A stretch of 64,000 nt of DNA, taken from positions 434,001 to 498,000 of the forward strand of contig NZ_JAUSWH010000002.1 in the NCBI RefSeq assembly GCF_030815125.1, given 5' to 3'. This DNA is from Allorhizobium paknamense. GTDB lineage: Bacteria; Pseudomonadota; Alphaproteobacteria; Rhizobiales; Rhizobiaceae. The notes under the pieces were generated by a model. The model ran no database searches, was not told the origin of the DNA, and saw only the letters and a list, made by a program, of their open reading frames with translations. Made by a program: the position numbers and the translations under genes. Shown one piece after another: positions 1 through 64,000 of the stretch. The number at the start of each line of letters is the position of its first letter. Position 1 is the first letter of the stretch.

Positions 1-1
1 G

Positions 2-472
2 ACGGTGACGCAACAGGCCCGGCCCGAGGATGAAGAGCGCGTGCGCGATTGCTATCGCAAGCTTGCCATTCCGGCGGAGGTTGCGCCCTTCTTTACCGAC
101 ATGGCAGCGCGTATTGCCCGGGCGCAGGTGGTGATCTGCCGCTCCGGGGCCTCCACGGTGTCAGAACTGGCGGTAATCGGCCGTCCCTCCGTGCTCGTGC
201 CCTATCCTTACGCGCTGGATCACGACCAGGCCGCCAATGCCGCTGCACTGGAGCGGCAGGGCGGGGCGCTGGTGGTGAAGCAATCGGAGCTGACGCCGGA
301 AAAGATTCGCGACCTGCTCACGGGCTGGATGGCCACACCTGAAACACTTGCCGACATGGCGATTGCCGCCAAACGCACGGGACAACCGGAGGCGGCAGGC
401 TTGCTTGCCGATCTGGTTGAAGCTATTGCGAGCGGGAAATCGATTGATGCTGTAAAGGGAATGCGCAAATGA
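2..472 (+). CDS. murG: MurG, UDP-GlcNAc:lipid I GlcNAc transferase (C-terminal part)
   Basis: The last 156 codons of a gene that begins before the window. MurG adds GlcNAc to lipid I at the inner face of the cytoplasmic membrane, making lipid II. The fragment carries the GT28 C-terminal nucleotide-sugar-binding signature: [19 protein letters not shown], followed by [14 protein letters not shown], where the SGAST/E and HDQ..NA elements contact UDP-GlcNAc in known MurG structures. Its stop overlaps the murC start by four bases (ATGA), so the two genes are translationally coupled in the mur-fts operon. Confidence 0.95.
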
Positions 473-1884
473 AAATGCCGCAAAGCATTGGCCTGGTCCA
501 TTTCATCGGGATCGGCGGGATCGGCATGAGCGGTATTGCCGAGGTGCTGCACAATCTCGGTCACAAGGTGCAGGGGTCCGATCAGGCCGACAGTGCCAAT
601 GTGCAGCGCCTGCGCGCCAAGGGTATCGAGGTTTTTGTCGGCCACACGGCAGATAATCTCGGCGAGGCCGAAGTGGTGGTGGTTTCGACCGCCATCAAGA
701 AGAACAATCCCGAACTGATTGCGGCGCGCGAAAAGCTACTGCCGGTGGTGCGTCGGGCTGAAATGCTGGCGGAACTGATGCGCTTCCGCAATGCAATCGC
801 CATTGGCGGCACCCATGGCAAGACCACCACGACCTCCATGGTGGCGGCCCTGCTGGAAGCGGGGTCGCTCGATCCCACCGTCATCAATGGCGGCATCATC
901 AATGCCTATGGCACCAATGCCCGCATGGGCGAAGGCGAGTGGATGGTGGTGGAGGCCGACGAGTCCGACGGCACCTTCCTGAAACTGCCTGCCGATGTGG
1001 CCGTGGTCACCAATATCGATCCCGAGCATCTCGATCATTACGGCAATTTCGATGCCGTACGCGCCGCCTTCCGGCAATTCGTGGAGAACGTGCCTTTCTA
1101 TGGCTTTGGCGTCATGTGCCTGGATCATCCGGAAGTGCAGGCACTTGTGGGGCGCATCGAGGACCGCAAGGTCATCACCTATGGTGAAAACCCGCAGGCC
1201 GATGTGCGCTTTTCCAATGTGCGGCTGAACGGCACGCAATCGATTTTCGATGTCGAAATCCGCCGCCGCCGCACGGGCCGTGTCTTTCAGTTCAAGGATC
1301 TGATGCTGCCCATGCCGGGCCGTCATAATATTTCCAATGCTTGCGCCGCCATTGCGGTGGCAAACCGGCTCGGCATTTCCGAGGAGGCGATTCGCAAGGG
1401 GCTCTCCGGTTTTGGCGGGGTAAAGCGCCGCTTCACGCTCACCGGAAGCTGGAATGGCGTGCAGGTCTTCGACGATTACGGCCACCATCCGGTTGAGATC
1501 AAGGCCGTTTTGAAGGCAGCGCGCGAGGCCTGCACGGGACGCATCATCGCCGTGCATCAGCCGCACCGCTTTTCGCGCCTTTCAAGCCTCTTCGAGGATT
1601 TTGCCAATTGTTTCAACGATGCGGACAGTATTTTGCTGGCTCCCGTCTATGCTGCAGGTGAAGATCCCATCGAGGGAGCCGATTCCGAGCACCTCGTTTC
1701 CCGTATCAAATCGGGCGGTCACCGTGATGCGCGCTTTCTGAGCACGCCTGAAGACTTGCCGCGCCTCATTTCTGCCATTGCGCAACCGGGGGACTTTGTG
1801 GTCCTGTTGGGAGCGGGAAATATCACGCAATGGGCGGCGGCCCTGCCCAGAGAATTGGAATTGCTGTCAGGAAAGTCTGAATGA
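469..1884 (+). CDS. murC: UDP-N-acetylmuramate--L-alanine ligase
   Basis: A 471-residue Mur ligase that adds L-Ala to UDP-MurNAc using ATP, the first peptide step of peptidoglycan synthesis in the cytosol. The N-terminal Rossmann-like UDP-binding motif is [12 protein letters not shown] (about 11-22) and the ATP loop is GTHGKTTTT (about 114-122). The EADESDG stretch and the [11 protein letters not shown] motif of the central domain follow, and a C-terminal domain with DDYGHHPVE. Full family length. The start overlaps the murG stop and its own stop overlaps the murB start (both ATGA), so it sits in a tightly coupled operon. Confidence 0.97.
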
Positions 1885-2855
1885 AACAGGTGGATGGGGA
1901 AAAGCTGCTGGCTCGGCTGGGGCCTGGTGTAGATGCGTTGCGGGGCCGGTTGACACCGAATGCGCCCATGGACCGGGTGACCTGGTTCCAGGCAGGCGGG
2001 CTGGCGGAGTTGATGTTTCAGCCGCATGACAAGGAAGATCTCATTGCCTTCCTGAAACTGCTGCCGGAAGACGTGCCGCTGACGGTGGTGGGCGTGGGCT
2101 CCAACCTTCTGGTACGCGACGGCGGCATTCCGGGTGTGGTGATCCGCCTGTCGGCCAAGGGCTTCGGCGGCCTGGAACTGGAGGGCGATAATCGCATACG
2201 CGCCGGCGCCATCTGCCCGGACAAGCATATCGCCGCCATGGCGATGGACAATAATATCGGCGGCTTTGCCTTCTATTACGGTATTCCCGGCTCGATCGGC
2301 GGGGCGCTGCGCATGAATGCCGGTGCCAATGGCGGCGAGACAGCGGCCCGCGTTCTGGAAGTGGAGGCGGTGGACCGGCAGGGCAATACGCATATCCTCT
2401 CGAAAGAGCAGATGGGCTATAGCTATCGCCACTCCGATGCGCCGGAAGGCCTGATTTTCGTCGGCGCGCTGTTCGAAGGCTATGCCGACGAAAAGGCGAA
2501 GATCCGCACTGAAATGGATGCTGTGCGCCAGCACCGCGAAACGGTGCAGCCGATCAAGGAAAAGACCGGCGGTTCCACCTTCAAGAACCCGCCCGGCCAT
2601 TCCGCCTGGGAGTTGATCGACGAGGCCGGTGGCCGGGGTCTGATGATCGGCGGGGCGCAGATGTCGTCGCTGCATTGCAATTTCATGATCAATGTCGGCC
2701 ATGCCACGGCCTATGATCTGGAATATCTGGGCGAGACCGTCCGTCAGAGGGTTTTCGAGACCTCCGGCGTCAAGCTGCAGTGGGAGATCAAGCGGCTAGG
2801 TCTGTTCATGCCGGGCCGCGAAGTGTCCCCGTTCATGGGCGCGACGACCGAGTAA
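1881..2855 (+). CDS. murB: UDP-N-acetylenolpyruvoylglucosamine reductase
   Basis: A 324-residue FAD enzyme that reduces UDP-GlcNAc-enolpyruvate to UDP-MurNAc with NADPH. Visible motifs are [10 protein letters not shown] (about 73-82, FAD-binding PCMH fold), [20 protein letters not shown] (about 133-152), YRHS (about 182-185) and GSTFKNP (about 231-237), which carries the proton-donor serine. The tyrosine in the SYRHS segment and the short insert suggest the MurB type found in many alphaproteobacteria. Coupled to murC by an ATGA overlap and followed at once by a strong terminator, so it ends this transcript. Confidence 0.97.
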
Positions 2856-2876
2856 ACCTGATCTTTCAGCTTTCGT

Positions 2877-2917
2877 AAAAAAACGCCGCCAGTAGAATCA
2901 CTTGGCGGCGTTTTTTG
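2877..2917 (+). terminator. Rho-independent terminator after murB
   Basis: Stem AACGCCGCCA / TGGCGGCGTT with an 11-base loop, flanked by an A-run on the left and a T-run on the right. It starts about 20 bases after the murB stop. The A/T flanks make it potentially bidirectional. Confidence 0.85.
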
Positions 2918-2940
2918 TTGTTAAGAAGCTGATTCAAGTT

Positions 2941-3047
2941 ATCTACTGCATGATTCCTTAAATCGGAGTCGATTTAAGGAATCATGCAGTAGATTTAAAG
3001 CGCTACAGCGAACCTTTGTGCCCCATATATGGCGCACGGCGCTGTAG
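2941..3047. repeat. Two-palindrome intergenic mosaic element (RIME-like), copy 1
   Basis: Two adjacent palindromes. The first is perfect: 25-base arms at 2941-2965 and 2970-2994 around GAGT, with core CCTTAAATCG/CGATTTAAGG. The second has outer arms CTACAGCG (3003-3010) and CGCTGTAG (3040-3047) around a near-palindromic core GTGCCCCATATATGGCGCAC. The same two modules recur at 18711-18817, 34536-34629 (first module) and 41146-41190 (degenerate). The layout matches rhizobial intergenic mosaic elements (RIME). It lies between the convergent murB and MFS genes. Confidence 0.85.
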
Positions 3048-3074
3048 AACCCGGCGAACCGGGCTCCAGAAAAG

Positions 3075-4379
3075 TCAGACTTCTTCCTTGCCGGAGGCCA
3101 GAATGCAGACCAGCGTGATCACGGCGGCTAGGCCGAGATAATAGCCGACGGCAGCCATGCCGTAATTGGTCTGGAGCCAGGTGGCGGCGTAAGGCGCCAG
3201 CGAGGCGCCGACGATACCGGCAAAGTTGAAGGTGAGCGATGCGCCGGTATAGCGCACGCTGGTCGGGAAGGGGGCGGCAAGGGCGGCCCCGATCAAGGCA
3301 TAGGTCATGCCCATCAGCGCCATGGAGCCAGCGGCAAAGATGGCTACGCCCGCTTCGCCAGCCGTCAGCAGTGTTGGCAGCAGGAAGGAGAAGGCGGCGA
3401 TCAGGATGGTGATGACGATCAGCGACAGACGGCGGCCAATCTTGTCACCCACCTTGGCGGTGAGCGGAATGAAGATCCCGAAGACCACGGCGCTCATGAT
3501 CTGGATTTCCAGCGCGTCGAGGAAGGGGATCTGCAGCACCTTCACATTGTAGGAAAGCAGCCAGGCCGTGCCGATATAGAAAAGCACGAAGGTAACGAGC
3601 GCCACGAAGGTGCCGAGGAACAGGCTGCGCTTGTACTTGCCGAACACTTCCTTGACCGGCACGGCAACGCGCTCATGGGCTTCCATGGCCTTGCGGAAGG
3701 CAGGTGTTTCCGAGATCGAGAAGCGGACCCACAGGCCAACGGCGATCAGGAGCGTCGAGGCGACGAAGGGCACGCGCCAGCCCCAGGCGACCAGCGCATC
3801 CTTGGACATGACATGCAGCAGCAGCCAGAAAATGCCCGAGGACAGGAACAGGCCGACCGGTGCGCCAAGCTGCGGGAACATGGCATACCAGTTGCGCTTG
3901 CCTTCCGGCGCATTTTCCGTGGCCAGCAGCACCGCGCCGCCCCACTCACCGCCAAGCCCGAAGCCCTGGCCGAAGCGGCAAAGGGCAAGCAGCAGCGGCG
4001 CCATCACGCCGATTTGTTCATAGGTCGGCAACAGGCCGATGATTACCGTGGAAATGCCCATGGTGAGCAATGCCGCCACCAGTGTCGCCTTGCGGCCGAT
4101 GCGGTCACCGAAATGGCCAAAGACCACAGCGCCCATGGGACGGGCAAAGAAGGCGATGGAGAAGGTGGCGAAAGAGGCGAGAAGCGCCGTCATCGGATCG
4201 CTGTTCGGGAAGAAAAGCGTCGGAAAAACAAGCACTGCCGCCGTGGCGTAAACGTAGAAGTCGAAGAATTCGATGGTTGTGCCGACCAGGCTGGCCGTCA
4301 GAACGCGTGCGGGAGAATTGACTGCAACAGGCGCCAACGGCTCAGAGGACGGCGATACGGAGCGTACCGCTTCAGTCAT
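3075..4379 (-). CDS. MFS transporter of the metabolite:H+ symporter type
   Basis: A 434-residue, 12-segment major facilitator transporter. The N-terminal stretch TIEFFDFYVYATAAVLVF, the signature GHFGDRIGRKATL between helices 2 and 3, and RFGQGFGLGGEWGGAVLLATE in helix 4/5 are typical of the MHS subfamily (ShiA, KgtP, ProP, YhjE-like). The substrate cannot be read from sequence; shikimate, dicarboxylates or compatible solutes are all possible. It runs against the flow of the mur-fts cluster, between murB and ddl, and is bounded on one side by a RIME-like repeat. This suggests a later insertion into the cluster. Confidence 0.88.
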   Translation of the reverse strand: MTEAVRSVSPSSEPLAPVAVNSPARVLTASLVGTTIEFFDFYVYATAAVLVFPTLFFPNSDPMTALLASFATFSIAFFARPMGAVVFGHFGDRIGRKATLVAALLTMGISTVIIGLLPTYEQIGVMAPLLLALCRFGQGFGLGGEWGGAVLLATENAPEGKRNWYAMFPQLGAPVGLFLSSGIFWLLLHVMSKDALVAWGWRVPFVASTLLIAVGLWVRFSISETPAFRKAMEAHERVAVPVKEVFGKYKRSLFLGTFVALVTFVLFYIGTAWLLSYNVKVLQIPFLDALEIQIMSAVVFGIFIPLTAKVGDKIGRRLSLIVITILIAAFSFLLPTLLTAGEAGVAIFAAGSMALMGMTYALIGAALAAPFPTSVRYTGASLTFNFAGIVGASLAPYAATWLQTNYGMAAVGYYLGLAAVITLVCILASGKEEV

Positions 4380-4578
4380 GGATTAAGTCCCCGGAGAAGT
4401 GTCATTTCAGCTCTTTCAAAGAAAGGTGAAGCGGCCTTAACGCAATTTTCATGCTTGTGAAAGCGCAAACACGTAATTTCCGTGCAATTCCGGGGAATGC
4501 AGCCTGGAACGGGTGAGGGGGCGGGCAACTCTGATTTTGACCGCAAATTCCGCAAAAACAAAAAGCTGGCGGCGGCGG

Positions 4579-4611
4579 TTAACGAAAGTAAACGGTTCAT
4601 TAACCTTAATG
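4579..4611. promoter_or_regulatory. TTAAC-rich intergenic motif upstream of ddl, possible CtrA site
   Basis: The 332-base gap between the MFS gene and ddl must hold both promoters. It contains GTTAACGAAAGTAAAC followed by the perfect palindrome CATTAACCTTAATG (4598-4611). TTAA-type half sites resemble CtrA boxes (TTAA-N7-TTAA), and CtrA controls division genes in alphaproteobacteria. No full consensus with the right spacing is present, so this is a weak call. Nothing else is recognisable in the gap. Confidence 0.25.
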
Positions 4612-4711
4612 ACGTTTTATCAACGCAGGCAGTGGAATCACCTGATTCCGCCGCAAGCCGCGCACAAGGCTGTACGCGGTAGATTTGAGTTTACATGTGT
4701 CGAGGGTGAAG

Positions 4712-5638
4712 ATGGGTGCCAAGCATGTCGCCGTATTGATGGGCGGGTTTTCGTCGGAGAGGCCGGTGAGCCTTTCCAGCGGCAATGCCTGTGCGGCGGC
4801 GCTGGAAGAGGCGGGTTACCGCGTCACCCGTGTCGATGTCTCGCGCAATGTCGCGGAGGTTCTCTCGGAACTGCGCCCCGATGTGGTGTTTAACGCGTTG
4901 CACGGCCCGTTCGGCGAGGATGGCACCATTCAGGGCATCCTCGAATATCTTTCCATTCCCTATACGCATTCCGGCGTGCTGGCCTCGGCGCTGGCCATGG
5001 ACAAGGCGCAGGCCAAGAAAGTTGCCGCCGCTGCCGGTATTCCCGTTGCCTTCGGCAAGGCGATGTCACGTTTCGAGATCGGCAATGAGCATCCCATCGC
5101 GCCGCCCTATGTGGTGAAGCCGGTGCGGGAAGGGTCGAGTTTCGGCGTGGTGATCGTCAAGGAAGACCAGTCGCATCCGCCGCAGATCATCGGTTCGTCC
5201 GAGTGGCGCTATGGCGATGTGGTCATGGTGGAGAAATATATTGCTGGCCGCGAACTCACCTGCGGCGTGATGAACGGCAAGGCTCTGGATGTCACGGAAG
5301 TGATCGCCAAGGCCAATTCCTTTTATGACTTTGATTCCAAATATGCCGCTGGCGGCTCGTCCCATGTCATTCCGGCACAGCTTTCACCGAATATTTACCA
5401 AAGAATACAAGAATTGGCAGTCAGGGCGCATGAGTCGATCGGGTGCCGGGGCGTGAGCAGGTCGGATTTTCGGTACGATGACCGTTTTTCCGAGGATGGA
5501 GAGCTGATCTGGCTCGAAATCAACACGCAGCCGGGCATGACGCCGACATCGCTGGTTCCGGAAATGGCCGCTCATGCCGGTATTTCCTTTTCTGAACTGT
5601 GCAGCTGGATGGTGGAGGACGCTTCGTGCTCTCGGTAA
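4712..5638 (+). CDS. ddl: D-alanine--D-alanine ligase
   Basis: A 308-residue ATP-grasp ligase joining two D-Ala for the peptidoglycan stem peptide. Seen: [15 protein letters not shown] near the N-terminus, the ATP-grasp segments [14 protein letters not shown] and [14 protein letters not shown], and the C-terminal [20 protein letters not shown] that holds metal ligands and the D-Ala site. The ATG at 4712 is chosen because GAGGGTGAAG lies just upstream and the protein then begins [12 protein letters not shown], as DdlB proteins do. A TTG nine codons earlier is less likely. It overlaps ftsQ by 13 bases. Confidence 0.96.
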
Positions 5639-6561
5639 GCGCCAAAAAATCGGGTGGCAAGCGCAAGAGCGAGCGCCCGGCAGCCGTGCTCGCCGATGAG
5701 GCGGGGCTGGTTTTGCCGCGTCCGTTCCGCCGCGTGGCGCGCTTCGTGATTGCGCTCTGCGCCGGCAAGGTTGCGGTGCCCGATCATCTCGGCAAGCTGT
5801 CCTTTCTCGCCTATTGCGTGGCCGTTGGCGGCTACGGCATCGTCCAGGGCGGCCATTGGCCGGTGGTCGAGCAGGCCATGACCTCCACGGCAGGCTTTGC
5901 CATCGAGGACGTCAAGCTCTCCGGCAATGTTCACACCTCGGAAATCGACGTGCTGCAATCGCTCGGCCTCGATGGCACGACCTCGCTGGTGGCGATCAAT
6001 GCCGATGAGGCCCGCCGTCGCGTCTCCGAGCTGCCGTGGATCCAGTCCGTGGAAGTGCGCAAGATCTATCCGCGCACCATCGAGGTTAATGTCAAGGAGC
6101 GGGAAGCCTACGGTATCTGGCAGCATGGTTCGGAGCTGTCGCTGATCGAGAAGAATGGCAGCGTGATTGCGCCGCTGCGTGACAACAAGTTTGCCAGCCT
6201 GCCGCTGTTCGTGGGGCGCGATGCCGAAGTCGCCGCCCAGGACGTGGATGCCGATTTCGATGGCTGGCCGGAGATCAAGGCGCGGATCAAGGCCTATGTG
6301 CGCGTCGCCAGCCGTCGCTGGGATGTGCATCTGGATAATGGCGTGGTCGTGAAGCTGCCGGAAGAGGATGTAGGGGCCGCCCTTGCCCGTCTGGCGCGGA
6401 TGGAAGGCGAAGAGAAGCTTCTGGAGCGTGACATCCTGGCCGTGGACCTGCGTCTGCCCGACCGCATGGCCGTGCAGTTGACGCCCGAGGCCGACCAGCG
6501 CCGTCAGGCGGCGGTTGCCGCCCGCACCAAGGCCGTCAAACAGGCGGAGCAGCGGATATGA
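5626..6561 (+). CDS. ftsQ: Cell division protein FtsQ
   Basis: A 311-residue bitopic divisome protein. It has a basic cytoplasmic tail, a transmembrane segment around residues 58-75 ([16 protein letters not shown]), a POTRA domain at about 92-160 ([16 protein letters not shown], then [17 protein letters not shown]) and a periplasmic beta domain. FtsQ links early and late divisome proteins (FtsB/FtsL). The GTG at 5626 is preferred because GGAGG stands seven bases before it; this places the start inside the end of ddl. The stop overlaps ftsA (ATGA). Confidence 0.95.
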
Positions 6562-7886
6562 GCATATTCGGGTCTTCTTCTTTCGGCCTGCCGCGCATGA
6601 AGCCGCTGTCGTCCAAGCGGGCGCATGTGGTGTCGGTGCTGGATATCGGCTCCACCAAGGTGGTCTGCATGATCGGGCGGCTGACGCCGCGCAAGGAAAG
6701 CGATGTGCTGCCGGGCCGCACCCATCACGTGGAAATCATCGGCATTGGCCACCAGCGTTCGCGCGGCATGAAATCCGGCGTGATTGCCGATATTGATGCC
6801 GTTGAAAGCGTGGTGCGTCTGGCCGTGGATGCCGCCGAGCGCATGGCGGGGCTTACCGTCGACAGCCTGATCGTCAACGTCTCTGCAGGCCGTATCAAAT
6901 CGGATGTCTACACCGCCACCATCGATCTGGGCGGGCAGGAAGTGGAAAATGCCGACCTGCGTCGGGTTCTGGCGGCGGCCAACCAGCAGTCGCAGCGCCG
7001 CGAGCGCGTGCTTTTGCATTCGCTGGCCACCGGCTATTCGCTGGATGGCGAGCGCGGCATTCGCGATCCGCTCGGCATGTTTGGCGATACGCTTGGCGTG
7101 GACATGCATGTGGTGACGGCGGAGCGTCCGGCGCTGAAAAACCTGGAGCTTTGCATCAACCGCGCGCATCTGACGGTCGAGGGGCTGGTGGCAACCCCCT
7201 ATGCCAGCGGCCTTGCGGCGCTGGTGGATGACGAGGTGGAGCTTGGCTGCGCGGCCATCGACATGGGCGGCGGCACCACCACCATTTCGGTTTTTGCCGA
7301 AGGCAAGCTCATTCATACCGATGCCATCGGCATTGGCGGTCATCACGTCACCACCGATCTTGCGCGCGGTCTTTCCACCCGCATCGAGGATGCGGAGCGG
7401 TTGAAGGTGGTGCATGGATCGGCCTTCGCCAACGGCGCGGATGAGCGTGATGTGATCGCAATCCCACCCATTGGCGAGGATGATCGCGATTTACCGACAC
7501 AAGTGCCACGTTCCCTGCTGACGCGAATCATTCAAGCGCGTATTGAAGAGACACTGGAGATGATTCGTGACCGGATCCACGCTTCGGGCTTCAGCCCGGT
7601 GGTCGGGAAGCGAGTGGTACTGACCGGTGGCGCAAGCCAGTTGACCGGTCTGCCGGAAGTCGCGCGGCGCATGCTTGCCCGCAACGTCCGGATCGGCCGC
7701 CCCATGGGTGTCTCCGGCCTGCCGGTTGCGGCGAAAGGCCCTGCCTTTTCGACCGCTGTGGGTCTGATGATCTATCCGCAGGTGGCCGATCAGGAAATTG
7801 CCGCGAGCCAGGGAGGATTTTTCTCCGCTGGCGCGGGCAACAGCCGCATGATGCGTGTGGGACAATGGCTGAAAGAAAGTTTTTGA
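6558..7886 (+). CDS. ftsA: Cell division protein FtsA
   Basis: A 442-residue actin-like ATPase that tethers FtsZ filaments to the membrane. Visible motifs: VLDIGSTKVVCMIG (phosphate 1), DMGGGTTTISVF (phosphate 2) and VLTGGASQLTGL (adenosine). The C-terminus ends in MMRVGQWLKESF, the amphipathic membrane-targeting helix typical of FtsA. It is translationally coupled to ftsQ by a four-base overlap, and 149 bases separate it from ftsZ. Confidence 0.97.
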   Translation: MSIFGSSSFGLPRMKPLSSKRAHVVSVLDIGSTKVVCMIGRLTPRKESDVLPGRTHHVEIIGIGHQRSRGMKSGVIADIDAVESVVRLAVDAAERMAGLTVDSLIVNVSAGRIKSDVYTATIDLGGQEVENADLRRVLAAANQQSQRRERVLLHSLATGYSLDGERGIRDPLGMFGDTLGVDMHVVTAERPALKNLELCINRAHLTVEGLVATPYASGLAALVDDEVELGCAAIDMGGGTTTISVFAEGKLIHTDAIGIGGHHVTTDLARGLSTRIEDAERLKVVHGSAFANGADERDVIAIPPIGEDDRDLPTQVPRSLLTRIIQARIEETLEMIRDRIHASGFSPVVGKRVVLTGGASQLTGLPEVARRMLARNVRIGRPMGVSGLPVAAKGPAFSTAVGLMIYPQVADQEIAASQGGFFSAGAGNSRMMRVGQWLKESF

Positions 7887-8035
7887 AGAACCGGCCCGCC
7901 GGTCGAGAGACGATTCGGGCCAGATGAGAAAAGAGCGGGTTCAGGAAGCGTGTAGCGGGTTTGCTTCCGGATCCGGCGACAAACTGAAGTGACGTTGGCC
8001 AGGGCGATGCGGCCAGGGAAGAAGGAACGGAAAGT

Positions 8036-9862
8036 ATGACCATCAATCTGCACAAGCCGGACATTACCGAGCTGAAGCCGCGCATCACCGTTTTCGGCGT
8101 TGGCGGCGGTGGCGGCAATGCCGTGAACAACATGATCACCGCCGGTCTCCAGGGCGTGGATTTCGTGGTTGCCAATACCGATGCCCAGGCGCTGACCATG
8201 ACCAAGGCCGAGCGCATCATCCAGCTCGGCGCCAATGTCACCGAAGGTCTCGGCGCCGGTTCGCAGCCGGAAGTCGGCCGCGCGGCTGCCGAAGAGTGCA
8301 TTGATGAGATCATCGACCACCTGAATGGCACGCATATGTGCTTCGTCACCGCCGGCATGGGTGGTGGCACCGGCACGGGTGCGGCGCCTGTCGTGGCGCA
8401 GGCCGCCCGCAACAAGGGCATCCTGACGGTCGGCGTGGTCACCAAGCCTTTCCATTTCGAAGGCGCGCGCCGCATGCGTCTGGCCGAATCGGGCATCGAA
8501 CAACTGCAGAAGTCTGTCGATACGCTGATCGTCATTCCGAACCAGAACCTCTTCCGCATCGCCAACGACAAGACCACCTTCGCCGACGCCTTCGCGATGG
8601 CCGACCAGGTGCTCTATTCGGGCGTTGCCTGCATCACCGACCTCATGGTCAAGGAAGGCCTGATCAACCTCGACTTCGCCGACGTTCGCTCGGTGATGCG
8701 CGAGATGGGCCGCGCCATGATGGGCACCGGCGAAGCATCCGGTCCGGGCCGCGCCATGCAGGCCGCCGAGGCCGCCATTGCCAACCCGCTGCTCGACGAA
8801 ACCTCGATGAAGGGCGCGCAGGGCCTGCTGATCTCCATCACTGGCGGTCGTGACCTGACGCTGTTCGAAGTGGACGAAGCCGCAACCCGTATCCGCGAAG
8901 AAGTCGATCCGGATGCCAACATCATCCTCGGTGCGACCTTCGATGAAGCTCTGGAAGGCCTGATCCGCGTCTCCGTCGTTGCCACCGGCATCGACCGCGC
9001 CGCCAATGCGCTTGAAGCCCGCGGCGCTGAAATGCGCACAATGGCTGCCAAGCCGATCATCCGTCCGTCCGCTGCCATTCCGGCCCAGCCGGCTCCGGCT
9101 CCGGTCGCTGCCGCCCCGGCTCCGCAGCCTGCACCGGCTCCCGTCATGCAGCCCGCTCCGGCGCCTGTCATGAGCGCCCCGGTTGCCGCTCCGCGCGCTG
9201 CCGATCCGGTTGCCGACCAGATCCGCGCCGCCGAGGCCGAACTGGAGCGCGAACTGGAAATCGCCGTTGCCCGTCAGGCTGCCATGCAGCAGGCCCAGGC
9301 CGCTCAGCCCGCACCGGCTCCGCAGGCCGCTGCCCCGGCAGATGACTTCCGCCCGCAGAGCAAGCTGTTCTCCGGTTTCAACGTGTCCGAGCCGCCGGTT
9401 GCCCGTCAGCCCGAACCTGTTGCCCCGCCGGTCATGAGCCGCCCGGCCATGCCGCAGGCGCCGATGCAGCAGCCGGTTCGCCAGGAGCCGAGCATCAACC
9501 TGCGTCCGTCCGAGCAGGTGCGCATGCCGAAGGTCGAGGATTTCCCGCCGGTCGTTCAGGCGGAAATCGATCATCGCACCCAGCCCGCTGCCCAGCAGGC
9601 AACGGAAGAGCGGGGTCCGATGGGTCTTCTGCGCCGCATCACCTCCTCGCTTGGCCGGGGTGAGGAAGCAGCACCGGAAGCCCAGGCCGCGCCTGCCGCC
9701 CCGGCCCAGCAGCCGCGCCGTCCGCTGTCGGCAGAGGCAAGCCTCTATGCGCCGCGCCGTGGCAACCTCGACGATCAGGGCCGCGCCGTGCCGCAGTCGC
9801 GCATGGGCCATGATGACGACCAGCTGGAAATTCCGGCCTTCCTGCGCCGCCAGTCGAACTGA
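8036..9862 (+). CDS. ftsZ: Cell division GTPase FtsZ (long-linker rhizobial form)
   Basis: A 608-residue tubulin homologue that forms the Z ring. The GTPase core (about 1-320) has [14 protein letters not shown] and the tubulin signature [11 protein letters not shown] long Pro/Ala/Gln-rich disordered linker follows (about 340-590), far longer than in E. coli FtsZ but normal for rhizobia. The extreme C-terminus carries the conserved peptide [10 protein letters not shown] that binds FtsA and other partners. The start is preceded by GGAACGGAAAGT. It is followed by a terminator, so it may be the last gene of the mur-fts transcript. Confidence 0.97.
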
Positions 9863-9909
9863 GAAAATCCGGGGAGACGCCTGCCTCTCCGTTTTGGACG
9901 CATTCTTGA

Positions 9910-9935
9910 AACCCAGGCCTCACGGCCTGGGTTTT
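9910..9935 (+). terminator. Rho-independent terminator after ftsZ
   Basis: Stem AACCCAGGCC / GGCCTGGGTT with loop TCAC, then TTT. It stands about 50 bases after the ftsZ stop and separates ftsZ from lpxC. Confidence 0.88.
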
Positions 9936-10051
9936 TGTGTTCCATCACGAAATATATCCACAGTTTTTTTGTGTTTTTTCAAGCGGATGACTTCGTAACA
10001 ATCGGAAAGAAACATTGATTTGGATTGTTGCGTGTCAAACCGTATATCCCG

Positions 10052-10070
10052 GATAACGAAGTGCGTTATC
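10052..10070. promoter_or_regulatory. Inverted repeat upstream of lpxC
   Basis: Perfect 7-base arms GATAACG and CGTTATC around AAGTG, about 80 bases before the lpxC start, in the 289-base ftsZ-lpxC gap. It could be an operator or an untranslated-leader hairpin; no family is recognised. The nearby ATATCCACA at about 9954-9963 resembles a DnaA box with one mismatch but stands alone. Confidence 0.3.
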
Positions 10071-10151
10071 GCTGCTGTCGGGAACAGTAAGGAACGCTTG
10101 GGAATTTCGCGGTGGAGCTGATCCTCCGCGGTTTTGAAAGGTAGAGTATCC

Positions 10152-11108
10152 ATGGCAATCGGATTGCTGAGCTTCCAGACCACTATCGCTCAACCGGCGA
10201 CCCTCAAGGGAACCGGCGTGCATTCCGGCCAGCCTGTCACGATGAGTTTCCTGCCTGCCGAAGCCGGTACCGGCATTGTCTTTCACCGCCAGCATGCCGA
10301 TGGCCGGGTCACGGAACTCAAGGCCGTGTCTTCGCAGGTCGGCAATACCGATCTCAGCACTGTTCTCGGCTTCTCCCCGGACCATTGGGTTGCGACCGTC
10401 GAGCATGTCATGGCCGCCATTTATGCCCTTGGCATCGACAATCTGATCATCGAGGTCGATGGTCCGGAAACGCCGGTCATGGATGGCAGCTCCGCTGTTT
10501 ATATCGACGCGATCGAGCAGGCCGGTATCATGAGCCTTGGCGTCAAGCGCCGTTACATTCGCGTCTTGAAGACGGTACGGGTGGAAAATGGCGCTTCGTG
10601 GGGCGAATTTCGTCCATTTGACGGCACGCGGTTCGAAGTGGAAATCGATTTCGATTGCGCACTGATCGGCCGCCAGGGCTGGAAGGGCAATCTGACGGCG
10701 GAAACCTTCAAGACGGAATTGTCGCGTGCCCGCACCTTCGGTTTCATGCGCGATGTCGAACGCCTGTGGGCTGCCGGTCTGGCACTGGGCTCCTCGCTGG
10801 AAAACTCCGTGGTCATCTCCGACGACGACAAGGTCGTAAACGTCGAAGGGCTGCGTTACGCCGATGAATTCGCCCGTCACAAGACGCTGGATGCCGTCGG
10901 CGATCTGGCGCTTGCGGGTGCGCAGTTCATCGGCTGCTATCGCTCCTATCGCGGCGGCCATAAGGTCAATTCCATGGCGCTGAAGGCGCTTCTGTCTGAC
11001 GCGACCGCTTATGAAGTTGTGGAAGCCCCCGGTGCACGGTCCGCGCAGGCGCGTGCCCGCGAATTTGTCGCCGTGAGTGAGCCGGGTTTTGCGCCCTGGA
11101 GCGCATGA
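10152..11108 (+). CDS. lpxC: UDP-3-O-acyl-N-acetylglucosamine deacetylase
   Basis: A 318-residue zinc amidase that commits UDP-GlcNAc to lipid A synthesis. It begins MAIGLLSFQTTIAQPATLKG, followed by GTGVHSG. The zinc-site elements are EHVMAAIYALGIDN (first His) and HKTLDAVGDLALAG (distal His and Asp). The ATG at 10152 is chosen over an in-frame TTG six codons earlier because GAAAGGTAG lies just upstream and the protein then matches the usual LpxC N-terminus. It has its own upstream region and terminator, so it is probably monocistronic. Confidence 0.96.
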   Translation: MAIGLLSFQTTIAQPATLKGTGVHSGQPVTMSFLPAEAGTGIVFHRQHADGRVTELKAVSSQVGNTDLSTVLGFSPDHWVATVEHVMAAIYALGIDNLIIEVDGPETPVMDGSSAVYIDAIEQAGIMSLGVKRRYIRVLKTVRVENGASWGEFRPFDGTRFEVEIDFDCALIGRQGWKGNLTAETFKTELSRARTFGFMRDVERLWAAGLALGSSLENSVVISDDDKVVNVEGLRYADEFARHKTLDAVGDLALAGAQFIGCYRSYRGGHKVNSMALKALLSDATAYEVVEAPGARSAQARAREFVAVSEPGFAPWSA

Positions 11109-11125
11109 CGTGACCTATTGATTCG

Positions 11126-11153
11126 AAAAGGGCGCCCTGAGCGCCCTTTTTTT
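11126..11153 (+). terminator. Rho-independent terminator after lpxC
   Basis: Stem AAAAGGGCGC / GCGCCCTTTT with loop CCTGA, followed by TTT. It starts about 18 bases after the lpxC stop. Confidence 0.9.
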
Positions 11154-11317
11154 GTTTTCACCGCAGCTTTTCCGCGAAAATAAAGGTGAAGAAAGTTTCA
11201 CGGCCATAAAAATGTATGAAAGCATGACCATTGCGTTGCCCTCATACTGGCTTTATGGCTAAAACGCCTTGCGAAGGCGAGGGCTGGAGAAGCGCCGCTG
11301 CAATCGGGATCTGTCGT

Positions 11318-12196
11318 ATGAGTGAAGTGAAGTCTTCCATGGTCTATCAATCGGCGCGGATGCTGACCCTGTGCCTTACCCTTGTGGGCACGGCGGGTCT
11401 CATCACCGCCTGCCAGACCGACAAGGACATTGATATCACCAAGCTGGCCGCTGAGACCGACCCGCCGGAAACGCTTTACAATCAGGGCCTCGCAAACATC
11501 AAGGCCGGTAACCTCGCAGAAGCGGGCCGCAAGTTCGACGCCGTCGACAAGCAGAATCCCTTCTCCGACTGGTCGCAGAAGGCGCTGGTGATGAGCACCT
11601 TCGTGAAGTATCGCCAGGCCAAGTACACGGAAGCCATTTCCACCGGCAATCGTTACATGACGCTCTATCCCGAATCGAAGGATTCGGCCTATGTGCAGTA
11701 TCTGATCGGTCTTTCCAACTGGCGGCAGATTCCCTCCGTCACGCAGGATCAGAAATTCTCCGCCCGCACCATCGAAGCCATGCAGAAGGTGGTCGATAAC
11801 TATCCGAGCTCTGAATATGTGCAGGACGCGCAGGTAAAGATCCGCTTCGCCCGCGACCAACTGGCCGGCAAGGAAATGCAGGTTGGCCGTTACTATCTGG
11901 AGCGTAAGGAATATCTCGCCGCTATCCAGCGCTTCCGCACTGTGGTTGAGAAATATCCGACCACCAACCAGATCGAAGAGGCGCTGGCGCGTCTGGTCGA
12001 GGCTTATTACGCCCTTGGCGTGGTGCAGGAAGCCCAGACCGCTGCTGCCGTGCTCGGCCACAACTATCCGGACAGCAAGTGGTATCAGGATAGCTTCAAC
12101 CTGCTGAAGGGCGGCGGTCTTGAGCCGCGTGAAAATCAGGAATCCTGGATTTCGCGCGCAGGCAAGAAGCTGCTGCTCGGCGATTCGGCCACCTGA
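11318..12196 (+). CDS. bamD: Outer membrane assembly lipoprotein BamD (ComL)
   Basis: A 292-residue lipoprotein of the BAM complex, which inserts beta-barrel proteins into the outer membrane. The ATG at 11318 gives a basic N-region, a hydrophobic stretch and the lipobox ITAC with the lipidated Cys at residue 32. After it come TPR-like helices (ETLYNQGLANIKAGNLAEAG, YTEAISTGNRYMTLYP and others), the standard BamD five-TPR layout. Earlier in-frame starts would put the signal peptide in the middle of the protein. It lies just before recN, the usual order in rhizobia. Confidence 0.94.
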   Translation: MSEVKSSMVYQSARMLTLCLTLVGTAGLITACQTDKDIDITKLAAETDPPETLYNQGLANIKAGNLAEAGRKFDAVDKQNPFSDWSQKALVMSTFVKYRQAKYTEAISTGNRYMTLYPESKDSAYVQYLIGLSNWRQIPSVTQDQKFSARTIEAMQKVVDNYPSSEYVQDAQVKIRFARDQLAGKEMQVGRYYLERKEYLAAIQRFRTVVEKYPTTNQIEEALARLVEAYYALGVVQEAQTAAAVLGHNYPDSKWYQDSFNLLKGGGLEPRENQESWISRAGKKLLLGDSAT

Positions 12197-12230
12197 TTTT
12201 CCTTGAGCCCCACAAGAGACGTGAAACGCC

Positions 12231-13904
12231 ATGCTGGTCCAGCTTTCGATCCGTGACATTGTCTTGATCGAAAGGCTGGACCTTGGCTTTTCGCAGGGCC
12301 TTTCCGTGCTGACCGGTGAGACCGGCGCGGGCAAATCCATTCTGCTCGATAGCCTTTCGCTGGCGCTTGGCGGGCGCGGTGATGGTGGTCTGGTGCGCCA
12401 TGGCGAGGACAAGGGGCAAGTGACTGCCGTCTTCGATGTCGGCATGAACCATCCGGCCCGGCTGCTGCTGCGGGAAAACGGCATCGATGACGATGGCGAT
12501 CTGATTTTCCGCCGTGTTCAATCCGCCGATGGCCGCACCCGCGCCTATGTGAACGATCAGCCGGTCAGCGTGCAGTTGATGCGGCAAGCCGGACAGCATC
12601 TCGTGGAAATTCATGGCCAGCACGATGACCGGGCGCTGGTGGATACGGCGGCTCATCGCATTCTGCTGGATGCCTTTGCCGGACTGACGGAAGAGGCCGA
12701 GGCGCTGGGCGAGCGTTATCGCCGCTGGCGCGAGGCCGAGCGTGCCTTCAAAACCCACCGCGCCAAGGTGGAGGCCGCAGCCCGCGAGGCCGATTACCTG
12801 CGCGCCGCCGTGGAAGAGCTGGAAGGCCTGAGCCCGCAGGATGGCGAGGAAGAGCAACTGGCCGAACGCCGCGCCCAGATGCAGAAGTCCGAACGTATTG
12901 CCGGTGATATTGCCGAGGCGTCTGAATTCCTGAACGGCAATGCCAGCCCCGTGCCGATGATTGCCTCACTGATGCGGCGGCTGGAGCGTAAGAGTGGCGA
13001 AGCCCCGGGCCTGCTGGAAGAGACGGTATCACTGCTCGGCACGGCGCTCGATACGCTCTCCAGTGCCCAGATGGAGGTGGAGGCAGCACTTCGCCGCACC
13101 GAGTTCGATCCGCGTGAACTGGAGCGGGTGGAAGAGCGCCTGTTTGCGCTGAGGGCTGCGGGCCGCAAATTCTCCGTTTCGGTGGCGGATCTGCCGGCTC
13201 TGGCGGAAAAGATGATCACCGATCTGGCCGATCTCGATGCCGGTGAAGAAAAGCTGGGTAAGCTGGAGGCCGCCGTGGCCGAGACCAAGGCGGTCTACGA
13301 TCAGGCTGCCGAAGCGCTCTCCGCCAAGCGCCGCAATGCGGCATCGGCCCTGGCGGACGCCGTGATGGCCGAACTTCCGGCGCTGAAGCTGGAGCGTGCC
13401 CGCTTCATGGTGGATGTCACCGCCGATCCCGGCAATGCTGCCGCTGAAGGCATCGATACTGTCGAATTTCATGTGCAGACCAATCCGGGCACGCGCCCTG
13501 GTCCGATCATGAAGGTCGCTTCCGGTGGTGAGCTTTCGCGCTTCCTGCTGGCGCTGAAGGTGGCGCTGGCCGATCGCGGGTCGGCGCCGACGCTGGTGTT
13601 CGACGAGATCGATACCGGCGTGGGCGGCGCTGTGGCGGATGCCATCGGCCAGCGGTTGAAACGCCTGTCGGACCGCGTGCAGGTTCTTTCGGTCACTCAT
13701 GCGCCGCAGGTGGCGGCGCGGGCGGCCACGCATCTCCTGATTTCCAAGGGACCGGCCAGTTCCGGCGGTGAGCGGATCGCCACCCAGGTGGCCACTATCG
13801 GCCCCGATCACCGCCGCGAGGAAATAGCCCGCATGCTGGCCGGTGCTCAGGTGACCGACGAGGCCCGCGCCGCCGCCGCCAAGCTTCTGGCCGGAGACCA
13901 TTGA
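12231..13904 (+). CDS. recN: DNA repair protein RecN
   Basis: A 557-residue SMC-like ATPase for double-strand break repair. Walker A is GETGAGKS near residues 28-36, in the typical RecN context VLTGETGAGKSILLDSLSLALGG. The middle is a coiled coil of Glu/Arg/Ala-rich helices. The C-terminal part has the ABC signature ASGGELSRFLLALK, Walker B TLVFDEIDTGVGG and the switch VLSVTHAPQVAA. Full length. Only 34 bases separate it from bamD, so co-transcription is likely. Confidence 0.96.
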   Translation: MLVQLSIRDIVLIERLDLGFSQGLSVLTGETGAGKSILLDSLSLALGGRGDGGLVRHGEDKGQVTAVFDVGMNHPARLLLRENGIDDDGDLIFRRVQSADGRTRAYVNDQPVSVQLMRQAGQHLVEIHGQHDDRALVDTAAHRILLDAFAGLTEEAEALGERYRRWREAERAFKTHRAKVEAAAREADYLRAAVEELEGLSPQDGEEEQLAERRAQMQKSERIAGDIAEASEFLNGNASPVPMIASLMRRLERKSGEAPGLLEETVSLLGTALDTLSSAQMEVEAALRRTEFDPRELERVEERLFALRAAGRKFSVSVADLPALAEKMITDLADLDAGEEKLGKLEAAVAETKAVYDQAAEALSAKRRNAASALADAVMAELPALKLERARFMVDVTADPGNAAAEGIDTVEFHVQTNPGTRPGPIMKVASGGELSRFLLALKVALADRGSAPTLVFDEIDTGVGGAVADAIGQRLKRLSDRVQVLSVTHAPQVAARAATHLLISKGPASSGGERIATQVATIGPDHRREEIARMLAGAQVTDEARAAAAKLLAGDH

Positions 13905-13923
13905 TCTTTTCCCGTTTCATGCC

Positions 13924-13968
13924 GATCTTGTTCGAGATGTTCGCGCAGCAGTGAGAGGGAACAAGATC
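13924..13968. repeat. 10-bp inverted repeat downstream of recN
   Basis: Perfect arms GATCTTGTTC (13924-13933) and GAACAAGATC (13959-13968) with a 25-base loop, in the 139-base gap between recN and cls. There is no T-run, so it is not a classical terminator; it may be an RNA hairpin or a site for a dimeric protein. Confidence 0.4.
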
Positions 13969-14043
13969 ATGGGGTTCGGCGTCTCAGGCATATGCAGCGT
14001 TTTCGGCCTCTTCCCTTTGCGCTCAACCATTTAACGGTGAGCG

Positions 14044-15492
14044 ATGTTTGATCTTCTCCAGACCTATTGGCCGCATATTCTGGCGGTGCTCTCCACGCTT
14101 CTTGGCACGGTGGCGGCGGTGCATGTGGCCATGACCAAGCGCGATGTGCGCTCGGCCATTGCCTGGGTGGGCGTGATCATTCTTTCGCCGATTATCGGCG
14201 CGCTGATTTATGGCATTGTCGGTATCAACCGGGTTCGGCGGGCGAATTTCGTGGCGCGGCGCAATATGCGGCGCAGCCGACTGGGGGAGGTGCTGGCGCA
14301 TTACGCCATCGATCCCGGCGGGGTGGAAACGGCCTTCGGCGAACGGCTGGAATCGCTGCGCCGCCTGGGGGATACGGTATGCGGACGGGTGCTGACCTCC
14401 GGCAACCGGCTGACACCGCTGGAAAGCGGCGATGCGGCCTATGAGGCGATGGGGCAGGCCATCGATCAGGCCGAACATAGCATTTTGATGGAAACCTATA
14501 TTTTCGACAGGGACCGGATAGGCCGCTGGCTGGCTGACAAGCTGATTGCGGCGCGCAAACGCGGGGTGACCGTGCGGGTGCTGGTGGATGCCGTTGGCGC
14601 GCGCTACAGCGTGCCGAGCATTCTGAGTTATCTGGAAGAGGGAGACGTCACGGTTGCCGCCTTTAACGGTCAGGTGATCACCGGCCTGCGTCTGCCCTAT
14701 GCGAATATGCGCACCCACCGCAAGATCATGGTGGTGGATGGCGCCGTGGCCTTCATGGGCGGCATGAATGTGCGCGATGCTTTCTGCGGGCCGGATGCCG
14801 CCCATGATACCCATTTCAAGGTCACGGGTCCCGTGGTGGCCGATCTCTTCGCCGTGGCTGCCGATGATTGGCATTTCGAAACCGGCGAGGTGCTGAAGGG
14901 GGAGCCCTGGCGCATTCGCCTCTCCGCAGGCGAGGCGGGGACTGCCCCCTTCATGCGCGCCGTTGCCTCCGGGCCGGATGCCAATCTGGAGGCCAATCAC
15001 CGCATGCTGATGGGGGCGTTTTCCGTGGCCGAAAAGTCCATCCGCATTCAGTCGCCCTATTTTCTGCCGGACAATATCTTTCTCTCCGCCCTGGTCACGG
15101 CGGCGCGCCGAGGGGTGCAGGTGGAGATCGTGGTTCCTTCCAAGAACAATCTCGCCATCGTCAGCCGCGCTATGAATGCGCAGTTCGAGCCCATCCTCCG
15201 GGATGGCTGCCGGATTTACCGTTCTGCCGGGCCCTTCGATCATTCGAAGCTGTTGGTGGTGGATGGGCGCTGGGCCTATATCGGCTCCTCCAATCTGGAT
15301 TCGCGTTCGCTCAGATTGAACTTCGAGATCGATCTTGAAGTTTATGACGAGGACTTTGCCGGTTTCGTGGAGCGCCGGATTGCCGCAAGCCGCGAGGGCG
15401 CCGAGGAGGTGACGCTGGATGCCCTGCGCCGCCGCCCCTTTGCCGTGCGGCTTCTGGAGCGCGTGCTCTGGCTCGGTTCGCCCTATTTGTAA
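14044..15492 (+). CDS. cls: Cardiolipin synthase (phospholipase D superfamily)
   Basis: A 482-residue membrane enzyme that condenses phosphatidylglycerol to cardiolipin. Two N-terminal transmembrane segments (about 10-28 and 40-60, the PLDc_N region) are followed by two HKD motifs: THRKIMVVDGAVAFMGGMN (His225, Lys227, Asp232) and DHSKLLVVDGRWAYIGSSN (His400, Lys402, Asp407). The length is that of bacterial ClsA. The gene ahead of ligA encodes an endonuclease/exonuclease/phosphatase protein and lies 59 bases downstream, so the two probably form one unit. Confidence 0.93.
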   Translation: MFDLLQTYWPHILAVLSTLLGTVAAVHVAMTKRDVRSAIAWVGVIILSPIIGALIYGIVGINRVRRANFVARRNMRRSRLGEVLAHYAIDPGGVETAFGERLESLRRLGDTVCGRVLTSGNRLTPLESGDAAYEAMGQAIDQAEHSILMETYIFDRDRIGRWLADKLIAARKRGVTVRVLVDAVGARYSVPSILSYLEEGDVTVAAFNGQVITGLRLPYANMRTHRKIMVVDGAVAFMGGMNVRDAFCGPDAAHDTHFKVTGPVVADLFAVAADDWHFETGEVLKGEPWRIRLSAGEAGTAPFMRAVASGPDANLEANHRMLMGAFSVAEKSIRIQSPYFLPDNIFLSALVTAARRGVQVEIVVPSKNNLAIVSRAMNAQFEPILRDGCRIYRSAGPFDHSKLLVVDGRWAYIGSSNLDSRSLRLNFEIDLEVYDEDFAGFVERRIAASREGAEEVTLDALRRRPFAVRLLERVLWLGSPYL

Positions 15493-15551
15493 ATGCGTGT
15501 GATGTTCAGAAGAGGAGCGCGGCCTTCCTTTGACGGTCCATGATGCCATAG

Positions 15552-18583
<3,032 letters not shown>

Positions 18584-18710
18584 TCATGGTCTGAACGGGT
18601 GGTTGCAACGGGACGTTCACGCTTTCCGGCACGGGGTGATTTTGTTCCACTACCTCTCTTGCAATGTTCCATGTTCAGATGCATCTCTTTCACTGCGCAG
18701 GGAAAATCTG

Positions 18711-18817
18711 CGCTACAGCGCCGTGCGTTTTATCAAACGCACAAAGGACGCTGTAGGACTTTAAATGTGCTGCATAATTTTCACCTTAAATCGATTCCGA
18801 TTTAAGGAATTATGCAG
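18711..18817. repeat. RIME-like mosaic palindrome, copy 2
   Basis: This fills the centre of the 344-base gap between ligA and the next gene. Module one: CTACAGCG (18713-18720) and CGCTGTAG (18749-18756) around GTGCGTTTTATCAAACGCAC. Module two: CTGCATAATT (18770-18779) ... CCTTAAATCG ATTC CGATTTAAGG ... AATTATGCAG (18808-18817). The module order is reversed relative to the copy at 2941-3047. The rest of the gap shows no gene. Confidence 0.85.
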
Positions 18818-18927
18818 GTGGGCGCTGCCGCCGAGGGGCATCGGGAGGGGCGCTTTGGGTTTAATCTCTTTTCGTGCCGATGTCACACCGCCCCTGGTTT
18901 GCGCAGCACGGGTTTCATGGGGACATT

Positions 18928-19296
18928 ATGCGTTTATTCATGGGTTTGGCTGTTGGCCTGGCGTCGCTCGCCATGGTCTCGACGGCTTCTGCTGCCTCAA
19001 CGAATGCCAAGGCACCCGCCAAGGCCTCCGGCAGCCATCGCTTCCTGTTCGTCAACAAGACCGACTCGGCCATCGTTCGCCTGACCTTCCGGTCTCTTGA
19101 CGGCACCGGCGGAAAGGTGGAGGTGCTGAATGGTCACAGCGTCGGCAAGAACAAGAGCCGTATTGTCACCGTTCCGAATGACGGCACCTGCAAATATGGC
19201 GTACTGGGTGAGATGGAGCAGGATTCCGGCTATTACGACCTGATGAGCAAGGTCGATCTCTGCAATCTCGGCCAATACACGCTCACGTCCCGGTAA
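18928..19296 (+). CDS. Small exported protein of unknown function
   Basis: 122 residues starting MRLFMGLAVGLASLAMVSTA, a clear Sec signal peptide with a probable cut after ASA at about residue 24. The mature part is about 98 residues, beta-rich, with two cysteines (TCKYG and DLCNLG) that could form one disulfide. I do not recognise the family. The ATG at 18928 is chosen because it starts the signal peptide and GGGG lies upstream; an in-frame ATG 18 codons earlier would bury it. Confidence 0.75.
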   Translation: MRLFMGLAVGLASLAMVSTASAASTNAKAPAKASGSHRFLFVNKTDSAIVRLTFRSLDGTGGKVEVLNGHSVGKNKSRIVTVPNDGTCKYGVLGEMEQDSGYYDLMSKVDLCNLGQYTLTSR

Positions 19297-19354
19297 TGTG
19301 TTGAGGGGTTTTCTCCAAGGATCGATATCGATCAGAGGAAAAGCCCGGAAGACA

Positions 19355-19765
19355 TCAAGGTTCTGCCATGCCAACGGCGCGGAGCCTTAAGGATTTGCCG
19401 TTCGGGTCGCGAATGAAGCTGAGCGAGCCGGTGGATTTGGAATGGCCGGGCACATAGTCGAAGGTGACTTCCGATTCTTCCACCGGCTGGCCGCTCTCCA
19501 GAATTTCGCCGCGAATTTCCACGCTTGCGGCGGTGCTCGGGGCGTGGTTCTTCACCTCGAAGGTCACGCGCCAGCCGGAGGGAAGGTGTTCGGTGGACAG
19601 CGCATGGACGGTCAAGTCCGGTGGGACGCTGGCCGCGGTTAAGGCTTCATAGCCCACCCAGCCGAACAGGCCAGCCACGAGAAGGGTGGAGATCAAGCCC
19701 GTGGTCCATTCCAGCCGGTGCGGCGTCGGCTTTTCGGTCTGCACGCCATGGTGTGTCATCGTCAT
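19355..19765 (-). CDS. TIGR02588-like single-span membrane protein
   Basis: 136 residues: a short cytoplasmic N-terminus, one transmembrane segment (about 22-42, GLISTLLVAGLFGWVGYEAL), then a periplasmic beta domain (VTFEVKNHAPSTAASVEIRGE ...). It resembles the TIGR02588 family, which is found next to TIGR02587 membrane proteins, as here. Function is not known. It lies 10 bases after the TIGR02587-like gene on the same strand, so both are surely one operon. The two may form a membrane complex. Confidence 0.75.
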   Translation of the reverse strand: MTMTHHGVQTEKPTPHRLEWTTGLISTLLVAGLFGWVGYEALTAASVPPDLTVHALSTEHLPSGWRVTFEVKNHAPSTAASVEIRGEILESGQPVEESEVTFDYVPGHSKSTGSLSFIRDPNGKSLRLRAVGMAEP

Positions 19766-19775
19766 GGGAGCACTC

Positions 19776-20735
19776 CTATAAAATCAGGCGGGCCGCGGCG
19801 GCGCCAAGGGCGGCGGGAAAGCCGAGCACAATGGTGGCCATGGCCATTTCGAAGGCGGCGGTGTCATCCAGCCGGCCAAAACTCCAGAGCAGATAGGCGC
19901 TGATCGCCAGCGCCACGACATAGCCGGGCAAGGTGAAGCGGATCAGCGCATGCCAGCCGGGCACACCCTTTTCCAGCCGATGGCCGCCGGGAAAGGAAAG
20001 CGCGTAGACGAAGCCGTGCATCAGCAGAATGGACAGGATCATCAGCGCCAGCGCATGCCAGGGCGTCATCTTGTAGGCGATCAGGATCATCTCCTCGGTG
20101 GGCGCCATGTTGAAAGCCAGAAACAGCGCCCCGACCGCCATCATCGCCAGTTCCACCGCATAGCTGGTTTCCTCAGATCGTTTACGCGCATTTCCGGAGG
20201 GAAAACCGGCTTCCACTTTTTCTGGAAATGCTCTGGTGTTCGCTTCCGTTGCGTCATCGTCTTCCTCGCTTTCCTGGTGCTGGCCCAGCTGGCTGCGCCC
20301 CAGCATGGCGCCAATGCTGGCCGGCACGGCCTGTATGGCGATCTTGCCGAGCCATTCACTCACCGACATATCGAAGGTTATGACTCCGAAAACGGCAAGA
20401 ATCATGGCGCTGGCGATGATGCCGAGCGCATAGGCGATCACAGCGTCGCGAGCAGCATCCGTCCAGCTGACGGTACGCTCGAAGCCGATGCGCCGGGCCA
20501 ATAGAATGAGAAGGGGAAGGTTGATCACCAGCAGCAGGATCAGCCGCCAGCGATCCATGTAAAAGCCGAGAAACCACATTTCCATGGTCATCAGCATGGG
20601 AAGGGAGAAGAGCAGAGATCCCGCCAGCCCCCGGGCCAACCCGCTGAGATGCAGCGATGAGGAGGGCTTATGCGTGTCTGCCCTCAGATCGTCCGTTGCG
20701 GATTTTCGGTGTGCCTCGCTCTGATATGTCTGCAT
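19776..20735 (-). CDS. TIGR02587-like polytopic membrane protein with an inserted repeat peptide
   Basis: 319 residues with about seven hydrophobic segments. Recognisable family text is SGLARGLAGSLLFSLPMLMT near the N-terminus and ALFLAFNMAPTEEMILIAY late in the protein, as in TIGR02587 proteins. Between transmembrane segments, at about residues 167-187, lies the peptide NTRAFPEKVEAGFPSGNARK, which is not membrane-like and is encoded by a 46-bp palindromic repeat (20187-20232) that also occurs in intergenic DNA. It falls in an acidic hydrophilic loop (ESEEDDDATEA), where an insertion would be tolerated. Coupled with the TIGR02588 gene downstream. Confidence 0.78.
   Translation of the reverse strand: MQTYQSEAHRKSATDDLRADTHKPSSSLHLSGLARGLAGSLLFSLPMLMTMEMWFLGFYMDRWRLILLLVINLPLLILLARRIGFERTVSWTDAARDAVIAYALGIIASAMILAVFGVITFDMSVSEWLGKIAIQAVPASIGAMLGRSQLGQHQESEEDDDATEANTRAFPEKVEAGFPSGNARKRSEETSYAVELAMMAVGALFLAFNMAPTEEMILIAYKMTPWHALALMILSILLMHGFVYALSFPGGHRLEKGVPGWHALIRFTLPGYVVALAISAYLLWSFGRLDDTAAFEMAMATIVLGFPAALGAAAARLIL
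20187..20232 (-). repeat. 46-bp palindromic repeat inside a coding region (family B copy)
   Basis: On the minus strand it reads AGCATTTCCAG ... GTCCGG-type core ... GGAAATGCG, with 8-base complementary arms GCATTTCC/GGAAATGC. It is nearly identical to the intergenic copies at 27748-27793 and 49632-49789. It is translated here in the frame that gives AFPEKVEAGFPSGNA, without a stop. Confidence 0.9.
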
Positions 20736-20743
20736 GAAACATC

Positions 20744-20776
20744 CTCTGGCCGCTTAAAGTGTTGAGGCGGCCAGAG
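20744..20776 (-). terminator. Hairpin between the DEAD-box helicase and TIGR02587 genes
   Basis: Perfect 10-base arms CTCTGGCCGC and GCGGCCAGAG in the 60-base gap. There is only a weak T-rich tail on the minus strand, so it could be a leaky terminator or an mRNA-processing hairpin between the two same-strand genes. Confidence 0.5.
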
Positions 20777-20795
20777 AGTTCCATCAGCATCATCA

Positions 20796-22751
20796 TCAGC
20801 CGTTCGGCTTGCTCTTGCGCGGCTTCTTGCGGTCCGCAGCCGGGCCGCGATCATCGAATTTCGGCTTGCCGCCCTTGAAGGGCTTGGCCGGGCGATCGCC
20901 CTTGGGCTTCCAATCATCGCGGCGCGGCTTTGCGCTCGGTGCATCGCCCCAGACCTCTGCGTCGGTGCGGGCGAGATCGTCCTTAAAGCGGCCCTGCGAC
21001 TTGGCGGGACGGCTGGCGGGACGGCTATCACCATTGTCGCGATTGCCATAGGGCTTGCGATCACGCGGTGCCTTGGGCGGCGCGGAGAAATCCGGCATGC
21101 CCTTCAGCGGGCGCACCTGAATGCCGCGCTCAAGCATCTTGTTCGGGCCGATGGAGGAGAGGAACTGATCCACGCCATCCTCGGCAATCTCCACGAAGGT
21201 TTCTTCCGGCTGCATCTTGATTGCGCCGATTTCGGCCTTGGTGATCTGGCCATTGCGGCATAGCATGGGGATCAGCCAGCGCGGCTCGGCATTCTGGCGG
21301 CGGCCAACCGAAAGCGAAAACCAGCGGCTGGGGCCGAAGGCGTCCCGGGGGCGGCTTTCGCGATGCGGCGGCACTTCCCTGCCATCGGCGGCAAATTCAT
21401 CCCGCTCGCGGCGCGGACGCTTCGGCGCATCGACGGTAACCGGCACCAGATCCTCAGGCGCGGAACGGCTACCGCGATAATTGCGGATGAAGGCGGCGGC
21501 AAGCTTTTCCGCGCCATGTTCGGCCAGCAGGCGCTGCACCATCTCGGCCTCGTCCTCGCCAACGGTCTCGGCCAGCGTCGCGTCCGCCAGCAGGCGCTCG
21601 TCGTCACGGGCCAGAACCTCGTCGGCGCTTGGCGGCAAGACCCATGCGGGACGCACATGGGCGCCATCCAGCAGCCTCTCTGCCTTGCGGCGCAGGTTGA
21701 CCGGCACGATCAGTGCGGAAACGCCCTTGTTGCCGGCGCGGCCCGTGCGGCCGGAACGATGCAGCAGGGTTTCGGAATTGGTAGGCAGATCGGCATGGAT
21801 GACCAGTTCCAGACCCGGAAGATCGATCCCGCGGGCGGCGACATCGGTGGCGATGCAGACCCGCGCCCTGCCATCGCGCATGGCCTGCAGTGCATGGGTG
21901 CGCTCGTTTTGGGAAAGCTCGCCGGAGAGGGCGACGACCGAAAAACCGCGATTGTGCAGCCGCGCCGTCAGATGGTTCACATTGGCGCGGGTGGAGCAGA
22001 AAACGATGGCGTTGCGGGCTTCATAGAAGCGCAGTACGTTGATGATGGCGTTTTCCTTGTCAGCCGGGGAAACCAGCATGGCGCGGTAATCGATATCGAC
22101 ATGCTGCTTCTTTTCGGCAGCGGTTTCGATGCGCCGCGCATCCGGTTTCTGATAGCTGCGGGCGAGATCGGCAATGGCGCGGGGCACGGTGGCCGAGAAC
22201 ATCAGCGTGCGCCGATCTTCAGGCGCCTGCTCCAGAATGAATTCCAGATCCTCACGGAAGCCGAGGTCCAGCATTTCGTCGGCCTCGTCCAGCACCACGG
22301 CGCGCAGATCGGAAAGGTCGAGCGCGTTGCGGGTAATGTGGTCACGCAAGCGGCCCGGCGTGCCGACGACGATATGCGCGCCACGCTCCAGCGCCCGGCG
22401 CTCATTGCGGATATCCATCCCACCCACGCAGGAGGCGATGGTCGCGCCGGTCATTTCGTAGAGCCATTCCAGCTCCCGCTTTACCTGCAAGGCCAGTTCG
22501 CGGGTGGGGGCAATGGCCAGCGCCAGCGGCGGGCCCGCGCGGCCAAAGCGGTCGCGGCCTTCCAGCAGGCCAGAGGCCATGGCAAGGCCGAAGGCCACGG
22601 TCTTGCCGGAGCCGGTCTGCGCGGAGACAAGCGCATCCTGACCGTCGAGATCATCGTTCAGCATGGCCTGCTGGACGGGGGTCAGGGTCTCATAGCCGCG
22701 TTTCAGCAAGGCCTCGGCAATTGCCGGGACGATGCCGTCAAAATTCGTCAT
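20796..22751 (-). CDS. DEAD-box ATP-dependent RNA helicase
   Basis: A 651-residue helicase. The Q motif (TLTPVQQAML), motif I AQTGSGKT (about 44-51), motif Ib TPGRL, motif II VVLDEADEMLDLGF, motif III SAT and the C-terminal RecA motifs (ATDVAARGIDLPG, HRSGRTGRAG) are all present. After them comes a DbpA-type RNA-binding region and a long basic Lys/Arg/Asp/Gly-rich tail. This resembles the DeaD/CsdA group used in ribosome assembly and cold adaptation. The ATG at 22751 is preferred because the protein then begins MTNFDGIVPAIAEALLKRGY, as homologues do. Confidence 0.93.
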   Translation of the reverse strand: MTNFDGIVPAIAEALLKRGYETLTPVQQAMLNDDLDGQDALVSAQTGSGKTVAFGLAMASGLLEGRDRFGRAGPPLALAIAPTRELALQVKRELEWLYEMTGATIASCVGGMDIRNERRALERGAHIVVGTPGRLRDHITRNALDLSDLRAVVLDEADEMLDLGFREDLEFILEQAPEDRRTLMFSATVPRAIADLARSYQKPDARRIETAAEKKQHVDIDYRAMLVSPADKENAIINVLRFYEARNAIVFCSTRANVNHLTARLHNRGFSVVALSGELSQNERTHALQAMRDGRARVCIATDVAARGIDLPGLELVIHADLPTNSETLLHRSGRTGRAGNKGVSALIVPVNLRRKAERLLDGAHVRPAWVLPPSADEVLARDDERLLADATLAETVGEDEAEMVQRLLAEHGAEKLAAAFIRNYRGSRSAPEDLVPVTVDAPKRPRRERDEFAADGREVPPHRESRPRDAFGPSRWFSLSVGRRQNAEPRWLIPMLCRNGQITKAEIGAIKMQPEETFVEIAEDGVDQFLSSIGPNKMLERGIQVRPLKGMPDFSAPPKAPRDRKPYGNRDNGDSRPASRPAKSQGRFKDDLARTDAEVWGDAPSAKPRRDDWKPKGDRPAKPFKGGKPKFDDRGPAADRKKPRKSKPNG

Positions 22752-22991
22752 CGGTTCATCTTTCGAAATGAGTGGCAGCAGGCCCACGGCATAAAAAGCC
22801 GGGCGGGCGGCATATTTTGGTGTCTTCCTAAAGCGCAATCCTCGCGAAGTACAGGGAGAATTTCGGTGAAGGGTTAAAAGATGCGGGGAGGTGCCGGTAC
22901 AAGCGGCGTTTTGGGCGTGTGTGCTGGCGAAACCCGGTGGGGGGATCGGCAGAATTCCACTCCCCGCTCAAGCCGAACGATGAGTTATCCT

Positions 22992-23254
22992 GGAGCGTTT
23001 CAGTCCTTCACGGAAACACTGAAACGCTCCGACTCTCTGTCTTTACGCATGTTTGGACAGCAAACCGCTACGCACTTTTCCCTGGACAATCCTCTGGAGT
23101 TTGTAAGGGAAAAGCGGAACCCGGTTTTCCAAAAAATACCAAAGAAAACATTAAAGCACGTTGCGGCTTATCAGCCTCATGCAACGTGCTTTAAGGTCTT
23201 GTTTAAAAGCATGTCGTTATCGCAAAACCGCTGCACACTTTTGCGCGACATGCT
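22992..23254. repeat. Mosaic of four palindromic repeats between helicase and GNAT genes
   Basis: The 510-base gap 22752-23261 holds no convincing gene but four repeat units. The first is a 13-base perfect hairpin GGAGCGTTTCAGT/ACTGAAACGCTCC (22992-23030), also seen in shorter form at 27809-27847. The second is a decayed copy of the 46-bp family B repeat in reverse orientation (about 23041-23095). The third is a hairpin with arms GCACGTTGC/GCAACGTGC (about 23153-23195). The fourth is a 47-bp palindrome with arms AGCATGTCG/CGACATGCT (23208-23254), a piece of which recurs near 42070. Confidence 0.75.
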
Positions 23255-23261
23255 CTAGAAA

Positions 23262-23780
23262 CTAAAGTCGCGCCATCGCCAGGGCATCGACAAAAATGCC
23301 GTTTCTGAAGGCGAAGGCGCGGTGCAGGCCCTCCTGCTCGAAGCCGAAGCTCTGATAGAGGCCGATGGCGGCGGCGTTATCCGTGTAAACCGTCAGTTCC
23401 AGCCGGGTGATGTTCAGCCAGTTATCGGCAAGATCGATGATTGCCGAGAGCAGCGCCCGGCCAATGCCTCGCCGCTGGAAATCATCATGCACCCCCATGC
23501 CGATCGTTGCGACGTGATTGCGGCGACCGGTGAACCGCGTCATGCCGATATCGCCGACGATCTGGCCGTCGATCTCTGCGAGCAGGGTGGTCACTTCCGG
23601 GGGCTTTGATTCCAATCGCCTCCGCAGCTCCGCTTCGGTGTGAAAGGGAATTCGCAGGGTTCCCTGTCTGTAACCAGGAAGATTGTGTAATGCAGCCAAC
23701 CCGCTCGCATCGGCAGGAATACTGGCGCGAATGACGCAGGCGTTGGCACCGGGCTGGGCATGAGAAGGAAAGGCTGACAT
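23262..23780 (-). CDS. GNAT-family N-acetyltransferase
   Basis: A 172-residue GNAT protein. The acetyl-CoA-binding motif A is GVHDDFQRRGIGRALLSAII, preceded by the beta4 strand HVATIGM and followed by LELTVYTDNAAAIGLYQSFGF (motif B). The substrate is unknown. The ATG at 23780 has AAGGAG a few bases upstream. Its 5' region is unusual: a strong promoter, a 26-codon Arg-rich reading frame and stacked hairpins (23819-23974) precede it, which suggests ribosome-dependent attenuation of this gene. Confidence 0.9.
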   Translation of the reverse strand: MSAFPSHAQPGANACVIRASIPADASGLAALHNLPGYRQGTLRIPFHTEAELRRRLESKPPEVTTLLAEIDGQIVGDIGMTRFTGRRNHVATIGMGVHDDFQRRGIGRALLSAIIDLADNWLNITRLELTVYTDNAAAIGLYQSFGFEQEGLHRAFAFRNGIFVDALAMARL

Positions 23781-23818
23781 TCTGGCTCCTTGGAAAAGCC
23801 GGAGCAGGTGCCGTGGCA

Positions 23819-23838
23819 AACCCCGCTGCGGCGGGGTT
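23819..23838 (-). promoter_or_regulatory. Hairpin in the leader of the GNAT gene, attenuator-like
   Basis: On the minus strand AACCCCGC CGCA GCGGGGTT, about 20 bases after the leader-peptide stop and 39 bases before the gene start. It is followed only by a short T-stretch. Just upstream, GGGGCTATCGTC inside the leader frame can pair with GACGATTATCCCC after it, and CCGTCCC/GGGGACGG can pair within it, so at least three hairpins compete for shared bases. Confidence 0.5.
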
Positions 23839-23858
23839 GCGGGGATAATCGTCTTGCG

Positions 23859-23939
23859 TCAGCGCATGCGACGATAGCCCCGTCCCCGGACTGGGACGGT
23901 GGTCATGGTCACAAGTGTGGAAGACAGATACATCATCAT
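23859..23939 (-). CDS. Putative leader peptide upstream of the GNAT gene (26 codons)
   Basis: The reading frame begins MMMYLSSTLV and ends VPVRGRGYRRMR before TGA. The -10 hexamer at 23946-23951 puts the predicted transcript start at about 23939, exactly on the first ATG, so the message may be leaderless, as described for the rhizobial trpE leader. Five of the last nine codons are Arg. Hairpins overlap its 3' half. Ribosome stalling here could decide which hairpin forms. Translation is inferred from layout only; no Shine-Dalgarno sequence is visible. Confidence 0.45.
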   Translation of the reverse strand: MMMYLSSTLVTMTTVPVRGRGYRRMR

Positions 23940-23945
23940 TCGATG

Positions 23946-23974
23946 ATAATGAGATGCCGTTTCAGAATGTCAAG
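23946..23974 (-). promoter_or_regulatory. Sigma-70-type promoter for the leader and GNAT gene
   Basis: On the minus strand CTTGAC (23969-23974), a 17-base spacer and CATTAT (23946-23951). The rhizobial vegetative consensus is CTTGAC-N17-CTATAT. It is the best promoter match I found in the window. Confidence 0.7.
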
Positions 23975-24109
23975 CACGATGGTGGAACCACTTGTCTTGC
24001 TGAACGTCTTGTTGCTTCCTGCATATAAAAACGTGTTGAGGAGAGACCGGGGGCTGCCGGTTTGCCGAAGGATATCTTCTCTCACCTGTGACGAAACGGG
24101 AGCTTTGCA

Positions 24110-24598
24110 ATGCGCATGATCAAATTGACCGCTGCGGCGGCTGTTCTGTCCGGTCTGTCTTTTCTTCCGGCCCATGCCGATGAAGTGGGTAAGGTGGGCG
24201 TGGACTGGGTGGGCAATGACATTGTCGTGGAGGCCGTAACAGATCCCGGCGTCAAGGGCGTGACCTGCCATGTCACCTATTTCGACCGTTCGCTGATCGA
24301 CCGCCTGCACAAGGGCAACTGGTTTGAAGACCCGTCCAACAACTCCATTGCCTGCCGTCAGACCGGGCCGATCGAGATCGGCGACATCAATCTCTCCAAG
24401 GGCGGGGAGGAGGTCTTCAAGCAGGGTCGGTCCCTGATCTGGAAGAGCCTGGTGGTCAACCGCATCTATGACAAGGAGAACGATACGCTGATCTATCTTG
24501 CCCATTCGCGGCAGGTGGTGAACGGCTCCGCCAAGATGGCCATCTCGACCGTGCCGCTTTTCAACCAGCAGGTCAGCTGGAAAAACGGCAAGCCTTGA
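24110..24598 (+). CDS. creA: CreA family protein
   Basis: A 162-residue exported protein. Signal peptide MRMIKLTAAAAVLSGLSFLP with cleavage after AHA at about residue 23. The mature protein matches CreA: VGVDWVGNDIVVEAVTDPGV, KGVTCHVTYF and DPSNNSIACRQTGPI, with conserved cysteines. CreA is a periplasmic protein of unknown biochemical role, first named from its place by creBCD in E. coli; no creBCD is present here. It is transcribed away from the GNAT leader. Confidence 0.9.
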   Translation: MRMIKLTAAAAVLSGLSFLPAHADEVGKVGVDWVGNDIVVEAVTDPGVKGVTCHVTYFDRSLIDRLHKGNWFEDPSNNSIACRQTGPIEIGDINLSKGGEEVFKQGRSLIWKSLVVNRIYDKENDTLIYLAHSRQVVNGSAKMAISTVPLFNQQVSWKNGKP

Positions 24599-24707
24599 TC
24601 TTTGGGCTGAAAGCCTGTCTTGCCAACGGTGAAATCTGTTCCCCGTATTTTTCCGGGGGTGCAACCAGGCGAAGAACCAAAAAAGGTCAGAATGCTCCCG
24701 GATGTGG

Positions 24708-24880
24708 ACAGGATTTGGCGTATCCTGTCACTTTATGCAAGCTTTGAGATGGTGCAAAGTGGCAATGCATCTTGTGGCGGTGATGATGTCGCTGTCTGCA
24801 AGGGCTCTGCCAAGAAAGGTCCGTTCTCCGACGGATCAGGAAAATCGCCCGGACGCCATCCAGGGCGATTTTCATTTTTT
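24708..24880 (+). ncRNA. Candidate small RNA ending in a rho-independent terminator
   Basis: The 510-base gap 24599-25108 holds, on the plus strand, an inverted repeat ACAGGAT TTGGCGT ATCCTGT (24708-24728). About 110 bases later comes a strong terminator: GAAAATCGCCC / GGGCGATTTTC then ATTTTTT (about 24840-24880). The terminator is about 240 bases past the creA stop, long for a creA 3' UTR, and the only plus-strand frames across it look unlike proteins. It may be a separate short transcript, or a long creA tail. No promoter was clearly identified. Confidence 0.35.
24840..24880 (+). terminator. Rho-independent terminator in the creA-cheW gap
   Basis: Stem GAAAATCGCCC / GGGCGATTTTC with a 12-base loop, followed by ATTTTTT. 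Orientation is plus only; the other strand lacks a T-run. Confidence 0.8.
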
Positions 24881-24980
24881 GCTTTCAGGATCAATCTTTG
24901 CCTGAGACGTGGTGCACAGCCTGTGGGCTTCCCGCTCTTCTTTGGCCCAAAAAAGAAACAATCACCATCGGCGTTGATGC

Positions 24981-25023
24981 TCAAAGCAAAACGCCGCCGG
25001 ATCGGGCCATCACTCCGATCCGG
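24981..25023 (-). terminator. Terminator of the mcp-cheW operon
   Basis: On the minus strand CCGGATCGG AGTGATGGC CCGATCCGG, then CGGCGTTTTGCTTTGA. It stands about 85 bases after the cheW stop. Confidence 0.65.
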
Positions 25024-25108
25024 ACGGTTGATATAAAGGCGTATCCACGCTCTCGCATCAGAGGCGCTTTCAGCGGCCTTCCTGACGTTTGGGAGCGGGG
25101 CTGCCGTA

Positions 25109-25573
25109 TCAGGCGGCGTGCGCCAGTTCGTCGGCGATGACCGTGTCCAGGTTGAGGAAGCAGACCATGGACTTTTCCAGCGCCACGATGCCGCGCGAGA
25201 AGGCGCGCTGGGCTTCCGGAATGATTTCCGGCGGCGGCTGCAGGTCTTCGCTGCGAATGGTCATCATGTCGGAAACCTGTTCCACCAGCAGGCCGACCAG
25301 CTTGCCAGCGATGTCGGTGACGATGATGGCCGAGCGCTCCGACGGTTCCGTCATGCGCATGCCCAGGCGGCAGGCCATGTCGATGACCGGGATCACCGCG
25401 CCGCGCAGGTTGATCAGCCCCAGAACATAGGGCGGCGTGTGCGGCATGGGGGTGACGGGCGCCCAGCCGCGAATTTCGCGGATGGCCATGATGTCGATAC
25501 AGAATTCCTGGTCACCCAGATGGAAGGACACGATTTCCAGATAGGCCCCGGACTGCTTGATGGCATTGCTCAT
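25109..25573 (-). CDS. cheW: Chemotaxis coupling protein CheW
   Basis: A 154-residue CheW domain protein that links receptors to the kinase CheA. Visible: EIVSFHLGDQEFCIDIMAIR at the N-terminus, the conserved YVLGLINLRGAVIPVIDM loop and VGLLVEQVSDMM. The ATG at 25573 is two bases after the receptor gene stop, so the genes are coupled. The pairing of one receptor with its own CheW away from a che operon is common in rhizobia. Confidence 0.95.
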   Translation of the reverse strand: MSNAIKQSGAYLEIVSFHLGDQEFCIDIMAIREIRGWAPVTPMPHTPPYVLGLINLRGAVIPVIDMACRLGMRMTEPSERSAIIVTDIAGKLVGLLVEQVSDMMTIRSEDLQPPPEIIPEAQRAFSRGIVALEKSMVCFLNLDTVIADELAHAA

Positions 25574-25575
25574 GG

Positions 25576-27561
25576 TCAAAATTCTTCCCAATGATCCGTT
25601 GATGCTGCGGTGGCGGCTGCTGTCGCGGCTCTCGCCGGTGTGGCAGTCCCCTTGGAGAATGCGCCCGCAACCTTGTTCATGAGTTGCTTTGCAGGCGATG
25701 GCTTCGGTGCGGAAGCCGCGCTTGCAGGCTGCGGTTTGGCCGTGGCGGGTTTGGCGCCACTGCCGGTCTTGAACTGTCCGACCAGCCTGCCGAGATTTTC
25801 GGCGTCGCCGGCCAGTGCATGGCTTGCCGCATTGGTTTCCTCGACCATGGCCGCGTTCTGTTGCGTCACCTGATCCATTTGACCGACGGCGGAATTGATT
25901 TCATTCAGTCCCACTGATTGTTCGCGCGCCGAGGTTACGATCGACTTAACATGATCGTTAATTCGTAAAACATCCTCACCAATTCTATGCAGCGCGTCGC
26001 CTGCGGCCTTCACAAGGTCCACCCCGGTCAGCACTTCGTCATTGGATTTGCCGACAAGCGTCTTGATATCGCGGGCGGCGTCAGCGGCGCGTCCGGCCAA
26101 GGCGCGCACTTCCTGCGCGACAACGGCAAAGCCCTTGCCAGCGTCACCGGCGCGGGCTGCTTCCACACCGGCATTCAGCGCCAGCAGGTTGGTCTGGAAG
26201 GCGATCTCGTCAATGGCGTTGATGATCTTGCCGATCTCGCCGGTTGCCGACTGGATGCGCTCCATGGCCGACATGGCTTCGCCGACAACAGTGGCCGATT
26301 CCTCGGCATAATCCTTTGCCTTTTCCACCATCTGGCTGGCATGTTCGGCGCGCTCCGCCGATGTGCGCACCGTCTGCGTGACCTGGTTCAGGGCGGCGGA
26401 GGTTTCTTCCAGCGAGGCGGCCTGCTGTTCGGTACGGCGCGCCAGATCGTCGGCTGCCACGCGCATTTCGACGCTGTTGGCCAGGATCGAGTGCGAATTG
26501 GCGGAGATTTCCGACATGACATTTTTGAGCCGGGTCGTGACCTGGTTGAAGTCGCTCTTCAGGCGCTCCATGTCCTGCGGGAAGGGCTTGTCGATCACCA
26601 CTTGCAGATCGCCATCGGCAAGGCGGTTCAGCCCGTCGGCCAGGGCCTCTACGGCCGCCTGCATGCGGTCCCGTTCGGCCCGGGTGGCAGATTCACGCTC
26701 GCGGACCTCGTTTTCATGCAGACGCAGATTGGCTTCCGCCTCCTGCTCGAGCTTGCGTTTTTCCTTCACGGAATCACGGAAAATTTCCGCCGAACGGGCG
26801 ATGTCGCCGATTTCGTCGCGCCGTTCGAGCGCGTTGATCGGCGTTTCGTAATCACCGTCGATGATGGATCTGAGGCTGGTGCGCACACCCCGCAGGCCGT
26901 TCAGAATGGAGCGCGCGTGCACGAACTGCAAGGCAAGAACGGTCAGGAAGGCCAGCAGGCCAATGGTCAGCTGATAGCTTATGGAGCGGCTGGAAGCGTC
27001 GGTGGCTTCATTCACCCTTTGCTCGACCAGCAGGGTGGCGGCATTGGAGAGGTTGCCCAGCAGATCGCCAAGGCGGGTACCGGCGCTGTCAATCACATTG
27101 TCGATCCGGTCGTAATCGGCTTCCGGCGCACGGGTTTCGACAAGCCGCTTCAGTTCCACCGAGATTTCCCGGAAAAGACTGGCGCTGTCGGCTTCATACG
27201 TCGCCGCTATGGCGGGTTGCCCGATTTCGCCTGCGATCTCCTTGACCAGCGGGGCAGCCTTGGTCAGGGCGCTTCCCGCCGCTGTGATGATCTTTACCCG
27301 CTCGGGTTGAATGCTGCCTTCATCCCGGTCGATGATCGTATCCATGGCAGCCAGCGTGAGTTCGCCGTTGGCAAGGCGCAATTCATTGATCGTCTCGAGC
27401 TTGGTTTTCAGCATCAGCGCCCGGTGCAGCGAAGCATCCACCTGGCTGCTCTGGTAATAGCCGACTGCCAGCATGGCCGCGATACCGCAAACGGCGGCCC
27501 CACCGAGCGTCATCAACCTGCTGCCGACCGAGAGGCCGGCTGCTTTCGTTACATCTGCCAT
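25576..27561 (-). CDS. Methyl-accepting chemotaxis protein
   Basis: A 661-residue receptor. TM1 at about 12-31, a helical periplasmic four-helix-type domain, TM2 at about 197-215 ([17 protein letters not shown]), HAMP, a second HAMP-like stretch ([20 protein letters not shown]), then the signalling domain with the conserved hairpin tip [21 protein letters not shown]. An Ala/Lys/Pro linker leads to the C-terminal HWEEF, an xWxxF pentapeptide that fits the docking tether for CheR/CheB. The ligand is unknown. It is followed by cheW in the same transcript. Confidence 0.95.
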
Positions 27562-27747
27562 GATCTGCCTCGACCTTTACCCTGTCGCCGGAGCTGCGCA
27601 GCGCGCAGCCCAGGCGAATCCCTCGCTCATTAGTGGATTCAAATTCAACCGGAACAAGTTAATCTTCCGCTAAAGTAAGCGTTTATTTTTAGAAATTACT
27701 TACGTAGAGGGCTGGTGAGGGGAAAGTGTCCGCGGAGATGAGGCTAG

Positions 27748-27847
27748 AGCATTTCCAGGAAAAGTGGTAACCGGTTTTCCGTCCGGAAATGCGTAGAAAC
27801 AAAGAGTTAGAGCGTTTCAATGTTTCCGTGAAACAATGAAACGCTCT
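27748..27847. repeat. Family B palindrome plus GAGCGTTTC hairpin
   Basis: In the 352-base gap upstream of the receptor gene. The 46-bp repeat (27748-27793, arms GCATTTCC/GGAAATGC) is followed by arms AGAGCGTTTCA (27809-27819) and TGAAACGCTCT (27837-27847). The same pair of modules occurs at 22992-23095 on the opposite strand, so they form a composite unit of about 100 bp. The rest of the gap shows no gene. Confidence 0.85.
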
Positions 27848-27913
27848 ATTGTGGAATACATGCAGAAGGACGCCGTGTCGGCGGCATTTTCAGCCTTTTC
27901 GGGATCAGTGGTA

Positions 27914-28702
27914 TCAGCCCTGCTGCACGGCCTGGCGATAGAGATGCCAGGTGGCGTGGCCCATCACCGGCAGCGCCAGGAACAGGCCGAGAAAGGCGGG
28001 TAGCATGGCGAGTATTGCAGCCAGCGCGATGGTGGCGCCGAAGATGAAGGCTGGCAGCTTGTTTTCCGCCACGAAGCGCAGGCTGGTCATCATGGCGGTG
28101 ATGAAATCCATGTCCCGGTCGAGCAGCAGCGGCATGGCCAGCACGGTAACGCTGAAAAGAAGGCCGGCGATGACGCCGCCGACGAGGGTGCCGACGGCCA
28201 GAAAGGCCATTCCCTGCGGCGCGCCGATCACCAGCGCCAGGAAGCCGGCGAGCGAGGCTGGAATGTGCGAACCGAGAAACAGCACCATTAAAAGTCGCAC
28301 CTGATAGATCCAGATCCAGAAAATGAACAGCACCACAAAGGCCATCCAGGACAATTGCCGTTCCCGCTGGCGAAAAACCTGTGCCAGCACGGCGCGCCAG
28401 CTGATCTCCTCGCCCATCTCATGACGGCGGCTGATCTCATAAAGGCCGACCGCGACGAAGGGACCGATGAGCGGAAAACCGATGGCGACAGGAATGATCA
28501 GCCACGGCATGTGCAGCAGCAGCAGACCGTAGACGATGAACAATCCGCCCAGCCCGTAAATGCCGCCAAAGAACAGGCCATAGGCCGGATAAAGCCTGAA
28601 ATCCCTGTACCCCAGCTGAAAAGCTCGCCACACATCCGAGGCCTTGAGCTTTCTGAGAGTGATCACCTCGGATGTGGAACTGCCTGCTGCCTGATCGCCC
28701 AT
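27914..28702 (-). CDS. DUF2189 domain membrane protein
   Basis: A 262-residue integral membrane protein with about six hydrophobic segments. The N-terminal ITLRKLKASDVWRAFQLGYR and the repeated PLLDRDMDFITAMMTSLRFV text are typical of DUF2189 proteins of alphaproteobacteria. Function is unknown. The ATG at 28702 has GGGAGGGAAAG directly upstream, and the alternative start 35 codons earlier adds unrelated residues. Confidence 0.82.
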   Translation of the reverse strand: MGDQAAGSSTSEVITLRKLKASDVWRAFQLGYRDFRLYPAYGLFFGGIYGLGGLFIVYGLLLLHMPWLIIPVAIGFPLIGPFVAVGLYEISRRHEMGEEISWRAVLAQVFRQRERQLSWMAFVVLFIFWIWIYQVRLLMVLFLGSHIPASLAGFLALVIGAPQGMAFLAVGTLVGGVIAGLLFSVTVLAMPLLLDRDMDFITAMMTSLRFVAENKLPAFIFGATIALAAILAMLPAFLGLFLALPVMGHATWHLYRQAVQQG

Positions 28703-28871
28703 CTTTCCCTCCCAAGAAACCTGGATGACGACATGTTTCACGGATGAGCTTGAACAACTGGTCGGGATTCGTCCTTGATAATCGTCATCTTCACCGGATG
28801 GTTGCAATTATTTCTAGCAAAATGCCATGCCGCATGCTCGCCAGGGGCGCCTGTTGGCGCTATGATCGGCC

Positions 28872-29024
28872 ATGAACGCAATTCTGACATCCAGGCGCTT
28901 AAGTTTTGGCTTCCTGCTCCTTCTGGCGGTGGCTGTCAGTGCCGCGGGCTTTCTCGGCTGGATCTTTTACGGCGCGGATATGATCCTGACGCTTGCCGCT
29001 AACGGCCTTTCCAACTGCTTTTGA
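28872..29024 (+). CDS. Small single-span membrane protein (50 residues)
   Basis: Begins MNAILTSRRLSFGFLLLLAV, continues through one hydrophobic segment (about 11-35) and ends with ILTLAANGLSNCF. It has a basic N-terminus, good positive-inside topology and rhizobial codon use. It lies 122 bases before the SCO-family gene on the same strand and may share its transcript; small membrane proteins with a terminal Cys are seen next to SCO genes in related bacteria. It is too short for most gene callers. Confidence 0.55.
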   Translation: MNAILTSRRLSFGFLLLLAVAVSAAGFLGWIFYGADMILTLAANGLSNCF

Positions 29025-29146
29025 GCCGACATGCATCGTGATGGCCTGCGTCCATCTGCTGCAGCGGCTTGCCCTGACATGCAATTGATTTGTGCTTGCC
29101 GCTGCTTATCCTGTAGGCGGCAGGAAACGGAATGTGAGACGGTGAC

Positions 29147-29746
29147 ATGAAAAAGGTGCGGATCGTATTGTGGGTTCTGGCCATCGCGGCGGCGGGCGTG
29201 CTTGGCTATCTCACCCTCGAGATAGGACGCTCCAGCCAGCAGATCTCCGAGGCGCCTTTTGGCGTGCCGTTTCAACTGGTCGATCAGCACGGCCAGCCGA
29301 TTACCGAGCAGGCCCTGCGCGGCAAGCCCACGGCGCTGTTTTTCGGCTTTACCCATTGCCCTGAAGTCTGCCCCACCACGCTGTTCGAGCTGGATGGCTG
29401 GCTGGGCAAGGTCGATCCCGATGGCAAGAAGCTGAACGCCTATTTCGTGACTGTCGATCCCGAGCGCGACACGCCGGATATTCTCAACCAGTATGTCTCA
29501 AACGTTTCGAAGCGCATCACCGCCATTGGTGGTGCGCCCGACAAGGTCATGGACATGGTCAAGGGCTTCCGCGTCTATGCCAAGAAGGTACCGGTGGACG
29601 AGAAGAACCCCAATGGCGATTACACCATGGATCATACCGCCTCCGTCTTCCTGCTGGATGGCGAGGGCCGCTTCAAGGGCACCATTGCTTACGGCGAAAA
29701 TCCGGATGTGGCGGTGAAGAAGCTGGAAAATCTGGCCAAGGGTTGA
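29147..29746 (+). CDS. SCO1/SenC family copper chaperone
   Basis: A 199-residue membrane-anchored thioredoxin-fold protein that delivers copper to cytochrome oxidase or acts as a thiol reductase. An N-terminal anchor (about 4-22) is followed by the copper motif FTHCPEVCPTT (Cys71, Cys75) and the third ligand in YTMDHTASVF (His163). VDPERDTP is also characteristic. Full length. No oxidase genes are nearby. Confidence 0.94.
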   Translation: MKKVRIVLWVLAIAAAGVLGYLTLEIGRSSQQISEAPFGVPFQLVDQHGQPITEQALRGKPTALFFGFTHCPEVCPTTLFELDGWLGKVDPDGKKLNAYFVTVDPERDTPDILNQYVSNVSKRITAIGGAPDKVMDMVKGFRVYAKKVPVDEKNPNGDYTMDHTASVFLLDGEGRFKGTIAYGENPDVAVKKLENLAKG

Positions 29747-29823
29747 TACCGCCGCTGCTCTGTTGCATTGGCGTGTGAGCCGGTGTAGCGGAAACCTGTT
29801 TTTTCCGAAGGAATGATGCGTCC

Positions 29824-30696
29824 GTGAGCGAAATCCGTCTTTTTGTCACCACCACCGAAGTGGATGCCAACCACATCCTCGATCTGATGAGCTTTGCCTT
29901 CGGCGAAGAGGATCTGGCCATTGCCACGACGGAAATCGATGAAAAGCGGGATATCTGGCAGGCGTCCGTTTATTTAATGGCCGATCAGGAAGCTGAGGTC
30001 GAAGAGCGGATGACCGCGCTTCTGGCCGAAGAATACCCACATCTGCCGCTTGAGCGCGAAGTCATTCCCGATATCGACTGGATCGCCAAATCGCTGGAAG
30101 GGCTGACGCCGGTCAGGGCAGGGCGCTTCATGGTGCATGGCTCGCATGATCGTGACAAGGTTCGCCCGCATGACCTTGCTATCGAAATCGATGCCGGCCA
30201 AGCTTTCGGCACAGGCCATCACGGCACCACGGCCGGATGCCTGGAAATGATAGACAGCCTGCTCAAGGTGCGCAAGCCGCGCAACGCGCTGGATCTGGGC
30301 ACGGGTAGCGGTGTTCTGGCGATTGCCGTGCGCAAATTGGCGCCAGTGCCGGTGCTGGCCACCGATATCGATCCGATTGCCGTGCGCGTGGCGGAAGAAA
30401 ACGCCATCCGCAACGGCGTGCCGCACGGCATTGAGTTTCGCACCGCGCCGGGCTTTCACTCCACGGCCTTTCGGGAATTCGGGCCTTTCGAGCTGATCAT
30501 CGCCAATATTCTGGCGAGACCGCTGATGAAGATGGCGCCGCAACTGGTGCACAACCTTGCGCCGGGTGGCTCCGTCATCCTGTCCGGGATTCTCGCTTCG
30601 CAGCGCTGGAAGGTGATTGCCGCCTATAAGGGGGCGGGCGTTCGGCATGTGCGCACGCTCTGGCGCAATGGCTGGGTCACGATCCATCTTCAATGA
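29824..30696 (+). CDS. prmA: Ribosomal protein L11 methyltransferase
   Basis: A 290-residue SAM-dependent methyltransferase that trimethylates L11. The N-terminal substrate domain is followed by AFGTGHHGTTAGCLEMID, motif I LDLGTGSGVLAIAV, and the catalytic-type NILARPLMKMAP. The start is GTG at 29824; the protein then begins MSEIRLFVTTTE as in rhizobial homologues. It has 77 bases of upstream space after the SCO gene. Confidence 0.95.
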   Translation: MSEIRLFVTTTEVDANHILDLMSFAFGEEDLAIATTEIDEKRDIWQASVYLMADQEAEVEERMTALLAEEYPHLPLEREVIPDIDWIAKSLEGLTPVRAGRFMVHGSHDRDKVRPHDLAIEIDAGQAFGTGHHGTTAGCLEMIDSLLKVRKPRNALDLGTGSGVLAIAVRKLAPVPVLATDIDPIAVRVAEENAIRNGVPHGIEFRTAPGFHSTAFREFGPFELIIANILARPLMKMAPQLVHNLAPGGSVILSGILASQRWKVIAAYKGAGVRHVRTLWRNGWVTIHLQ

Positions 30697-30756
30697 GAGA
30701 TTATTGCTGCGACGCAGCAGTGCAGCGTCAGCATGGCTACTTATGCCGCAGCCATA

Positions 30757-30788
30757 AAAAGCAAAAGGCGGCACCGCCGTTGCCGCCT
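30757..30788 (-). terminator. Minus-strand terminator downstream of the 54-codon gene
   Basis: On the minus strand AGGCGGCA ACGGCGG TGCCGCCT then TTTGCTTTTT. The T-run exists only on this strand, so it does not serve prmA; it lies about 95 bases beyond the stop of the small gene at 30881-31045. Confidence 0.75.
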
Positions 30789-30880
30789 CTGCCTTGATCA
30801 GGTCGCCCTGATCACCCGCGAGCCGTGGGAGGTCGGCTCAAGCGGGCTCGAAAATGTCTCTGGGAAAATGTCCGGAAGGC

Positions 30881-31045
30881 TCAGAGAGCCATCATGACGC
30901 CGTTGTTGCGCACGGTGCCGGGGCGGGTGGACGAAGCCAGAATATCCCGGGACAGCGAGGAGGCGCCAGCAAGACCGATGCGGCCAATCTGACGGCCGAG
31001 CGACGGGGCGCGGGTCGGTTCAGTGGTGCGGATCTGGCTGGTCAT
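30881..31045 (-). CDS. Predicted small basic protein (54 residues)
   Basis: Minus strand, beginning MTSQIRTTEPTRAPSLGRQI and ending NNGVMMAL before TGA. It is basic (seven Arg, no Lys), Ser/Thr/Gly-rich and has no membrane segment. The support is its codon use (G/C at most third positions), its own strand-specific terminator at 30757-30788 and the absence of any other gene in the 666-base prmA-pepP gap. I do not recognise a family. Confidence 0.55.
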   Translation of the reverse strand: MTSQIRTTEPTRAPSLGRQIGRIGLAGASSLSRDILASSTRPGTVRNNGVMMAL

Positions 31046-31362
31046 TGTCTGTCTCACGGGTTCGATGTGTTTCGTTGCGGCGCTTCTAACCTTTCATGTC
31101 GTTTTTGGGCAGAGGGAAATGCGGTATGGGAGCTATGCGTCCAGTGCAGGGATTTATCCCGGTCCTTCACCAATCTGGACAAAAAAACGTCACAAAGCGC
31201 CCAGGCTTGGCTGTTTGATGGTAGCGAGCCGGGAGGAGCGTCCGCAAATACGCGCTGTCATTCGCGGGACAGGCTGGTATATCTGTGAGTGGGAAATGTC
31301 CTTCCGGGAAGCGATCTTGCCTTTCCCCGACATCCATCATGCCAATCAGCCAGAGCGGAATC

Positions 31363-33204
31363 ATGTTTCAATCCTTCGATGTCACCTCCACCCCGCAATT
31401 CGGCCGCGAGCGCGTTACAGCGCTTCGTAGCCGTTTCCAGCCCCTCGGCATTGACGGGTTTCTTCTGCCGCGTGCCGATGAATACCAGGGAGAATATGTC
31501 CCGGCGTCTGCTGAGCGCATTTCCTGGCTGACAGGCTTTACCGGCTCTGCCGGTGAGGTGCTGGTGACGGCCAGCGAGGCGGTGGTGTTCGTGGATGGCC
31601 GCTATGTCACGCAGGTGCGCCAGCAGGTGGATCTTTCGGTGTTCACCCCCGGCGATCTGATCGGTGAGCCGCCCGCGAAATGGATCGTTGCCCATCTGCC
31701 CAAGGGCTTTCGTCTGGGCATCGATCCGTGGATGCACACCAGCGCCCAAGTGAGCCGGTTGGAAAAGGCGCTGAAGGAGATCGATGGCAAGCTGGTGCTG
31801 GTGCCGGAAAATCCGCTGGATGCGGTATGGACCGACCGCCCCGCCGAGCCGCTGGGGCCGGTTTCGATCCAGCCCGTTTCCGCCGCCGGGATCGAGGCGA
31901 AGGAGAAGATCGCGACTATTGCCGAGGATCTGAAGGCGCGCGATCTGGCCGCCGTGTTGATCACTGACCCCTCTTCGGTGGCGTGGATTTTCAATATTCG
32001 CGGGCAGGACGTGCCGCACACGCCGCATCCGCTGTCGCGCGCCATTATCCATGCCGATGGCCGGGCCGATCTCTTTCTCGATGGCCGAAAGATTTCCGGC
32101 GAGGTGGCGGATTATCTCAAGACGATTGCGACTATCCGCGAGCCCGGTGCGTTTACCGGCATTCTTGGCGGGCTTGCCGCCGAGGGCCTGCGCATTCTGG
32201 TTGATCCCGATCTGGCGCCTGCGGCACTTTCGTTGTTGATTGTTGCCCGTGGCGGGCGGCTGGTCGATGGCAATGATCCCGCCAAGCTTGGTCGTGCGGT
32301 CAAGAACAAGGTGGAGCTTTCCGGCTCGGCAAGTGCGCATGTGCAGGACGGCGTTGCCGTGGTGGAATTCTTAAGCTGGCTTGATGCGCAGCCTGCGGGC
32401 AGCCTGACGGAAATTGCCGCGACCAAAGCACTGGAGGCGGCGCGAGAACGGGTGGGCACGCGCCTGCAAAACCCGCTCAAGGACATTTCCTTCGATACCA
32501 TTGCCGGTGCCGGTGAACATGCCGCCATCATGCATTACCGGGTCACCACCGAAAGCGACCGCGCCATCCATGATGGCGAAATGTTCCTGATCGATTCGGG
32601 CGCGCAATATGTGACCGGCACCACCGATATTACCCGCACGGTCGCCATCGGCACGGTGCCGGAGGAGCAGCGGCGCTTCTTCACCCTGGCGCTGAAGGGC
32701 ATGATCGCTATCAGCACCGCCCGCTTTCCCAAGGGGACGCGTGGCTGCGATCTCGATCCGCTGGCACGGATTGCGCTCTGGAAGGCAGGGGCGGATTTTG
32801 CCCACGGCACCGGCCACGGCGTCGGCTCCTATCTTTCGGTGCATGAAGGGCCGCAGCGGATTTCCCGCGTGTCCACGCAGGAATTGCTGCCGGGCATGAT
32901 CCTCTCCAACGAGCCGGGCTATTACCGCCCCGGCCATTTCGGCATCCGGATCGAAAATCTGATTTATGTCCGCGATCTTGAGCCCGTGGAGGGCGGCGAT
33001 CAGGACATGATGAGCTTCGAAACGCTGACCTTCGTGCCGATCGACCGCAAGCTGATCGCAGATGACCTGCTGACCCGCGAGGAACTGCGCTGGCTGGATG
33101 ATTATCATGCCCGCACCCGCGATCTGCTGATGCCGTTGATGGAGGATGATGCCGCCCGGCAATGGCTGATCGCCGCGACGGAACCGCTGGCGAAACTGGC
33201 CTGA
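31363..33204 (+). CDS. Aminopeptidase P family protein (Xaa-Pro peptidase)
   Basis: A 613-residue, three-domain aminopeptidase P of the long, eukaryotic-like type. Two creatinase N-domains precede the pita-bread M24 catalytic domain. Metal ligands are in LIDSGAQYVTGTTDITRTV (two Asp), HGTGHGVGSYLSVHEGP (His), SNEPGYY (Glu) and GIRIENLIYV (Glu). It cleaves X-Pro N-termini. The ATG at 31363 starts MFQSFDVTSTPQFG and has AGAGCGGA upstream; ATGs further upstream lack ribosome sites. Confidence 0.94.
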   Translation: MFQSFDVTSTPQFGRERVTALRSRFQPLGIDGFLLPRADEYQGEYVPASAERISWLTGFTGSAGEVLVTASEAVVFVDGRYVTQVRQQVDLSVFTPGDLIGEPPAKWIVAHLPKGFRLGIDPWMHTSAQVSRLEKALKEIDGKLVLVPENPLDAVWTDRPAEPLGPVSIQPVSAAGIEAKEKIATIAEDLKARDLAAVLITDPSSVAWIFNIRGQDVPHTPHPLSRAIIHADGRADLFLDGRKISGEVADYLKTIATIREPGAFTGILGGLAAEGLRILVDPDLAPAALSLLIVARGGRLVDGNDPAKLGRAVKNKVELSGSASAHVQDGVAVVEFLSWLDAQPAGSLTEIAATKALEAARERVGTRLQNPLKDISFDTIAGAGEHAAIMHYRVTTESDRAIHDGEMFLIDSGAQYVTGTTDITRTVAIGTVPEEQRRFFTLALKGMIAISTARFPKGTRGCDLDPLARIALWKAGADFAHGTGHGVGSYLSVHEGPQRISRVSTQELLPGMILSNEPGYYRPGHFGIRIENLIYVRDLEPVEGGDQDMMSFETLTFVPIDRKLIADDLLTREELRWLDDYHARTRDLLMPLMEDDAARQWLIAATEPLAKLA

Positions 33205-33223
33205 GAGCGGTGGGCCAAAATGG

Positions 33224-33529
33224 TTAAAAAGGCGCGTGGCGGATCACTATCGCCGCGCCCCAACCCATCAGCAGCATGGGAATGATGGAAAAGCGCAGGC
33301 CTGCGGCAAGGCCGATGAGCATCGCGATTTTCACATCCATGCCGCCCATGAAAAAGGCGGGCGCAACCAGTGTGGTCAGCACCGCTGCGGGCACGGCATT
33401 GAGTGCGGCTTCGGCCCGGGGTGGCAGGGAGCGGATGCGGCTGATCACCAGATACCCGCCCGCACGGGTAAGATAGGTGGCAATGGCCGCCGCCAGGATG
33501 ATCATCACCATATGTGGATCGAGCGTCAT
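33224..33529 (-). CDS. azlD: AzlD family branched-chain amino acid transport subunit
   Basis: 101 residues with four hydrophobic segments, beginning MTLDPHMVMIILAAAIATYL. RAGGYLVISRI and the ALNAVPAAVLTTLVAP text are typical of AzlD. AzlD is the small partner of AzlC in export of branched-chain amino acids and analogues. It starts within the azlC stop (ATGA overlap). Its frame stays open far upstream inside azlC, so the start must be set by the overlap. Confidence 0.9.
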   Translation of the reverse strand: MTLDPHMVMIILAAAIATYLTRAGGYLVISRIRSLPPRAEAALNAVPAAVLTTLVAPAFFMGGMDVKIAMLIGLAAGLRFSIIPMLLMGWGAAIVIRHAPF

Positions 33530-34239
33530 TCTGCGGCCTCCGGCACGGCTTGCGATTGATCTTCGCGCGGCTGGACCGGCAGCAATGCGGCGGTGGCAAT
33601 ACCCGCCAGCGCCCCCAGGCTGACATGCCAGGGCGCGCCCACCAGCTTCATAGCGATCACCGATGCCACAGCACTGACCGCCGCGACGGGAAGAAAATTG
33701 GCCCGGCGGCGAAAACCGAGAAGGCTTCCCATGAAATAGACCGGCAGCAGCACATCGAGGCCGAGAGATTTCGGATCCCCCATCATCGCGCTGAACAGCG
33801 CGCCCAGCGTGGTAAAGCCAACCCACGGAATATAGATGGCCAGCCCGAAGCCGAAATACCAGCCGAAGGAGACAGGCCCCGTTGCCTCGCTGCGCTTCAC
33901 CGTTTCGGCAAATTGCGGATCGGTGAGCAGGAAGAAGGAGAGGGCCTTCTGCACCCCGTTCATCCGCGAAAAATGCGGGCCGATGGCGGCGGAATAGAGG
34001 ATATGCCGGAAATTGACGGCAAAGACCGAGAGCACGATAAGCCATGCAGGCACGTTGTGGCCGAAAAGCTCAATGCCTACCAACTGGCTGGCGCCGGCAA
34101 AAATCGTGGCGCTGGTCAGCGTCGCTTCCGCGACCGTCTGGCCATTGGCGGCTGCCACCGCGCCGAACAGGGCAGCAAAGGGCAGGGTGGACAGGCTGAT
34201 CGCCACGCTCTGCCGCGCCCCTTGAAGAAATTGCGTCAT
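33526..34239 (-). CDS. azlC: AzlC family ABC-independent permease
   Basis: 237 residues and about six to eight hydrophobic segments. AISLSTLPFAALFGAVA near the N-terminus and ATIFAGASQLVGIELFG match AzlC (also YgaZ). With AzlD it forms an exporter of branched-chain amino acids. No regulator (AzlB/Lrp) is next to it. A large repeat-filled gap of 459 bases lies upstream. Confidence 0.92.
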   Translation of the reverse strand: MTQFLQGARQSVAISLSTLPFAALFGAVAAANGQTVAEATLTSATIFAGASQLVGIELFGHNVPAWLIVLSVFAVNFRHILYSAAIGPHFSRMNGVQKALSFFLLTDPQFAETVKRSEATGPVSFGWYFGFGLAIYIPWVGFTTLGALFSAMMGDPKSLGLDVLLPVYFMGSLLGFRRRANFLPVAAVSAVASVIAMKLVGAPWHVSLGALAGIATAALLPVQPREDQSQAVPEAAE

Positions 34240-34389
34240 AGGAAAAGTCCGCCTTTGCCTTATGAGGTACGTCAGTTCATTCGCATAAACAAACCAATTT
34301 CGCTGATGAAGCGTTCAGTTGCGTTTATGCAAGCCTGACCTGTGCCATGGCAGAGGGGTGCGGTCTTGATGAAAATGCGCGTTGGTCTA

Positions 34390-34533
34390 GGGTGTGTGGA
34401 CATTCGCCCTTGAGCGGGCTGCAAACGGCAATTTCCTGCGCTTACCTAGGCTCATGTACTCAAGTACGACTTAAGCTCCGGTTCTCGAAAATCACCGTTT
34501 TCGCCACGCCCGAAGCCGAATGTCCACACACCC
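34390..34533. mobile_element. MITE-like element with 17-bp terminal inverted repeats, flanked by TA
   Basis: The ends are GGGTGTGTGGACATTCG (34390-34406) and its exact complement CGAATGTCCACACACCC (34517-34533). Both are flanked by TA (34388-34389, 34534-34535). The interior is non-coding and imperfectly palindromic down to a central GTACT CA AGTAC. If the element and one TA are removed, the flanks join to TCTACAGCGCCGTGCG, which restores the arm of a RIME-like module. A Tc1/IS630-type or IS5-type transposase could mobilise it; none is in the window. Confidence 0.75.
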
Positions 34534-34535
34534 TA

Positions 34536-34629
34536 CAGCGCCGTGCGTTTTATCAAACGTATAAAGGACGCTGTACGTCTTTAGAGCATAATCCGACCGG
34601 AGTGAAACGAGGATCGACAAGATTATGCT
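34536..34629. repeat. RIME-like mosaic palindrome, copy 3, split by the MITE
   Basis: CAGCG CC GTGCGTTTTATCAAACG ... CGCTGTA (34569-34575) is the first module as at 18711-18756; its outermost bases are on the far side of the MITE. A second hairpin with arms AGCATAATC (34585-34593) and GATTATGCT (34621-34629) follows. Confidence 0.75.
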
Positions 34630-34643
34630 TCAAAAATAAAATG

Positions 34644-34682
34644 TTAGAGCGCCGATCTGATTCAATCAGATCGGCGCTCTAA
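34644..34682. repeat. Perfect 19-bp palindrome near the panB end
   Basis: Arms of 19 bases (34644-34662, 34664-34682) around a single C, with core GCGCCGATCTGATT. It lies 16 bases from the panB stop. On the minus strand it could fold behind panB mRNA, although the T-run is short. Confidence 0.8.
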
Positions 34683-34698
34683 ATCTGATGCACAATGA

Positions 34699-35523
34699 TC
34701 AGGTCTTTCGCGGCTGAAACGTATGTTCTGGACCGGGAAAGCTGCGCTCGCGCACCTCGCGGGCATAATCTTCTGCGGCTTGCGAAATCGTGCCCGCCAG
34801 TTCGGCATAATGTTTTACGAAGCGGGGTTTGAACTGATTGAACAGGCCCAGCATGTCGTCAGACACCAGGATCTGACCATCGCAAGCGGGCGAGGCGCCG
34901 ATGCCGATGGTGGGGCAGGCGAGTTCGCCGGATATGGCGCGGGCCAGCGGCTCCACCGTTCCTTCGATGACGAGGGCGAAAGCCCCGGCATCGCCAATGG
35001 CCTTGGCGTCATGGCGGATTTTCGTGGCTTCCGCCTCGCTATGGCCCTTGGAGCGATAGCCGCCGGAGGTGTTGACCTGTTGCGGCATCAGGCCGACATG
35101 GCCCAGCACCGGCACGCCGCGTTCGGTGAGAAAAGCCACCGTCTCCGCCATTTCCGTGCCGCCTTCCAGCTTGATGCCATCGCAGCCGGTTTCCTTCATG
35201 ATGCGGGCGGCATTGCGAAAAGCCTGTTCCTTCGATTCCTGATAGGAGCCGAAGGGCATGTCCATAATGACGCAAGCCTGGCTTACGCCGCGTAAGACAG
35301 CTTGCCCATGGGCAATCATCATCTCCATGGTGACGCTGACGGTGCTGTCCAGCCCGTAAAGCACCATGCCGAGGCTGTCGCCCACCAGCAGAAGATCGCA
35401 ATGCGGATCCAGCAGCCGAGCAATCGGCGTGGTGTAGGCGGTCAGCGAGACGATCGGACGCTTACCCTTGAGGGCGGTGATGTCGGCGGGCGTGAAGCGC
35501 TTCTGGCGGGGCGGCGTGCTCAT
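34699..35523 (-). CDS. panB: 3-methyl-2-oxobutanoate hydroxymethyltransferase
   Basis: A 274-residue TIM-barrel enzyme that makes ketopantoate from ketoisovalerate and methylene-THF, the first pantothenate step. Seen: [20 protein letters not shown], the metal-binding [25 protein letters not shown] and [10 protein letters not shown]. Full family length. It overlaps panC by four bases in the same operon. Confidence 0.97.
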
Positions 35524-36389
35524 GCGGCGGCATCCTTGTTTGCGTGCAGGCGGATCACCCGGTTATCCAGAAGTTTGGTCGTGCCCAACCTAACGTAAAG
35601 CAGCAGCAGAAAGCTGCCGTCCAGCAGGTCGAGTGGCATCAGCGTGTCGGGGTGGCGCACGGCCACCACGTCGGGCTCGGCCAGCGGTTCGCGGCGAATG
35701 AAATCCCGGATCGCCTCTTCCATCGCCCCGGCATCGGTCAACCCTTGAGAAAATAGCCTTGCTGCCTCCTCCAGCGCCTTCGGCACGATCACGGCTGCCT
35801 GCCGCTCATTTGCAGAGAGATAGACATTGCGGGACGAGCAGGCGAGACCATCCGCCTCGCGCACCGTCGGCACGGCCACGACGTGCACCGGCTGGGCAAG
35901 ATCCTCCACCATGCGGCGGATAATGGCGACCTGCTGATAATCCTTCTCACCGAAATAGGCCGCATCCGGCTGCACGATGTTGAACAGCTTGGTGACGACG
36001 GTCGCCACACCGGCAAAATGGCCGGGCCTTGCCTCGCCCTCAAGCTGGTTGCCGAGCAAGGGCACATCCACCACCGTTTCCATCGGGCGCGGATACATGT
36101 CGGCAACATCTGGCGCAAAGAGAAAATCAACGCCAGCGGCGGTGAGCAGGGCGCTGTCGCGGGCCAGATCGCGCGGGTAGCGGTCGAGATCCTCGTTCTT
36201 GCCGAATTGCAGCGGATTGACGAAGATCGAGACGACGCTCACATCGTTCTCTGCCCGGGCCTTGCGCACCAGCGTCAGATGCCCTTCGTGCAGATAGCCC
36301 ATGGTCGGCACGAAACCGATATGTCTGCCTTCCCGCCGATGCGGAGCAAGCGCCTCGCGCAATGCGGCGATGGTGGTGATGGTCTGCAT
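35520..36389 (-). CDS. panC: Pantothenate synthetase
   Basis: A 289-residue enzyme that joins pantoate and beta-alanine using ATP. The nucleotidyltransferase motif is [16 protein letters not shown]; later [27 protein letters not shown] and SSRNVYLS are all conserved. The ATG at 36389, with GGGAGGAAG upstream, gives the usual [14 protein letters not shown] start. It precedes panB with a four-base overlap. Confidence 0.97.
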
Positions 36390-36476
36390 GTCGCGGCTTC
36401 CTCCCCGAAACTCGCCGTCGTGATAATCGGGCGGGGCCGGGAAATCAATCAGGCACTTGCCCGGGAGAAAGTGCAT

Positions 36477-37103
36477 CTATTCAAGCAGGCTTCTGCTGGT
36501 GATGAGATCGACACCGGCGTCGCGCATTTCGGCCAGCGCTGCATCCACCGTCAGCGGATCGATGCCCCGGCAGCCATCCATGATCAGCCGAACCTTCACG
36601 CCCGGCAGCATGTCCAGCGCGTCGAGGGCCGAGAATTTTACGCAGTAATCGGTAGCAAGGCCCATGATGTCCAGCAGCGTCACACCCTTTTCCGTCAGTT
36701 GGGCGGCAAGACCTGTCAGTGCGGACTTATCATTGTCGCGAAAGGCGGAGTAGCTGTCCACGGCGGGATTGGTGCCCTTCTGCTGGATGATCCCGATCCG
36801 CTCCACATCAAGATCGGGATGAAAGGCGGCATCCGCCGTGCCCTGCACGCAATGGTCCGGCCACATCATTTGCGGCTTGCCGGAAAGCTCGCCCATCTCG
36901 AAGGGATGGCGGCCGGGATGCTGCGAGGCGAAACTGCCGTGATTGTGGGGATGCCAATCCTGCGAGGCGGCGATCAGATCATAGCCGCCATGCGCCATCA
37001 ACGCATTGGCCACCGGCACCACGGCATCGCCCTCCGGAACCGGAAGATTGCCGCCGGGGCAGAAACCGTTCTGGATATCGATCAGCAGCAGGGCGCGGGT
37101 CAT
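36477..37103 (-). CDS. pncA: Nicotinamidase
   Basis: A 208-residue isochorismatase-fold amidase that turns nicotinamide into nicotinate for NAD salvage. The catalytic triad is visible: Asp9 (LLLIDIQNGF), Lys109 (QQKGTNPAVDSYSAF) and Cys154 (GLATDYCVKFSALDA). Metal ligands are in SQDWHPHNHGSFAS. The ATG at 37103 has GGAAG upstream. It is 87 bases before panC on the same strand and may be co-transcribed with the pan genes. Confidence 0.95.
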   Translation of the reverse strand: MTRALLLIDIQNGFCPGGNLPVPEGDAVVPVANALMAHGGYDLIAASQDWHPHNHGSFASQHPGRHPFEMGELSGKPQMMWPDHCVQGTADAAFHPDLDVERIGIIQQKGTNPAVDSYSAFRDNDKSALTGLAAQLTEKGVTLLDIMGLATDYCVKFSALDALDMLPGVKVRLIMDGCRGIDPLTVDAALAEMRDAGVDLITSRSLLE

Positions 37104-37324
37104 GGTCTTCCTTTTCCGCCGGAATTCGGCCTTGGCAAGTCGGATGCGTCGTTTGCAAAGTGGCAAAGCGGCCGGGTGAGTTCAAGAGGGCGGGGAGTTC
37201 AAGGGGCTGGCATGGATCTTGCTGCTTCGTTCACGCGTCTGTCTTTTTCTCAAAACAATCGGCACCTGCGGTTTTAAACGGCAGGATGTGCCGCAATTGC
37301 AATCCAAAGACGCAAGGAGAGATG

Positions 37325-37930
37325 ATGGATATTCAAACGCTTCTGACCTTCGCTCTGGCTTTCTTCGTTTTTGCCGCAAGTCCCGGCCCCGATAACCTGA
37401 CCATCCTTTCCAAAACCGTGTCCAATGGGCCGGCGCATGGTATCGCTTATGGGGTAGGGGTTGTTACCAGCATCGTGCTGTTTGTCATCATGGCGGCCAT
37501 CGGCTTCAACGCGCTCTCGCAATACATGAATGAAAACCTGCGCGTCATTCAGTATGCCGGTGCATGCTACCTGATCTATACCGGCGTGATGATGTGGCGG
37601 GCGAATCCCGTCTTGCAGCCTCGGTCCCTGCGCGGCGGGCTGCCGCGCCTGTTTTTTACCGGCTTCGTGCTGAATGTTTCCAATCCGAAAATGCCGGTGT
37701 TCTATCTTGCCCTTCTGCCGGGCGTTCTTGGCCTTCGCCCGCTGGGCCTTGTCGATACGCTGGAGCTTCTGGCCGTGATCGGGCTGGTTGAAACCGTGGT
37801 CATCGGGGGGCATGTGCTTCTGGCTTGCAAAGCCAAGGCCGCACTCGGCACGCCGCGCAACATAAGGCGGCTCAATCGCGGGGCCGGAACGCTGATGGTC
37901 GGTGCGGGTGTCCTGGTTGCCAGCCGATGA
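37325..37930 (+). CDS. LysE family amino acid exporter
   Basis: A 201-residue LysE/RhtB-type exporter with six hydrophobic segments. The N-terminal signature FAASPGPDNLTILSKTVSNG and NPKMPVFYLALLPG in the middle are typical. Substrate unknown. Two adjacent ATGs compete; the second (37325) stands five bases after AAGGAG and is preferred. An inverted repeat and gcd follow downstream. Confidence 0.88.
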   Translation: MDIQTLLTFALAFFVFAASPGPDNLTILSKTVSNGPAHGIAYGVGVVTSIVLFVIMAAIGFNALSQYMNENLRVIQYAGACYLIYTGVMMWRANPVLQPRSLRGGLPRLFFTGFVLNVSNPKMPVFYLALLPGVLGLRPLGLVDTLELLAVIGLVETVVIGGHVLLACKAKAALGTPRNIRRLNRGAGTLMVGAGVLVASR

Positions 37931-37951
37931 TCACCTCCCGAAAATAATAGA

Positions 37952-37969
37952 TTTTGTTATGGAACAAAA
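37952..37969. promoter_or_regulatory. Palindromic operator-like site upstream of gcd
   Basis: TTTTGTT ATGG AACAAAA: perfect 7-base arms in an AT-rich patch, 142 bases before the gcd start. Size and symmetry fit a dimeric helix-turn-helix regulator. The regulator is not identifiable. Confidence 0.45.
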
Positions 37970-38110
37970 CGACGTGCAGCCCGTTTGCAGATTACGCGCG
38001 TCGTTACCATCGTCGTTTACGGATGAAGATCATTGGTGATCGGAAGCCGCAGGGGAGAAGGTCGGTTTTCGGCGTGTGTCCCTGTTCTTCCCAACACAGT
38101 GGATTTCGGA

Positions 38111-40444
38111 ATGATCCTCACCCTGACTGTTATCGTTTTTGCCGTGATCGGGCTCGTGCTCGGCGGTGGCGGCGCTTATCTTCTTTCGCTCGGCGGCAGC
38201 CCTTTTTATCTCGTGGCCGGGCTGGTTTTTCTGGCAACAGGCCTGTTGCTTGCCCTTCGGCGCAGTTCCGCGCTCTGGCTCTATGGCCTTTTCATTCTCG
38301 GCTGCCTTGCCTGGGCCGTTTCCGAGGTGGGGTTTGACTGGTGGCAGCTCGGCACGCGCGGCGGTCTGGTCATCGTGCTCGGCTTCGTGCTGTTGCTCCC
38401 CGCCGTGCGCCGCCGCCTGGGTCCACTGCACCGGCGGGAAGGCGGTATCAGCGCCAGCGCCTGGCCTGTGGCGCTGCCCGTGCTGATCGCACTGATCGTT
38501 GCCGGTTATTCGATCACGCAGGACCCCTATGACAAGGTGGGCTCGCTTGATCTGAAAACTGCCTCGGCTACGCCGAGCTATGGCGGCAATGTGCCGGACG
38601 GGGAATGGCATCAATATGGCCGAACCCCCTATGGCCAGCGCTATTCGCCGCTCAACCAGATCACGCCGGATAACGTCAAGACGCTGAAGACCGCCTGGAC
38701 CTTCGAGACCGGAGACGTGAAACAGCCCGGCGATGTGGGCGAGACCACCTATCAGGTCACGCCGCTGAAGGTAGGGGATACGCTTTATCTCTGCACGCCG
38801 CATAATTGGGCAATTGCGGTGGATGCTGCCACCGGCAAGCAGAAATGGAAATATGACCCCAATGTCGGCCTCAATCCTGACCGTCAGCACCAGACCTGCC
38901 GTGGTGTGACCTATTACAAGGATCAGGCGGCACCTGCCGGTGCGCCCTGCGCAGAGCGGGTCTATCTGCCCACTTCCGATGCACGGCTGATTGCGCTGGA
39001 CGCCAGAAACGGCTCTGTCTGTGAAGGCTTTGCCGATCGCGGCGTGCTGCATCTGGAACAGGGCATGCCTTATAATCCGGCGGGCTATTACTACTCCACC
39101 TCACCGCCGGTCATTGCCGCGGGCAAGATCATCATCGGCGGGGCGGTCAACGACAATTATTCCATCCACGAGCAATCCGGGGTTATCCGGGCCTTTGACG
39201 TGAACACTGGTGCGCTCGTGTGGAACTGGGACAGTGGCAATCCGACGGAAACCACGCCCCTGCCGCCGGGCAAGACCTATACGGTCAATTCTCCTAATAG
39301 CTGGTCGGTATTTGCCGTGGATGAGCAGCTTGGCCTTGTCTATATCCCGCTCGGCAATCAGGTGCCGGACCAGATCGGCATTGGCCGCAGCGCCAATGTG
39401 GAGAAATATTCCGCAGGCGTGGTGGCGCTGGATGTGAATTCCGGCAAGGACCGCTGGATGCAGCAGTTCGTCCACCACGATCTCTGGGATATGGACGTGC
39501 CCGCCCAGCCGGTGCTGCTGGACCTGACGCGCGATGGCGCGACCATTCCCGCACTGGTGCAGGTAACGAAGCAGGGCGATGTCTACGTGCTGGACCGCCG
39601 CACGGGTCAGCCGATCATTCCCGTCAAGGAATTGCCGGCAGCGCCCAGTACCATTCCGGGGGAGAAGGCTTCTCCCACCCAGCCTATCTCCGGGCTTACC
39701 TTCCGTCCGCCGAAGATGGAAGAGCGCAATATGTGGGGCGTGAGCCTGATCGACCAGATGGTCTGCCGCATCAAGTTCCACCAGTTGCGCTATGAGGGGC
39801 AGTATACCCCGCCCTCGCTGGAAGGCTCGATCATTTACCCTGGCAATTTCGGCACGTTCAACTGGGGCTCTGTCGCCGTCGATCCGGAAAAGCAGGTGAT
39901 GTTCGGCATGCCGACCTATCTGGCCTTTACCTCCCGGCTGGTGCCGCGCGATCAGGTGCCGCCGAAGGGGCAGGATGAGAAGGGCTCGGAACAGGGGCTG
40001 AACCGCAATGATGGCGCGCCCTACGGCGTCTATATGGGGCCGTTCCTGTCGCCGCTTGGCATTCCCTGCCAGGCGCCGCCATGGGGCTATGTGACCGGTG
40101 TGGATCTGAAGACCGGCGAGATCGCCTATAAGCATCGCAACGGCACCGTTTATGACATGACGCCGCTGCCCTTGCCCTTCAAGGTGGGCGTACCGGGCAT
40201 TGGCGGCCCGATGATCACCAAGGGCGGCGTCGCCTTCCTCGGTGCTGCAGTCGATAATTATCTGCGGGCCTACAATCTTGCCGATGGCACGGAGCTGTGG
40301 AAGGCACGGCTTCCCGCCGGTGGTCAGGCGACACCCATGACCTATGAGCTGAACGGCAAGCAATATGTGGTGATGGTGGCCGGCGGTCACGGCTCCATCG
40401 GCACCAAGCCGGGGGATTATGTGATCGCCTATACCTTGCCCTGA
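38111..40444 (+). CDS. gcd: Membrane-bound PQQ-dependent glucose dehydrogenase
   Basis: A 777-residue quinoprotein that oxidises glucose to gluconolactone on the periplasmic side and passes electrons to ubiquinone. Five N-terminal transmembrane segments (about 1-130) precede an eight-bladed propeller with tryptophan-docking repeats (AIAVDAATGKQKWKYD, GVVALDVNSGKDRW). DNYSIHEQSGVIRAFD and DLWDMDVPAQPVLLDL are typical of the GDH active-site region. The protein needs PQQ; no pqq genes are in the window. The ATG at 38111 starts the first helix; a GTG-type start 26 codons earlier is less likely. Confidence 0.94.
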   Translation: MILTLTVIVFAVIGLVLGGGGAYLLSLGGSPFYLVAGLVFLATGLLLALRRSSALWLYGLFILGCLAWAVSEVGFDWWQLGTRGGLVIVLGFVLLLPAVRRRLGPLHRREGGISASAWPVALPVLIALIVAGYSITQDPYDKVGSLDLKTASATPSYGGNVPDGEWHQYGRTPYGQRYSPLNQITPDNVKTLKTAWTFETGDVKQPGDVGETTYQVTPLKVGDTLYLCTPHNWAIAVDAATGKQKWKYDPNVGLNPDRQHQTCRGVTYYKDQAAPAGAPCAERVYLPTSDARLIALDARNGSVCEGFADRGVLHLEQGMPYNPAGYYYSTSPPVIAAGKIIIGGAVNDNYSIHEQSGVIRAFDVNTGALVWNWDSGNPTETTPLPPGKTYTVNSPNSWSVFAVDEQLGLVYIPLGNQVPDQIGIGRSANVEKYSAGVVALDVNSGKDRWMQQFVHHDLWDMDVPAQPVLLDLTRDGATIPALVQVTKQGDVYVLDRRTGQPIIPVKELPAAPSTIPGEKASPTQPISGLTFRPPKMEERNMWGVSLIDQMVCRIKFHQLRYEGQYTPPSLEGSIIYPGNFGTFNWGSVAVDPEKQVMFGMPTYLAFTSRLVPRDQVPPKGQDEKGSEQGLNRNDGAPYGVYMGPFLSPLGIPCQAPPWGYVTGVDLKTGEIAYKHRNGTVYDMTPLPLPFKVGVPGIGGPMITKGGVAFLGAAVDNYLRAYNLADGTELWKARLPAGGQATPMTYELNGKQYVVMVAGGHGSIGTKPGDYVIAYTLP

Positions 40445-40544
40445 CCGGATGGCATCCGGTTTTCAAAAACCCGATGCCATCCGGAAAAAAGTTACGAGGA
40501 AGCGGACCCCTTCATGCCCTTTGTGGCGGGAGGGGTCTTCTTTT
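40445..40544 (+). terminator. Two hairpins after gcd
   Basis: The 307-base gap between gcd and the DUF6074 gene begins with arms CCGGATGGCATC (40445-40456) and GATGCCATCCGG (40473-40484). It continues with GACCCCT (40505-40511) / AGGGGTC (40531-40537) followed by TTCTTTT, a likely rho-independent terminator. The remainder is AT-rich and contains TTAACCAT (40701-40708), a CtrA-like half site, but no other gene. Confidence 0.6.
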
Positions 40545-40751
40545 GGCACAGAATTGTGAACGGCGACCTGGGGCTATTTATCGGTCAACGGTTTTATATG
40601 TCTCTGAATTCGGTAGGTTTTTAGAAGCAGAATCGCTGTTTGGGTGCGTGTTTTAGGTGAAGGTTTACGCTCAATTGCCTTCCGTTACGGCAACCAAACC
40701 TTAACCATGCAAGGCTTAAAACCGAATCACTCTGTTTGAAGGATGGTTCGC

Positions 40752-41030
40752 ATGACTAACACTGCCGCCAAGCTCCAGCCCGCTCCGGCCACGCTCGCCT
40801 TTTTTCCGCTTGCAAGCCGCCGTCAACTGGTGCGCAGCGCCGCCCGCGAACTGAACAGCCTTCACGGTGAAGAGGCCAATACCTATTGGCGTACCACCTG
40901 CAAGAAGCTTGGCGCCGAACTGCTGGACCTCGGCTGCCCGGCAGACGCCATGCGCGAAGAGATCATCGAATTTCAGGAAGCCGTGCAGATGGAACTGATG
41001 TGGCTGCACCGCGAGGCCGCAAGGGTTTAA
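40752..41030 (+). CDS. DUF6074 family protein
   Basis: A 92-residue soluble protein. FPLASRRQLVRSAARELNSL, followed by HGEEANTYWRTTCKKLGAEL, matches the DUF6074 group seen in Rhizobiaceae, often in several copies per genome. The role is not known. The ATG at 40752 is eight bases after GAAGGA and is preferred to the ATG at 40743. Transcribed alone. Confidence 0.8.
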   Translation: MTNTAAKLQPAPATLAFFPLASRRQLVRSAARELNSLHGEEANTYWRTTCKKLGAELLDLGCPADAMREEIIEFQEAVQMELMWLHREAARV

Positions 41031-41076
41031 ACCCGATTTGCAACCTGGTGAGAGTGCTTTCCTTTTTCTGCCAGCA

Positions 41077-41190
41077 CTCCATGAAGAACCTCTCTGCGCC
41101 ATATAGGGCGCAGAGAGGTTCTTCATGGAGCTTATTGTGTCTGCCTACTGCATAATTCCTTAAATCGATATTGATTTAAAGAACTATGAA
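41077..41190. repeat. 24-bp perfect palindrome and degenerate RIME-like module
   Basis: This fills much of the 342-base gap 41031-41372. Arms of 24 bases (41077-41100, 41107-41130) surround ATATAG, with core ATGAAGAACCTCTCTGCGCC. Next comes CTACTGCATAATTCCTTAAATCG with a mutated right arm (about 41146-41190), a decayed copy of the 2941-2994 module. The DNA beyond it is markedly AT-rich, leading into the LysE gene. Confidence 0.8.
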
Positions 41191-41372
41191 ATGGCATTTT
41201 TTCTCCAAGCATAATTCGATGGTGCCTGTGACGTCCCCGGTGGGGCCGCGCCCCGGTATTTTGTGACTTTTATATTTGACAATGCCGTGTGCAATATGTT
41301 TCCTGAATGCACGTAAAAGGTGATTTTGCAGGTATTTATATATCTTTTACTATCTGATGGAATGGAAATAAT

Positions 41373-42017
41373 ATGCAAGTTTCTTTATGGATTGCATTCG
41401 CTGTGGCATATATGGGAATAACATTGTCACCCGGCCCGAATGTGATGATTGTGCTGACGCATGCTGCAAAGTATGGTTTTCGTCATATCTATGTAACGAT
41501 TGCTGGTAATCTCACCTGCCAACTGCTCATTATTACGGCCATTGGCCTTGGAGTCGGTGCTCTGCTTACGGTTGATACCGTCGTCTATCACTGGATGAAA
41601 TATGTCGGGGCGGCTTATCTGGTCTATCTGGGCGTGCGGATTGTCTACAATGTCTTTGTGAAAGGACGCGCCACCAATCTCAATCTGGTTGATCCGGGTG
41701 TGAAGCAGGAAAGGCTACCGTCTTTTCGCAGGCGCTATCTTGAAGGTGTTGCCGTTTCCGCCAGCAATCCGAAGACGGTTATATTTCTGTCTGCCTTTCT
41801 GCCGCAATTTGTTTCCAGAGATATGCCGATCTTTCCGCAGTTTGCTATCATGTTTTTGACAATTGCGATGATCGTTACAACCATTCATTCGGTTTACGCG
41901 CTTTTGCTGATCGTGATGAAGGCGCGACTGTCGGGCTCTCTTTCCAGCCGTTTCTTTCCCGGCCTGACGGCAGCGATCTATCTGTTTCTCGGTGCAAGCC
42001 TGGGCTGGTCAGCCTGA
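41373..42017 (+). CDS. LysE family exporter, AT-rich gene
   Basis: A 214-residue LysE/RhtB-type exporter: MGITLSPGPNVMIVLTHAAK at the N-terminus, AAYLVYLGVRIVYNVF and SNPKTVIFLSAFLPQF in the middle, six hydrophobic segments. The gene and its upstream DNA are visibly richer in A+T than all neighbours, with many A/T third positions, and it lies between two repeat patches. This suggests recent transfer. Substrate unknown (amino acid or quorum-type lactone). Confidence 0.87.
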   Translation: MQVSLWIAFAVAYMGITLSPGPNVMIVLTHAAKYGFRHIYVTIAGNLTCQLLIITAIGLGVGALLTVDTVVYHWMKYVGAAYLVYLGVRIVYNVFVKGRATNLNLVDPGVKQERLPSFRRRYLEGVAVSASNPKTVIFLSAFLPQFVSRDMPIFPQFAIMFLTIAMIVTTIHSVYALLLIVMKARLSGSLSSRFFPGLTAAIYLFLGASLGWSA

Positions 42018-42105
42018 GTGGGAAAGACTCAGTTGGTGACAAATTAACTGAAGTCCTCCCGGAAAGACCGGTTCACACTTTTGCGCGACATCCTTAGCCT
42101 TCCTC

Positions 42106-44616
42106 TCAAGCCCGCTCTACAAAGCCGTCCAGCACGCGCTTTTGTCCGGCCCGGTCGAAATCGATCGTCAGCTTGTTTCCCTCTATGGCCGAAATATTGC
42201 CGTTTCCGAACTTGATGTGAAACACCCGGTCGCCCACGGCAAAGCGTGAGGGCTCGGTGCTGGTGGATTTGGCCACCAGTTCGCCCTCGATGGTGCGGCC
42301 GCGCGGGCCGCTTTCGCCGTAACCGATGCGCTCCACCGCGTGGCCGGAGCGGGTGCCCCAATTGTCACGCGTGGCGTCGGTCCGGTTTTGCTGGGCGCGT
42401 TTCCAGCCGGGGGTGGAGTAGCTGTTGGTGAAGGGCTCGGCCTTGTCGAAGCGGGACTGACCGTAGCCGCCGCGTCCATAGCCGCCATAGCTGGTGTCCA
42501 CCTCCGCCACTTCCACATGCATGGGCGGCAACTCGTCCAGGAAGCGGGAGGGCATGGTGGACTGCCACAGCCCATGAATGCGGCGGTTGGAGACGAACCA
42601 CAGATGGCAGCGCCGCTTGGCGCGGGTAATGCCGACATAGGCCAGCCGCCGTTCTTCCTCCAGCCCGGCGCGCCCGCCTTCATCCAGCGCCCGCTGGTGC
42701 GGAAAGAGCCCCTCCTCCCAGCCGGGCAGGAAGACGGTATCGAATTCCAGCCCCTTGGCCGAATGCAGCGTCATGATCGAGACGGCGTCCAGATCCTCGT
42801 TCTGTTCGGCATCCATGACCAGCGAGACGTGTTCGAGAAAGCCGCGCAGGCTCTCGAAGGCTTCCATGGAGCGGATCAGTTCCTTCAGGTTTTCCAGCCG
42901 TCCCGGCGCTTCCGCCGATTTGTCGTTCTGCCACATGGCGGTATAGCCGCTTTCGTCGAGAATCTGTTCGGCCAGTTCCGTATGGGGCGTGTTTTCCAGC
43001 AAGCCCTGCCAGCGGCGGAAATCCGCCACGACATCGAACAGCGCCTTGCGCGCTTTCGGCTTCAATTCGTCGGTCTCGATAATATCGGCGGCCGCGGCCA
43101 GCATGGGAATGTCGCGGGCGCGGGCATAGTCATGCAGGGTGCGGATCGTGGTATCGCCCAGCCCGCGTTTCGGCGTGTTGACGATGCGCTCGAAGGCCAG
43201 ATCGTCGGCGGGCTGGCAGACGAGGCGGAAATAGGCCATGGCATCGCGAATTTCCAGCCGCTCGTAAAAGCGTGGCCCGCCGATGACGCGGTAATTCAGC
43301 CCAAGCGTGACGAAGCGATCTTCGAATTCGCGCATCTGGAAGGAGGCGCGCACCAGAATGGCCATGTCGTTCAGGTTATGCTTGCGGCCAGTGGCGTCGC
43401 CCCGCTGCAAACGTTCAATTTCTTCGCCGACGGCGCGGGCCTCCTCTTCCGAATCCCAGGCCGCATGCACCACCACTTTTTCGTCATCCGGGTCGGTGCG
43501 GTCGGTAAACAGCGTCTTGCCGAGGCGGCCTTCATTATGGGCAATGAGATGACCGGCAGCCCCCAGAATATGTTCGGTCGAGCGGTAATTGCGCTCCAGC
43601 TTGATGACCTTTGCACCGGGAAAATCCTTCTCGAAGCGCAGAATGTTATCCACCTCGGCGCCGCGCCAGCCATAGATCGACTGGTCGTCATCGCCCACGC
43701 AGCACAGATTGACCGGCTCGTTTTTCCCTCCGGCTGAAGCGGGACGCTGCGCCAGAAGCCGCAGCCACATATATTGCGCGGTGTTGGTGTCCTGATACTC
43801 ATCCACCAGAATGTAGCGGAACTTCTGGTGATAATCCCTGAGCACGTCGGGATTGGCCCGGAACATGCGGATGGGATGCAGCAGAAGATCGCCGAAATCG
43901 CAGGCGTTCAGGCTTTTCAGCCGGTTTTGATAGGCGGTGTAAAGCTCGCGGCCCTTGCCATTGGCAAAGGCGCGGGCGTCGCCCTCCGGGATCTGCGCCG
44001 GATCGAGGCCCTTGTTCTTCCAGCCATCGATCATGGCGGCGAATTGCTTGGCCGGCCAGCGCTTGTCATCAATGCCTTCGGCCTGGATCAACTGCTTGAT
44101 CAGCCGCACCACGTCATCGGTATCGAGAATGGTGAAATCGGAGGAAAGCCCCACCAGTTCGGCATGACGGCGCAGTAGCTTAACGCCGATGGAGTGGAAG
44201 GTGCCGAGCCATGGCATGCCCTCCACCTGACCGCCGACCAGATGGCCGATGCGTTCCTTCATTTCCCGCGCCGCCTTGTTGGTGAAGGTGACGGCAAGGA
44301 TCTGGCTGGGAAAGGCGCGACCGGTGGCCAGAATATGGGCGATGCGGGTGGTGAGCACGCGCGTCTTGCCAGTGCCCGCACCGGCCAGCACCAGCACAGG
44401 CCCATCCAGCGTTTCCACCGCTTCGCGCTGCTCCGGGTTCAGCCCCGAAAGATAATCCGGCTGGCGGGCCTGATCGCGCGCGGCCATGGCGCGGGCGGCA
44501 ATGCCAAGGCCGCCGCCAGCAGAAGGGCCAGAGGAAGGCGAAGGCGCAGCGACCGGCTTCTTGCGCGGCGCGGGTTCCTCGTCAAAGAAGGGAATATCGT
44601 CAAAACCGTTGCTCAT
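42106..44616 (-). CDS. uvrD: ATP-dependent DNA helicase UvrD/PcrA
   Basis: An 836-residue superfamily 1A helicase for nucleotide excision and mismatch repair. After a Pro/Ser-rich N-terminal extension come the Q motif (YLSGLNPEQREAV), motif I VLAGAGTGKTRVL, motif II ILVDEYQDTNTAQY, motif III GDDDQSIYGWRGAE, motif V TLHSAKGLEFDTVFL and motif VI YVGITRAKRR. A C-terminal Tudor-like segment (GDRVFHIKFGNGNISAIEG) binds RNA polymerase in PcrA/UvrD. A fragment of a 47-bp palindrome (about 42066-42094) sits just past the stop. Confidence 0.96.
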   Translation of the reverse strand: MSNGFDDIPFFDEEPAPRKKPVAAPSPSSGPSAGGGLGIAARAMAARDQARQPDYLSGLNPEQREAVETLDGPVLVLAGAGTGKTRVLTTRIAHILATGRAFPSQILAVTFTNKAAREMKERIGHLVGGQVEGMPWLGTFHSIGVKLLRRHAELVGLSSDFTILDTDDVVRLIKQLIQAEGIDDKRWPAKQFAAMIDGWKNKGLDPAQIPEGDARAFANGKGRELYTAYQNRLKSLNACDFGDLLLHPIRMFRANPDVLRDYHQKFRYILVDEYQDTNTAQYMWLRLLAQRPASAGGKNEPVNLCCVGDDDQSIYGWRGAEVDNILRFEKDFPGAKVIKLERNYRSTEHILGAAGHLIAHNEGRLGKTLFTDRTDPDDEKVVVHAAWDSEEEARAVGEEIERLQRGDATGRKHNLNDMAILVRASFQMREFEDRFVTLGLNYRVIGGPRFYERLEIRDAMAYFRLVCQPADDLAFERIVNTPKRGLGDTTIRTLHDYARARDIPMLAAAADIIETDELKPKARKALFDVVADFRRWQGLLENTPHTELAEQILDESGYTAMWQNDKSAEAPGRLENLKELIRSMEAFESLRGFLEHVSLVMDAEQNEDLDAVSIMTLHSAKGLEFDTVFLPGWEEGLFPHQRALDEGGRAGLEEERRLAYVGITRAKRRCHLWFVSNRRIHGLWQSTMPSRFLDELPPMHVEVAEVDTSYGGYGRGGYGQSRFDKAEPFTNSYSTPGWKRAQQNRTDATRDNWGTRSGHAVERIGYGESGPRGRTIEGELVAKSTSTEPSRFAVGDRVFHIKFGNGNISAIEGNKLTIDFDRAGQKRVLDGFVERA

Positions 44617-44700
44617 GCCGCCCAATGTAGTGATTCGGGCCGGAAAGGCTAGCAAATGTTCCGGTTTTATTCTGATTTTTCCGGCTTCTGCCCCTGTTTT

Positions 44701-45984
44701 TCAGCGGGAGAAAGCGGTCATCCTTTCTTTTTGCGCGCTGAGGTGAGCGGCAAGTTGTGCGTGCCGTCGCTGCCAGAAGGGCCGGTCCGGCCACCGCCGC
44801 TCCATGCCGTACCAGGCATGGATATGGTCGCAATAGGCTGTCCATATCGGCTGTAATTGCGCCTGATAATCGATAAGCGCATCTGTGTTGCCTTGAAGAA
44901 AACGATCTGCGGCTTCCGCTGCCGCAAGGCCCGTGTAGAGCGCATTGAACAGGCCCTGTGCCGAGAGCGGATCGAAGGCCAGTGCGGCATCGCCGACGGC
45001 CATCCAGCCGGAGCCTGTTGACACTGCGAGAACACTTCCCCGTGTTTCCGCAGGTAAAACCGGCTCCCACTTTTCCTGGAAACACTCCTGGTTTTTACGT
45101 GTTTCCGGACAGAAAACCGGAGCCCACTTTTCCTGGAAACACTTTAACCGGCTCGACTGGGCAGCCCGGTAGCCAAGCGCCGTGCCGGGGTGAAAGCCGC
45201 TGTTTTCGATTAGTTGCGAGAGATGGGGCTGTGCCATGGCGCGCTGCATCAACCCCTCTACCGAGGTCACCCCCGCATCCGCGGCAAGGTCGGCATCGGT
45301 GTGAAAGGCAATCACCCGCCTACCGCCGGGAAGCGGCGCGCTGTACCACCAGCCGTCCGGCTCTGCTTCAATGAAGGTCGTTCCGGCGGTGCGGTCTGCT
45401 GTATCGTCACCGTGGAGATAGCTGCAAACCAACCGGTCCTGCACCTGCCGCTCCACCTTGAAATGCCGGGCAAGACCCGATGCCCGTCCCCCGGCGTCGA
45501 TCAGCAGTCTTGCCGTGGCGGACATGGTTTTGCCGTTTGTTCCAATGGCGAGCTCAACCCGCCAGCCATCCGCTTCCCGCCCCACATTCAAGGCGCGGGC
45601 GGGCTGAAGAAGTGCTGCACCGCGCCCCACGGCCTGCTGGCGCAGCCAGAGATCGAAACGGGCGCGGTCCAGATGCCAGCCCGGCCCATCGGGATCGCGC
45701 AGGCCGTCAGCCTCGAAGCCCAACTCCGCACCCCAGAAGGCGCGGCTGGCATGGCAGGGGGCATGGCCCTCTGCCAGGAATGATTCCCAGAGCCCCATGT
45801 CACGGAAAAGCCGCCGGGCTGCCGGGGCAAGCGATTCGCCAACCGTCACGCTTTGCCCGGACTGCCGCTCGATCAGAAGAACCCGGTAAAAGGGCGCGAG
45901 ATTGAGCGCGAGACAGGCGCCTGCCGGTCCCGCGCCGATGATGATGGCGTCCGCGTCGATCACGCCGTTTGCGGCGTCTTTCAT
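44701..45984 (-). CDS. lodB: LodB-like FAD-dependent oxidoreductase with two inserted repeat peptides
   Basis: A 427-residue flavoprotein of the tryptophan-halogenase/PHBH type: AIIIGAGPAGACLALNLA (dinucleotide motif), SVTVGESLAPAARRLF, and late GWMAVGDAALAFDPLSAQG (FAD ribose). It follows the LodA-like gene with an ATGA overlap; LodB flavoproteins are needed to make the cysteine tryptophylquinone of LodA. Residues about 281-316 hold two copies of a CFQEKW(A/E)PV...PET peptide encoded by tandem 46-bp palindromic repeats, just before the GDAA motif. The frame stays open, but folding may be affected. Confidence 0.82.
   Translation of the reverse strand: MKDAANGVIDADAIIIGAGPAGACLALNLAPFYRVLLIERQSGQSVTVGESLAPAARRLFRDMGLWESFLAEGHAPCHASRAFWGAELGFEADGLRDPDGPGWHLDRARFDLWLRQQAVGRGAALLQPARALNVGREADGWRVELAIGTNGKTMSATARLLIDAGGRASGLARHFKVERQVQDRLVCSYLHGDDTADRTAGTTFIEAEPDGWWYSAPLPGGRRVIAFHTDADLAADAGVTSVEGLMQRAMAQPHLSQLIENSGFHPGTALGYRAAQSSRLKCFQEKWAPVFCPETRKNQECFQEKWEPVLPAETRGSVLAVSTGSGWMAVGDAALAFDPLSAQGLFNALYTGLAAAEAADRFLQGNTDALIDYQAQLQPIWTAYCDHIHAWYGMERRWPDRPFWQRRHAQLAAHLSAQKERMTAFSR
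45041..45143 (-). repeat. Two tandem 46-bp palindromic repeats inside lodB
   Basis: Units at 45041-45086 and 45098-45143, period 57 bp (19 codons). On the minus strand each reads AGTGTTTCCAG ... GTCCGG-like core ... GGAAACACG. The arms GTGTTTCC/GGAAACAC differ from the intergenic GCATTTCC/GGAAATGC by paired changes. Both units are open in the lodB frame. Confidence 0.9.
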
Positions 45985-47888
45985 GCCCGGTTGTGGTCTG
46001 GTCTGCCGATCAGGAGGCACATTTTATCGATGGTTGTTAGATCCGTATCAGGTGCATCGTCCTGCTCGACAGGTTTCGAGATCAGCCGGTGCTCGTCTTC
46101 TACCTCAATCAGCGCCGGAAATAGAGCTTTTCCGGTTTCGTCCTCCGGGCCGGGCCGCACTTCCACCACGCCCAGATGGTCGAAGTGATGGATCATGCGA
46201 TTGATCTGCTCGGTATAGCCACTTTTCAGGCCAAGCGGCTCTATCCATGAGGCGCGCCGGGCAAAGGCGGCCAGCCGGTCCTCCTTCGGCAGGCTTGCAT
46301 CCATGACGAGGGTATAATCCTGCTTGGTCAGCACTTCATTCGGCACGCGGGCGGGCCAGAAGGTCGGCACGTTGGGATCATAGGTGGAGGTGTAACCTGA
46401 CCGGCAGCTCGCGGTGTCCGTCTGCCACGGTACGGCCATCCAGCGGGTTATTCCGCCCGGAATTTGGCCGCCAAGAGGACCATTTGGACCTTTCGCCCCG
46501 TCTTTTGTCAGAATGGCGCCGAGACCGGGTTCCACCCAACCCTTTGGCGCATGCTTGAAGCGGAACGGTTCCATGTACATGGTGGTGTAGCGTACCGGCC
46601 ATGTCATCTCGCAGCCGGGATGGAAGGCATCCGCCAAGCAGAAATCGAGCGCCGCACGCGTCAGAACATCGCCCTGTTCCACCAACGGCACCTCATCGAA
46701 TGTGTGATAGACGGGCGCTGTTCCCCAGTCATCGATGAACTCGCCCTTTACCCATTGGTCCAGCATGGCAAGCTGCGTCACAGACAGCGTGCTATGCTGC
46801 CTTGGAGTTTTCGCGGGCGGATAGCTCATGGCGTCGCCATAGAGCCAAGGCCAGGGAACGGGCGACCAGGAATCCGTTTCGTCATGGCGGAAATTGTTCT
46901 TGATCACCCTTCGGAACTCTTCGCGGCTGGGGCTTTTGTTCCGCAGCCGGTCGATCCAGTCTTCGCTTGAGAAATCATAGGGCGATCCCCAGCCGAAACC
47001 CGCTGCAAAACCGGCATTGACCCATTGCAGCCCGCTCATCCGCTCAAAGATCGGGTAGAGATCGTTGGTAAAGGAGGGAAGCTCAGGCTGTTTCAGCGTC
47101 CCGGCCTTGATCGCCACGTCCCGCATCAGATCCCACAGGGTGCGCACGGATTTGCGCTGCGGTCCGTAATTGGGCGGGGCTACTACGATCCAGGCGGGCG
47201 TGACGGGCAGGTGCGCGCCTTCGAAGATCACTTCCGCCGTCACCGGACCATCGGAGACATCGTCATGCCAGCCTTCATTGTTGCCGAAGGTAATGGCGAC
47301 GCTTTTGTCGTAGGAGGCGGATTTTCCGCGCCCGCCGGTGACCAGAAGACGCGCATCCTTTTCGCACCACATGCGGCCGAGATAGACCGGATCGCCCTGA
47401 TGCATGAATTTGCCCGCCACCATATCGACGCTTTGCTTTCCGTGGCCCGCATGCAGGCGGTGCTCGCCGGCATCCAGAACCAGAGCGGCCCGATCTGAAA
47501 CGGTAGGATTGCGCAGCGTGGTCGGAGTGGCAAGGGCGGCTTCGGGAATATCGAGCGCGATCTGGAAACCGTACCAGGCGGCCTTGCGATTGGCGAGGTG
47601 CACCTGCCAGCGGATATCGGCGCCGCTTCCCGAAGCAGACAGTTCCTTCACAATCTGTCCGTCCTCATTGACACCGTAAATCCGGAAACGGGCCGCCTGC
47701 GGCAGCAGCCGTCCCTCTTTGTCGCGATAGGGATTGGGCGCTCCGTCCTTGACGATCACCGGCAGCGGATCCGGTACTTCCGGGCCGAGAACATAGCCTT
47801 CCGGCGCATTGCCGACACGGGCTATGCCGATAGCCGGATAGATGACAGCCTTGACGATCTTGCTGGACGTGGTTTCTGCTGCAGCCAT
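45981..47888 (-). CDS. lodA: LodA-like cysteine tryptophylquinone amino-acid oxidase
   Basis: A 635-residue protein of the LodA/GoxA family: quinoproteins that oxidise lysine, glycine or another amino acid to an aldehyde or keto acid, releasing ammonia and hydrogen peroxide. It opens IYPAIGIARVGNAPEGYVLG as the family does and has HPGCEMTWPVRY at about 423-434. The likely cofactor pair is Cys495 (VPWQTDTASC) and Trp511 (VPTFWPARVPNEVL), inferred by motif. No signal peptide is seen with the ATG at 47888, which has AAGGCGGGA upstream. A partner LodB-like gene overlaps its 3' end. Confidence 0.85.
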   Translation of the reverse strand: MAAAETTSSKIVKAVIYPAIGIARVGNAPEGYVLGPEVPDPLPVIVKDGAPNPYRDKEGRLLPQAARFRIYGVNEDGQIVKELSASGSGADIRWQVHLANRKAAWYGFQIALDIPEAALATPTTLRNPTVSDRAALVLDAGEHRLHAGHGKQSVDMVAGKFMHQGDPVYLGRMWCEKDARLLVTGGRGKSASYDKSVAITFGNNEGWHDDVSDGPVTAEVIFEGAHLPVTPAWIVVAPPNYGPQRKSVRTLWDLMRDVAIKAGTLKQPELPSFTNDLYPIFERMSGLQWVNAGFAAGFGWGSPYDFSSEDWIDRLRNKSPSREEFRRVIKNNFRHDETDSWSPVPWPWLYGDAMSYPPAKTPRQHSTLSVTQLAMLDQWVKGEFIDDWGTAPVYHTFDEVPLVEQGDVLTRAALDFCLADAFHPGCEMTWPVRYTTMYMEPFRFKHAPKGWVEPGLGAILTKDGAKGPNGPLGGQIPGGITRWMAVPWQTDTASCRSGYTSTYDPNVPTFWPARVPNEVLTKQDYTLVMDASLPKEDRLAAFARRASWIEPLGLKSGYTEQINRMIHHFDHLGVVEVRPGPEDETGKALFPALIEVEDEHRLISKPVEQDDAPDTDLTTIDKMCLLIGRPDHNRA

Positions 47889-48008
47889 GAAAAATCCCGC
47901 CTTGAAATAAGGGTGAAGATGAAAAGGGAATGACCAAGGGAATGCATGCGCAAAGCCCCTTCCATGCTCCTCCTGAAGGGATGATGCGCGTATGAATGTC
48001 AGGATGCA

Positions 48009-48067
48009 CTTATAAAGGGTGCTCTGTCCTGCTGCAATCCCGTGCTTGGATAGGACCAATTTTGGTC
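48009..48067 (-). promoter_or_regulatory. Promoter and palindromic site upstream of lodAB
   Basis: On the minus strand TTGCAG (48032-48037), 17 bases, TATAAG (48009-48014) gives a sigma-70-like promoter. Sixteen bases upstream of the -35 box stands the palindrome GACCAA TT TTGGTC (48054-48067), where an activator of the Lrp or LysR type could bind. The rest of the 333-base divergent gap to the FAD-linked dehydrogenase shows nothing recognisable. Confidence 0.5.
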
Positions 48068-48221
48068 ACGTCTTGGCCGCCTGCCGTCATCGCATGGGGA
48101 TGATTGAGCAATCGTCCCAGGGCGGTGACGCAGAACAGGTCAGGCCGCTTTGGTGCTGGACAAGCCCCGCCTTGCTGGCGCATATCATCGCCGCACGATG
48201 AAGAGCAGGCGGGAGTGATGA

Positions 48222-49631
48222 ATGAGCCGCAAGGATGTGATCGCGGGGCCTCGCAATGAAGAAGGAATTGCCACGGTTCTCGGCCTGTTGAAGCAGCGCT
48301 TCGGGGAGCGGTTCCAGACCGGGCTCTCCTTTCGTGAGCAGCATGCCCACACCACCACCTATCTGCCGGCGCAATTGCCCGATGGCGTGGTTTTCGTGGA
48401 AAGTGCCGATGAGGTGCAGGCGGTGGTGAAGGCCTGTGCCGAGCACAAGGTGCCGATGGTGCCCTTTGGCGTCGGCACCTCGCTGGAGGCGCAGGTCAAT
48501 GCCGCCCATGGCGGAATTTCCATTGATTTCAGCCGAATGGACAAGGTTCTGGAGGTTAATGCCGAAGATCTGGATTGCACCGTGCAGCCGGGCGTGACGC
48601 GTGAGGCGCTGAACACCTATCTGCGCGATACCGGCCTGTTCTTCCCGATCGATCCCGGCGCCAATGCGACCATCGGCGGCATGGCCTCCACGCGAGCCTC
48701 CGGCACCAATGCCGTGCGCTATGGGACGATGAAGGACAATGTGCTGGCGCTGACCGTCGTCACCGCCAATGGCGAGGAGATCAGAACGGCCAGGCGTGCC
48801 CGCAAATCTTCGGCGGGCTACGATCTCACCCGGCTTTTCGTTGGCGCGGAGGGCACGCTTGGTGTGATCACGTCCGTGACCTTGCGCCTGCAAGGGATAC
48901 CGGAGAAGATCGGCGGCGGCATTTGCCAGTTTGCCGATGTCAAGGCGGCCTGCGATGCGGTGATCATGACCATTCAGCTCGGTATTCCGGTGGCGCGTAT
49001 CGAGCTTCTGGATGCCATGCAGGTCAGGGCCTGCAATGCCTATTCCAACCTGACGCTGCCGGAAAAGCCGACGCTCTTCCTGGAATTTCATGGCACGGAA
49101 CAGACGGTTGCCATGCAGTCCGAGCAATTTGCCGAGATTGCCCGGGAGTATGGCGCGGAAAACCTCCGCTTCACCTCCGATCCGGAAGAACGCGCCCAGA
49201 TGTGGAAGGCGCGGCACAACGCCTACTGGGCGGGCAGGGCACTTGCCCCGCATCTGAACGGCCTTTCCACCGATGTATGCGTGCCGATTTCGCGGCTGGC
49301 TGATTGCCTGGCGCAAACCCAGGCGGATATTGCCGAGACCGGGTTGCTGGCCCCCATTGTCGGCCATGTCGGCGATGGGAACTTTCACGTCCTTATTCTC
49401 TTCGATGACAAGGACGGTGCCGATGTCGACAAGGTCGAAGCCTTCCTGACGCGGCTCAACGCCCGGGCGCTGGCCATGGATGGCACCTGCACCGGCGAAC
49501 ACGGCGTAGGGCAGGGCAAGATGAGCTATCTGGAAGCCGAACTGGGTGGCGCGCTCGACGTGATGCGGCAGGTGAAGCGGGCGCTCGATCCCGACAATCT
49601 GTTCAATCCGGGCAAGATCTTCCGGTTGTAA
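48222..49631 (+). CDS. FAD-binding oxidase, D-lactate dehydrogenase (cytochrome)/GlcD type
   Basis: A 469-residue VAO-family flavoprotein. The PCMH FAD domain has VPMVPFGVGTSLEAQVNAAH and GANATIGGMASTRASGTNAVRY-type motifs. SAGYDLTRLFVGAEGTLGVI follows, and the C-terminal part carries IVGHVGDGNFHVLI and GTCTGEHGVGQGK, typical of D-lactate and glycolate oxidases. Substrate not certain. GGGAG stands six bases before the ATG. The stop codon abuts a tandem repeat array. Confidence 0.9.
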   Translation: MSRKDVIAGPRNEEGIATVLGLLKQRFGERFQTGLSFREQHAHTTTYLPAQLPDGVVFVESADEVQAVVKACAEHKVPMVPFGVGTSLEAQVNAAHGGISIDFSRMDKVLEVNAEDLDCTVQPGVTREALNTYLRDTGLFFPIDPGANATIGGMASTRASGTNAVRYGTMKDNVLALTVVTANGEEIRTARRARKSSAGYDLTRLFVGAEGTLGVITSVTLRLQGIPEKIGGGICQFADVKAACDAVIMTIQLGIPVARIELLDAMQVRACNAYSNLTLPEKPTLFLEFHGTEQTVAMQSEQFAEIAREYGAENLRFTSDPEERAQMWKARHNAYWAGRALAPHLNGLSTDVCVPISRLADCLAQTQADIAETGLLAPIVGHVGDGNFHVLILFDDKDGADVDKVEAFLTRLNARALAMDGTCTGEHGVGQGKMSYLEAELGGALDVMRQVKRALDPDNLFNPGKIFRL

Positions 49632-49789
49632 AGCATTTCCAGGGAAAGTGGTTTCCGGTTTCCCGTTCGGAAATGCGTAAAAACCAAAGCATTTCCAGGG
49701 AAAGTGGTCACCGGTTTCCCGTCCGGAAATGCGGTAAGACCAAAGCATTTCCAGGGAAAGTGGTCACCGGTTTCCCGTCCGGAAATGCG
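49632..49789 (+). repeat. Three tandem 46-bp palindromic repeats
   Basis: Units at 49632-49677, 49688-49733 and 49744-49789, period exactly 56 bp. Each runs AGCATTTCCAGGGAAAGTGG ... CCGGTTTCCCGT ... GGAAATGCG. Units two and three are identical over the 46 bp; unit one has four or so changes. The first unit follows directly on the TAA of the upstream gene. Confidence 0.93.
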
Positions 49790-49848
49790 GTAAGACAAGA
49801 AGGCGCTTGTCCTTCGGGTTCAAGCGGTTAGTTTATTCTTTCTGAAAG

Positions 49849-52800
49849 ATGAATGGGGAGGGGCCGCAAAGGCCCTTTTCCCGGATAGATAGGTTGGGTG
49901 TGTTCGGCAGGTTGTTCATCGCGGTTGGCGGTTTGGTGGTGTTGGTGCTGTTTGCGGCGCTGCTGGCCCCCTTGTTCGTGGACTGGACCGGTTTTCGGGA
50001 AAATTTCGAGGCGGAAGCCAGCCGCATTCTGGGCAAGAAGGTGGTGGTAAATGGCGCCGTGGAAGCGCGCATCCTGCCCTTTCCCTCCGTCACCCTCAAG
50101 GATGTGACCGTCGGGCCGGGGGAGGATGGCCAGACGCTGGTGCATGTCGCGAGCTTCTCCATGGATGCCGAGCTTGCGCCTTTTCTGTCGGGTGAAACCC
50201 GGATTTTCAGCATGCGGGTGGAAAAGCCGGAGGTGAGGCTGCGCCTGCTGGCAAATGGCTCGCTGGACTGGCTGCGCGGCAGCCGTCCAAGCCTGCCCGC
50301 CGGAACCGTGGTGCTGGAAAAGGCGACGGTGACCGATGGCGACGTGACCTTCATCGACGAGCAGACCGGCCGTACCCGTCACATCAGCGGGTTGAATGCC
50401 GATCTTTCCGCCCGCTCACTGGCCGGCCCTTGGTCGGTGTCGGGCCGGGCGGCGCTGGATGGGCAGGCGGGCACCTTCACGCTGTCCAGCCTCCAGCCGG
50501 AAGCGGGCTCCACCTCTGTGCCGGTGAAAATCCGCATTTCGCCGGACAGCGAGCCGGTGGATATCGATCTCGCTGGCGACCTTGCCCTGCAAAATGGCAG
50601 GCCGACCCTTAAAGGCAGTTTCGTTTCGGTCCTGAAAGCGGTTGCCGAGCACGGAGACAGGCCGCAGCCGGGCGATAAGCCGGTGCCGCAGCCGCGGGTG
50701 AAGGGTAAATTCGAGCTTGCCAATGACCGCATCCGCGTGCCGGAATACCGGCTGGAAATCGGGGCGGCGGATAATCCTTATGTCATCACTGGCGAGGCGA
50801 CGCTGGATACCGGCAAGGCGCCGGAATTCCTGCTGACGGCGGATGGCCAGCAGATCGATGTCGACAAGCTGGCTGCCAATGTGCCGAAGGGCAAGACTGG
50901 CCGGATCGGCGAGAGTTCTGCTCGCCAGCGCATCCGCGCGCTGATTGCCCTGGCGGATGATATTCCCATTCCCACCGTTCCGGGCCGCGCCAGCCTGAAA
51001 CTGCCCGCCATCGTGGCGGGCGATACGGTTATTCGCGATGTCACGCTGGATCTGAGGCCGGATGGGGAAGGCTGGCAGGTGGATAAGGCCGTGGCGCTGC
51101 TGCCGGGCCGCACCCAGGTGGAGGCCTCCGGCCATTTGCGGCTGAAAGGCGATGCCTCCTTTAGCGGCTCGCTGCTGGCTGCGTCCAATCAGCCGTCGGG
51201 ACTGGCAGGCTGGCTCTCCGGTGATGTCGATCCGGCGCTCCGGCAGTTGAAGACGGCGGGCTTTTCGGCGGAAGTGCAATTGACCGAGGATGAGCAGCGG
51301 TTTGAAAAGCTGGAGCTTGCCATGGGCACGGCCAGCCTCAAGGGCAGGCTGGAGCGTCAGGCAAAGGACGGAGCCGAGCCGGCGCTGTCCTTCGATCTCA
51401 CCGGCAATGAATTCGATTATGACACCGCACGGGCGCTGGCTTCGCTGGTGGCGGGCGATGCCAGTACCGAGGCGCTGCTGCGGCATCAGGTGGCCGGGCA
51501 GATCAAGGTCGGGGCCTTCTCGGTGGCCGGGTTGACGGCCCGCGATGTCAACGGGCTCTTCACCTACAAGGACGGCGGCTTCTCGCTGCGCAAGCTGGAG
51601 ATCGGTGATCTTGCCGGGGCCAGCCTTACCGCCAATGGCGAGGCCTCCGGCTCGCTGGCAGATTATAACGGCAAGGCGCAGGTCATTCTGCATGCGGGCG
51701 ACGTGTCGGGCTTTCTGGCCATGTTGAACCGGCAGGTGCCGGATTATCCGCTGCTGGCGAAGATTGCCAGCCATGGCCGCTGGTATGGCGAGACCGATCT
51801 GGTGCTGGATGCGCGCTTTGGCGATGCGCAATATGGCGGCGTGAAGCTCGATCTGCATGGCAAGGCCAATGGCACGGAGATCAGCGCCAATCTGAGCCGC
51901 AACAGCCTGTTCGATCCGATGGACGATGCTGAAAAGACGGCGCATGTCGCCTTCAGGAATGAAGAGCCTGCGACCCTGCTCGGCCAACTGGGTCTCGATC
52001 CGCTGCCGCTGCCGGTGGATGGGCCTGCAAGCCTCACGGTTGACCTTGCCCAGAGGGGGAGCGATCCGGCCACGGGCAAGGCGAACGTGTCGGTCGCTTC
52101 GACGGCGCTGGACGTGGAGGGGCGTGTCACTCTCTCCAAAGACCGTTTCGGCGACGGTCAGGCGCATGTGTCTCTGAAAAGCGAGGATATCGAGCCGCTG
52201 CTGGTGATGAATGCCTTGAGCCTTCCGGGCTTCGGGCAGGGCCTGCCGCTGTCGCTGTCGGCGGATGTCGAGCGGCAGTCGGGCACGCTGGTGCTCAGCC
52301 AGATCCAGGGCAATGTTGACGGCAATGCGGTGGCGGGCCAGCTCAATCTGGAACGGGGCGACAATCCCAGACTGGACGGCGCGCTGACGCTGCAAACGGC
52401 CAGCCTTGACTGGCTGGCATCCACCGTGCTTGGCCCACTGACCGCTGCCGATGGTGGCCTGATGCGGGAGAAATTGCATGTCCCCATCTGGGGTAACGCC
52501 GAACTGGCTTTGGTCGTGGATGCCAAATCGCTGGACATGGGCGAACTTCCGCCAGCCTCGGATGCAAAACTCAGATTTTCCGTGGTGGATGGCGGCGTGC
52601 AGATGGAAAGCCTGACCGGCCAATGGCTGGGCGGCACGCTGGAAGGCCAGATGAGCCTTTCCAACACGCAGCAGACAGGCTTTCTGCGCGGCAAGGCGAC
52701 GGTCAAGCAGGTTGATCTTGCCCGGCTGTGGCAAACCGGCAGGTTGAGCGGCAAGGGCGATTTGGACCTGACCCTTGAAGGCAGCGGCCCGACGGTTGCC

Positions 52801-53514
52801 GATCTCCTGTCGTCGGTCAACGGTTCCGGCAAGGCGATGGTCTCGCCGCTGGTGGTGGCCGGTCTCGATCTTTCGGCCTATGACGCGCTTCAAAAGGCGT
52901 TTGCCGGGGAGACCGGCGAGATTGCGGCAAGCCGGGTGGCGCAGATGCTTCCCTCGCTGCTCGCAAAGGCACCGGCTCGGCTGGAGAAGGTTGAACTGCC
53001 GCTGACCGTTACGCAGGGGACGATCCGCTTTCAGGGTGTGCATCTTGCTGCACCCCCGGGCGAACTCAGGGCTGACGGAACGGTGGGGCTTGCCGATGGT
53101 GATGTCGATGCCGCGCTGACCATTGCCTATCCGCCGGGCGAAGATGCGCCGCAAGGCAGTGCTCCGGAACTGACGCTCTCACTGACAGGACCAGTCGCGG
53201 CGCCCGTTTTGACCTATGGTGTGGAGGCTCTGGCCAACGATCTTTCGGCGCGCGCGCTGGAGCGTGAGCGCAGGCGGGTGGAAACCTTGCAGGCCAATGT
53301 GCTGGAAAAGCAGCGCCTGCGCCGGGAGGCGGCCTATTATGCCGCGCTCGCCGCATCACGTCAGGCGGAGCGGGCAAGGCAGGAGGCCGAACGCCGGGCT
53401 GCGGCGGAAAAGGCGGGGAATGATAACGCCCCGCCGGTGACCGCGCCACCGGCGCCGGAACGGCCTGCCGATCAGCCCATGCTGGATATGCGCAGCCTGC
53501 CGGGTGGAAATTAG
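49849..53514 (+). CDS. Large AsmA family protein
   Basis: A 1221-residue protein with one N-terminal transmembrane anchor (about 19-44, FGRLFIAVGGLVVLVLFAAL), then FVDWTGFRENFEAEASRILG and GAVEARILPFPSVTLKDV, the AsmA N-terminal signature. A very long beta-rich periplasmic region follows, as in AsmA/TamB-like lipid transport proteins, with a second AsmA block near 1000-1120. The C-terminus is a charged Arg/Glu/Ala helix (EKQRLRREAAYYAALAASRQ) and a Pro-rich tail. It probably moves phospholipid to the outer membrane. The start is not backed by a strong ribosome site. Confidence 0.88.
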   Translation: MNGEGPQRPFSRIDRLGVFGRLFIAVGGLVVLVLFAALLAPLFVDWTGFRENFEAEASRILGKKVVVNGAVEARILPFPSVTLKDVTVGPGEDGQTLVHVASFSMDAELAPFLSGETRIFSMRVEKPEVRLRLLANGSLDWLRGSRPSLPAGTVVLEKATVTDGDVTFIDEQTGRTRHISGLNADLSARSLAGPWSVSGRAALDGQAGTFTLSSLQPEAGSTSVPVKIRISPDSEPVDIDLAGDLALQNGRPTLKGSFVSVLKAVAEHGDRPQPGDKPVPQPRVKGKFELANDRIRVPEYRLEIGAADNPYVITGEATLDTGKAPEFLLTADGQQIDVDKLAANVPKGKTGRIGESSARQRIRALIALADDIPIPTVPGRASLKLPAIVAGDTVIRDVTLDLRPDGEGWQVDKAVALLPGRTQVEASGHLRLKGDASFSGSLLAASNQPSGLAGWLSGDVDPALRQLKTAGFSAEVQLTEDEQRFEKLELAMGTASLKGRLERQAKDGAEPALSFDLTGNEFDYDTARALASLVAGDASTEALLRHQVAGQIKVGAFSVAGLTARDVNGLFTYKDGGFSLRKLEIGDLAGASLTANGEASGSLADYNGKAQVILHAGDVSGFLAMLNRQVPDYPLLAKIASHGRWYGETDLVLDARFGDAQYGGVKLDLHGKANGTEISANLSRNSLFDPMDDAEKTAHVAFRNEEPATLLGQLGLDPLPLPVDGPASLTVDLAQRGSDPATGKANVSVASTALDVEGRVTLSKDRFGDGQAHVSLKSEDIEPLLVMNALSLPGFGQGLPLSLSADVERQSGTLVLSQIQGNVDGNAVAGQLNLERGDNPRLDGALTLQTASLDWLASTVLGPLTAADGGLMREKLHVPIWGNAELALVVDAKSLDMGELPPASDAKLRFSVVDGGVQMESLTGQWLGGTLEGQMSLSNTQQTGFLRGKATVKQVDLARLWQTGRLSGKGDLDLTLEGSGPTVADLLSSVNGSGKAMVSPLVVAGLDLSAYDALQKAFAGETGEIAASRVAQMLPSLLAKAPARLEKVELPLTVTQGTIRFQGVHLAAPPGELRADGTVGLADGDVDAALTIAYPPGEDAPQGSAPELTLSLTGPVAAPVLTYGVEALANDLSARALERERRRVETLQANVLEKQRLRREAAYYAALAASRQAERARQEAERRAAAEKAGNDNAPPVTAPPAPERPADQPMLDMRSLPGGN

Positions 53515-53591
53515 TGCATTATCCGGAGAAAGTGCGTAGCGGTTTCCCGCCTCACCATATGTAGAACCTCAGCGTCGAGGCGTTTGAAAGA

Positions 53592-53627
53592 CAAAAAAGA
53601 ACCGCTATGCCGTCATGGCAGAGCGGT
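53592..53627 (-). terminator. Terminator of the Thr/Ser-rich small gene
   Basis: On the minus strand ACCGCTCTGCC ATGAC GGCATAGCGGT followed by TCTTTTTTG. It lies about 70 bases after the stop of the gene at 53695-54015. Confidence 0.78.
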
Positions 53628-53694
53628 GCTGGGTCAGAGCATTGCGCGGCTTTGAAAGCCAGGGCGCATGCTTAAAACAGGGATTGAGTCTGAC

Positions 53695-54015
53695 TTAAAC
53701 GAAGGCAAAACGCTGGCCGAAGGGGGGCATCTCGCCGCCTTCGACATTGCCACCGCCGAAATTGGCGAATTTGGATGCGAAGTCTTCGAAACCTTCCGGT
53801 GCCGCGCTTGTGGTTTCTGTGCTTTCGCTGTCGCTTGCTGCCGTCGTGGAGTCTGTGGCTGAAGCCGTGCTGGCGTCGGTCGTCGTCGTGCTGTCAGTCG
53901 TCGTGGTGCCAGTTGTCGTGCTTGCGCTTGCATCCTCGGGACGCGGAAAACGCATGCCGCCCATTGGACCCATCGGTCCGCCGAAGCCTGCAAAGGAAGA
54001 AATGCCGCTTACCAT
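53695..54015 (-). CDS. Thr/Ser-rich low-complexity small protein
   Basis: 106 residues. A Gly/Met/Pro-rich head (FAGFGGPMGPMGGMRFPRPE) is followed by about 45 residues almost wholly of Thr, Ser, Asp and Ala, then a short end domain EGFEDFASKFANFGGGNVEG and FGQRFAFV. There is no signal peptide or membrane segment. AAGAGGAAAA stands eight bases before the ATG, and a terminator follows, so it is a real gene. The family is not recognised; the protein is likely disordered. Confidence 0.65.
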   Translation of the reverse strand: MVSGISSFAGFGGPMGPMGGMRFPRPEDASASTTTGTTTTDSTTTTDASTASATDSTTAASDSESTETTSAAPEGFEDFASKFANFGGGNVEGGEMPPFGQRFAFV

Positions 54016-54212
54016 GTGATTTTCCTCTTGGCTGAATCATTCGCCGATTGGAATCGGCCGAATGATTGTCGATGGTTTCGCGCCTTCCGTGAAAACCGTC
54101 CCCACCTTTCTCAAGGCCAGCGCTGTCATACTATGAAACGCTTTGTGCAATTGATTCGCTTGCACAACGTTTCATCGCGAGACAGTTATGATCCATAATG
54201 TTTGATAGAGAT

Positions 54213-54428
54213 TTAACGAATCTGCGCCTTCAGCCACGCCAGCACACTCAGGCGCAACGCCGAGGACAAATTGTCATTCGGGTCGCGGCTCCTGTCTATT
54301 TCGGCAATCAGTGCAGCAAGAGGCATGCCGCGCTCAGCCGCCATGCGACGCAGCTCTTCCCAGAATTCGTCTTCGAGGGAGAGGCTGGTGCGATGTCCGT
54401 GCAGCGAAACGGAGTGTTTGCGGATCAC
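54213..54428 (-). CDS. Ribbon-helix-helix domain protein
   Basis: A 71-residue protein: KHSVSLHGHRTSLSLEDEFW gives the RHH strand and first helix, followed by ELRRMAAERGMPLAALIAEI. It matches the RHH_4 group of alphaproteobacteria, probable dimeric DNA-binding proteins. No toxin partner is adjacent. It is the last of a run of same-strand genes (sspB, DUF4169, RHH), 18 bases after DUF4169. Confidence 0.85.
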   Translation of the reverse strand: MIRKHSVSLHGHRTSLSLEDEFWEELRRMAAERGMPLAALIAEIDRSRDPNDNLSSALRLSVLAWLKAQIR

Positions 54429-54446
54429 CGGGCGAGGCCGTGATTA

Positions 54447-54692
54447 TCAGCTTTTGTCAGGAGATTTCGAAGAAGGGGACGGTGCACCGTCCTTTGCTTC
54501 GTCATCGGCCTGCTTGCGTTCAAGGCGGGATTGATCGAGCGATTTTTCCGCCTTTTCGTTCAAGGCTCGCGTCAGGGATTTTTCCGCCTTGGTGCGGCCG
54601 AAGGTCAGGCGGTTTTGTTCCGCCGCCTTTTCCTTCTCGGCTCTGGCCTTGGCCTTCTTGAACTGGCGAAGGTTGACGATATCCGCCGCCAT
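54447..54692 (-). CDS. DUF4169 family protein
   Basis: An 81-residue, highly charged helical protein beginning MAADIVNLRQFKKAKARAEK and rich in Lys, Glu and Arg; NRLTFGRTKAEK in the middle is the family mark. It is common just after sspB in rhizobia. Function unknown. Eight bases separate it from the sspB stop, so they share an operon. Confidence 0.85.
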   Translation of the reverse strand: MAADIVNLRQFKKAKARAEKEKAAEQNRLTFGRTKAEKSLTRALNEKAEKSLDQSRLERKQADDEAKDGAPSPSSKSPDKS

Positions 54693-54700
54693 GGCTGACC

Positions 54701-55207
54701 CTATTGCTTCTTGCGGAAGGCGTCGAGCGAAACGACAGAGCCTTGCTTCTTCTCGCCATCGCCCTTGTCGTCGCCGCTCTCTTCAGTCCGCTCCGTGGCG
54801 GCCAGCGGATAGGCCGTGACCTCGGCGGGCGTCTCTTCCTCTTCCACCAGCGGAACGTCGAATTCCAGCTCGAAGTTGACGGAGGGATCGTAGAAGCCGC
54901 GAATCGCGTTGAACGGGATGACCAGCTTTTCCGGCGTATCGGAGAAGGACAGACCCACTTCGAACTGGCTGTCCGTGACCTTCAGGTCCCAGAACTGATG
55001 CTGGATGACAATGGTCATCTGCTCGGCATATTTTGCCTTGAGATGCTGGGAAATCCGCACCCCCGGAGCCCCGGTCAGAAAGGTGATGAAGAAGTGATGG
55101 TCACCCGGAAGCCTGCCCGTTGCTGCCACTTCTGCAAGCACTTTGCGGATAACGCCGCGCAGCGCATCCTGAGCCAGAATGTCATAACGGATGTGGTCCT
55201 GCCCCAT
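54701..55207 (-). CDS. sspB: ClpXP adaptor SspB (alphaproteobacterial type)
   Basis: A 168-residue adaptor that brings ssrA-tagged proteins to ClpXP. The N-terminal domain, IRYDILAQDALRGVIRKVLAEVA then FFITFLTGAPGVRISQHLK, is the tag-binding fold; a flexible acidic linker leads to the C-terminal SVVSLDAFRKKQ, the ClpX-docking XB motif. The tmRNA gene ssrA lies directly upstream on the same strand, so the tag maker and tag reader are neighbours. Confidence 0.95.
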   Translation of the reverse strand: MGQDHIRYDILAQDALRGVIRKVLAEVAATGRLPGDHHFFITFLTGAPGVRISQHLKAKYAEQMTIVIQHQFWDLKVTDSQFEVGLSFSDTPEKLVIPFNAIRGFYDPSVNFELEFDVPLVEEEETPAEVTAYPLAATERTEESGDDKGDGEKKQGSVVSLDAFRKKQ

Positions 55208-55384
55208 GTGGTCCTATCTTTCTTTCAGTCTGCTTCTGGGTCTTAGATCTACAGCACCGAAGGGATGCTTATTCCTGTTTATAAGCCAAGCTGGCCGCTG
55301 GCGCAAAGGCAGAATGCTTTTGCCGTCAAGCTTTTGCAGTTTACGGCCTGTGAGCGGCAAATACTGGCAGAATGAGGGGGAAGT

Positions 55385-55705
55385 GGAGGTTTCTGTTGCC
55401 AGGTACCTCCGAACCCCGCCTTACAGTGCTACCCGCAAGGACTTAATTTGGGTTTCTGGCACCGCGATTAAGCAGCGACAGCGTAACCCTGAGCGTTGTT
55501 GTCGTTTGCAACTACTCTAGTGACCCGATAACGGCGGTATCATGCCGGGCAAAAGTTCGATCTTTACACCCTTGTCGATCCTATTTCGCCCCCATCAAAA
55601 GCCGGTCACAGTCCACGAGGTGGAGAGCCGACCGGTTTTTGGTGGAGGCGCCGGGTACCGCCCCCGGGTCCAATAGGTTTATTTCATCGACCGTTTATTG
55701 CCATA
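55385..55705 (-). ncRNA. ssrA: tmRNA (ssrA), circularly permuted two-piece form
   Basis: Read on the minus strand, the acceptor piece comes first. A T-arm-like hairpin CCGGG GGCGGTA CCCGG leads into CGCCTCC-ACCA, with the CCA end at 55640. After a spacer, the coding piece begins GGGGGCGAAATAGGATCGAC at 55593. GGGGGCG pairs with CGCCTCC and leaves a G-U wobble at the third pair, the alanine identity mark. The tag frame (55468-55509) reads ANDNNAQGYAVAA then TAA, after the resume context TAGTTGCAAACGAC. The permuted order is known in alphaproteobacteria. Outer ends are approximate; 55385 closes the last visible hairpin. Confidence 0.9.
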
Positions 55706-55730
55706 GCCGATGCAAGCACCGGCATGCTTC

Positions 55731-55759
55731 ATATAGGTTGTCAGAGCGGCGATGAAAAG
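55731..55759 (-). promoter_or_regulatory. Probable ssrA promoter
   Basis: On the minus strand CTTTTC (55754-55759), 17 bases, CTATAT (55731-55736). The -10 box is a perfect match to the rhizobial consensus CTTGAC-N17-CTATAT; the -35 box is partial. It would start RNA about 25 bases before the acceptor piece. Confidence 0.6.
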
Positions 55760-55890
55760 AGGTTTCGCGCGCTTTATGACGGGCAGGTGACCGTTGTCTC
55801 ACGAAGCTGTTGACGAAGGTCGGGCGAACCCTCGCCGTTTCAGGGGATTTTGCTATAAGGAAGCGGAGGTGTCGGAGATGGAATGCCGCA

Positions 55891-56685
<795 letters not shown>

Positions 56686-56894
56686 CCTGTCGGCTGCAGG
56701 CTCTCACGGTGATTTCACGGTAAGTTTATGAAACCCTGCCGTGACTTTCGAAGGCCTGTGTGAATTTAGTGATCGGGCTGATAACATATTCTCGTGAGTT
56801 ATCGGCTAAAACGTTATTTCTGCTGCGGAATTTCCCGGACGGACTTCCGAATGGGGAAGGGGGCACACCATTCCGTTCTTCCGAAAGGTCTCTT

Positions 56895-57287
56895 ATGTTT
56901 TCTCAACGTCTCAACCAGTGGGCACCGCTCGTGCTCAGCATTCTCCGCATCGTCGTCGGGCTTCTGCTGCTCGATCATGGCATGGCGAAAATCATCGGTT
57001 TCCCGGTTTCGCAGATGAACCCGCCGCCGATGAGCCTGCCGTGGATTGCCGGCGTGATCGAACTCGTGACCGGTGTGTTGCTGATCATCGGCCTTTTCAC
57101 CCGGCCTGCGGCCTTCCTGGCGTCCGGCCTTTGCGCCTTTGCCTATTTCATCGGCCATGCTCCTAAGAACTTCTTCCCCGTCAACAATGGCGGCGATGCA
57201 GCCATCCTGTTCTGCTTCATTGCGCTTTACATCTTTTTCGCCGGCGGCGGTCCGATCGGTCTCGATGCGAAGTCTGGCCGGGCTTGA
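56895..57287 (+). CDS. DoxX family membrane protein
   Basis: A 130-residue protein with four hydrophobic segments: LSILRIVVGLLLLDHGMAKI (the DoxX signature helix), PWIAGVIELVTGVLLIIG, AAFLASGLCAFAYFI and AILFCFIALYIFFAGGG. Its role is not certain; DoxX proteins are linked to redox stress in some bacteria. The ATG at 56895 follows GAAAGG. It sits between thyA and folA. Confidence 0.88.
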   Translation: MFSQRLNQWAPLVLSILRIVVGLLLLDHGMAKIIGFPVSQMNPPPMSLPWIAGVIELVTGVLLIIGLFTRPAAFLASGLCAFAYFIGHAPKNFFPVNNGGDAAILFCFIALYIFFAGGGPIGLDAKSGRA

Positions 57288-57372
57288 GGCCGGTCAGCGG
57301 GGACGATAAAGGGTGACCTCCGGCACCGGATGGGTGCCGGAGGTCTTACCGTTTGCGAAGAGGGCGTGCGCC

Positions 57373-57894
57373 TTGACACAGATTTCCATTGTCGTGGCTT
57401 TTTCCCGCAACCATGTCATTGGCCGTGACGGTGACATGCCGTGGAAGCTCTCCACCGATCTCAAACGCTTCAAGGCGCTGACCATGGGCAAGCCGCTGGT
57501 TCTGGGCCGCAAGACCTTTGAGAGCTTCGGAGGCCGCCCCTTGCCGGGACGTCCGCATATCGTCGTCAGCCGCGGCGCACCCATTGCGGTCGCGGGCGTG
57601 GAAACCGCCGCAAGCCTGGAGGCGGCCCTCGCGCGGGCTGAGAGGCTGGCGCAGGACCTCGGTGTGGATGACATCTGCGTGATCGGCGGCGGCGAAATTT
57701 ACCGTCAGGCCCTGCCTCTGGCGGATGTTCTGCATGTGACCCATGTGGAAGCGGATATTGCCGACGGCGATACGTTTTTCCCGCCAATCAGCGATGATCT
57801 CTTTGAAAAACAGGAAGAGCATTTCGTTCCCGCCGGGGAGCGCGACAGTTACGACACGCGATACGCGATCTATCGTCGCAAGAAGCCGCGTTAA
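57373..57894 (+). CDS. folA: Dihydrofolate reductase
   Basis: A 173-residue enzyme that reduces DHF to THF with NADPH. Seen: VVAFSRNHVIGRDGDMPWKL with the Met20-loop Trp and catalytic Asp (TDLKRFK), GKPLVLGRKTFES (NADPH), and ICVIGGGEIYRQALPLAD. A TTG at 57373 is taken as the start (MTQISIVVAFSRN), with AGAGGG about eight bases upstream; no ATG fits. Co-located with thyA. Confidence 0.94.
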   Translation: MTQISIVVAFSRNHVIGRDGDMPWKLSTDLKRFKALTMGKPLVLGRKTFESFGGRPLPGRPHIVVSRGAPIAVAGVETAASLEAALARAERLAQDLGVDDICVIGGGEIYRQALPLADVLHVTHVEADIADGDTFFPPISDDLFEKQEEHFVPAGERDSYDTRYAIYRRKKPR

Positions 57895-58039
57895 CTCTTT
57901 ATTTTTCCCGGAATTGAAGAAGTTGCCGCCATTGCGTTGAAAGCCGGTGTTCCGATACCTATAACGGGAACTAATCCCAGTGGCAGCCTTCTTATGGCGC
58001 CGTTGCGGGCGATGGGAGTTTCCGACCAAAGAGGTTTGA

Positions 58040-59149
58040 ATGCCTTGGAGCAATCAGAACGGCGGCGGCCCGTGGGGCGGCGGCGGTGGTAATAACAATC
58101 AAGGCCCATGGGGCCAGGGGCCGAACCGGCCCCGTGGAGGGGGCGGTGGCGGCAAGCAGCCGCCGGATATCGAGGAGATCATCCGCAAGGGGCAGGATCA
58201 GTTCAAAAACCTGATTCCCGGCGGCGCCAATGGCGGTGTCGCGCTCGTGCTGGCGCTGGTGCTGGGCGGTTTCTGGTTGACCCAGGCCATCTACACCGTC
58301 CAGCCGGATGAACGCGGCGTGGAAATGCGCTTCGGCAAGCCGAAGGACGAGATTTCCGGCCCGGGCCTGCATTTCCACATGTGGCCGCTGGAAACGGTGG
58401 AAAAGGTCAAGGTCACGGAGCAGCAGCAGAATATCGGTGCGCGCGCCTCGACCACCTCGACCGCCGGGCTGATGCTGACCGGCGACCAGAACATCGTCAA
58501 CGTTCAGTTCTCCGTTCTCTATACGGTGAACGACCCGAAGGCCTATCTGTTCAACCTGGAAACACCGCCGCAGACCATGCAGCAGGTGGCTGAAAGCGCC
58601 ATGCGCGAGGTGGTGGGCCGCAGGCCAGCTCAGGACATTTTCCGTGATGCCCGCCAGCAGATTGCGGTGGATGTGCGCAACATCATCCAGGGCACCATGG
58701 ATAGCTACGGCTCTGGCATTTCCATCAATTCGGTGGCCATCGAGGATGCCGCGCCGCCGCGTGAGGTGGCCGATGCCTTTGATGAAGTGCAGCGCGCCGA
58801 ACAGGACGAGGACCGCTTCGTCGAGGAAGCCAACCAGTACGCCAACCAGCGTCTGGGTGCTGCACGCGGTCAGGCCGCGCAGATCCGCGAAGAGGCCGCC
58901 GCCTACAAGGACCGGGTGGTGAAGGAAGCGGAAGGTGAGGCGCAGCGCTTCGTGTCCATCTACGACCAGTATACCAAGGCCCCGGATGTGACGCGCAAGC
59001 GGATCTACATCGAAACCATGGAGCAGGTTCTGAAGAAGTCCAACAAGGTCATTGTCGATGACCAGCAGGGTGTTGTGCCCTATCTGCCGCTGAACGAGAT
59101 TGGCCGCATGGGCAACCAGCAGGGCCAGGCCGGCCAGGGAGGCAAGTAA
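58040..59149 (+). CDS. hflK: FtsH protease modulator HflK
   Basis: A 369-residue SPFH protein. A Gly/Asn/Pro-rich cytoplasmic N-terminus (about 1-65) is followed by a transmembrane segment (about 72-92) and the band-7 domain (YTVQPDERGVEMRFGKPKDE ... GPGLHFHMWPLE), then an Ala/Glu/Arg-rich coiled coil. With HflC it forms a cage around FtsH and limits its activity. One base separates its stop from hflC. Confidence 0.95.
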   Translation: MPWSNQNGGGPWGGGGGNNNQGPWGQGPNRPRGGGGGGKQPPDIEEIIRKGQDQFKNLIPGGANGGVALVLALVLGGFWLTQAIYTVQPDERGVEMRFGKPKDEISGPGLHFHMWPLETVEKVKVTEQQQNIGARASTTSTAGLMLTGDQNIVNVQFSVLYTVNDPKAYLFNLETPPQTMQQVAESAMREVVGRRPAQDIFRDARQQIAVDVRNIIQGTMDSYGSGISINSVAIEDAAPPREVADAFDEVQRAEQDEDRFVEEANQYANQRLGAARGQAAQIREEAAAYKDRVVKEAEGEAQRFVSIYDQYTKAPDVTRKRIYIETMEQVLKKSNKVIVDDQQGVVPYLPLNEIGRMGNQQGQAGQGGK

Positions 59150-59150
59150 G

Positions 59151-60077
59151 ATGACCAATCGTCTCGTCTCCATTCTCATCGGCCTCGCGGTCGTGCTGCT
59201 GTTGATCTATTCCTCGGTTTTCGTGGTCAATCAGCGCCAGCAGGCCATCGTGGTTCGCTTCGGCCAGATCAAGGCCGTTTACAACGAGCCGGGTCTTTAC
59301 TTCAAAATGCCCTTCGCCTTCCTTGGCGCCGACCGCGTGCAGATGGTGTCGGATCAGGCCTTGCGCTTTGATCTCGACAATATTCGCGTGCAGGTTCGCG
59401 GCGGCAAGTTTTATGAAGTCGATGCCTTCCTGATCTACCGCATTGCCGATGCCAAGCGCTTTATCGGCATCGTCAGCGGCGGTGACCGCGACGCGGCGGA
59501 ATCGCGCCTGCGCACCCGTCTCGATGCCTCTCTGCGCCGCGTCTACGGTCAGCGTGGTTTCGAGGCCGCGCTTTCGGATGAACGCTCGCAGATGATGCAG
59601 GAAGTGGCCTCCGATCTCAAGACGGATGCGGAAAACCTGGGCCTGAAGATCGAGGATGTCCGCATTCGCCGCACGGATCTGACGCAGGAAGTGTCGCAGC
59701 AGACCTATGCCCGTATGCGCTCCGAGCGTCTGGCCGAGGCCGAACTGATCCGCGCCCGTGGTAACGAGGAAGGCCAGCGCCGCCGGGCTATCGCCGATCG
59801 TCAGGTGGTGGAATTGCAGGCTGACGCCCAGCGCGAATCGGAAATCCTGCGCGGTCAGGGCGACGGTGAGCGCAACCGCATCTTTGCCGATGCCTATCAG
59901 CGTGATCCGGCCTTCTTCGAGTTCTACCGGTCGATGGCCGCTTACCAGCAATCGTTGGGTGTTGCGGGCACGTCCATGGTGCTTTCGCCGAATTCGGAGT
60001 TCTTCCGCTTCTTCAATTCGGAAAGCGGTACGCCGTTTCAGCCGGGCGGCGCACCCGCCCAGCCGCGCCAGCCTTGA
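59151..60077 (+). CDS. hflC: FtsH protease modulator HflC
   Basis: A 308-residue SPFH protein. An N-terminal anchor (about 5-24) precedes VVNQRQQAIVVRFGQIKAVY and the periplasmic coiled coil (MRSERLAEAELIRARGNEEG ...). The C-terminal motif YRSMAAYQQSLG is family-typical. The ATG at 59151 follows the hflK stop by one base. Partner of HflK; degP lies 193 bases downstream, the standard hflK-hflC-degP order in rhizobia. Confidence 0.95.
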   Translation: MTNRLVSILIGLAVVLLLIYSSVFVVNQRQQAIVVRFGQIKAVYNEPGLYFKMPFAFLGADRVQMVSDQALRFDLDNIRVQVRGGKFYEVDAFLIYRIADAKRFIGIVSGGDRDAAESRLRTRLDASLRRVYGQRGFEAALSDERSQMMQEVASDLKTDAENLGLKIEDVRIRRTDLTQEVSQQTYARMRSERLAEAELIRARGNEEGQRRRAIADRQVVELQADAQRESEILRGQGDGERNRIFADAYQRDPAFFEFYRSMAAYQQSLGVAGTSMVLSPNSEFFRFFNSESGTPFQPGGAPAQPRQP

Positions 60078-60270
60078 GGGTGGCGTCTCCAACAGAAGAT
60101 TTCGGAAGGGCAGCCCATCGGCTGCCCTTTTGCGTTGCGTTGCGGCCGTATTCGACAAGCTTTAGCCATGCTTATCCTCAAGATAGCGTGAACAAGCCAG
60201 CCGGGGGCGTTTCGGTTTGTGCTCTCCCGCCCTATGATCATCCTGTTACGAATACCACGCAGAGGATTCC

Positions 60271-61803
60271 ATGAAGCAGCCCGCCGCAACGAACCCGCGT
60301 CTCCTGACGTCCCTTCTGGTCGCAGGCGCGGTCATGCTTGCCGAAACGGGCACGTTGCAGGCGCAATCCACCATGGGCGCGCAACCGGGCGGGGCGCCGG
60401 CGGCGGCCAGCAAGCTCAGCGGCCCGGCCCCGGTGTCGGATATTGCCGAAGGCCTGCTGCAATCGGTGGTGAACATCGCCACTTCGCAGAATGTGAAGGA
60501 TGACGATGCCGGGCCGATGCCGCAGGTGCCGAAAGGCTCGCCCTTTGAAGACCTGTTCGAGGATTTCTTCAAGAATCGCGGCGGCGAAGGGTCGAACCAC
60601 AAGGTCAATTCGCTGGGTTCCGGATTTGTCATCGACCCGGCGGGCTACATCGTCACCAACAACCATGTCATCGAGAATGCCGATGATATCGAGGTGATTT
60701 TTTCCGATGGCTCCAAGCTGAAGGCCACGCTGGTCGGCACCGACACAAAGACCGACCTTTCGCTGTTGAAGGTCGATTCACCGGAGCCGCTGAAGGCGGT
60801 GAAATTCGGCGATTCGAAGAAAATGCGCATCGGTGACTGGGTCATGGCCATTGGCAACCCGTTCGGCCTGGGTGGTTCGGTAACGCTGGGCATCGTCTCG
60901 GCTCGCGGGCGCAATATCAATGCAGGGCCTTATGACAATTTCATCCAGACCGATGCCGCCATCAACAAGGGCAATTCCGGCGGCCCGCTGTTCAATATGG
61001 CGGGCGAGGTGATCGGCATCAACACCGCCATCATTTCACCCAGCGGCGGCTCCATCGGCATCGGTTTTGCCGTGCCGACGGAACTGGCGCAGAATGTCAT
61101 CGACCAGTTGCGCCAATATGGCGAGACGCGGCGCGGCTGGCTGGGCGTGCGCATTCAGCCGGTGCCGGATGAGCTTGCCAAAAGCGCCGGGATCAAGCCG
61201 GGCCGGGGCGCATTGGTCAGCAGCGTTATCGATGGCGGCCCTTCCGCCAATGGCCCCTTGAAGGCGGGAGATGTGGTGATTTCCTTCAACGGCAAGGACA
61301 TCATGGAAAGCCGCGATCTGGTGCGCAGCGTTGCCGAAAGCCCGATCGATCAGGATCTGGAGGCGGTGATTTTCCGCGATGGCAAGCGCCTCACCGTCAA
61401 GGTGAAACTGGCGCGGCTGCAGGATGAAAAAACCGATGCCAAGACGGACGAGCAGGCCGATCCCAAGGCACCGGAAGGCAATGGCGAACAGCAGGAAGAT
61501 GCCGACAAGACGGTGCTGGGTCTTGGTCTGGTCACGCTGGACGACGAAAACCGCGCCGCCAATTCCATCGCTGAAAGTGTCGAGGGCCTGTTGATCACGT
61601 CAGTCGAGCCGGGCTCCCAGGCTGAGCAGAAGGGGTTGAAGCCGGGCGAGGTGATTGTGGAAGTGGCGCAGGAATTTGTCGATACGCCGGAGGCCATGGC
61701 CGAGAAGCTTGCGAAACTCAAGAATGATGGCCGCCGCAGTGCTCACCTCATGGTGGCCAATGCGCGGGGCGATCTGCGCTTCGTTGCCATTCCGCTGGAA
61801 TAA
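60271..61803 (+). CDS. degP: Periplasmic Do-family serine protease (DegP/DegQ)
   Basis: A 510-residue protease-chaperone. A signal peptide (about 1-32, cut near LQAQS) is followed by the trypsin-like domain with His132 (IVTNNHVIENA), Asp162 (TDLSLLKVD) and Ser236 (NKGNSGGPLFN). Two PDZ domains follow (about 290-380 and 420-505), the second after an acidic Asp/Lys linker. The catalytic loop and LA loop are of normal length. It clears misfolded envelope proteins. Confidence 0.95.
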   Translation: MKQPAATNPRLLTSLLVAGAVMLAETGTLQAQSTMGAQPGGAPAAASKLSGPAPVSDIAEGLLQSVVNIATSQNVKDDDAGPMPQVPKGSPFEDLFEDFFKNRGGEGSNHKVNSLGSGFVIDPAGYIVTNNHVIENADDIEVIFSDGSKLKATLVGTDTKTDLSLLKVDSPEPLKAVKFGDSKKMRIGDWVMAIGNPFGLGGSVTLGIVSARGRNINAGPYDNFIQTDAAINKGNSGGPLFNMAGEVIGINTAIISPSGGSIGIGFAVPTELAQNVIDQLRQYGETRRGWLGVRIQPVPDELAKSAGIKPGRGALVSSVIDGGPSANGPLKAGDVVISFNGKDIMESRDLVRSVAESPIDQDLEAVIFRDGKRLTVKVKLARLQDEKTDAKTDEQADPKAPEGNGEQQEDADKTVLGLGLVTLDDENRAANSIAESVEGLLITSVEPGSQAEQKGLKPGEVIVEVAQEFVDTPEAMAEKLAKLKNDGRRSAHLMVANARGDLRFVAIPLE

Positions 61804-61855
61804 TGAATCCTTTGAACGGTTTGTGTTCTCGTTCTCACAAACTGAATCCGCTGCT

Positions 61856-62431
61856 TCAGGCAGAGGATGAAACCTGCAGGCGTATCCATTCCCGCGCCTT
61901 GAGCCGGTAGAGCACATGCCGTTTGAGATGCGGATGTGTTTCGGGTACGCGCGGATGGTCGAAATCGCCGCCCGGGTCTCGCCGCATGCCGAGCCGCTCC
62001 ATCACCGCGATGGAGCGCTGGTTGTTGTGAACGGCGAAGGACACGACCTCCCGCAGCTTTTCGGTCAGAAAGGCATGATCCAAAAGCGCCTTTGCGGCTT
62101 CCGTGACATAGCCATGTCCCCAGAAACGGGTGGCGAGCCGCCAGCCGATTTCCGTGGTGCCTTCCGGCAGAATATCCGGTAGGGCGGCATCCGAGAGGCC
62201 GCAAAAGCCCATGGGCTCGGCCGTTTCCTTCAATTCCACCGCATAGAAACAGAAGCCGGTTTCGGTGATGAGCCGCTTGACGCGGTCCATCATCTCATCG
62301 GCTTCCGCATGGCTGCGGCGGAAGGGAAAGAATTCCATGACCTTGGGGTCACGGTTGATTTCCCGAAACAGATCGCGGTCGCTCTCGCGCCAGTTGCGCA
62401 GGATCAGTCGCTCTGTTTCGAGAAGGATCAT
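61856..62431 (-). CDS. GNAT-family acetyltransferase (RimJ/RimL type)
   Basis: A 191-residue protein: LLETERLILRNWRESDRDLF opens it as in RimJ/RimL proteins, and IGWRLATRFWGHGYVTEAAK is the acetyl-CoA loop; SIAVMERLGMRRD is motif B. Substrate unknown. Its ATG overlaps the serB stop by four bases on the same strand, so it is translationally coupled to serB. Confidence 0.92.
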   Translation of the reverse strand: MILLETERLILRNWRESDRDLFREINRDPKVMEFFPFRRSHAEADEMMDRVKRLITETGFCFYAVELKETAEPMGFCGLSDAALPDILPEGTTEIGWRLATRFWGHGYVTEAAKALLDHAFLTEKLREVVSFAVHNNQRSIAVMERLGMRRDPGGDFDHPRVPETHPHLKRHVLYRLKAREWIRLQVSSSA

Positions 62432-63318
62432 GGCGTGACAAAGTCCGTCTTGCGATAGCCTTGCAGATAGAGAAGCGCCGTCAGGTCACCATGGTCGATG
62501 CGGATCTTGGCTTCCGCAGCCACCGCTGGCTTGGCATGCAGCGCTACCCCGGAACCGGCCAGCCCCAGCATGCCGAGATCGTTGGCGCCGTCGCCAACGG
62601 CAATGCAATCCTGCGGACCAATGCCAAGCTTGGCCGTGATGTCGAGCAGTGCATCCACCTTGGCCTGCTTGCCGAGAATCGGTTCCGCCACTTCTCCGGT
62701 GAGCTTGCCGTCCTTTTCCAGCAGAATATTGGCACGGTTTTCGTGAAAGCCGAGGGTTGCGGCAATGCGGGAGGTAAAGACCGTAAAGCCGCCCGAAACG
62801 AGCGCGGTGTAGAAGCCCTTGGCCTTCATGGTGGCAATCAGTTCCGGGCCGCCGGGGGTGAGCGTGATGCGCTTGGCAATGACCTCGTCCACGACAGTGA
62901 GGGGCAGGCCCTTCAGCAGAGCCACCCGTTCGCGCAGCGCCGGTTCAAAGGCAATCTCCCCATTCATGGCCCGGGCGGTGATCTGCGAAACCTTGTCTTT
63001 CAGGCCGACTTCCGCTGCCAGTTCGTCAATGCATTCCTGGCCGATCATGGTGGAATCCATGTCGGCGATCAGAAAGGCCTTGCGGCGGGTGTCTGCCTCC
63101 TGCACGGCAATATCGATGGGCAGCGCGCCGATGAGGGCGCGCAATTCCGCTTCGGCCTCGGCGGCGGGCGTGCCATCCTTGAGGGCGAGATCGCAGGCCA
63201 CGCCATCGGCCAGCCAATAAAGCCCGGTGGCGGCAAGCCTTGCGGCGGCAGCTTCGGCAAGGGCGGGGGTGATGGCCGGATTTGACGGATTGGCAATAAG
63301 CGTGGCAACGAAGGCCAT
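62428..63318 (-). CDS. serB: Phosphoserine phosphatase
   Basis: A 296-residue HAD phosphatase for the last step of serine synthesis. Motif I is LIADMDSTMIGQECIDELA (Asp86, Asp88), motif II ALVSGGFTVFT, motif III KRITLTPGG-adjacent Lys, and motif IV CIAVGDGANDLGMLGLAG. An ACT-like N-domain precedes. The ATG at 63318 (MAFVATLIANPS) is preferred; it overlaps the start codon of divergent miaA, so each gene has its promoter within the other. Confidence 0.95.
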   Translation of the reverse strand: MAFVATLIANPSNPAITPALAEAAAARLAATGLYWLADGVACDLALKDGTPAAEAEAELRALIGALPIDIAVQEADTRRKAFLIADMDSTMIGQECIDELAAEVGLKDKVSQITARAMNGEIAFEPALRERVALLKGLPLTVVDEVIAKRITLTPGGPELIATMKAKGFYTALVSGGFTVFTSRIAATLGFHENRANILLEKDGKLTGEVAEPILGKQAKVDALLDITAKLGIGPQDCIAVGDGANDLGMLGLAGSGVALHAKPAVAAEAKIRIDHGDLTALLYLQGYRKTDFVTP

Positions 63319-63319
63319 G

Positions 63320-64000
63320 ATGACGAACCTTATGACAGACTTTGATGCGATCCTGATAACCGGGCCTACCGCCAGCGGCAAGTCCGCCAAGGCGCTCACG
63401 CTTGCGAGAGAATACGACGGTGTCGTGATTAACGCCGACAGTATGCAGGTTTATGACACTTTGCGTGTGATAACTGCCCGGCCTTCCGAGAAGGAGATGC
63501 AGGGCGTGCAGCATGCGCTATACGGCCATGTCCCGGCGTCCTTGCACTATTCCACCGGCGATTGGCTGCGGGAGGTACGCGACGTGCTGGCAGGCCTTAG
63601 CCAGCAAGGCCGGCTGCCGATCATCATTGGCGGCACCGGGCTTTACTTCAAGGCGCTGACCGGCGGCCTTTCCGACATGCCCGCCATTCCCGCCGAGCTT
63701 AGGGAAAACCTGCGCCAGCGCGCGCAGCAAGAGGGGGCGGCAAGTCTCCATGCCGAACTCGTCCGTCGAGATCCGCAACTGGCCGCACGGCTTTCCCCCA
63801 CCGATGCCCAACGGATCATCCGCGCTCTGGAGGTGCTGGAGGTAACCGGGCAGTCGATCAGTGTGCTTCAGGAGAAGCCGGGACCGACGATTGTCGATCC
63901 GGCGCGGGCGCGGAAGATGATCGTCCTGCCGGAGCGCGCCCTGCTGCACCAGCGCATCAACCGTCGCTTCGAGACCATGATGGAGGAGGGCGCGGTGGAG
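63320..64000 (+). CDS. miaA: tRNA dimethylallyltransferase MiaA (N-terminal part)
   Basis: The gene runs off the window. It adds a dimethylallyl group to A37 of tRNAs that read UNN codons. Visible: the P-loop LITGPTASGKSAKAL, INADSMQVYDTLRVITARPS, HALYGHVPASLHYSTGDW and IIIGGTGLYFKALTGGLSDM. Two adjacent ATGs (63317, 63320) compete; the second lies five bases after GAAGG. A third in-frame ATG stands at 63332. Confidence 0.95.
   Translation, partial: MTNLMTDFDAILITGPTASGKSAKALTLAREYDGVVINADSMQVYDTLRVITARPSEKEMQGVQHALYGHVPASLHYSTGDWLREVRDVLAGLSQQGRLPIIIGGTGLYFKALTGGLSDMPAIPAELRENLRQRAQQEGAASLHAELVRRDPQLAARLSPTDAQRIIRALEVLEVTGQSISVLQEKPGPTIVDPARARKMIVLPERALLHQRINRRFETMMEEGAVE

Follow-up and report, generated by a model that had tools for sequence, protein, structure and literature searches.

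The window analysed here is a 64,000-nucleotide stretch of the Allorhizobium paknamense genome (5,334,491 bp in 46 contigs), equating to positions 434001–498000 of contig 2. We focused on a flavoprotein gene at 44701..46020 (reverse strand, stop codon included; open reading frame 44704–46020). The encoded protein of 439 residues matches the Pfam families Trp_halogenase, FAD_binding_3 and DAO. NCBIfam scores were 224.8 bits for GoxB and 217.1 bits for LodB. Both fall below the equivalog cut-offs of 400 bits. Hence, we refer to the product as a LodB/GoxB-like FAD flavoprotein. Directly upstream, and overlapping the flavoprotein reading frame, is a gene for a GoxA/LodA-like quinoprotein (45981..48059, reverse strand). 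This has both LodA_N and LodA_C Pfam domains and scored 405.6 bits with the GoxA model, for which the cut-off is 750. Adjacency to a LodA/GoxA-type gene, one of our two tests of membership in the LodB/GoxB group, is seen at 45981–48059. According to two reports, the partner quinoprotein depends on a flavoprotein of this type (PMC3948610, PMC7876137). In a Foldseek search with a model of the flavoprotein, the top matches were mostly FAD-dependent halogenases and QhpG ranked 15th. A neighbouring gene encodes a UvrD-type helicase; the closest named protein is from Allorhizobium undicola (96%). The window also contains a permuted alphaproteobacterial tmRNA at 55382–55762 (reverse strand; RF01849, 308.9 bits).

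Two palindromic units of 46 nt lie within the flavoprotein gene, at 45041..45086 and 45098..45143 (both forward strand). The units are 87% identical, are 57 bp apart and have the GTGTTTCC/GGAAACAC arm type. The original prediction was of two such copies inside lodB, with the reading frame kept, and the frame is indeed open across both. It had also placed about 36 added residues at 281–316. Alignment with homologues moves and enlarges this segment to 39 residues, 290–328, and agrees with the expectation that nearly all homologues lack it. No residues align to 290–328 in any of 120 homologues (the best 120 of 2583 listed at E 1e-30 or better). Similarly, the stretch from residue 288 to 344 has 18 residues in 119 of these homologues, 24 in the other and 57 in the flavoprotein. 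The linker lengths and the empty positions together define an in-frame block of 39 codons, or 117 bp, at 45037..45153 (reverse strand; SRLKCFQEKWAPVFCPETRKNQECFQEKWEPVLPAETRG). Conceivably, the block is an ancestral loop, lost from the homologues, that resembles the repeat by chance. The open frame fits this idea and nothing else does. Conversely, no homologue among the 120 has the block, and DNA of the region has at least 50 further matches in the genome. We regard this explanation as extremely improbable.

A single unit forms an imperfect hairpin with 14 modelled pairs and an 11-nt loop. Thus, "palindrome" is apt in the sense of a hairpin-type repeat and does not hold in the strict sense. 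Folding of the coding-strand RNA from the pair region gave −46 kcal/mol (z −3.9), and none of 200 shuffles folded equally well. In the 117-bp block, frame 0 alone is open; each of the other two coding-strand frames contains a stop. The AlphaFold2 model of the flavoprotein has a mean pLDDT of 86.4, with confident strands on both sides of the block. Values drop below 50 over exactly residues 290–328, as expected in any case for a block absent from every aligned sequence. At its right end (gggaagtgttctcg), the copy in the flavoprotein gene is without the usual right terminus. Compared with the consensus for their type, the two units differ at 3 and 1 scored positions, respectively, with three loop positions unscored. 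Units in thiD, the GT41 transferase gene and the nitrate reductase gene, described below, have no differences at scored positions. Hence, the flavoprotein insertion looks older. Conversely, because units identical to the family consensus exist, some insertions are probably recent.

Other units occur in the window. A single unit at 20187..20232 (forward strand) is inside an open frame for a DUF2391 (TIGR02587-type) membrane protein (19779–20753, reverse strand), where it falls in an acidic linker of variable length. A second single unit, of the GCATTTCC arm type, is at 27748..27793 (reverse strand) and no long open frame crosses it. A three-unit array at 49632..49789 (reverse strand) begins directly past the 3′ end of an open reading frame (48222–49631, forward strand). 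Weaker matches to the repeat are also present. The repeat had been said to fill intergenic gaps in this region. This is true only in part, since the unit at 20187–20232, like the pair, is inside a reading frame. We rejected the possibility of a known Rfam RNA; at gathering thresholds, a search of the window returned the tmRNA only.

The repeat is abundant in the genome. A 121-bp stretch spanning the pair had 50 further matches, some overlapping, at E ≤5.5e-4 (best 1.2e-31; 40 of 264 candidates scored). We then derived a covariance model from 76 units; each of the 150 candidates scored with this model was a match, at E 1.7e-15 or better. Since these were 150 of 5046 candidates from a loose search, the resulting figure of at least 150 units is a lower bound. 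The genome-wide search suggested at the outset thus supports the original reading, as do the in-frame copies in at least seven other conserved genes that are detailed below. Chance resemblance is ruled out by the 50 or more DNA matches together with the covariance model hits. In 129 stretches of this genome, the window among them, we identified 150 arrays comprising 191 units: 119 single, 23 double, 6 triple and 2 quadruple. Hence, we dropped the idea that the pair is one fixed element. A second, different hairpin of approximately 42 bp (AGAGTGTTTGCGTG...CACGCAAACACTCT in thiD) closes fuller copies, namely those in thiD (L022), gntR (L028) and the nitrate reductase gene (L168).

Units have one of two matching arm types, GTGTTTCC/GGAAACAC or GCATTTCC/GGAAATGC. 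Two pairs switch between them: CG/UA (29/20) and AU/GC (30/18). Cells changed on both sides numbered 43, compared to 17.5 ± 4.0 in shuffles. When the partners were slid by 1–3 columns, the share of paired cells fell from 92.7% to 63.8% or less. Of five covariation measures, two were unremarkable. Briefly, 4 pairs changed on both sides versus 3.1 in shuffles (a value reached by 147 of 500), and there were 15 further pair types versus 12.6 (reached by 31 of 500). Hence, the covariation comes down, in the main, to a single switch of the arms. The consensus unit is free of stop codons in all six frames, which is expected for 0.6–0.7% of base shuffles and 3.5–3.8% of pair-keeping shuffles. Among the individual units, 49 of 76 are stop-free in six frames and 27 have one closed frame.

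The arrays were screened for open frames running through them, scanned with Pfam and then aligned with homologues from genomes of the genus or, for MoeA, from plasmids. Among the 129 stretches and 150 arrays, eight genes have an in-frame copy that is missing in every aligned homologue. These encode the flavoprotein, ThiD, a GntR/FCD regulator, a GH88 hydrolase, a GT41 transferase, a GDPD, MoeA and a nitrate reductase. ThiD is longer by 53 residues that none of the 29 fetched homologues has, and the gene is found in 63 of 63 genus genomes. Consistent with this, the listed protein lengths are 333 residues for the predicted ThiD and 279 residues for that of A. undicola. For the GntR/FCD regulator (gene in 15/63 genomes), there are 53 extra residues compared to 9 of 11 fetched homologues and 52 compared to the other 2. 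The GH88 hydrolase (36/63 genomes) has 47, 52 or 53 extra residues in a variable loop, lacking in 19/19 fetched sequences. Both GT41 (58/63 genomes) and GDPD (29/63 genomes) have 20 extra residues that are without counterpart in 19/19 fetched homologues each. MoeA also has 20 extra residues, not found in 3/3 fetched plasmid homologues, and the nitrate reductase has 34, not found in 2/2. In thiD, moeA and other decorated genes, the parts of the frame before and after the insert both match the gene's own family.

We did not include the DUF2391 copy in the clean set, as the homologous linkers vary in length (5, 12 or 16 residues). Thirteen more open frames went uncounted, with the copy outside a recognised domain and gene ends not fixed (L044, L049, L202, L247, L167, L180, L207, L230, L232, L234, L032, L175 and L301), as did open frames with no Pfam hit, including L294 of another species. 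A typical bacterial genome is approximately 85–90% coding. If this fraction applies here, the presence of 8–9 of 150 arrays in genes would represent a strong depletion. We also looked for genes split out of frame. No split gene was found in 15 scanned pairs (from 39 candidates) when one Pfam family was sought on both sides; this search is weak because only 4 of the 15 pairs had a Pfam hit on both sides.

Insert lengths fall into a small number of classes. Inserts with one unit are 60 bp (GT41, GDPD and MoeA) and one unit plus the terminal hairpin measures 102 bp (nitrate reductase). The two-unit insert of the flavoprotein gene is 117 bp, and two units plus the hairpin come to approximately 159 bp (ThiD and GntR). 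That these are whole codons is largely built in, because an open frame defined the coding copies and lengths were counted in residues. The recurrence of module sizes of 57, 60 and 42 is the only part that is not. Spacing within tandem arrays was measured using a fixed core word as the anchor. In coding pairs, the spacing was 57 in 4 of 4 cases; elsewhere it was 57 in 3 of 37, with a range of 54–66. Spacing was divisible by three in 4/4 coding pairs and 10/37 others (Fisher 0.0099). With raw hit ends there was no difference (2/4 versus 11/37, Fisher 0.38), because shortened hits had moved the start positions. The coding copies also differ in arm subtype. The GTG/CAC type accounts for 7 of 8 coding copies versus 16 of 133 typed arrays elsewhere (Fisher 9e-6), the remaining 117 of 133 being GCA/TGC; 8 untyped arrays and the DUF2391 copy were excluded, and the sample was not random because the first 38 stretches were picked by likeness to the flavoprotein copy.

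Could the block instead be a functional protein segment, or an mRNA-regulating hairpin within the gene, maintained by selection? The coding-strand hairpin is strong, arm types match across the repeat family and the frame in use has stayed open although the units have diverged. However, matching arms are a property of the whole family, most arrays of which are outside the counted genes. Furthermore, the proteins that carry inserts are unrelated, as are the positions of the inserts within them, more than one frame is used, and no aligned homologue has kept an insert at these sites. We therefore consider selection for such a role very unlikely.

The original prediction left open whether the insertion is a tolerated loop or the mark of a decaying enzyme. 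On the decay view, the insertion would have inactivated the gene, and the frame would still be open for lack of time. The distribution of the gene leaves room for this. At a threshold of E 1e-40, the flavoprotein gene was found in no other genome among 63 of the genus, nor in any other among 394 of the family (at most 4 candidates scored per genome), so it may be dispensable. In addition, several substitutions in the units alter the encoded residue. Of 99 columns conserved at 95% or more, the flavoprotein departs from the consensus at 6. This is more than in 114 of 120 homologues, for which the median is 1 and the maximum 11, with six or more departures in 6/120. However, 3 of the 6 changes are I/V or L/I exchanges, and all 28 columns invariant over 121 aligned sequences are kept. 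At the sequence level, this is a mild sign that constraint on the flavoprotein may have relaxed slightly. Further points count against decay. The 439 codons contain no stop or frameshift, while the two unused coding-strand frames of the block do hold stops. LodA_N and LodA_C are both recognised in the GoxA-like partner. Finally, thiD, moeA and other genes carry similar inserts, flanked on either side by sequence that matches the gene's family. Decay is thus an unlikely explanation, if the least unlikely of the alternatives.

A tolerated loop insertion is better supported by the sequence and the structural model. The gene has no stop or frameshift, the invariant columns are intact and the model is confident beside the block; these observations favour tolerance. 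Our view is that the 117-bp block is very probably a tandem copy of a likely mobile palindromic repeat, and we predict that its translation yields a tolerated, disordered loop of 39 residues. We infer that the other decorated proteins, too, are probably translated and still working. The closest listed relatives of the flavoprotein are mostly from Azospirillum or are unnamed metagenome proteins (53–56%), with one Rhizobium sp. protein at 51%. Together with the lack of a match at E 1e-40 in the other genus and family genomes, this points to gain of the gene by transfer. Insertion of the repeat probably followed the transfer.

We examined the copies for signs of mobility. Both the GT41 and nitrate reductase gene copies are flanked by TAG on both sides, and DNA comparison revealed a clean target duplication at 2 of 6 sites. 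Of 157 anchored copies, 70 have TAG immediately before the unit. Where the four bases before the unit were tallied (116 anchored copies), CTAG occurred 25 times, TTAG 21, ATAG 11 and GTAG 5. Ends resembling AGAGTGTTT...AAACACTCT were seen in several of 20 copies inspected. The RAYT/Y1 transposase domain PF01797 had no matches in this genome; 5 of 14 control genomes were positive. A RAYT-driven GTAG REP was accordingly rejected, given 0 PF01797 matches and a GTAG tag in 5/116 copies with one end counted. With RAYT missing and no other transposase assigned to the element, the case for mobility is built on copy number and on homologues empty at the site. The TAG flanks, and the lack of a PF01797 match, suggest a MITE-like element moved by some other, putative transposase.

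A probable course of events is as follows. The putative transposase would insert the element at a YAG-type site and would probably leave a 3-bp duplication. Arrival of one unit would then lengthen the gene by 60 bp; extra tandem units would add 57 bp apiece and the optional terminal hairpin 42 bp, all of which equate to whole codons. Genes and intergenic DNA would both be entered, and selection would probably remove most insertions in genes. Those surviving would have whole-codon lengths, an open frame and, probably, a loop or linker site. After arrival, the insert would drift in sequence. Most likely, the block in the flavoprotein gene is a small mobile element that was copied in as a tandem.

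The repeat is not confined to A. paknamense. DNA matches to the two-unit thiD copy were found in 40 of 63 genus genomes, its own included (13 candidates scored per repeat-rich genome). In a plasmid collection, 32 records matched. The replicons are from seven genera: Sinorhizobium, Agrobacterium, Rhizobium, Ensifer, Shinella, Martelella and Phyllobacterium. Sinorhizobium replicons match the unit at 73–82%, and the collection carries no repeat annotation. At three plasmid sites inspected, the match overlaps the 3′ end of a gene by three bases; these sites were picked for having an annotated gene at the match, and annotation of the collection is incomplete. In another species of the genus (G020), a GluQRS frame (L297, 643–1653, forward strand) has a two-unit in-frame copy that is lacking in 3 of 3 fetched homologues. 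Separately, genome G054 has a 677-residue open frame (L294, 177–2207, reverse strand) with two units in frame at residues 251–286. This frame has no Pfam hit and matches ABC transporter permease regions of other replicons.

More speculatively, free-living rhizobia may run a live protein-coding palindrome system that is a continuing source of new protein segments. We hold this possibility tentatively. Such a system may depend on parts that are whole codons (the 57-bp unit, the 42-bp hairpin and a 3-bp duplication) and on a core free of stops in six frames, which could permit entry to a gene almost anywhere with the reading frame kept; again, this is a suggestion that we would not press. It might, with the same reservation, span housekeeping enzymes (ThiD, MoeA and GluQRS are examples) in addition to the flavoprotein. 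A 5.3-Mb, likely rhizobial genome carries several in-frame inserts, in enzymes that can be tested by simple complementation. An old question would thus become testable: are such inserts harmless, and are they able to become useful protein parts?

In-frame palindromic insertions have been discussed mainly for Rickettsia; Wolbachia and intragenic REPs provide further cases. Rickettsia palindromic elements (RPEs) were reportedly described by Ogata et al. in 2000 and 2002. In 2005, Ogata et al. are said to have extended this to Wolbachia, with protein-coding palindromic repeats that are in-frame palindromes outside Rickettsia. Two sources describe palindromic elements in frame inside Rickettsia proteins (PMC2229807, PMC10969869), and the first of these gives an RPE length of 105–146 bp (PMC2229807). 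The likeness is that both are short, multi-copy hairpin elements, some of which are in frame inside unrelated, conserved proteins. It is a likeness of behaviour, namely a hairpin repeat in frame in eight genes. The element described here differs in having a tandem 57-bp module and an optional 42-bp terminal hairpin, and in occupying a 5.3-Mb rhizobial genome. RPE-like behaviour, as originally proposed, is supported by the empty homologues, the genome-wide copies and the in-frame copies in at least seven other genes.

REPs are a further comparison. Intragenic GTAG/CGTC REPs are reported in several genera, being mostly intergenic with some genic, and REP dimers and groups encode 20–30 and up to 82 residues (PMC3733652). 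Our repeat is different; it has a 46-bp unit, only 5 of 116 anchored copies have GTAG just before the unit and no RAYT was found in the genome.

Among rhizobial repeats, the closest by description are the RIMEs, reportedly described by Osteras et al. in 1995. RIME1 is approximately 108 bp and comprises two large palindromes. This would fit a two-unit copy, such as the 117-bp block, but arrays of one to four units occur here. RIMEs are known as intergenic elements (PMC2573895). Our literature search, covering the leading matches in the open-licence part, found no report of in-frame protein-coding insertion of a rhizobial repeat. RIMEs are named for their intergenic position, whereas copies here are in frame inside genes, and the likeness is one of description. 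The best reading of our analysis is, therefore, a rhizobial, RIME-like repeat that appears to behave like the palindromic elements of Rickettsia.
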